From contig JAISEM010000037.1 in the NCBI GenBank assembly GCA_031264105.1, positions 1-32,786 on the forward strand: 32,786 bases of DNA, in the 5' to 3' direction. The translations under genes and the position numbers were made by a program. The stretch is from Endomicrobium sp. (lineage in GTDB: Bacteria; Elusimicrobiota; Endomicrobiia; Endomicrobiales; Endomicrobiaceae). The stretch's first letter is position 1, and the number at the start of each line of letters is the position of its first letter. Positions 1-32,786 of the stretch are shown here, piece after piece. The notes below the pieces were generated by a model. That model was not told the origin of the DNA and searched no databases. It saw nothing but the letters and a program-made list of their open reading frames with translations.

Positions 1-377
1 ATGTTTTGTAGGAAAGAGAGAAGGATTGTTAGGAACGGTTAAGGTTAAGTATGTTATTTAACCAATATTAAATAATGTATCAAAAAATGAGACATATTAA
101 TGATTGTAGATCAAAGAGATACCTATATGACTATTTAGGGTTTAAATAAGTCGATCTATATATAATTACTGTTTGATAATTTAAACTTTCTCTAAGCAAA
201 AGTTTATTATCTTTTCTCTTTTTTTGCTTGCTCTAATAAAATATTCTGCTAAAGATACTAAATCAATTCAAGCTTTATTTTATAAATATTAATAAAACTT
301 ATTGGCCGACTTTTAAATAATTAGGTAAAATACCAAATGTTGTGATCTTTCAATTAACTGCGAGGGAAAACCCTATT
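1..377. other. Upstream region without a recognised gene
   Basis: I see no convincing coding region here. The stretch is very A+T-rich with stops in all frames. Base 2 to about base 61 is open in one frame and could be the last codons of a gene that starts outside the window, but it is too short to identify. An inverted repeat (194-201 with 222-229) could form a weak 8-bp hairpin with a long loop. The promoter for the ligase gene and possibly the atp operon should lie here, but no -35/-10 pair stands out. Confidence 0.5.
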
Positions 378-2612
378 ATGATTCAGAAAGCTTTAAGAAA
401 AATGCTTCTTTTTGGTCTTCCTGTTTTTTACTTTTTGATGGCGATATCTTTTTATCTTGGCACCTATGATTCCGCACAAATAAAAATTACGATTTTTCAT
501 ATAGGCGGATTATTTTTAATTATGACTTGGCTTCTGCTAAAAGTAGAAGAAGCCAGCTTTTCTTTTTTTAAAAATAAATTTACCTATATTTTACCTGTAT
601 TTTTATTATTGTTGTCTGGAGCAGTTTCTTTTTCTATTTCTCCTTACAAACTTGCAAGTTTAAATGAATTTCTTAAAAGATTTATATATTGCGGTATAGT
701 TTTTATATTAGTTGATATATTTGATAATAATAAAAAGATATTGAATATAAAAAATTGGCTTATTGTCGCCTCATTTGTAGTATGTGCTTATGGAATATTG
801 CAAATCTTTGATTATCATTTGTTCCCTAAAGAAACATTTTCTTCAGGCCTAGATCCATTTGCTTGGAGACAAGCATTTTCCGAAAGAATTATGTCAACTT
901 TTGGCAATCCTAACTTTTTTGGTGACTTTTTAATTGTCATGAACTCTATAACTCTTGCTTTGTTTTTTTATAAAAAGAAACCCTATCTTGCAATTTTATG
1001 GCTTATGATTGCAATATGTTCCTATCATACAATGTCAAAGGGAACATGGCTTGGCTTTGCTTTTGGACTTGTTGTTTTTGCCGCACTGTATATGTTTATA
1101 TTTTTAAAAAATAAAATCAACAAAAAATTGTTGGTTATATTAGCAATATGCGTATTAATTGTTTCATCTTTTACAATTTTTTCTATATATAACAAAACTA
1201 AAGAGAGAACCGATAGCGCCTCCTTTAGAGTATTTACATGGCTTTCAACTTGGGAGATGCTAAACACAAAACCTGTTTTAGGCACAGGGATTGGCACATT
1301 TTATTTAACATATCCATCTTGGAGAAGACCTCAAATATTTTTTATTGAAGGCAAACACAATACTGAAAGTGATCATCCAGAAAATGAATATCTTGAAGTA
1401 TGGTATGACGAAGGGATAGTAGGGCTTACAATTTTTCTTGTTCTTGTTATTTTGGTTTTAGTGTTAGGTTATAAAAATATATTATATTTACATATAAACA
1501 AAACAACAAAAAATAACCCAATGTCTTTCTTGCAGCTTGGCGTTCTTTGTGCTTTTGCTGCTCAGCTTGTTCATGATTTTGTTTGTGTTTCTTTAAGATT
1601 TGTATCTTCCGGAGTTATGCTTTGGCTTTTAATAGGTATAACTTTATCGATTGGAGCGAATTCTATAAAATATGAAAATTCTATAAAAAAGTGTTTGCCT
1701 TTTCCAATTAAACTAGTTTTGCAAATGATAATTGTTGCTATTTTTGCTTTTGCGATTATGTTTACAAAAAATTATTTTACTGCAGATTTGCTACATGCAA
1801 AGGCTATTGTTCTTTCTAGAGGTGGGAATTGGGACAAGGCACTTTCTATATATAGCGAAGTAAATAAAAATAATCCTTCTTATACAATGGCAAAATACTT
1901 TAAACTTAATGTACATATGTATAGATGGAAAGCCGGCGACGATGTGTTGGCAGAAAAAACATTTGAAGAGCTTTGGAGTTTGGCGCCAAACTTTGTACAA
2001 TCCAAATGGTATGCAGGAATGATGTATATGAAAATGTTTAACGATAACAATCTTTTACTGAAAAAATATATAGATGAGGGTAGATCTAGAGATATTATTG
2101 CTAAGCAAGAAAAAGCTATAGCTGAAGTTTTTAGTAAGGCAGAAAAATATTATAAGCAGTATATTGAGATAGATCCAATTTTCCCAATGTCATATTATGG
2201 ACTTTCTTCGTTGTATGCTCAAGTTGGTAATTTTGAAAAATCTGAAAAAATTTTATTAGATCATTTGGAGTATTCAGAAAGACTATTGAAGCCTCCCCAC
2301 AACTTATGGGTTGAGGATTGGAGTTCTAGGCGGAAAAACGACTATTCGGAAACCTATAATCAGCTGGGATATTTGTACTTATCTCAAAGGAAGTTTGGCA
2401 AAGCAGAATCTATGTATTTAAAATCTTTGGAGTTGAGTTTTAAAAACATAAATGCTAAAAAGAATCTTGCCTTACTTTATGGTGGATTAGGCAGAAAAGA
2501 AGAAGCTTGTAAACAATGGGTTGAAATTCATAGAATAAATCCTAGAGATAAAGACGCTATAGAATATATAAAAACATTAGCCACCGATAAAGAATTAAAA
2601 ACGAGGAATTAG
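378..2612 (+). CDS. O-antigen ligase/polymerase-like membrane protein with C-terminal TPR repeats
   Basis: The N-terminal two thirds holds about a dozen hydrophobic segments. A loop near residue 300 carries GTGIGTF followed by HPENEYLEVWYDEGIVG, the pattern of the Wzy_C/WaaL O-antigen ligase family. The last ~270 residues are soluble and built of TPR-like helical pairs, for example the stretch with YNQLGYLYLSQRKFGKAE. Members of this family join or polymerise glycans on lipid carriers at the outer face of the inner membrane, so a role in surface polysaccharide or a glycosylated surface product is inferred; the exact substrate cannot be told. I chose ATG 378 because GAGGGA lies about 10 bases upstream. 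A GTG at 342 would add 12 residues without a good ribosome site. The gene stops one base before atpB, so it is probably cotranscribed with the ATP synthase genes, which is an odd partnership. Confidence 0.8.
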   Translation: MIQKALRKMLLFGLPVFYFLMAISFYLGTYDSAQIKITIFHIGGLFLIMTWLLLKVEEASFSFFKNKFTYILPVFLLLLSGAVSFSISPYKLASLNEFLKRFIYCGIVFILVDIFDNNKKILNIKNWLIVASFVVCAYGILQIFDYHLFPKETFSSGLDPFAWRQAFSERIMSTFGNPNFFGDFLIVMNSITLALFFYKKKPYLAILWLMIAICSYHTMSKGTWLGFAFGLVVFAALYMFIFLKNKINKKLLVILAICVLIVSSFTIFSIYNKTKERTDSASFRVFTWLSTWEMLNTKPVLGTGIGTFYLTYPSWRRPQIFFIEGKHNTESDHPENEYLEVWYDEGIVGLTIFLVLVILVLVLGYKNILYLHINKTTKNNPMSFLQLGVLCAFAAQLVHDFVCVSLRFVSSGVMLWLLIGITLSIGANSIKYENSIKKCLPFPIKLVLQMIIVAIFAFAIMFTKNYFTADLLHAKAIVLSRGGNWDKALSIYSEVNKNNPSYTMAKYFKLNVHMYRWKAGDDVLAEKTFEELWSLAPNFVQSKWYAGMMYMKMFNDNNLLLKKYIDEGRSRDIIAKQEKAIAEVFSKAEKYYKQYIEIDPIFPMSYYGLSSLYAQVGNFEKSEKILLDHLEYSERLLKPPHNLWVEDWSSRRKNDYSETYNQLGYLYLSQRKFGKAESMYLKSLELSFKNINAKKNLALLYGGLGRKEEACKQWVEIHRINPRDKDAIEYIKTLATDKELKTRN

Positions 2613-2613
2613 T

Positions 2614-3339
2614 ATGAAAATTAGCCCAGATCTGCTATTTAACATAGCAGGATTTCCTATAACAAACACGGTCATTACTACGTTGATTACTGATGTAATT
2701 CTTATAGTTTTGGTTTTTATAGTCGCTAAATCTATTTCTATTAAACCTGAAAAAATTCAAAATGCTTTTGAAGCTATTTTAGATTATTTTAGAGAAACAA
2801 CTGAGGATATTGCTGGAGAGCGCGCAGCTTTTATATGCCCATGGGTAGTAGCGTTCTTTTTATTTATACTAATTTCAAATTTAGTTGCTCAAATCCCGGG
2901 ATTTGAATCTATAAGATTTCACACATCGACATCTGGGCATCATGGCTATGCTCTCTTAAGAGCAGCTACCAGTGATTTAAATCTTACATTGGCCTTGGCT
3001 GTTACATCTGTAATAGCAACCCATGTTCTTGCTGTTAAACATACAGGTATAAAGTTTTATATTACAAGATTTATATCGTTTAAAATTTTTCCTATATTTT
3101 TGTTTGTTGGGCTTTTAGAGGCTGTAAATGAATTGGCAAAGTTTATCTCTTTTTCTTTCCGTTTATTTGGAAATATTTTTGCAGGTGAAAAAGTTATGGC
3201 AACAATGTATGGACTTTGTCCATTTGGACTACCGATTCCATTTATAGCTCTTGAGCTTATGGTCTCTGTTATTCAAGCTATTGTGTTTGCTATGCTCACC
3301 ATGGCATTTATGCATATTATGACAGATAAATCACATTAA
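2614..3339 (+). CDS. atpB: ATP synthase F0 subunit a
   Basis: Subunit a is the stator half of the proton channel in the inner membrane and passes ions to the rotating c-ring. The 241-aa protein has five to six hydrophobic helices and the signature SFSFRLFGNIFAGE. Its arginine (R183) corresponds to the essential Arg of helix 5 (R210 in E. coli), and a conserved Asn follows in FGN. The start has GAGG about 7 bases upstream and sits one base after the stop of the ligase gene. It opens the atpBEFHAGDC operon. No atpI/atpZ precedes it. Length is ordinary for the family and nothing appears broken. Confidence 0.95.
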   Translation: MKISPDLLFNIAGFPITNTVITTLITDVILIVLVFIVAKSISIKPEKIQNAFEAILDYFRETTEDIAGERAAFICPWVVAFFLFILISNLVAQIPGFESIRFHTSTSGHHGYALLRAATSDLNLTLALAVTSVIATHVLAVKHTGIKFYITRFISFKIFPIFLFVGLLEAVNELAKFISFSFRLFGNIFAGEKVMATMYGLCPFGLPIPFIALELMVSVIQAIVFAMLTMAFMHIMTDKSH

Positions 3340-3344
3340 ATTAA

Positions 3345-3557
<213 letters not shown>

Positions 3558-3578
3558 TTTAAAAAAAGAGATAAAAAA

Positions 3579-4088
3579 ATGGAAATGATACAAAATTTTG
3601 GTTTAGAAACTAAGTTGTTTTTGTTTCAGCTTACAAACTTTCTTATCATAGTGTTTATTCTTAAAAAGTTTTTGTTTAATCCTTTAAAGAAAGCGCTTGA
3701 TGAGAGAAAGCGCAGAATAGAACAATCTTTGCAAGATGTGCAAAACGCAAAGTTGATTTTAGAGAATACTGGTGAAGAGAAGAAGAAAATTCTTGCAGAT
3801 GCTAAAGTAGGTGCTGACAAGTTGATGGCGTCTATAAAAGCAACAGCTGATGAAGCAAAAGAAAAAACTTTGGCAGAAGCAAAGTCTCGTTCACAACAGA
3901 TTATAGAAGAGGCAAATAATAAAGCCTCTGCTGAATTTGAAAACATGAATAAGCAAATAGCTAAAATGTCCGTTGATGCTTCGACCAAAATTTTGTCTAA
4001 AGTTTTATCAGAGTTGTTTAGTGAAGAAGAAAAACAAAAATTAATGTCTCGCGCTTTGGAAAGGATAGATGAAAAGATCACAAATTAA
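3579..4088 (+). CDS. atpF: ATP synthase F0 subunit b
   Basis: Peripheral-stalk subunit. One N-terminal membrane helix (about residues 12-32, rich in F, L and I) is followed by a long charged amphipathic helix that should dimerise as a coiled coil. The region around residues 60-130 is rich in Ala, Glu and Lys with the regular spacing typical of b subunits. Length (169 aa) is standard. The 3' end overlaps atpH by 20 bases. It joins subunit a in the membrane to delta at the top of F1. The upstream site (AAAGAGA) is weak, as is common in this window. Confidence 0.93.
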   Translation: MEMIQNFGLETKLFLFQLTNFLIIVFILKKFLFNPLKKALDERKRRIEQSLQDVQNAKLILENTGEEKKKILADAKVGADKLMASIKATADEAKEKTLAEAKSRSQQIIEEANNKASAEFENMNKQIAKMSVDASTKILSKVLSELFSEEEKQKLMSRALERIDEKITN

Positions 4089-4425
4089 AGAACTTGCAAA
4101 ATCAATAGTCGAATATGACGAGGTATCTGATAAGGATTTAAATTGGCTTTATTTAAATCTTTCAAGGCAAGAGCTTAAGACGTTTGCTCGTTTGTTATCC
4201 AACGAGGTAAGAGATAAGAATGTTCTCGCAACATTTGCCGGAGAACTCAGCAACGCAAATAAGAGTAAAATTGAAGTTATGTTTCCCGGTAAAAAAATTA
4301 CTTTTAAACGCGATGATGAATCTGTAGCTGGCGGCGTGCGTTTTGAATATAGTGATTTCATTTTAGATTACAGTGTCTCAGGAATAACAAGAAAAATCTT
4401 AAATGTCATAAAAGAGAGATTATAA
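4069..4425 (+). CDS. atpH: ATP synthase F1 subunit delta (short form)
   Basis: The C-terminal half has the expected delta/OSCP ending: a stretch around residues 78-112 with DDESVAGGVRFEYSDFILDYSVSG matches the family's D-x-x-(I/V)-x-G-G-(I/V)-x-(I/V) ... D-x-S-(I/V)-x-G pattern. Position between atpF and atpA confirms the call. The protein is only 118 aa, against about 175-180 in E. coli. The missing part is from the N-terminal six-helix domain that normally grips the N-termini of the alpha subunits. The start at 4069 has AAGGA 4 bases upstream and lies inside atpF, and upstream codons in this frame are not needed to reach it, so the short form looks genuine rather than a wrong start. The stop overlaps the atpA start by one base. 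Confidence 0.85.
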   Translation: MKRSQIKELAKSIVEYDEVSDKDLNWLYLNLSRQELKTFARLLSNEVRDKNVLATFAGELSNANKSKIEVMFPGKKITFKRDDESVAGGVRFEYSDFILDYSVSGITRKILNVIKERL

Positions 4426-5940
4426 TGAAACCGGAAGAAATAATACAGAAGATTGAAAAAGAATTGTATTCTGCTAAAACAAATCCAGAGCTTGTAAATT
4501 TCGGAGTTGTAGAGAGTATTGGTGATGAAATTGTAAAAGCTTCAGGACTTTCTAATGCGGGATATTACGAAGAAATAGAATTTGATGATGGATCTGTAGG
4601 CTTTGTTTTAAACATAGACGAAGATTTTGTTTCTATTGTTCTTATAAAGAATACAGGGCATGTTTCTCGTGGAATGAAGGTAAAATCTACTGGAAAAATT
4701 TTAAATGTCCCTGTTTCAGAAAAGCTTATAGGAAGAGTAGTTAACACTCTTGGCGAACCTATAGACGGCAATGATCTTAAGCATGACAAACCTGCTTATT
4801 ATCCAGTTGAAAAAATAGCGCCTGGAATTATTGAAAGAAGCCCTGTTGATACGCCGTTAAAGACAGGAATAAAAGCTATAGATGCCATGACGCCGATAGG
4901 AAGAGGTCAGAGAGAACTTATCATCGGCGACAGAGGTACAGGGAAAACTGCTATAGCTGTAGATGCAATAATAAATCAGAAAAAACTTGACATGGGTTTA
5001 AAAAGAGTTATATGTATATATTGCTCAATAGGACAGAAACAGTCTAACTTAGCCTCGATAGTTGCAAAGCTGAAGGAAGAAGGTACTATGGACTACACAA
5101 TAGTTGTAGCCGCAACAGCTTCTGATCCTGTTTCAATGCAATATATAGCTCCTCTTTCAGCTTCTGCAATAGGCGAATATTTTATGGATAAAGGCGAAGA
5201 CGTTTTAATCGTTTACGACGATTTGACAAAACACGCTTGGGCATATAGACAAATTTCGCTTTTAATCAAGAGACCTGCAGGTCGTGAAGCTTATCCTGGC
5301 GATATCTTCTACTTGCATTCAAGACTTCTTGAAAGATCTGCAAGAATGTCTGATAAAAGAGGTGGTGGCTCGCTTACCGCACTTCCTATTATTGAAACTC
5401 AAGGAAATGACTTGTCAGCGTATATCCCAACAAACGTTGTTTCTATTACAGATGGTCAAATATATTTAGAAGCGGACTTGTTCAATGCAGGTATGCGTCC
5501 AGCTATTAACGTAGGTCTTTCAGTATCTCGCGTAGGCGGTGCTGCTCAGACTAAGTCAATGAAACAGTTAGCTGGTCCTGTAAGACTTGAGCTTTCACAG
5601 TTTAGAGAACTTCAAGCATTTACACAGTTTGGAAGCGATTTAGATGACGATACGTTGAAACGTCTTGAAAGAGGAAAAAGAATTTCTGAAATTCTTAAAC
5701 AGCCTCAATATAGACCTTATGATGAAATCTCTGAAATATTGTCAATCTTTGCTGTAACATCTGGACTTCTTGACAACGTAGATGTTGATAAAGTTGTAAC
5801 GGTTGAACATCAAATGATAGGTTATGTCAAAAAGACTTACCCTGACACAATAAAAAAATTTTCAGTTAATGCAAAGATAAATGATGAATTAAAAGCAGAA
5901 CTTGAAAAAGAAATCAATGAATTTAAGAGCGTAAACAACT

Positions 5941-5966
<26 letters not shown>
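4425..5966 (+). CDS. atpA: ATP synthase F1 subunit alpha
   Basis: Non-catalytic nucleotide-binding subunit of the F1 head. The P-loop at residues 168-175 reads GDRGTGKT (the family consensus has Q where G171 stands here). The nucleotide-binding domain continues with LIVYDDLTKHAWAYR and the family signature region PAGREAYPGDIFYLHSRLLER. Full length at 513 aa with N-terminal beta-barrel and C-terminal helical domain. The start overlaps the atpH stop (TAATG) and the 3' end overlaps atpG by 26 bases, so translation is probably coupled along the operon. No lesion is visible. Confidence 0.97.
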
Positions 5967-8637
<2,671 letters not shown>

Positions 8638-8738
8638 AAACATAATTCCTCATTCTTAATTTTTGCGAATTTCAAACATAGATTTGTTATTATTTTTGCT
8701 TTTAAATTATCTATATTCCAGTGATAGGAGTAAAAGTT

Positions 8739-9494
8739 ATGTCAGGCCATAATAAATGGGCAAGTATTAAGCATAAAAAAGCTGCGACAGACGCAAAAAA
8801 AGGAAAGGTTTTTACAAAAATTATAAGAGAGATTGTAGTTGCAACAAAAGAAGGCGGAGCGCAGATTGAAAATAATGCTCGTCTAAGAAAAGCTATTGAA
8901 GATGCTAAAGAGGCAAATATGCCTCAAGACAATATAAAGAAAGCGATACAAAGAGGCAACGGTGAAATACCGGGTGCAATTTACGAAGAAATGGTTTACG
9001 AAGGGTATGGTCCTGCAGGTGTTGCTTTGATAGTTGAAATAACCACTGACAATAAAAATAGAACAGCTTCAGAAATAAGAAAATTGTTTTCAAGTCATAA
9101 AGGGAATCTTGGCGAGACTGGCTGTGTAGGCTGGATGTTTGATAGAAAAGGATATGTAACTGTAAATAAAGCAGGAAATGATGAAGAAACGGTTATGAAC
9201 GCAGCATTGGAACTAGGTGCTGACGATTTTAAAAGCGAAGCTGACAGCGACGTATACGAAATTATAACATCCGTTTCAGATTTGGAAAATGTAAAAAAAG
9301 CTTTAAACGAAAAAAATATACCTACAGCTTCTGCCGAAACTTCAATGATTCCTCAAACTCAAATAGCTCTTACAGGCGACGATGCCAAATGTATGCTAAA
9401 GCTTATGGACTCATTAGAAGAACACGATGACGTTAAAAATGTATATGCAAATTTTGATATTTCTTTAGAAGAAATGGAGAAAATAGAAGAGTAA
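8739..9494 (+). CDS. yebC: YebC/TACO1-family protein
   Basis: The protein begins MSGHNKWASIKHKKAATDAKKG, the diagnostic start of the YebC/PmpR/TACO1 family, and retains its core (MPQDNIKKAIQRG; YEGYGPAGVALIVE; NRTASEIRKLFSSHKGNLGE; VGWMFDRKG). Members bind nucleic acid or the ribosome; some act as transcription regulators and others help translation through proline stretches. The exact role here is not settled by sequence. The start at 8739 is set by AGGAG at 8726-8730 and by the conserved N-terminus; a GTG at 8721 would swallow that ribosome site. The stop overlaps ruvC by one base, the common yebC-ruvC order. Confidence 0.95.
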   Translation: MSGHNKWASIKHKKAATDAKKGKVFTKIIREIVVATKEGGAQIENNARLRKAIEDAKEANMPQDNIKKAIQRGNGEIPGAIYEEMVYEGYGPAGVALIVEITTDNKNRTASEIRKLFSSHKGNLGETGCVGWMFDRKGYVTVNKAGNDEETVMNAALELGADDFKSEADSDVYEIITSVSDLENVKKALNEKNIPTASAETSMIPQTQIALTGDDAKCMLKLMDSLEEHDDVKNVYANFDISLEEMEKIEE

Positions 9495-9970
9495 TGATAG
9501 TTCTTGGAATTGATCCGGGACTTTCTCTTACAGGTTGGGGGGTTGTTGAAGCTCTTTGTAGAGATAAAATTACTCTCATACAGTATGGTTGTATTAAGAC
9601 AATACCTCTAGCTCCTCTTATAGAAAGACTTCAAATAGTTCACAATGATCTTCAATCTATTATAAACAAATATAATCCTGAAGTTGTTGCTATAGAAGAA
9701 CTGTTTTTTCTAAAGGCAGCTAAAAGCGTAGCTTCAGTTGGGCAATCTAGAGGCGCAATAGCTTTAACTGTCTCAATGAATAAAATTCCTTTATTTGAAT
9801 ATAATCCAAGATGTGTTAAAATAGCTCTTACAGGTTATGGTTCTGCAGACAAACATCAAATGCAGCAGATGGTCAAAACTTTTTTAAAGCTTAAAGAAAT
9901 TCCAAAACCAGACGATGCAGCAGATGCTTTGGCGATGGCGATATGTCACATAAATACCATCAAATGGTAA
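9494..9970 (+). CDS. ruvC: Holliday-junction resolvase RuvC
   Basis: RNase H-fold endonuclease that cuts four-way DNA junctions as a dimer, working with RuvAB. Catalytic acidic residues are visible: D7 in LGIDPG, the Glu pair in VAIEELFF (about 67-68), and the Asp pair spaced by two (D141 and D144) in DDAADALA. GSADKHQMQ carries the conserved late-middle motif. Length 158 aa is typical. It shares TAATG with yebC. A 130-base gap separates it from ruvA. Confidence 0.95.
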   Translation: MIVLGIDPGLSLTGWGVVEALCRDKITLIQYGCIKTIPLAPLIERLQIVHNDLQSIINKYNPEVVAIEELFFLKAAKSVASVGQSRGAIALTVSMNKIPLFEYNPRCVKIALTGYGSADKHQMQQMVKTFLKLKEIPKPDDAADALAMAICHINTIKW

Positions 9971-10000
9971 TGTATTGTTTGTTTTTGATATTCTGCTTTG

Positions 10001-10029
10001 TTGCAGGGCGCTTCATTTATATTTAATAG
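10001..10029 (+). promoter_or_regulatory. Possible promoter upstream of ruvA
   Basis: TTGCAG (10001-10006), a 17-base spacer and TAATAG (10024-10029) lie in the 130-base gap before ruvA. The match to sigma-70 consensus is moderate, so this is only a candidate. It would give ruvAB a start independent of yebC-ruvC. Confidence 0.25.
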
Positions 10030-10100
10030 TAAGCTCCAGCACATGCGCCTTATACTTTACGATGCAGTATTTGACTTGATAATTTATTTAAAAGGATTTT

Positions 10101-10715
10101 ATGTTAGATTATATTTCTGGGCTTTTAGAGTCTAAGTCAACAAATAGCATTACTATAAATGTCAACGGTATTGGTTATGAAATTGCCATTGCGTTATTTT
10201 CATTTTCTAAGTTGCCGGAAAGTGGCAGTCAAGTAAAAATATATGTTGTTGAGAGTGTTTCTGGAATGTATGGTGGAGTCATATACTTATATGGTTTTTT
10301 AACTAAAGAAGAAAGAGATATGTATCTTCTAATAAAAGATGAAGTGCCTGGAACAGGCGCTAAAAAAGCGATGGAATATATAGATAAAATTTCTAAATCT
10401 TTTGCTGATTTTAAAACTGCTATAATTTCAAAAAATTCAACTATGCTTCATTCTGTATTTGGTTTTACAAAAAAAACTGCAGACAAGCTTATATCAGCCT
10501 TAAAAGACAAAATAGTAGAATTAGAAGTGTCTGACAAAGAAAAGTGGTCTGGTGTCGCTTTAATTGAAAATAAATTGATTTGTGAGGCTATAGAAGGACT
10601 TACATCATTAGGGTATAAAGATCAGCAAGCAAGAAATATAGTAAATAAAATATACGAGCAGAATGAAAATATAACTTTAGAAAACTTAATAACTAAATCC
10701 TTGCAGGAATTATAA
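10101..10715 (+). CDS. ruvA: Holliday-junction branch-migration protein RuvA
   Basis: Junction-binding tetramer subunit. The N-terminal OB-fold is recognisable ([33 protein letters not shown]), followed by the helix-hairpin-helix region and a C-terminal domain III ([23 protein letters not shown]) that contacts RuvB. The two HhH turns are unusual: the first reads VPGTGAKKA, and the second reads [13 protein letters not shown] where the family normally has PGIGKKTAERL. The glycine pattern of the second is therefore partly lost. Length 204 aa is ordinary. AAGGAT lies 6 bases before the start. ruvB follows after two bases. Confidence 0.92.
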
Positions 10716-10717
10716 AA

Positions 10718-11740
10718 ATGGACGAAATGGAAGGGATTGTTGACGCTGCCAAAACTTCTGACGAAGATAGGATAGAAAATTCCTTAAGACCTCAAAGTCT
10801 TGACGATTTTATTGGGCAAGATAAGCTTAAAAAGAATCTCAAAATTTTTATAGAGGCTGCAAAAAACAGAAAAGAAGCTTTAGATCATTGTTTGTTTTAT
10901 GCTCCTCCTGGACTTGGTAAAACTACTCTTTCACATATAATTGCTAAAGAGATGGGAAGCAATCTTAGAATGACATCAGGTCCTGTTTTGGAAAGAGTTG
11001 GCGACTTAGCAGCAATTCTTACAAACCTTTCTGAGGGGGACATATTTTTTATAGATGAAATCCACAGAATGAACCATCTTGTAGAAGAGTCTTTATATCC
11101 TGTAATGGAAGACTTTGAACTTGATATTATAATAGGACAAGGTCCTTCTGCAAAAACTATCAAGCTTCCTGTCCCTCGTTTTACATTAGTAGGCGCTACA
11201 ACTAGAGCAGGGCTTTTATCTAGTCCTTTAAGGGACAGGTTTGGCATAATAGAACATTTAGATTTTTATGATATAAAAGATTTAATGCACATAGTCAAAC
11301 GTTCAGCGTCAATTATGAATATAGCAATTGACGATAACGCAAGTGAAGAAATCGCAAGACGTTCTCGCGGAACGCCAAGGATCGTCAACAGACTATTAAA
11401 AAGAATAAGGGATTTTGCAGAAGTTAAAGGCGGCAAAATTACTTTAGACATAGCAGAAGAAGCGTTAAATGCTTTAGGAGTTGACAATTCTGGTCTTGAT
11501 AAAATGGATAGGCTTATACTTACAGTTTTAGTTGAAAAATTTGGAGGAGGCCCTGTAGGCGTTGATACTATTGCAGTTGCGATATCAGAAGAGTCAGACA
11601 CAATAACGGACGTATATGAGCCATATCTTATACAGTCTGGCTTTATTGCAAGAACGTCGCGAGGAAGAATAGTTACTGAAGCTGGCTATAAACATCTCGG
11701 TATTGAAACTCCAAAAAACTTCCAGAAAGAACTAATTTAA
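10718..11740 (+). CDS. ruvB: Holliday-junction helicase motor RuvB
   Basis: AAA+ hexameric motor that drives branch migration. Walker [10 protein letters not shown] at 62-70, Walker [10 protein letters not shown] at about 110-118, sensor 1/arginine-finger region [18 protein letters not shown], sensor 2 [15 protein letters not shown], and a C-terminal winged-helix domain ending GYKHLG. Length 340 aa is typical and all motifs are intact. With ruvA and ruvC nearby, the complete RuvABC resolvasome is retained despite the general decay seen elsewhere in the window. Confidence 0.97.
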
Positions 11741-11748
11741 ATACTAAA

Positions 11749-12294
11749 ATGAAAGATCCTGTTAAATTAAAAAAGAAAATTTTATTGCATATATGTTGCG
11801 CTCCTTGCTCAGCTTCTGCCGTAAAAATATTACGGAACGTTTACGACATATTTTTTTATTGGTATAATCCGAATATTTACGAAGAAGAAGAATATAAAAA
11901 AAGAAAAGAGTCTGCCGTTAAATATGCAGCAAAATTAAACATTCCTTTCTATGAAGATCTAGATTTCTTATATAATTATAACGACTGGAAAGATAAAAGC
12001 CGCGAAGAGTGCAAACTTTGTTATACTTTTAGACTTGAAAAAGCATATAAGTTTGCTAAAGATAATGGTTTTGATTTTTTTACCACTTCATTGCTTTCAA
12101 GTCCATGCCAAAAACATGATTTAATAAAACAGATTGCCTTTGATTTGTCAGATAAATTTGGAGTGGAATTTTTATATTGTGACTTTAGACCTGGTTTTTA
12201 CGAAGGGAAAAATTCTTTAAGACAAAAAGGATATTATATGCAAAAGTACTGTGCATGTAATAAATCTTATAAGGAAAGATTTAGTAGACAATGA
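11749..12294 (+). CDS. queH: Epoxyqueuosine reductase QueH
   Basis: QueH (formerly DUF208) performs the last step of queuosine synthesis on tRNA, reducing epoxyqueuosine; it replaces the unrelated cobalamin enzyme QueG. The sequence has the HICCAPCS motif (C16, C17, C20), the pair C88/C91 in EECKLC, the TTSLLSSPCQKHD stretch, and the DFRPGFYEG motif followed by QKYCACNKS. The paired cysteines are expected to hold the [4Fe-4S] cluster. At 181 aa it is a compact single-domain form. It overlaps the next gene by four bases, and queA lies one gene further on, which supports the pathway assignment. Confidence 0.93.
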   Translation: MKDPVKLKKKILLHICCAPCSASAVKILRNVYDIFFYWYNPNIYEEEEYKKRKESAVKYAAKLNIPFYEDLDFLYNYNDWKDKSREECKLCYTFRLEKAYKFAKDNGFDFFTTSLLSSPCQKHDLIKQIAFDLSDKFGVEFLYCDFRPGFYEGKNSLRQKGYYMQKYCACNKSYKERFSRQ

Positions 12295-13424
12295 AGATCA
12301 GGCTTTTATTTAAAATAATAATACTTATAGCTTTATTTTGTTTTTCTAATTCTTACGCGTTTGATATGGATCAAAAAAACATAAGAATAGGGATTATTCT
12401 TGATGCGTTATCTTTTACAACGGGGAGTTCTAAAGACTTTTTTGTTTCCGATTCGTCAAATAAAAATTTTAAACTTACTAGGGGAACAGTTAATATTGCT
12501 TGCTCTAAAAAAGGTGTTCGTATGGACAAATATGATTTATCTCTTCCTGTAAAAATAAAACCGTCAAATGGCGCTATTTTTGCAAACTCTAAACCCTACA
12601 GAGGTTATATATTATTAATTAAGTCAGGCAAAAAGATAAACGTTATAAATGTTTTAAACATAGAGGATTACGTCAAAGGCGTTTTACCTAAAGAAATTGA
12701 TTCAGGATGGCCAAAAGAAGCATTAAAGGCTCAAGCTGTTATTAGTAGAACTTATGCCATGGCTAACTTAAATAGCCATTTAGCGCAAGGTTTTGATTTG
12801 TGTTCAATAACGCATTGCCAGGTTTATGGCGGGCTTGGCATTGAAACTGAAAGTTCAAATCAAGCGGTTTTAGAAACAAAAGGAGAAATACTAACGTTTG
12901 AGGGAAAGCCTGCACAAACAGTTTTTCATGCTACATGCGCAGGGCATACTGAAGATCCTAAACATATCTGGGTGCGGAAAGAAACTCCTCCATACTTAAA
13001 AGGTGTAAGATGTCGTTATTGCTCTGATAGTCCGCATGCAAGATGGGAGCAATCTTTAGATGAAAAGTGTATAAGGGCTAAACTTAAAGATAATAATATA
13101 GGAAAAATAAAAAAAATTAACATTAAAGGGAAAACATCGTCCGGTGCGGCAAAAGACTTGGAAATAATACATTCGAACGGAAAATGTATAGTAAATGCTT
13201 ATAAATTTCGTCTTAATATTGATGCATGGAAAATAAAGAGTCATCTCTTTGATTCTATTAAAGTTAAAGGCAATAAAATTTTTTTTAAAGGTAAAGGATG
13301 GGGACATAAAGCAGGTCTATGCCAATATGGTGCAAAAGGTATGGCTGAAAAAAGAAAATCTTATATCAAAATTCTTTACCATTTTTACCATGGTACAAAG
13401 ATAGAAACTGTAAACTTTAAATAA
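12291..13424 (+). CDS. SpoIID/LytB-domain protein, probable exported peptidoglycan lytic transglycosylase
   Basis: A signal peptide is clear (KIRLLFKIIILIALFCFSNSYA, cleavage after about residue 23). The body is a SpoIID domain: VLNIEDYVKGVLPKEI with the candidate catalytic Glu (E135), WPKEALKAQAVISRTYA, FHATCAGHTED, and the C-terminal GKGWGHKAGLCQYGAKGMA. In Bacillus SpoIID cuts naked glycan strands, but the domain is widespread in non-sporulating Gram-negatives, where a general envelope role is likely. This protein is 377 aa and appears intact. It is sandwiched between queH and queA but has no link to queuosine; the overlap with queH suggests only shared transcription. Confidence 0.85.
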   Translation: MKIRLLFKIIILIALFCFSNSYAFDMDQKNIRIGIILDALSFTTGSSKDFFVSDSSNKNFKLTRGTVNIACSKKGVRMDKYDLSLPVKIKPSNGAIFANSKPYRGYILLIKSGKKINVINVLNIEDYVKGVLPKEIDSGWPKEALKAQAVISRTYAMANLNSHLAQGFDLCSITHCQVYGGLGIETESSNQAVLETKGEILTFEGKPAQTVFHATCAGHTEDPKHIWVRKETPPYLKGVRCRYCSDSPHARWEQSLDEKCIRAKLKDNNIGKIKKINIKGKTSSGAAKDLEIIHSNGKCIVNAYKFRLNIDAWKIKSHLFDSIKVKGNKIFFKGKGWGHKAGLCQYGAKGMAEKRKSYIKILYHFYHGTKIETVNFK

Positions 13425-13438
13425 GGATTAATTTTATA

Positions 13439-14512
13439 ATGACACAAGAAAATAATTTATTAATTAATTATAATTATGATATTCCACAAGAGCTTGTAGC
13501 CCAAAAACCTGTTGAAAATAGGCAAGACTCAAGACTCTTTATTATAGATAGAGGTACTCAAAAATTTTATCATAGACATTTTTTTGATATTGTTGGCTAT
13601 TTAAATTCTGGAGATTGTCTTATAGTCAATACTACAAAAGTTGTTCCGTCAAGGCTTTTCGGCAAAAAAATAAGTGGTGGAAAAGTTGAACTTTTGTTCC
13701 TTGACCCATGCCAAAAAGATGATAATTATAAAGTTTTAATGAAACCGTTTGTGGGGATTGGTAAAAAAGTATACTTTGATAATGATTATAAATGTGAGAT
13801 ATTGTCAAAAACCGAGCAAGGCGAAACTATAGTTAAATTTAATAGCCCAAATGTTTTAGATTTTTTACAAAAGCAAGGAATAATGCCTTTACCTTCATAT
13901 ATAAATAGAAAAGGGGAACTTGCTAAAAAGTTATCAGATTTTGACAGACAAAGATACCAAACTGTTTATGCAGAAATTTTGGGAGCAATAGCCGCGCCAA
14001 CAGCTGGGCTTCACTTCACTGAGAATATATTTCAGAAATTAAAAGAAAAAGGAGTAAATATTGCAGCTTTAACGCTGCACGTAGGATGGGGGACTTTTAA
14101 GCCTATAACAGCTAAAAATCTAAATAACCATAATATGATGTCTGAAAACTTTGAAATAGATGAAAAAAGCGCCGAAATTATAAATACAGCGATTAGACAT
14201 AAGAAAAAAGTTGTTGGAGTTGGAACTACTTCCGTTAGGGCTTTAGAGTCAACTGCTGATTTTTCAAGTTTTGAGGAAAATGGGAAAATATTGATAAAAG
14301 CATTTTCAGGAGAAACCTCAAAATTTATATATCCCGGATATAAATTCAAGATAATAAATACTTTGATTACAAATTTACACCTTCCAAAGTCTACTCCTCT
14401 TATGATGGCAAGCGCTTTTTCTTCAAGAGAGCTTATGATTAAAGCCTACAATGAAGCTGTAAAAGAAAAATACAGATTTTTCTCTTATGGCGACTCAATG
14501 CTTATCTTGTAA
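13439..14512 (+). CDS. queA: S-adenosylmethionine:tRNA ribosyltransferase-isomerase QueA
   Basis: Transfers and isomerises the ribosyl part of S-adenosylmethionine onto preQ1 at tRNA position 34 to make epoxyqueuosine, the substrate of QueH encoded just upstream. Family signatures: YDIPQELVAQKPVENRQDSRL at the N-terminus, VNTTKVVPSRLFG, GGKVELLFL, AAPTAGLHFTENIF, LHVGWGTFKPI and a C-terminal NLHLPKSTPLMMASAF. Length 357 aa is normal. About 15 bases separate it from the SpoIID-like gene, with AAGGA in the gap. Confidence 0.96.
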   Translation: MTQENNLLINYNYDIPQELVAQKPVENRQDSRLFIIDRGTQKFYHRHFFDIVGYLNSGDCLIVNTTKVVPSRLFGKKISGGKVELLFLDPCQKDDNYKVLMKPFVGIGKKVYFDNDYKCEILSKTEQGETIVKFNSPNVLDFLQKQGIMPLPSYINRKGELAKKLSDFDRQRYQTVYAEILGAIAAPTAGLHFTENIFQKLKEKGVNIAALTLHVGWGTFKPITAKNLNNHNMMSENFEIDEKSAEIINTAIRHKKKVVGVGTTSVRALESTADFSSFEENGKILIKAFSGETSKFIYPGYKFKIINTLITNLHLPKSTPLMMASAFSSRELMIKAYNEAVKEKYRFFSYGDSMLIL

Positions 14513-14561
14513 GCATCACAAATAAAATAACTTATTGACTTATTGATAATAATCAGTTCAT

Positions 14562-15065
14562 ATGATGTTTGCTTTTGCAAGTAGTTTGCTTCTTTTTTCT
14601 TGTGGAACTTCAGGATCTTCTACAAGAGATAGCACACCTGATTCTCTATCACCAATACTTGAAGTAGCATCACCAGCCTCAGATCCGAGTTCAAGTTTGC
14701 CTGTACCTGTTTCAGTTCCAGCTCCGAATGTTGTTATAGATTTTAATGCAGATATACATAGAATTAATACTGTTTACAATTCAAGTGAGAATAATATATT
14801 ACTATTAGTGTTGATGGGAATCTGGTTGAAGTTACAGTTCCAAACGTTACACATAACGCTTTCTGTGTTGGGTCCGGTAGAGGTTTATTAGGTGATTTAG
14901 CAATCATGATGTACTTGTAAAAACATCTAGTAGAAGCGGACTTATCACTATCAAATTTTTTGTTGATTCTCCTCTTTTTATCCGTAATAACTTAATACAG
15001 CAGCTATTGTTCCATCAGCAGGAAAAGTAGTAAGTTTTTCAGGCTACCCAGTTTCTTGGCAATAA
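14562..15065 (+). pseudogene. Decayed lipoprotein gene of unknown function
   Basis: The first open stretch begins with a hydrophobic segment ending LLLFSCGTSGSS, a lipobox-type signal, then a Ser/Pro/Val-rich linker and DFNADIHRINTVYNSSENN. From about 14800 the plausible sequence continues in another frame (VDGNLVEVTVPNVTHNAFCVGSGRGLLGDLAIMM), then across a stop or shift near 14920 as VKTSSRSGLITIKFFVDSPLFIRNN, and after a further shift near 14990 as NTAAIVPSAGKVVSFSGYPVSWQ before TAA. The signal sequence lacks the usual basic N-terminus and there is no ribosome site, so the 5' end may be lost too. At least three lesions make a product unlikely. I do not recognise the family; the beta-strand-like texture suggests an extracytoplasmic domain. 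Confidence 0.6.
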
Positions 15066-15075
15066 ATAATCTATG

Positions 15076-15132
15076 CCTCTATCTGTCACACGTTAATAGG
15101 TAGAGGTGTTGTGTTAATTACACTCCAACACC
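15076..15132 (+). other. Two overlapping inverted repeats upstream of the site-2 protease promoter
   Basis: CCTCTATCT (15076-15084) can pair with AGGTAGAGG (15098-15106), with one G-T/U pair. GGTGTTG (15105-15111) pairs perfectly with CAACACC (15126-15132). They share bases 15105-15106, so the two stems would compete. No T-tract follows directly, so a standard terminator is not supported. They may be the decayed 3' end of the lipoprotein transcript. Confidence 0.45.
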
Positions 15133-15153
15133 CTTTCGATTCGACGATAAAAA

Positions 15154-15182
15154 TTGACAAAATATTCTTAAAATCATAAAAT
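15154..15182 (+). promoter_or_regulatory. Sigma-70-type promoter for the site-2 protease-trpS-scpA-scpB operon
   Basis: TTGACA (15154-15159, a perfect -35), a 17-base spacer and TAAAAT (15177-15182, five of six for -10) form the best promoter in the window. It is about 54 bases before the start codon at 15236, in the only sizeable gap before a set of four closely spaced genes. Confidence 0.75.
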
Positions 15183-15235
15183 TATTATTAATATTTGTTG
15201 ATATTTCAACTATTATTTAGATTTTAAGGATACTT

Positions 15236-15880
15236 ATGACTTTACTTACTGTATTCATATATGTTGTAGTTTTTATTTTCTCTGCTATTATCCATGAGGT
15301 TTCCCACGGATACGTTGCACATTTAAGAGGCGACAACACTGCAAAACTTATGGGACGTATTACCCTCAATCCTTTATCTCATATAGAACTATTTGGGAGT
15401 ATTCTGCTTCCAGCAGTGCTTTTATTTTTAAAATCTCCAATACTTTTTGGTTGGGCAAAGCCTGTCCCCATAGATTCAAGAAATTTTAAAAATCTAAAGT
15501 TAGATATACCACTTGTTTCTTTAGCCGGACCATCTGCGAATTTGTTACTTGCATTGGTTTCTGGTCTTGGAATCCGCCTTATAGGAATGTTCTCTAATTT
15601 TGAAGTAGGGTTTGGAGCTTCAATACAATCCTTCTTATATATAATGCTTGTAATAAATGTTATTCTTACAATAATAAATCTTATGCCTATACCTCCGTTA
15701 GACGGGTCAAAAGTTGTCACTTATTTTATGCCAAGAGATGTAGCAGAAAAATATATGAATCTCAATTCTTTTATTTGTTTAATAGCATTACTTTTGCTAT
15801 TATCTTCAGGTGTGGTATGGACTTTGCTACATCCTGTAATTAATTTTTTTGTAGTAACTTTTAGCGGAATTCCTTACTAA
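15236..15880 (+). CDS. Site-2 protease family (M50) membrane metalloprotease
   Basis: Short intramembrane-type zinc protease of the S2P/Rv-like 'FtsH-less' minimal group. The zinc motif HEVSH (H20, E21, H24) sits in the first membrane helix and the third ligand motif NLMPIPPLDGSKV (D156) in a later helix. About five to six hydrophobic segments are present, with no PDZ domain, so it is the compact form (214 aa) common next to trpS and scpAB in many bacteria. The substrate is unknown. AAGGA lies 7 bases before the start. Confidence 0.9.
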   Translation: MTLLTVFIYVVVFIFSAIIHEVSHGYVAHLRGDNTAKLMGRITLNPLSHIELFGSILLPAVLLFLKSPILFGWAKPVPIDSRNFKNLKLDIPLVSLAGPSANLLLALVSGLGIRLIGMFSNFEVGFGASIQSFLYIMLVINVILTIINLMPIPPLDGSKVVTYFMPRDVAEKYMNLNSFICLIALLLLLSSGVVWTLLHPVINFFVVTFSGIPY

Positions 15881-15898
15881 TTTTAAGCGAGTTAAAAC

Positions 15899-16891
15899 AT
15901 GAAAAAGAGAGTATTGTCCGGTATGCGTACAACCGGAAGACTTCACTTGGGACACTATTTTGGGACACTTCGCAATTGGGTTAAACTTCAAGACGAATAC
16001 GATTGTTATTATATGGCATCAGACTTGCATGCTTTAACTACGGAATATGCGGATACATCTAAAATTAGCGAGAATACTTTTGAGATGGTTACAGATTGGC
16101 TTACAGTAGGGTTAGATCCAGAAAAATCAGTAATTTTCAAACAGTCTGCAGTACACGATCACAGCGAATTATTCTTAATACTTTCAATGATAACACCTCT
16201 GGGTTGGCTGCAAAGATGTCCAACATATAAAGATCAGATAAGAGAAATAAAAAATAAAGATTTAAATAATTACGGCTTTTTAGGATATCCAGTCCTAATG
16301 GCTGCAGATATTTTTCTTTATAAGGCAAACTTAGTGCCTGTAGGTGAAGACCAGCTTTCTCATTTAGAGTTTACGCGTGAATTAGCTAGAAGATTTAATA
16401 ATTTTTATGAGGAAGTTTTAGTTGAACCTCTTGAACTATTTTCAGAATCAGCTAAAGTTCCTGGTATTGATGGGAAAAAAATGTCCAAATCTTATGGAAA
16501 CTCTATATTACTTGGCGAAAGCGATGATGCAATAAAAGAAAAAGTAAAAAATATGTTTACAGATCCGCTAAAAATAAAAAAAGATGATCATGGGCATCCT
16601 GATGGCTGTGTAGTTATAAAGTTCTATGAAATATTTTCAAAAGGTTCTGATAAATGTCCAAGTTTTAATCAAAAAGAAGAAGATTGTAAGACAGGAGTCA
16701 TAGGTTGTTCTATATGTAAAAAACAGCTTACTGAAATGCTTTCCGAGTTTATGAAGCCGTTAGCTGAGAAGAGAAAAACTATTATTTCAGACAAAGCTTA
16801 TTTGGAAAAAGTCATAATAGAAGGTAGTAAAAAAGCTGAAGAATATGCTCACAAAACTATGGCTGAAATCCATAAGGCATTGAAATTTTAG
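15899..16891 (+). CDS. trpS: Tryptophanyl-tRNA synthetase, probable Fe-S-cluster type
   Basis: Class I synthetase charging tRNA-Trp. The HIGH-type motif is HLGH (16-19) and the KMSKS motif is at 194-198. The dimer and Trp-binding regions (ASDLHALTTEY, PTYKDQIRE, VLMAADIFLY, VPVGEDQLSHLEFTR) are all intact. C237, C263, C270 and C273 form a C-x25-C-x6-C-x2-C array. Thermotoga maritima TrpRS holds a [4Fe-4S] cluster with C-x22-C-x6-C-x2-C at nearly the same positions, so a cluster that helps anticodon recognition is likely here; C253 is an extra cysteine between the first and second. Length 330 aa is normal. It lies in one operon with the protease and scpAB. Confidence 0.95.
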   Translation: MKKRVLSGMRTTGRLHLGHYFGTLRNWVKLQDEYDCYYMASDLHALTTEYADTSKISENTFEMVTDWLTVGLDPEKSVIFKQSAVHDHSELFLILSMITPLGWLQRCPTYKDQIREIKNKDLNNYGFLGYPVLMAADIFLYKANLVPVGEDQLSHLEFTRELARRFNNFYEEVLVEPLELFSESAKVPGIDGKKMSKSYGNSILLGESDDAIKEKVKNMFTDPLKIKKDDHGHPDGCVVIKFYEIFSKGSDKCPSFNQKEEDCKTGVIGCSICKKQLTEMLSEFMKPLAEKRKTIISDKAYLEKVIIEGSKKAEEYAHKTMAEIHKALKF

Positions 16892-16900
16892 AGGATTGTT

Positions 16901-17749
16901 ATGGCATACGACATTCATCTTGATGCTTTTGAAGGTCCTTTAGATCTTCTTCTTCACTTGATAAAGAAGAATGATTTGGAAATAAACGAGATAAAAATAG
17001 CTGAGATTACAGCTGAATATCTCTCTTATTTGGACTTAATGAAAGATCTTAATATAGATGTCGCTGGCGAATTTCTCGTTATGGCTTCTACCCTTATGCA
17101 GATAAAGGCAAAATCTTTGCTTCCTTGTGAGAATGGAAAAGATGTAGAAGAAGATGATAGTTTTGATCAGTTAAAAAATAGATTGCTTGAATATCAAAAA
17201 TATAAAGAAATTGGGAAACTGTTATCTTATAAGATTACGGAAAATTCGCAAGTTTATTATAGACCGGCTTCTCTAGTAAGCAAACAAGATTTTATTTTAA
17301 ACGCTACTATTTTTGATTTGGTGAGCAGCTTTCGTGACGCGTTGATAGCTCTTCCAGAAAATATAAAAGAAATTATGTATCAAGAAATTCCTATTGAAAA
17401 TAAAATCAGGGAAATTCTTGATATTTTAGAGGGAAAACAACATGTCTCTTTTACTGAAATATTGAAACTCCAAAATACTAAAATGGCGCTTATTGTTTGC
17501 TTTATGGCTATTTTGGAACTTATAAAAAATAAACAAATTATTGCAAAACAGTCGGAATTATTCTCAGAGATTAGAATTTATAAAGTTTATAACGACGAAA
17601 GAGAATTAGATCAATCCAATGAAGACAATAATACTTTTGAGTTTGTTGAAAACGGAGATCAGGCGGAGCAAACAGAACAAGTAGAGGAAACTCCTGCCAC
17701 AAATTTGGAATTAGTTCCAGAAACCGATAATACAATTCAAGGGGAATAA
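16901..17749 (+). CDS. scpA: Segregation and condensation protein ScpA
   Basis: Kleisin subunit of the bacterial Smc condensin. The N-terminus has the family signature FEGPLDLLLHLIKKNDLEINEIKIAEITAEYL, then GEFLVMASTLMQIKAKSLLP, and a C-terminal winged-helix part (VSFTEILKLQ ... VCFMAILELIKNKQI). The tail after residue ~240 is acidic, rich in Glu and Gln, and probably disordered. Length 282 aa is normal. scpB follows after one base, so the complex partners are made together. Confidence 0.95.
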   Translation: MAYDIHLDAFEGPLDLLLHLIKKNDLEINEIKIAEITAEYLSYLDLMKDLNIDVAGEFLVMASTLMQIKAKSLLPCENGKDVEEDDSFDQLKNRLLEYQKYKEIGKLLSYKITENSQVYYRPASLVSKQDFILNATIFDLVSSFRDALIALPENIKEIMYQEIPIENKIREILDILEGKQHVSFTEILKLQNTKMALIVCFMAILELIKNKQIIAKQSELFSEIRIYKVYNDERELDQSNEDNNTFEFVENGDQAEQTEQVEETPATNLELVPETDNTIQGE

Positions 17750-17750
17750 G

Positions 17751-18413
17751 ATGGAAATATCCGAAGTTAAAAAAATTTTAGAAGCATTGCTTTTTGTTTC
17801 AGAAAGACCTCTAAGTTTAAAAGAATTAAAGGATATAGTTAAAGCAGATTTTTCTGACATTTCTAATTTAGAAAATATTTTAAATGAACTTAAAGAAGAA
17901 TATGCTGTTCTAAATAAACCTTACGAGATTAAATTCGTAGCTAATGGTTGGACTTTTGCTACAAAACCCGAATATTCTCCTTGGATAAAAAAACTTCTAA
18001 AAGAAAAAACAGTTTTAAAACTTTCTCCATCAGCATTAGAAACGCTTGCCATGATAGCATATAAACAGCCAGTAACAAGAGCAGAAATTGACGAAATTCG
18101 CGGTGTAGAATCTTCTGGAGTAATAGACACTCTTATTGAAAAAAAACTTATAAAAATTGTTGGAAGGAAAGAAGTTTTAGGAAAACCTTTACTTTATGGT
18201 ACAACTCAAGATTTCTTAAAACACTTTGGTCTTGCACATTTAAGTGAGCTTCCTCTTATTGAAGACACGCCTAAAGAAATGCAACAAACATATGACATTC
18301 CAGAACTAGAACTTCCTTTTAACACTGAAAAAATTGAAGAAAATAATATCATAGTAGACAGTTCTTTATCAGAAGAATTTGATGTGCCACAAGATAACGA
18401 ATTGATAAATTAA
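17751..18413 (+). CDS. scpB: Segregation and condensation protein ScpB
   Basis: Winged-helix dimer that binds ScpA and regulates Smc. Signatures: VKKILEALLFVSERPLSLKEL near the start, the central LSPSALETLAMIAYKQPVTRAEIDEIRGVES, and GRKEVLGKPLLYGTT. The last 50 residues are acidic and of low complexity. Length 220 aa is usual. It is the final gene of this operon; the next 88 bases carry a candidate promoter for the kinase locus. Confidence 0.95.
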   Translation: MEISEVKKILEALLFVSERPLSLKELKDIVKADFSDISNLENILNELKEEYAVLNKPYEIKFVANGWTFATKPEYSPWIKKLLKEKTVLKLSPSALETLAMIAYKQPVTRAEIDEIRGVESSGVIDTLIEKKLIKIVGRKEVLGKPLLYGTTQDFLKHFGLAHLSELPLIEDTPKEMQQTYDIPELELPFNTEKIEENNIIVDSSLSEEFDVPQDNELIN

Positions 18414-18415
18414 GA

Positions 18416-18444
18416 TTGTTTTATAAAAGTATATTCGCTATAGT
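18416..18444 (+). promoter_or_regulatory. Candidate promoter of the kinase operon
   Basis: TTGTTT (18416-18421), 17 bases, then TATAGT (18439-18444) stand 58 bases before the kinase start. The -10 is good and the -35 moderate. A palindromic CTCTAGA/CTCTAGAG stretch (about 18472-18485) lies between it and the AAGGA ribosome site and could be an operator or just simple sequence. Confidence 0.4.
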
Positions 18445-18501
18445 TTTGAACTAGTTGATCTTTATATTTTGCTCTAGACTCTAGAGAAAAAAAGGATTAT
18501 T

Positions 18502-21500
18502 ATGTCTGAACGATCTCAGATTAGTTTAGATACATCTTTGTTTATCAACAACCGATATGTTACAGTTAAACAAATAGGAAAAGGTGGTTTTGGTATTGTA
18601 TGGCAAGCTTACGACTTTAGTTTAAAGAATTTTGTTGCAATAAAAGAACTCCTTCCTGAATTTTCTGATCAAAAGTTTGTAGAGATGTTCTACAAAGAAG
18701 CACTCATCGCTAAAAATATTGTACAAGATAACATAGTAAGAGTGCGGCACTTCTTGGAAGATAGCAAGGGATCTTATTGTCTCATCATGGATTTTGTCAA
18801 CGGCAGTGATCTTGAAAACATCATAAAAAGGTGTAATCAATATCAAAATTCCTTGGGAGTTTTCTGTTTTAATATGCATAAATATATTAAGGGCCCTGGA
18901 TTATGCCAATCGCATAGCTAAAGATCCTATAACAGAAAAATTTTATGGATTAGTATATAGAGACATATCACCTGGAAACATTCTTATTTCTTATGAAGGA
19001 AATATTAAACTTAGCGATTTTGGTATCGCAGAAACTGCTGACGAAATAAATTCTGGCGTAAAGCAGAAAATTGTAACAGGCAGAATTTCTTATATGTCTC
19101 CAGAACAAGTGAAAGGTGTAGCTGGTATTGATCATCGCTCAGATATTTTTTCTATGGGGCTAGTATTATACGAAATGCTTACCGGGAAACAATTGTTTTC
19201 CGGCAGCAACGATGAAATAAAGTCAAGAATTTTAAATAAAGACTTTGATGCTAATTTATTAAATGATCTTGGACTACCTTTTGAAATAGCAGAAATTTTA
19301 ACTAGATCTCTTCAGAGAAACAGAAATGCAAGGTATGAACGCTCAATTGATATGTACCGTGATTTAAGAAGAATTCTGAAGGGAATTGAAGATGAAGAAA
19401 TCGTTTTAGATTTAGCATCCTTTGTATTAAAGATAATGGATAGAGAGCATTCTGAATCAGTTCATATTGCTAATCTTGCCAAATCTTTGGATAAAAAAGA
19501 AATAATAAGTAATCCCTCAACTATTAAAGTTAATGCTAATGATTTTATGGGTGGATATATTCCAATAGAAGAAGATAGTTCAAAAATAAATCAAACGCCA
19601 ATTTCAGAAACTCCTATTCAATTTCAATCTCAAAGAGATCAAGAGGTCAACTAGAACAAACAGAAGCAAAAGGAAAGACGGTCTTTGAAGAAGTTGGAGA
19701 CTGGTTTATAGCTAAAGTCAAACTCGTTAAGGATAAAGTAATAAAAATTATCATGAGTTTTGTTATTGCTACATTCATTTTTTTTAGGGCTGGATATTTT
19801 TCTTCATATTACGTCTTTTGGGAAAAATGTATATGCGCGACTAAACCCTCCTGATGTTATTATAATGACAGTTCCTTCTGGCGCTACAGTAACAATGAAA
19901 ACGAAAGATGGAGACATTGTTGTTGAAAATGCAAATTCATTATCGCCAATAGCTTTAAGAAAAGTACCCACAGTCTTATATAATTACAGCATCTAAGAAA
20001 GGCTTTAACACTGTTGAAAGAGTTGTAAGAATTGAAGAATCTACAAAAAATAGTAAAACAAAACAAGAAAAAATAGAAATAATATTTGATTCTGATCTTA
20101 ATATAAATTCAGTATCTCAGAGAGCAGAAACATATATAGATGGCAATAAATATGGAGTTACTCCATGTATTGCTCAGCTTTCAGCAAGAGCTCATACAGT
20201 AAAACTTTTATTTCCAGGATTTGAAGAATTAGGATCTGAAGCAAAAGAATTTATTGAAGGACAATGCGGCGTGGATTTCTCAAAAACAGAACCAAACGAA
20301 ATATTCTCAGAAGTTGACATAATAGTCTTGTAATGATTAGTGCCGCAGGATTTATATATGGATGGGATCTTGTTACAGGACAGCAACTTTGGAAACAGAT
20401 TGAACTATTTAATTCTGATGTAACCTCTCCAATGCTTATTGATATAAACAACGACGGAGTAAAAGATATTATAGTATTGTCTGACTCTGGAATGCTTTTC
20501 ATATTTGATGGGTAAACTGGAAATATAATAAGAGCGGAATAATTTCAGAAATGACTCCTTTAGTCGCAGATTTAAATGAAAACTGAAAACAGGATATTGT
20601 TGTATGTTCAGAAAATGGTACAATCCATTTTCTCTATAATGTAGGATATGAAAACGACTATGAAAAATATTCAGATTTTGTTGAAGGTCCTCTTCTTGCA
20701 AGTCCAGTACTCTATAAAGCAAAAGATATCTCTCCAATGGTTGTAGTGGCAAACAATAATGGTAAGGTATATTTTATAGATGGAAAAACAAGAGCAAAAA
20801 AGACAGTCGATCTTTTTGAGAAAACGGGAAAAGTTCATCTTATTGCAGGAGCTCCTGCCGTTGGAGATATAAATGGCGATGGAATTCCAGAGGTTGTTGT
20901 TCAAACAAATATTCCTCAATATGTTTCTGCTATAGATGTAAAAAACTTTAATGTTTTATGGACTTTTTTTTGTAGAACCTACCCCTCCTGCAGACTTAAG
21001 ACATAATGCTACTCCTTTAATTTCAGATGGTAATGTATTTGTAGTGCCTGTGAATGGAACAATTTATAATTTAAAAGGCAAGACCAGTTATCCTTCCGGA
21101 GAACTCTTGTGGAAACTTAAGATTCCAGATGGCAAAAGAATGATAGGCTCACCATCTAAGTTTGATTTCGATAAAGATGGTCATGATGATTTTGCGATAG
21201 GATCTGAAGAAGGGAAAATAAGTGTTATAAAAAACAATACAAAAAGAAAAGAGTTTGAAATTATTGCTGAAATTAAAGCAAGCAATAGTCCAATAACTTC
21301 TCAACCTTTGGCTGTTGACGCATTTGGAACTGGGAAATTAAACATTCTATTTGTAAATTCAAATAATGTTATACAAGCAGTAAACACTAATGCAAAAACT
21401 ATAAAAAATTTTACTCCGTGGCCTATGTTTCTTGGAGGACCTTCTCATACACCAATACAAAATATTTCAAAATATAAACTAAAATACAGAGCCATATTCT

Positions 21501-21589
21501 TTGGCGGAATTTTAATATTTATATTGTTTATAACATTTAAAGTTTTAAGGTCAAATTTCTATGAAAATTTCGTATTATGCGAAAACTGA
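18502..21589 (+). pseudogene. Broken transmembrane Ser/Thr kinase with PEGA and beta-propeller regions
   Basis: Reassembled across frames this is one protein of about 1,030 residues. The kinase comes first: GKGGFG at 26-31, VAIKE (K48), YRDISPGN as catalytic loop, DFG and SPEQ. A linker leads to a membrane helix (IIMSFVIATFIFF), then two PEGA-like units (PSGATVTMK; AETYIDGNKYGVTPC), then FG-GAP/PQQ-like propeller blades (DINNDGVKDIIVL, DINGDGIPEVVV, DFDKDGHDDFAIG) and a last membrane helix (GGILIFILFITF). Lesions seen: extra G at 18855-18857; shift near 19640; T-run 19778-19785; shift near 19980; TAA/shift at 20331; TAA 20513; shift at 20531-20545; TGA 20584; extra T in 20964-20971. Kinase catalytic residues are unaltered, but no full product can form. 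The propeller could have been a separate gene (TAATG at 20331-20335), but a blade strand (VDIIVL) lies before that stop, favouring one gene. Confidence 0.85.
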
Positions 21590-22980
21590 TGTTGGTGCAG
21601 TAAGAACCGAAAATCAGGATTTTTACGGAATAAACCCTGACAAAAGTTTGTTTATTGTGTGCGATGGTATGGGAGGCGGTGCTGCAGGAGGATTTGCAAG
21701 CAGAGCTGCTGTAGAAGTAATGCTGAAATCTTTTGACAAACTAACTTTAGACAATATAAAAGGTATTACAGGAAACGGAGGATTAAACGACGAAAATCTC
21801 CGCCCAGCTGCATCAATAATGCTTGCAAACAGATATCTAAATAATTTAACTCTAAAATATCCAAAACTTAAAGGAATGGGAACTACGGCAGTTGCCGCAA
21901 AATTTGAACCGAAAACAGGTTTGTTACGCGTTTATCATACTGGTGATAGCAGATTGTACAGATTTAGAGCAGGTGTTTTAGATCTTTTAACAAAAGACCA
22001 CTCTAAAATAAATGAGCTAATTGATGCTGGAAAAATGAAAGAACAAGATGCAAAAAGCGCTGAAATACAAAGCATAATAACTAGAACTGTTGGAATCGAA
22101 CCTACAGTAAAAGTTGATTATGTTGCTTATGAAGTAAAAGAAGATGATTGCTATGTAATGTGCAGCGATGGTCTTAACAGCGAAATAAATGACAATGTTA
22201 TAAAAGATATAATTGAAAAAAATATTTCTGATTTAACATCTTTAACTAATAATCTTAATAGCTCAAGCCAATAAGGCAGGCGGCAGAGACAACACTACAG
22301 TCATAGCTCTAAAGATAGAAGCGGATAGACAAACAACGCAATCGCCAACCGAGTATATAAATACAGTAGTAACGCTTAGCGATAGCTCTCAAAGGCAATG
22401 CTTACTTGAAGATAAACTCTTATCTAGCTTTGCAAAATTTTTTGTATTTACTCTTCCTAAAGAAGCTAAAGACTCAATACTTAAAAAACCTTTTATGCTC
22501 GCAATATTTATAGCAACATTAGCAGTTTGTTTAGTGCTTATATATTCGCATTATTCAAAAGAAGAGAGCAAGGATTTTACAGAAATTACAGGTAAAGCTT
22601 CTGGTATTTTGCTTGATATAAGAGAACTAAAAAAAGAACAACTTGATACTATAAATGCTTCTACTGACAAAGTCTCTAAACTTGAATTGCTTCAGGAAAC
22701 AGTAAAACAAGAAAACGAATACATTACGCCACTTCCTGAAGTACAAGTTCTAATAGAACAAGTTGATGGTTCAAATAAATTTATTGGTATTTCAGAGCTT
22801 TCTCCTATTGTTATAAAACTTCCTGCAGGTATTTACAAACTATCTTTAAAATATTTAGATTTTAAGATTTTAGATGATGATTATAACTTAGTAGATTCTT
22901 TACAATTGCCAATTGAGTTGTCAGAAAGTTTAAAGCCTAAAATGGTAATAATGTTACCCGAAAAAAAGGAGAACAAATGA
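21561..22980 (+). pseudogene. Frameshifted PP2C-type Ser/Thr phosphatase with membrane anchor and extracytoplasmic domain
   Basis: The natural partner of the kinase. PP2C motifs are in order: DVGAVRTENQD, VCDGMGGG, GMGTTAVAAKF, HTGDSRLYRFRAG, TRTVG and MCSDGLNSEI in the first frame. A single-base shift at about 22245-22257 moves the last motif, GGRDNTTVIALK, into the next frame. That frame continues to a membrane helix (about 22490-22545; LAIFIATLAVCLVLIY) and a ~145-residue outer domain that looks PEGA-like or beta-rich at its end (VQVLIEQVDGSNKFIG, IKLPAGIYKLSLKY). All metal-binding Asp residues remain; only the reading frame is lost. It starts 29 bases inside the kinase gene, and its TGA overlaps the next ATG. 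Confidence 0.85.
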
Positions 22981-23285
22981 GTAAGAAAAAAAATATTTAT
23001 CATTGATGACGGCATAACGTTTTTGGATTCATTAGAGATAGTCCTTCTAAAAGATTTTGATGTTGTAAAAGCATATAGTGGAGAAATATTTTATGATGTT
23101 TTATCAAAAGAAAAACCAGATTTAATTCTTTTAGATGTAAATTTGCCCATCTGCCTGTCATTATGATTACTGGAGATGCAACTGTACACATAGATAAAGC
23201 ATTTTCCGCTGGAGCTGACGATTGTATATTTAAGTCTATTAATATTGAAGATCTTATGTCTTGCATACAAAGACTCATAAAATGA
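22977..23285 (+). pseudogene. Decayed stand-alone response-regulator receiver domain
   Basis: Corrected for one base in the A8 run near 22988-22995, the sequence starts MSKKKIFIIDDGITFLDSLE, with the acidic pair of a CheY-like fold. It then gives KPDLILLDVNLP with the phospho-acceptor Asp, followed after a junction at about 23148 by LPVIMITGDATV and AGADDCIFKS with the conserved Lys. The helix-3/strand-4 segment between DVNLP and LPVIM, normally some 20 residues, is missing, so a real deletion as well as a frameshift has occurred. No output domain is present. Start and stop overlap both neighbours by four bases (ATGA). Confidence 0.8.
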
Positions 23286-24965
23286 AAAAGAAAATTTTTT
23301 CAGTTCTTGCGGCTGCCATATTTTTAAATAATAATCTTTATGCAGCAGCAGCTATTCCTGCTGACAACATTTTCCTTTTAAATTATGACTCAGTTTCTGA
23401 AGGTGCTGGTGGATCTGCCTTAGCATTTTCCCAAAACTCACTTTCATTTATCAACTCGCCATCTTCAAATTATGACGTTTTAGCGGCAAGGTTGGATTTT
23501 GCAGGAATAACGATATCTGACAATATTTCTGGTGGGTTGTGCTCTGTAATGCTTCCTACTGCAATAGGAAATTTTACAATAGCCGGATCATACAATAAAG
23601 TTTTATCGTCAGGTATTACTATTCCAGATGGAGAAAATCTTTTAAATAATTATTCAATATATTTAAACTATGTTTTCCCCTTCATTATAAAAAATCCAGT
23701 TTATGAAAATATAGGCGGCATAGGAATAACTTTAAAGGACTATAGCTTTAGCGCTCAAGGCAATTCTAAGATTGCCCTTGCTTTTGATATAGGCGGGCAG
23801 TACAATATAAAAGTTATAAGCGACAATTTATGGGCAGCTATAGCTTTTAGGAATGTTGGTGATAAAGTAAAAATTTCTGAATCAGGATCTTTTGATATTC
23901 TCCAGAATTTTGATTTTGCCTCGCTATACAATTTTTATGGTTCTTTAAAACCTGCAATTATGTGTGATATCCTTCAATTTTTTAAAACAAATAAAAACTG
24001 GTTACGTTTTTGGCGCTGAAATTGCACCTTTTTATCCTGTTATTTGTAGATCTGGATGGAGAAATTACGATGGCTCAATATTTAAAGGTGTTACTGTTGG
24101 ACTATCACTTAATTTTGACTCTATAAATATAGATTATGCTTTTTCATCTATGAATTCTGGCTATGATGTAAAACATACGGTAAGTATGGGCTTTTTGATA
24201 GGAAATGTATTCAATGCAAGCAAATCTTATGACTATTATCTAGGGATAAATTTTAATAAAGCTAAAGAGGCATATAAAAGAAAAGACTATATAAATGCAA
24301 GACAAATATTTGAAGAAATTCTCGTTTTATGCCCTGATCATGAGCCTTCTAAATGCTATTTAAAAAAAATAGCATATGACCTAATCTCCAATGATAGATC
24401 TCTAGAAATCGCTATACAAAAATATTTAATTAAAGCTAATCATGAGTTCAAAGCAAATAATCTTTTTAAAGCTCAAAGCTATTACAATAAAGTACTTGGA
24501 ATTGATACGGAGAATGTTGAAGCTCAAAATGGAATTAAACAAATACAAACAACTTTTAAACAAATAGAGCAGCAAAAAAACGGGCGAAAAAATGCAGATA
24601 AAATTATATTGTTATGGAAAGAAGGGGTAGAATTGTATAACGATAAAAATTTTGTATTGGCAAAAGAAAAGTTCAAACAAATTATTGATATTGACTCAGG
24701 CAACGCAGGAGCCTTAAAATATTTAGATCTTATAGAAAATAAAATAGAAAGAGTCTCTTCTTCTTAGGTGAATACTGTTTTTAAAGAAGCAATGGAATAT
24801 TACAAAAATAAAAATTACGAAAAAGCTTCGCAATATTTCAATGCAGTATATACTGCAGATCCAAGTCGTAATGATGCAAAAAACTACTATGACCTTTCAA
24901 TAAAAGAATTAAACAAAAAAAATCGAAAAAAAGTCTTTAAGATAAACTTAGTATCCACAATTTGA
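23282..24965 (+). pseudogene. Broken PorV/UPF0164-like outer-membrane protein with C-terminal TPRs
   Basis: A signal peptide (MKKKIFSVLAAAIFLNNNLYAAA) is followed by SEGAGGSALAFSQNSLSFINSPSS, the start typical of PorV/UPF0164-type barrels, and many alternating beta strands (GNFTIAGSYNKVL, NIGGIGITLKDYSF, WAAIAFRNVGDKV). An extra A in the run 23993-23997 shifts the frame; the barrel then finishes (GYVFGAEIAPFYPV, VTVGLSLNFDSINIDYAFSS) and TPR-like helices follow (INFNKAKEAYKRKDYINARQIFEEI). A TAG at 24765-24767 interrupts the TPR region, which continues in the same frame as FKEAMEYYKNKNYEKASQYF to 24965. ATG 23282 is fixed by the signal peptide and the overlap with the receiver gene. Function inferred: surface assembly or transport; no specific role can be named. 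Confidence 0.75.
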
Positions 24966-25028
24966 TAGGATACAAGATAAGTTTGATTTTTATAGTATAA
25001 TAATTCTGCTTGAGAGATACACTCAAAG

Positions 25029-26503
25029 ATGAATATTCTAATTGTGGCATCAGAATGTTTTCCTTTTGTTAAAGTAGGTGGTCTTGCCGATGTTGTTGGG
25101 GCTTTTCCAAAATATTTAAAAAATCTGGTCATGATATAAGAATAATATTACCAAAATATCAGTCTATAGATGGCAATAAATACAATCTTCAAATCCTACC
25201 TTATAAACTACAAACCATAGTTGGCAAAGACACTGAAAATTTTAGATTAAAATATTGCCTTATAAAAGACAATATAACAGTCTATTTCATTGAGAATATG
25301 CATTTTTTTAACCGACCTGGAGTGTATGGAGCAAACGGACTTGATTATGGAGACAATAAAGAACGTTTTATATTTTTCCAAAAAGCAGTGTTAGAATCTG
25401 TTAAAGCTTTAATGTTTAGGCCAGATATCATACACTGCCATGACTGGCAAACAGGACTAATCCCTGCATATCTAAAAACAAATTTAAAGAATGATGGATT
25501 CTTTTGGAATACATCTTCGGTTTTTACTATACATAACATAGCTTATCAAGGACAATTTGATGCAGGCACAGTAAGCACAGCAGGCTTTTCTTGGGAGGAC
25601 TTCAACTCAGATAAGCTAGAGTATTACAACACTATCAACTTTATGAAATGTGGCATAAAACTATCAGATGCAGTTTCAACCGTAAGTCCTACATACGCCA
25701 AAGAAATAAAAGATTTTAATGGTAGGAGAATGGAAATTATCCTAAATTCAAGGCAAGACGAAATTTACGGTATTCTAAATGGTATAGATTATGGTTATTG
25801 GAATCCAGCACTAGATAAATATATAAAGGCAAACTATTCAAAAAATGACTTTAAAGAAAAAGCTATCTGCAAAGAAGAACTACAGAGGTTATGTGGTTTT
25901 GAAATAAAAAAAGACGCTTACTTACTTGGTTGCGTATCAAGACTGGACGAACAAAAAGGATTTGACATAATAATTGATACATTTTACAAACTAAATAATG
26001 CTGATATACAATTTGTTGTTTTAGGTTCAGGAAATCTTGAAATAAAACACTATATTCAGGAAGCTGTAAAAAAAATGCCTAGCAGAGTTGCTGCATTTTT
26101 TGGCTATGATGAACTATTGGCTCATAAAATATATGCTGGCTGCGATGCTTATATGATGCCTTCAAAATTTGAACCTTGCGGTTTAAGCCAAATGATAGCA
26201 TTAGCTTATGGAACACCTCCTATTGTCAACCGTACAGGGGGACTTTCTGACACAGTAACATATTATAACCATTTCACAAAAGAAGGGAATGGTTTTATGT
26301 TTAATATAACTTATGGTGAAAATTTTGTACGGACAATACTAAAATCAGAAAAAATATTTAAAGATAAGAAAAATTGGAATACCTTAATGAAAAATGCTTT
26401 TGAAAGCAACTTTTCATGGGAGAAATCATCCATTGAGTACGAAAAAATGTATAATATAGTTTCGTTAAACAAAAAGAATGAAAATATTTTTATGGGGAGT
26501 TAA
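25029..26503 (+). pseudogene. glgA: Glycogen synthase GlgA with a single frameshift
   Basis: ADP-glucose-dependent GT5 glycogen synthase. The 5' part ([31 protein letters not shown]) holds the ADP-glucose-binding K-x-G-G-L motif and stops after the A-run at 25118-25123. One more A would restore [14 protein letters not shown] and a full reading frame of about 490 residues. All later motifs are intact: HCHDWQTGLIPAYL, TIHNIAYQGQF, NGIDYGYWNP, SRLDEQKGFD and EPCGLSQMIALAYGTPPIV. Length equals the family norm. A TATAAT at 24996-25001 may be the -10 of its own promoter. This is a very recent pseudogene, a slippage-rescued gene, or a sequence error. Confidence 0.88.
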
Positions 26504-26518
26504 CAAAACGGAGTATTT

Positions 26519-27268
26519 ATGAAGAATGGAAGAAAAATAGCCCAAATTATATTTGAAGCGCTAAAATTAATTACTTTAATTTTGCTGGAGGGCGGGGTTG
26601 TTTTTATTGCAAATGATTACTATCAAATTGAAAATTATTCTAAAGAGTTATCTGAAGAGCTAAATATATTTGTTTTTTTTGATAAAAACTCAAAAAATGA
26701 TGAAAAAGTACTAGATAAGCTAAATTCCATAAATTCAGTTTTAGTAAAAGAATATGTAAATGCTTCTCAAGCGTATAAGAAAACAGTTGAAAAGAATCCT
26801 ATTTTGAACAATATTTCTTTACCCAATGATACAAACTCCATGCAAGCCTACGCAATTGTTAAGCCAAAATCCATACCGAATGATAACTTTTTACTTGAAA
26901 TAAAAACTACTTTTAGCGATATTTCCGATATTGAAGAAATAGTATTTGATGAGTCTAACTTCCTTCATTATGCAAAGATTCAAGGACAACTGTTGTTGTA
27001 TAAAAAAGCATTTTTCATTGTTATTTCAATCTTTTTTGTGTTTTTAATATTAAAATCTGTTTTGATATATATTTCTGGGGCAAATATTTTTAAACAAGCA
27101 AAAAGATTCTTTATCTATCTTTTATCGTCTTCTTCAGGTTTTTTATTGTTTTGGAGTATTTGCAAGTATAAGCATTATAATTTATTAGCTCCAAAAGCAT
27201 CTATAGTAATCGTATTAGCTTTTGCTTGTGTGCTTGTGCTTATGCTTGATAAAATAGAAATAGAGTAA
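26519..27268 (+). CDS. ftsX: FtsX-like cell-division ABC-transporter permease (divergent)
   Basis: Topology fits FtsX: an N-terminal membrane helix (about residues 13-31), an extracytoplasmic domain of about 125 residues with DYYQIENYSKELSEELNIFVFFD at its start, and three further membrane helices (about 161-185, 195-212, 224-243). FtsX with the ATPase FtsE transmits a signal across the membrane to peptidoglycan hydrolases or their activators. Sequence is strongly diverged and shorter (249 aa) than the usual ~300, but the next gene encodes the expected EnvC-type partner, which supports the call. GGAG lies 8 bases upstream of the start. No ftsE is in this window. Confidence 0.7.
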   Translation: MKNGRKIAQIIFEALKLITLILLEGGVVFIANDYYQIENYSKELSEELNIFVFFDKNSKNDEKVLDKLNSINSVLVKEYVNASQAYKKTVEKNPILNNISLPNDTNSMQAYAIVKPKSIPNDNFLLEIKTTFSDISDIEEIVFDESNFLHYAKIQGQLLLYKKAFFIVISIFFVFLILKSVLIYISGANIFKQAKRFFIYLLSSSSGFLLFWSICKYKHYNLLAPKASIVIVLAFACVLVLMLDKIEIE

Positions 27269-27275
27269 TACTGAT

Positions 27276-28400
27276 ATGAAAATATATAATTTTGTAAAGA
27301 TTTTTATTGTTTCGTCATTTATATTAAATATGTCTGCACACATGGCTTGCGCTGATCAATCAAAAACTAAACAACTTTCCGATATAAAACAATCAATAAG
27401 AGAAAAACAAATTGAAAAAGAAAAACTCATTTTACAGGAAAACATTTTAAAAAAAGAATTTAAAGTTATTAACAATACCATTAGTCAAACGGAAAAAAAA
27501 TTAGAAAAAGTTTCAAAAGGTATAGAATCCGCTTCAAAAAACTTCAAAAAATCTGCAAAAGAATATAATGATGCTTCTTTAAGGAAATCCAATTGGCATA
27601 AGACTACAATTGAAGAGTTAAACCTTTTCCATAAAATGATATTTTCAAAGTCTTATAATAGAGAACCTTTGGAGTATAAATTAAGGATACTATCTTTAAA
27701 GTACTGTCAAAATAGCTTTGAGAAAGAAAAAAAGTCTGCCAAAGATTTAGCTTCTAGCATGAAAAAATGGGAGGAATCAAAGAAAAATCTTATAGTATTA
27801 AAACAAAAGGAAAACGAAGTTGTAGATCAGAACAAGAATCTTTTAGAAGAAAAAAACAGAGATCTCAAAACAACTGTAGATAAAAGACGAAATGCTGAAA
27901 AAGAAATAAAAGGCTTAAATGACAGTGCAAAAGCATTGCAGAAATTAATAAATAAAATAAATTCTGAGAATATTAAAAAGAAAAAAACAACAATAAGAGC
28001 GCCTCATCCACGGATGAGAAGAAAAAAATTTCTACCATGGCCTGTTGAGGGGAAAGTAATTTCTAATTTTGGCAAAATTAAACATCCGGAGCTTGATACG
28101 TATATACTTAATAATGGTATAAAAATAAAGGCTTCTAACTATGCTAAAATTAAAAACATAGATTCAGGAAAAGTAGTTTTTACAGGAACTTTTCGCTCTT
28201 ATGGTCAAGTTATTATAATAGATCATAAAAATTCTACTTTTTCAGTTTATGGTCTCTTAAATAAAACTTATGTAAAAGAAGGGCAAAAAGTACCCAAAGA
28301 GACGGTTATTGCAGATATCGGAAGTGGAAAAGATGCTGTCTTATACTTTGAGATAAGACAAAACAATATACCTGATAATCCCATTCTATGGTTAAAATAA
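27276..28400 (+). CDS. EnvC-like murein hydrolase activator (coiled coil plus degenerate LytM domain)
   Basis: Signal peptide ending about residue 26 (SAHMACA), a long Lys/Glu-rich coiled coil from about 28 to 235, and a C-terminal M23/LytM fold beginning WPVEGKVISNFGK. The zinc ligands of active LytM enzymes are missing: the usual H-x-G-(I/V)-D is NNGIKIKA, and the usual H-x-H ending is LYFEIRQ, with Tyr in place of His. This is the hallmark of EnvC-type activators, which bind FtsX and switch on amidases instead of cutting the wall themselves. The pairing with ftsX fits. The gene is full length (374 aa) and seems intact. Confidence 0.8.
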   Translation: MKIYNFVKIFIVSSFILNMSAHMACADQSKTKQLSDIKQSIREKQIEKEKLILQENILKKEFKVINNTISQTEKKLEKVSKGIESASKNFKKSAKEYNDASLRKSNWHKTTIEELNLFHKMIFSKSYNREPLEYKLRILSLKYCQNSFEKEKKSAKDLASSMKKWEESKKNLIVLKQKENEVVDQNKNLLEEKNRDLKTTVDKRRNAEKEIKGLNDSAKALQKLINKINSENIKKKKTTIRAPHPRMRRKKFLPWPVEGKVISNFGKIKHPELDTYILNNGIKIKASNYAKIKNIDSGKVVFTGTFRSYGQVIIIDHKNSTFSVYGLLNKTYVKEGQKVPKETVIADIGSGKDAVLYFEIRQNNIPDNPILWLK

Positions 28401-28431
28401 TATGTTGCTTTGTATATTTTTTGGGAATTAA

Positions 28432-29687
28432 ATGAATATCTTAAAGAAATTGTCTTATTTTATTCTATCTCTGTTTTTCCTAAATTTACAGGCTTATGCT
28501 GCAGGTGACGAAGCTTATGAGAAGTTAAAGCTTATGATAGATATTATGGAAGTAATAAACACAAATTATGTTTCAGAAATAAATACTACAGATTTGACTG
28601 TTGGAGCTATAAGAGGCCTTGTCTCTGTGCTAGATCCATTTTCCCATTATATGGAAGAAAAAGCTTATAAAGATATGAAAAATGAGACAGAGGGTGCATA
28701 TAGTGGTGTTGGTCTTAGGATTACGTCAAAAATAACCATATAACGGTAGTATCGCCTCTTCATGGAACGCCAGCATATAAAGCAGGTATACTTCCAAACG
28801 ACATAATTACAAAAATCGACGGAAAGTCTACGGCTGGAATGACTACAGACGAGGCTGTTGATCGTATGAGAGGGAAAGCTGGGAAAAAAGTTAACCTTAA
28901 CATTTCCCGAAGCAATATTTTTGATGAACTGGAATTTAGTATTATAAGAAAGAAAATAAAGATAGAAACTGTCAAGTCTATCATGATTGATGATGGCATA
29001 GGATATATAAGACTATCTGAGTTTAACTCTCAAAGCGATGAAGATATAAAAAAAATTCTTGATATCTTTAAAGAACAAGGCATGAAATCTTTTATATTAG
29101 ATTTAAGAAATAATCCTGGGGGACTTTTAGATTCAGCAATCAATATAGTAAGCCTCTTTATTGAGGACAAAAAACTTGCTCTTACCACTAAGGGGCGTAA
29201 AAAAGAAACAAAAAGAGAGTATTATACAAATGGAAAAGCTGGATTTGCAGATATTCCTTTTGTGGTTCTTGTAAATAGAGGGTCAGCATCAGCCTCTGAA
29301 ATAGTTTCTGGAGCTTTGCAAGATTTTAAGAGAGCCTTAATAATAGGATCAAACACTTTTGGTAAAGGCAGTGTTCAAACAGTTATGCCGCTTCCATGTG
29401 GTACCGCGATTAGACTTACTATAGCAAAATATTATCTTCCTTCTGGTCGACCTATAAGCCATTCAAATGAAAAGAATGCTAAAAATGGTATAACTCCAGA
29501 TATTGGTATTTCTGTAACAATTGAAGAAGAAATAAAATTATATGCTCAAAGTGACATGATTTTTTCAAAAAATAAAGATAATGGAAATAAAAATATAATT
29601 GAAGACAAAGCTTTAAATAAAGCTATAGAACTTATAAAAGAAAGTAAGATTAAAGATCTTCTAATCTCTAAAAAAGAAGTGGTATAG
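28432..29687 (+). pseudogene. ctpA: C-terminal processing protease CtpA (S41) with a single frameshift
   Basis: Periplasmic PDZ-containing serine protease. The first frame gives a signal peptide (LSYFILSLFFLNLQAYAAG), the helical N-domain (LVSVLDPFSHYMEE) and the start of the PDZ domain (YSGVGLRITSK). One A is missing from the run 28728-28732; restoring it gives NNHITVVSPLHGTPAYKAGI and a continuous frame to the end. The protease core is intact: RNNPGGLLDSA, RGSASASEIVSGAL with the catalytic Ser, and GKGSVQT with the Lys. Length about 419 aa is normal. Like glgA it carries one lesion in a homopolymer, so it may be freshly inactivated, expressed through slippage, or misread in sequencing. Its stop precedes the next ribosome site by only a few bases. 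Confidence 0.88.
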
Positions 29688-29696
29688 GGGAAATGC

Positions 29697-30125
29697 GTGT
29701 CAGGTAAAAGTAAGAAAGAAAGCATATGGGTTAAAATATATCTGATATTTCTGTTTGTTTGTGGTATAGCTGTCTGGTTTGCTATACAATCGATAAATAA
29801 TAATAAGATCTCGACTGATGTTATTTTAGACAGACAAATATTTGATATTCTTATACATAAGAGAATAAAACAAGAAGATATTTTAAAACAATATATGAGA
29901 GAAAGAACAACGAGTGGCACTCGCTGGAATGAGTTCTATAAAACGATAAACATTAAAAAGAAAGTAAAAATTAAAGAGTTTGAAAAATCTTTTAGAAGCC
30001 TTGCACGCTCGATGAAACTAGGCTTAAGTAGAATAGATAATTCTGGCGCTTCTGTAACATATAAATTTTATTCCCCAAGCAGAACGTACTCAAATATTAC
30101 TTTTGTTAAGAAAAAAGGTCAATAG
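29697..30125 (+). CDS. Small membrane-anchored protein of unknown function
   Basis: I do not recognise this family. The 142-aa protein has a basic N-terminus, one membrane helix (about residues 12-31: VKIYLIFLFVCGIAVWFAI) and a charged periplasmic part ending in alternating strand-like residues (ASVTYKFYSPSRTYSNITFV). The start is GTG 29697, supported by AGGGGA 7 bases upstream; the ATG at 29693 is in another frame and closes after four codons. It sits between the frameshifted ctpA and tsaD, with six bases before tsaD. Because the reading frame is intact in a region of decay, it is probably used. It could be the N-terminal anchor of a once larger envelope protein. Confidence 0.6.
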   Translation: MSGKSKKESIWVKIYLIFLFVCGIAVWFAIQSINNNKISTDVILDRQIFDILIHKRIKQEDILKQYMRERTTSGTRWNEFYKTINIKKKVKIKEFEKSFRSLARSMKLGLSRIDNSGASVTYKFYSPSRTYSNITFVKKKGQ

Positions 30126-30131
30126 ATAAAT

Positions 30132-31157
30132 ATGAATATGTTAGCTATTGAAACATCTTGCGATGAAACTTCGGCTTCTTTTGTTTCCGACGGAACAAAA
30201 GTAAAATCCGTAGTTATTTCGTCTCAAATAAAAATACATGCTAAATATTTTGGTGTGGTTCCAGAACTTGCAAGTCGTGCACACATAGAAAATATCAACC
30301 CCGTAATTGCTGAAACTCTAGCTAAAGCAGGATTAAGTTTTGGTGATTTTTCAAAAAAAATAGATGCAATAGCCGTTACAGTAGGACCAGGCCTAGCTGG
30401 AGCTTTGCTCGTCGGTGTTATAGCTGCAAAGACAATGGCAAGCATTTATCACAAGCCGTTGATACCTGTAAACCACTTGGAAGGACACTTGTACTCTTCT
30501 TTTATTGAAAATAAATCAATAAGGCCTCCTTTTTTAAGTGTTCTAATATCAGGCGGACATACAGAGCTGGTACTAGTAGGAGATTTCGGGAAATATAAAA
30601 TTCTTGGCGCAACAAGAGATGACGCTGCCGGAGAAGCCTTTGATAAAGCGGCAAAGATGTTAGGATTAGAATATCCCGGAGGTCCTATAATAGACAAAAG
30701 AGCTGAATTTGGAAATCCTGACGCTATTAGATTTACAAGACCATACGTGAAAGGAACTTGGGATTTTTCTTTCTCAGGCGTTAAAACGGCTCTTCTAAAC
30801 TATCTGAAGATAAATCCCGTAAAAAATGAAAGAAATTTAAATGATATTTGTGCTTCTTTCAGACAAGTCGTAGCCGAAACGCTCTGTTATAAATCTTTTG
30901 AAGCTGTGAAAAAATTTAATTTAAAACAAATTGCTTTAGGAGGAGGTGTAAGTGCAAATTCTCTTATACGGAAGATGTTTGTCCGGGAAGGGCGAAAAAA
31001 CACAGTCAAGATTTTTATGCCGTCACTTCTTTACTGCACAGATAATGCCGCAATGATAGGCTGTGCGGCTTATTTAAAGCAAAAAGAATGCGGTTTAAAT
31101 TATACTAGTCTCCAGTTAAGCCCAACTCCTTCTTTGCTCTTAGAAAACTGGCATTAG
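30132..31157 (+). CDS. tsaD: tRNA threonylcarbamoyladenosine synthesis protein TsaD
   Basis: ASKHA-fold enzyme that transfers threonylcarbamoyl to A37 of tRNAs reading ANN codons. Signatures: LAIETSCDETSAS at the N-terminus, VVPELASRAHIE, AVTVGPGLAGALLVG, the metal-binding histidines H115 and H119 in NHLEGH, LISGGHTELV, DDAAGEAFDKAAK, and ALGGGVSANSLIR. Length 341 aa is standard and nothing is disrupted. It is essential or nearly so in most bacteria, in line with its intact state among damaged neighbours. Confidence 0.96.
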   Translation: MNMLAIETSCDETSASFVSDGTKVKSVVISSQIKIHAKYFGVVPELASRAHIENINPVIAETLAKAGLSFGDFSKKIDAIAVTVGPGLAGALLVGVIAAKTMASIYHKPLIPVNHLEGHLYSSFIENKSIRPPFLSVLISGGHTELVLVGDFGKYKILGATRDDAAGEAFDKAAKMLGLEYPGGPIIDKRAEFGNPDAIRFTRPYVKGTWDFSFSGVKTALLNYLKINPVKNERNLNDICASFRQVVAETLCYKSFEAVKKFNLKQIALGGGVSANSLIRKMFVREGRKNTVKIFMPSLLYCTDNAAMIGCAAYLKQKECGLNYTSLQLSPTPSLLLENWH

Positions 31158-31481
31158 CTATTTCATTCGTTATTTGCAGGATAATTCGTCATCAACACGC
31201 TAAAAAATTAGTGGAAAATTAAGTTCTTTTTTTTTGTTCGGCATCGTGCGCGCAGTAGCAGGATTCGATTGTTAACATGTTTTGCCGCTGCAGTCACTCT
31301 GCACGAAGTTGCAGAATATGGTTGTAATGTTTTTTACCATTCTCGTCTGCGCGAAAGTCAAAGTCCCGATGTAGTAGCATCTCATGGTACCAGATTACTA
31401 GGCAAGCACGTAATGCAAAAATAGAGATTGTCATTTACATGCGCAAAGTCGTAGACTCTATATTTATGCCATTAAAATATT
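31158..31481. other. Gene-free 324-base region, less A+T-rich than its surroundings
   Basis: No intact gene was found. A T9 run at 31227-31235 is followed by about 190 bases with clearly more G and C than the rest of the window (GTGCGCGCAG, CTGCGCGAAAG). One + strand frame is open from 31212 to 31424 (70 codons) but has no suitable start, no ribosome site and no family resemblance I can name. On the - strand, two short open stretches in different frames also look protein-like. It may be the remnant of a gene with different base composition, possibly an acquired one. The dusB promoter should lie in the last ~60 bases. Confidence 0.45.
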
Positions 31482-32444
31482 ATGAATAAATTAACTATTG
31501 GAAATATAAAGCTTAAAAATAATATACTTCTTGCTCCTATGGCAGGAATAACAGATTTACCGTTGCGGCGACTTGCAAAGCAAGGTGGAGCAGGGTTAGT
31601 ATATACTGAAATGGTATCAGCAAAAGCTCTTATACACTGCAATGAAAAGACAAAAAAACTTTTGACAATATTATATGAAGAACATCCTGTTGCCGCTCAA
31701 ATTTTCGGCGGGGATTCTCATAGTATGTCTGAAGCTGCAAGAATTGTACGAGACTTAGGGGCAGACATTTTGGATATAAATCTTGGCTGTCCCGTTAGAA
31801 AAATTGCAAAAGCAGGCGCGGGAGCAAAACTTCTTGCAAATGAGAAGCTAGTTTCAAAAATTTTAGAATCCGTAGTAAAAAGCGTTAAAATTCCAGTTAC
31901 AATTAAAATACGCATAGGTCTTCTACCAGGACAAAACGTAGCGCCTGAAATTATAAAAATAGCTCAAAGTTGCGGAATTAAGATGGTTGCCGTACATGCA
32001 AGGCCGGCGTCTCAAGGGCATTCAAGCATCCCAGACTTAAATGCATTTGCTCAGTCTTGCGATGGCGCAAAGATTCCAATTATTGGCAACGGTGGCATAA
32101 TTGACGAAGAAACTGCTTTAAAATTCTTAAAAATTCCAAATTGCGCAGGAATAATGATAGGACGTGGCGCCGTCGGCAATTACTCAATATTTAGAAGGAT
32201 TGAAGAATTCTTTAAAACAGGCAAAAAACTTTCTTTACCGACACAAGAAGAAAAAATTAAATGGCTAAAACAGCACGTGATATACTCTACTGAGTTTTAC
32301 GGCGAAAAAAAAGGACTCGTATTGATGCGTAAAGTAGTCCCTTATTATGTTAAAGATATGCCAAAAGCCGCAAAAATTCGTGCCAAGATTAACAGTATGA
32401 TAACTTTAGAGGATTTCAATAATTTATTAAATATATTCTGTTAA
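31482..32444 (+). CDS. dusB: tRNA-dihydrouridine synthase, DusB type
   Basis: FMN enzyme that reduces specific uridines in the tRNA D-loop. The TIM barrel begins ILLAPMAGITDLPLRRLAKQGGAGLVYTEMVSA; the catalytic cysteine is C103 in NLGCPVRKI, and the phosphate-binding stretches IPIIGNGGI and GIMIGRGAVGN follow. The C-terminal helical domain that contacts tRNA is present (GLVLMRKVVPYYVK). Length 320 aa matches the bacterial DusB group. There is a poor ribosome site, as is common here. It is the last intact gene of the window. Confidence 0.94.
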   Translation: MNKLTIGNIKLKNNILLAPMAGITDLPLRRLAKQGGAGLVYTEMVSAKALIHCNEKTKKLLTILYEEHPVAAQIFGGDSHSMSEAARIVRDLGADILDINLGCPVRKIAKAGAGAKLLANEKLVSKILESVVKSVKIPVTIKIRIGLLPGQNVAPEIIKIAQSCGIKMVAVHARPASQGHSSIPDLNAFAQSCDGAKIPIIGNGGIIDEETALKFLKIPNCAGIMIGRGAVGNYSIFRRIEEFFKTGKKLSLPTQEEKIKWLKQHVIYSTEFYGEKKGLVLMRKVVPYYVKDMPKAAKIRAKINSMITLEDFNNLLNIFC

Positions 32445-32461
32445 AATATAAAATTAAGTTT

Positions 32462-32660
32462 TCAATTTTCTAATCCCTTTTCATCCCTATCTTTTAACGC
32501 TTCCTCTAATCTTTTATTTATACTTTGTACTTCTAATGATTCTTTCTGTGTTTCTTCTAACAATCAACGCGCTTAAAAAAGAGGAAGGAATTAGTTTGTT
32601 GGCGTAAAAGTCTTTTGGCATAATAGCCCCCCATAAAGAATTGGCAATACTTACTTTCAT
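32462..32660 (-). pseudogene. Possible remnant of a protein gene with a coiled-coil end
   Basis: On the - strand an ATG at 32658-32660 opens a 48-codon frame (MKVSIANSLWGAIMPKDFYA ... IPSSFLSALI). Around 32555-32565 plausible coding shifts to a second frame that reads LLEETQKESLEVQSIN and ends EKGLEN with TGA at 32462-32464. The second part is a charged, coiled-coil-like helix. No ribosome site is visible and the family is unknown. This could also be chance. Confidence 0.3.
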
Positions 32661-32786
32661 TGTTAATATGCGTTAAAAAGAAATTTGAGCGTTTGCAACC
32701 CGTCAAGCTTTTGCCGATAGGCGTTGGAGGTTCTGATCCTTACGGGCTTTTAGACCCTATATTTACTCTTAACTTATTTATTTCCT
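32661..32786. other. Terminal stretch with only short fragments
   Basis: No intact gene. A short - strand frame (VRIRTSNAYRQKLDG, ending at the TTA near 32664) and a + strand frame running to the window edge (PVKLLPIGVGGSDPYGLLDP) overlap. Base composition is closer to even than in the neighbouring genes. The + frame could continue outside the window, so a partial gene cannot be excluded. Confidence 0.3.

What the first reader, a model, noticed from the sequence alone, without database searches (positions are those of the whole stretch)
18502..24965. A whole kinase-phosphatase-receiver-outer-membrane operon decaying as a unit
Four successive genes are all disrupted while the genes upstream (site-2 protease, trpS, scpAB) are intact. 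The start/stop overlaps (29 bases, then ATGA twice) are still there, so they were one translationally coupled operon: Ser/Thr kinase with beta-propeller, PP2C phosphatase, lone receiver domain, and PorV/UPF0164-like barrel with TPRs. The set suggests a signalling system in which a periplasmic sensor propeller and PEGA regions control a kinase/phosphatase pair, linked to an outer-membrane protein. I know of no described system with exactly this gene order. It may be functional in free-living relatives and be lost after host restriction.
Basis: partly seen in the sequence, partly recalled or inferred. Interest (0 to 1): 0.85.

Follow-up and report, generated by a model that had tools for sequence, protein, structure and literature searches.

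The report
Decaying kinase-controlled surface-display operon
The window holds the freshly broken remains of a nine-gene operon, intact in related gut and groundwater bacteria, that seems to couple a protein kinase and phosphatase pair to outer-membrane machinery resembling the type IX secretion system, and which endosymbionts of termite gut protists have lost several times.

Summary
All the genes at 18502-24965 are broken; the nearest relative searched, G009, has intact copies. The "kinase with beta-propeller" is not one gene: a deletion of about 6.03 kb (relative to G009) fused the 5' part of a PEGA-kinase gene to the 3' part of a separate FHA-FHA-membrane-propeller gene and removed everything between. 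The intact operon has nine genes: kinase-PEGA, secreted protein, protein with a type IX (T9SS) sorting domain, PorV-like barrel, coiled coil, FHA-propeller, PP2C, receiver, PorV-like barrel with TPRs. In 37 of 37 named loci found by the propeller gene the recognisable genes keep this order; 11 have all nine full length. Decay is recent, and loss happened repeatedly among the endosymbionts. The genomes also carry a SprA-like translocon; all 7 genus members with an intact propeller gene have it. My reading: Ser/Thr phospho-signalling across the envelope controls T9SS-like surface display. Decay and operon content are shown; the T9SS link is supported but incomplete; control by phosphorylation is inferred. 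GldL and GldM gave no match (controls silent too), PorU's catalytic part none over cut-off. I found no paper describing this operon in the library searched.

The parts
18502..20322 (+). Gene 1 remnant: Ser/Thr kinase domain, one membrane helix and PEGA regions; about the first 605 of 973 codons, with four frameshifting indels
   Evidence: intact copy L044:8035-10956 (G009); Pfam Pkinase and PEGA on the G016 copy
20310..20322 (+). Junction of the deletion of about 6.03 kb (rest of gene 1, genes 2-5, both FHA domains and first membrane helix of gene 6); the two G009 flanks share GACA here
20310..21553 (+). Gene 6 remnant: FG-GAP propeller and C-terminal membrane helix of an FHA-FHA-membrane-propeller protein; two nonsense changes, -13, +1, -31
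   Evidence: intact copy L021:5988-8168
21561..22980 (+). Gene 7 remnant: PP2C phosphatase with a membrane helix; one +1 frameshift near 22257
22977..23282 (+). Gene 8 remnant: lone receiver domain; +1 near 22986 and a 55-base deletion at 23148
23282..24937 (+). Gene 9 remnant: PorV-like barrel with TPRs; +1 near 23993, CAG>TAG, +2 near 24915
15236..18413 (+). Intact upstream context: M50 peptidase, trpS, scpA, scpB
25029..26503 (+). Downstream glgA with a 1-base deletion at 25118 (context, not part of the operon)

Best explanation
The segment is the recent wreck of a nine-gene operon of Endomicrobia. Steps shown: gene content, order, coupling, deletion and lesions; intact copies in relatives; repeated loss in the symbiont genus. 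Steps supported: genes 3 and 4 look like a T9SS cargo with its PorV-type shuttle, gene 9 like a second PorV-family barrel with periplasmic TPRs, and the same genomes carry a SprA-like translocon that could pass gene 3 through the outer membrane. Steps inferred: kinase (cytoplasmic kinase, periplasmic PEGA) and PP2C (cytoplasmic phosphatase, periplasmic tail) set the phosphorylation of a threonine target; the FHA domains of gene 6 read it in the cytoplasm while its propeller contacts periplasmic or outer-membrane partners; the receiver adds a two-component input, as the CheY-like domain of PorX does at the Bacteroidota T9SS motor. The set thus switches display of a surface protein on or off. 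Inside a protist cell that surface function is no longer needed, and the operon decays before the SprA-like gene does.
For: Intact nine-gene copies: 11 of 37 loci with all nine full length, 37 of 37 in order, plus-strand rows of 45 bits or more only. 4-base overlaps: genes 2-3 in 17 of 19, genes 6-7 in 30 of 32. Gene 3: T9SS type A sorting domain over cut-off (23.3 and 29.4 against 23), 5 of 6 members matched; its model's best PDB match is PorU, E 1.2e-12. Gene 4: 7 of 7 members match PorV_fam; its model's best PDB match is a chain of the T9SS RemA-CTD complex. Gene 9 of G038: PorV_fam 93.1 against 90. SprA-like protein: TIGR04189 E 6.6e-49 in G038 and 2.2e-37 in the window's own genome; a 15-sequence profile finds only SprA in the PDB, E 2.9e-36. 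In 41 genomes of the genus, 7 of 7 with an intact propeller gene have the SprA-like frame, against 7 of 34 others (P = 1.5e-4). G018 is losing both.
Against: The SprA-like proteins stay under the curated cut-off (166 and 128 against 200 bits; 0 of 15 genomes over it). GldM 0 of 13 and GldL 0 of 11, both with silent controls. PorU matches, 0 of 11 genomes over cut-off, fall almost wholly on its C-terminal sorting part. Gene 4 of G009 and G038 is under the PorV_fam cut-off (68 and 60 against 90), and its fold ties with FadL-type channels. Gene 9 of G009 does not match PorV_fam; 4 of 10 members do. The gene 3 domain also resembles FlgD. SprA-like genes occur in all 24 relatives outside the genus that I checked, many without this operon, so SprA does not depend on it. 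The window's genome has the SprA-like gene but no sorting-domain match. The SprA association is not corrected for phylogeny or genome size (within genomes of 1.1 Mb or more: 6 of 6 against 4 of 10, P = 0.034). Four symbionts keep genes 1, 6-9 without 2-5. No phosphorylation data exist here.
Confidence: 0.55

Rival explanations
1. Same decayed operon, but it controls an adhesin or envelope structure that has nothing to do with a SprA-type translocon; PorV-like barrels act as FadL-type channels and the gene 3 domain is a general FlgD-type Ig fold.
For: FadL-family structures tie with PorV for the gene 4 model; FlgD matches; no motor found.
Against: Sorting-domain model over its cut-off, PorV models in 7 of 7, SprA-like gene in every genome with the intact propeller gene; sorting-domain genes lie just upstream of PorV-like genes elsewhere in the phylum, 10 of 47 rows checked and none in another arrangement.
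Confidence: 0.3
2. A threonine-phosphorylation pathway like that of type VI secretion (kinase, PP2C, FHA protein), here steering another envelope machine.
For: Kinase, PP2C and FHA are all present; the propeller protein matches the T6SS FHA model TIGR03354 weakly (38.9 bits, cut-off 120).
Against: None of the nine genes matched a T6SS structural family in the Pfam and NCBIfam scans made; T6SS genes were not sought in the genomes.
Confidence: 0.08
3. Sequencing or assembly error in a metagenome bin.
For: The window is one of 54 contigs of an incomplete bin; five indels of one base, three of them +1 in A or T runs.
Against: Nonsense substitutions, deletions of 13, 31 and 55 bases and a 6-kb deletion are not error types of this kind; nine upstream genes are clean; other symbionts show independent decay.
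Confidence: 0.03

Closest known systems
Type IX secretion system of Bacteroidota (SprA/Sov, PorV, CTD cargo; PorX/PorY control)
   Same: SprA-like translocon in the genome, PorV-family barrels, sorting-domain cargo next to a barrel gene, a receiver domain
   Different: Ser/Thr kinase, PP2C and FHA proteins in one operon with cargo and barrels; no GldL or GldM match and no PorU catalytic match over cut-off; another phylum
Type B cargo with cognate PorP/SprF shuttles in Flavobacterium (PMC12618676, abstract seen)
   Same: Cargo gene linked to the gene of its own outer-membrane shuttle
   Different: Here a type A-like sorting domain with a PorV-type barrel, plus a signalling set
T6SS threonine phosphorylation pathway PpkA/PppA/Fha (recalled)
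   Same: Kinase, PP2C and FHA protein encoded together
   Different: FHA fused through the membrane to a propeller; PorV-type barrels; no T6SS gene among the nine
PknB/PrkC-type PASTA kinases with Stp phosphatase
   Same: Membrane kinase and PP2C pair; Stp1 model 199 bits, cut-off 230
   Different: PEGA in place of PASTA in the kinase scanned

Membership tests
Type IX secretion system | SprA/Sov translocon in the genome | tested here: inconclusive
   Clear homology (E 6.6e-49; profile to PDB SprA E 2.9e-36) but under the curated cut-off, 0 of 15 genomes over it
Type IX secretion system | PorV/PorQ-family shuttle | tested here: met
   Family level only: gene 4, 7 of 7 members match PorV_fam at E 0.001; gene 9 of G038 over cut-off; no equivalog model reached
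Type IX secretion system | Cargo with type A sorting domain | tested here: met
   Gene 3 over TIGR04183 cut-off in G009 and G038; 5 of 6 members match
Type IX secretion system | GldL/GldM (PorL/PorM) motor | tested here: inconclusive
   0 of 11 and 0 of 13 genomes, controls silent
Type IX secretion system | PorU sortase | tested here: not met
   0 of 11 genomes over cut-off; matches lie almost wholly in the C-terminal sorting region; not every T9SS cargo needs a sortase (recalled)
Type IX secretion system | PorK/PorN ring | not tested
   No search left
T6SS threonine phosphorylation pathway | STPK, PP2C and FHA protein in one locus | tested here: met
T6SS threonine phosphorylation pathway | T6SS structural genes alongside | tested here: not met
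   None among the nine genes scanned; not sought elsewhere in the genomes
PASTA-type kinase | Extracellular PASTA repeats | tested here: not met
   Pfam finds Pkinase and PEGA on L025 copy, no PASTA
Decaying gene cluster | Lesions concentrated in the cluster, intact orthologues in the sister | tested here: met
   15 of 17 lesions in the operon, P = 2.7e-6; intact in G009

The most novel reading that the evidence does not exclude
Endomicrobia, and Elusimicrobiota more widely, run a divergent T9SS-like export route (SprA-like translocon, PorV-type shuttles, sorting-domain cargo), and this operon is a self-contained module in which Ser/Thr phosphorylation sensed on both sides of the inner membrane decides when one cargo is displayed, a control layer not known for T9SS.
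Probability: 0.35. Interest if true: 0.8.

Novelty: new variant of a known kind. Interest (0 to 1): 0.62.

Why it matters
T9SS is described as limited to Bacteroidota or to the Fibrobacteres-Bacteroidetes-Chlorobi group (search listings; passages). A SprA-like gene, PorV-type barrels and sorting-domain proteins in every one of 24 Elusimicrobiota genomes checked outside the symbiont genus would widen that, and the operon would give it Ser/Thr kinase control. The genus also offers a natural series of intact, half-lost and vanished copies, so one can ask in which order a trans-envelope signalling system is dismantled inside a eukaryotic cell.

Tried and rejected
Rejected: one fused kinase-propeller gene; sequencing error as the whole cause. 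dN/dS: the window-branch omega of the operon is 0.31 against 0.13 on the G009 branch, but the difference is not significant (2dlnL 2.46), omega = 1 is weakly rejected (5.28), and flanking sets give 0.19 to 0.24 on the window branch; the outgroup is far (t above 1), so this supports recent decay but cannot date it. Plasmid search: no match. Single-sequence PDB search with the SprA-like protein and profile searches with gene 4: nothing. Pfam finds nothing in the SprA-like protein. Genes 2 and 5: gene 2 gave no Pfam family in G009, and gene 5 gave only weak coiled-coil matches; the N-terminal block of gene 5 looks SLH-like to my eye only. Structure jobs went to genes 3 and 4 alone; the gene 3 model is middling (pLDDT 75.7, TM 0.27 to PorU, many generic Ig matches).

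Limits: the genome-contig scan used two peptide patterns and could miss divergent copies. Absence in small, incomplete bins may be missing sequence. Two of the 37 loci (L074, L084) are from one isolate, and L087 holds decayed fragments only. The trpS tree has 30 of 41 genus genomes. The adjacency count used the top 47 non-genus sorting-domain rows and 108 of the listed PorV-like rows, from capped lists.
Full report
Observation. The window is the whole of contig C48 of an incomplete genome, G000: 986526 bases, 54 contigs, 82% complete. Against G009, window 18502-24937 carries 15 small disabling lesions and one deletion of about 6.03 kb, while nine upstream genes carry none. Downstream, glgA and an S41 peptidase gene have one 1-base deletion each.

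Anatomy. In G009 the FHA-FHA-membrane-propeller gene (726 codons) is separate from the kinase gene. The window's kinase remnant runs into the propeller at 20310-20322, where the two G009 flanks share GACA. Lost between them are the 3' part of the kinase gene, genes 2 to 5 and both FHA domains. What is left are five remnants of nine genes.

Intact operon. Gene 1: Ser/Thr kinase with PEGA (Pkinase and PEGA on the G016 copy); VAIK, YRDISPGN and DFG are present in the G009 copy, with one predicted membrane helix and two CxxC motifs at the C-terminus (meaning of motifs recalled). Gene 2: secreted protein. Gene 3: sorting-domain protein. Gene 4: PorV-like barrel. Gene 5: coiled coil. Gene 6: two FHA domains, helix, FG-GAP propeller, helix. 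Gene 7: PP2C with a helix. Gene 8: one or two receivers. Gene 9: PorV-like barrel with TPRs. A scan of genome contigs with gene 6 gave 37 loci, titled as Endomicrobia or other Elusimicrobiota save one called Paludibacter. In 37 of 37 the recognisable genes lie in this order and 11 have all nine at full length (plus-strand rows of 45 bits or more; many of the rest end at a contig edge). Genes 2-3 overlap by 4 bases in 17 of 19 and genes 6-7 in 30 of 32. Four symbiont loci (L060, L061, L062, L066) lack genes 2-5 but keep the rest; L083 lacks 2-4, as does G035. In seven other genomes of the genus the kinase gene follows scpB directly as here, and in G035 one further frame intervenes. A rearranged version occurs in G057, of another family in the phylum.

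Decay. The operon lesions fall far above the flank rate (15 of 17, P = 2.7e-6). dN/dS shows raised but not significantly changed omega on the window branch, which fits recent decay. In the genus, 7 of 41 genomes have an intact propeller gene, 4 have broken copies (G000, G018, G026, G063) and 30 have none detected. On a trpS tree of 30 of the 41, the window's genome is sister to G009 (100/100); G005 and G013, without the gene, come next, and G026 (broken) and G023 (intact) lie in the same clade of eight, so at least three losses happened there. Mies et al. 2024 (PMC11257099; [quoted passage not shown] its main text had no match for secretion, pseudogen or signal transduction.

Link to T9SS-like export. 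Gene 3 passes the TIGR04183 cut-off in both copies scanned and 5 of 6 members match. Gene 4 matches PorV_fam in 7 of 7 members, and its model (pLDDT 80.8) is closest to a chain of the T9SS RemA-CTD complex, Z 31.0, tied with FadL-type channels (that this chain is PorV is recalled). Gene 9 passes PorV_fam in G038, but only 4 of 10 members match it at all. A SprA-like protein of about 1770 residues is in the window's own genome, frame whole, and a match is found in 24 of 24 relatives outside the genus. In the genus the frame is free of stops in 13 genomes, has one early stop in G026, is in broken pieces in 6 and undetected in 21. All 7 with an intact propeller gene are among the 13. Counting G026 as whole, 7 of 7 against 7 of 34 gives P = 1.5e-4, and 6 of 6 against 4 of 10 in genomes of 1.1 Mb or more gives P = 0.034; neither is corrected for descent. 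Sorting-domain matches over cut-off occur in 24 of 24 relatives outside the genus and 13 of 35 in it. Against a full T9SS: no GldL or GldM match with silent controls, no PorU match over cut-off, SprA-like scores under cut-off.

Mechanism. I infer that kinase and phosphatase set a phosphothreonine mark read by the FHA domains of gene 6, whose propeller faces the periplasm, and that this steers export or display of gene 3 protein with genes 4 and 9. The receiver may act as the CheY-like domain of PorX, which binds the T9SS motor protein GldL when phosphorylated (PMC10951265, passages). Cargo genes beside their own shuttle genes are known in Flavobacterium (PMC12618676, abstract).

Literature. 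Searches listed no paper whose title or abstract start describes this operon. Of the five papers that hold both Elusimicrobi and type IX secretion, the passages seen do not place a T9SS in that phylum. Preprints and most subscription papers are not in this library.

Noticed in passing
G035-G058 (whole genomes): 24 of 24 Elusimicrobiota genomes outside the symbiont genus have a SprA-like match, PorV-like barrels (2-37) and sorting-domain matches (1-81); sorting-domain rows are followed by a PorV-like row within 1 kb in 10 of 47 checked.
   Followed up: partly
window 25118 and 28728: glgA and an S41 peptidase gene each have a 1-base deletion against G009.
   Followed up: partly
L034-L043: Another kinase-PP2C set, with an FHA gene next to it in seven of the ten loci, in other Elusimicrobiota; the kinase is about 830-860 residues and the PP2C about 270, a different arrangement from the operon here.
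   Followed up: no
C-terminus of gene 1 in G009, G016, G035, G038: Two CxxC motifs in 4 of 4 kinases examined, on what the single predicted helix would make the periplasmic side; zinc site or disulfides.
   Followed up: no
L088: A record titled Paludibacter carries this operon with Endomicrobiaceae-like sequence, probably a wrongly binned contig.
   Followed up: no
G018:C34 and G018:C25: One symbiont has both this operon and the SprA-like gene in pieces.
   Followed up: partly
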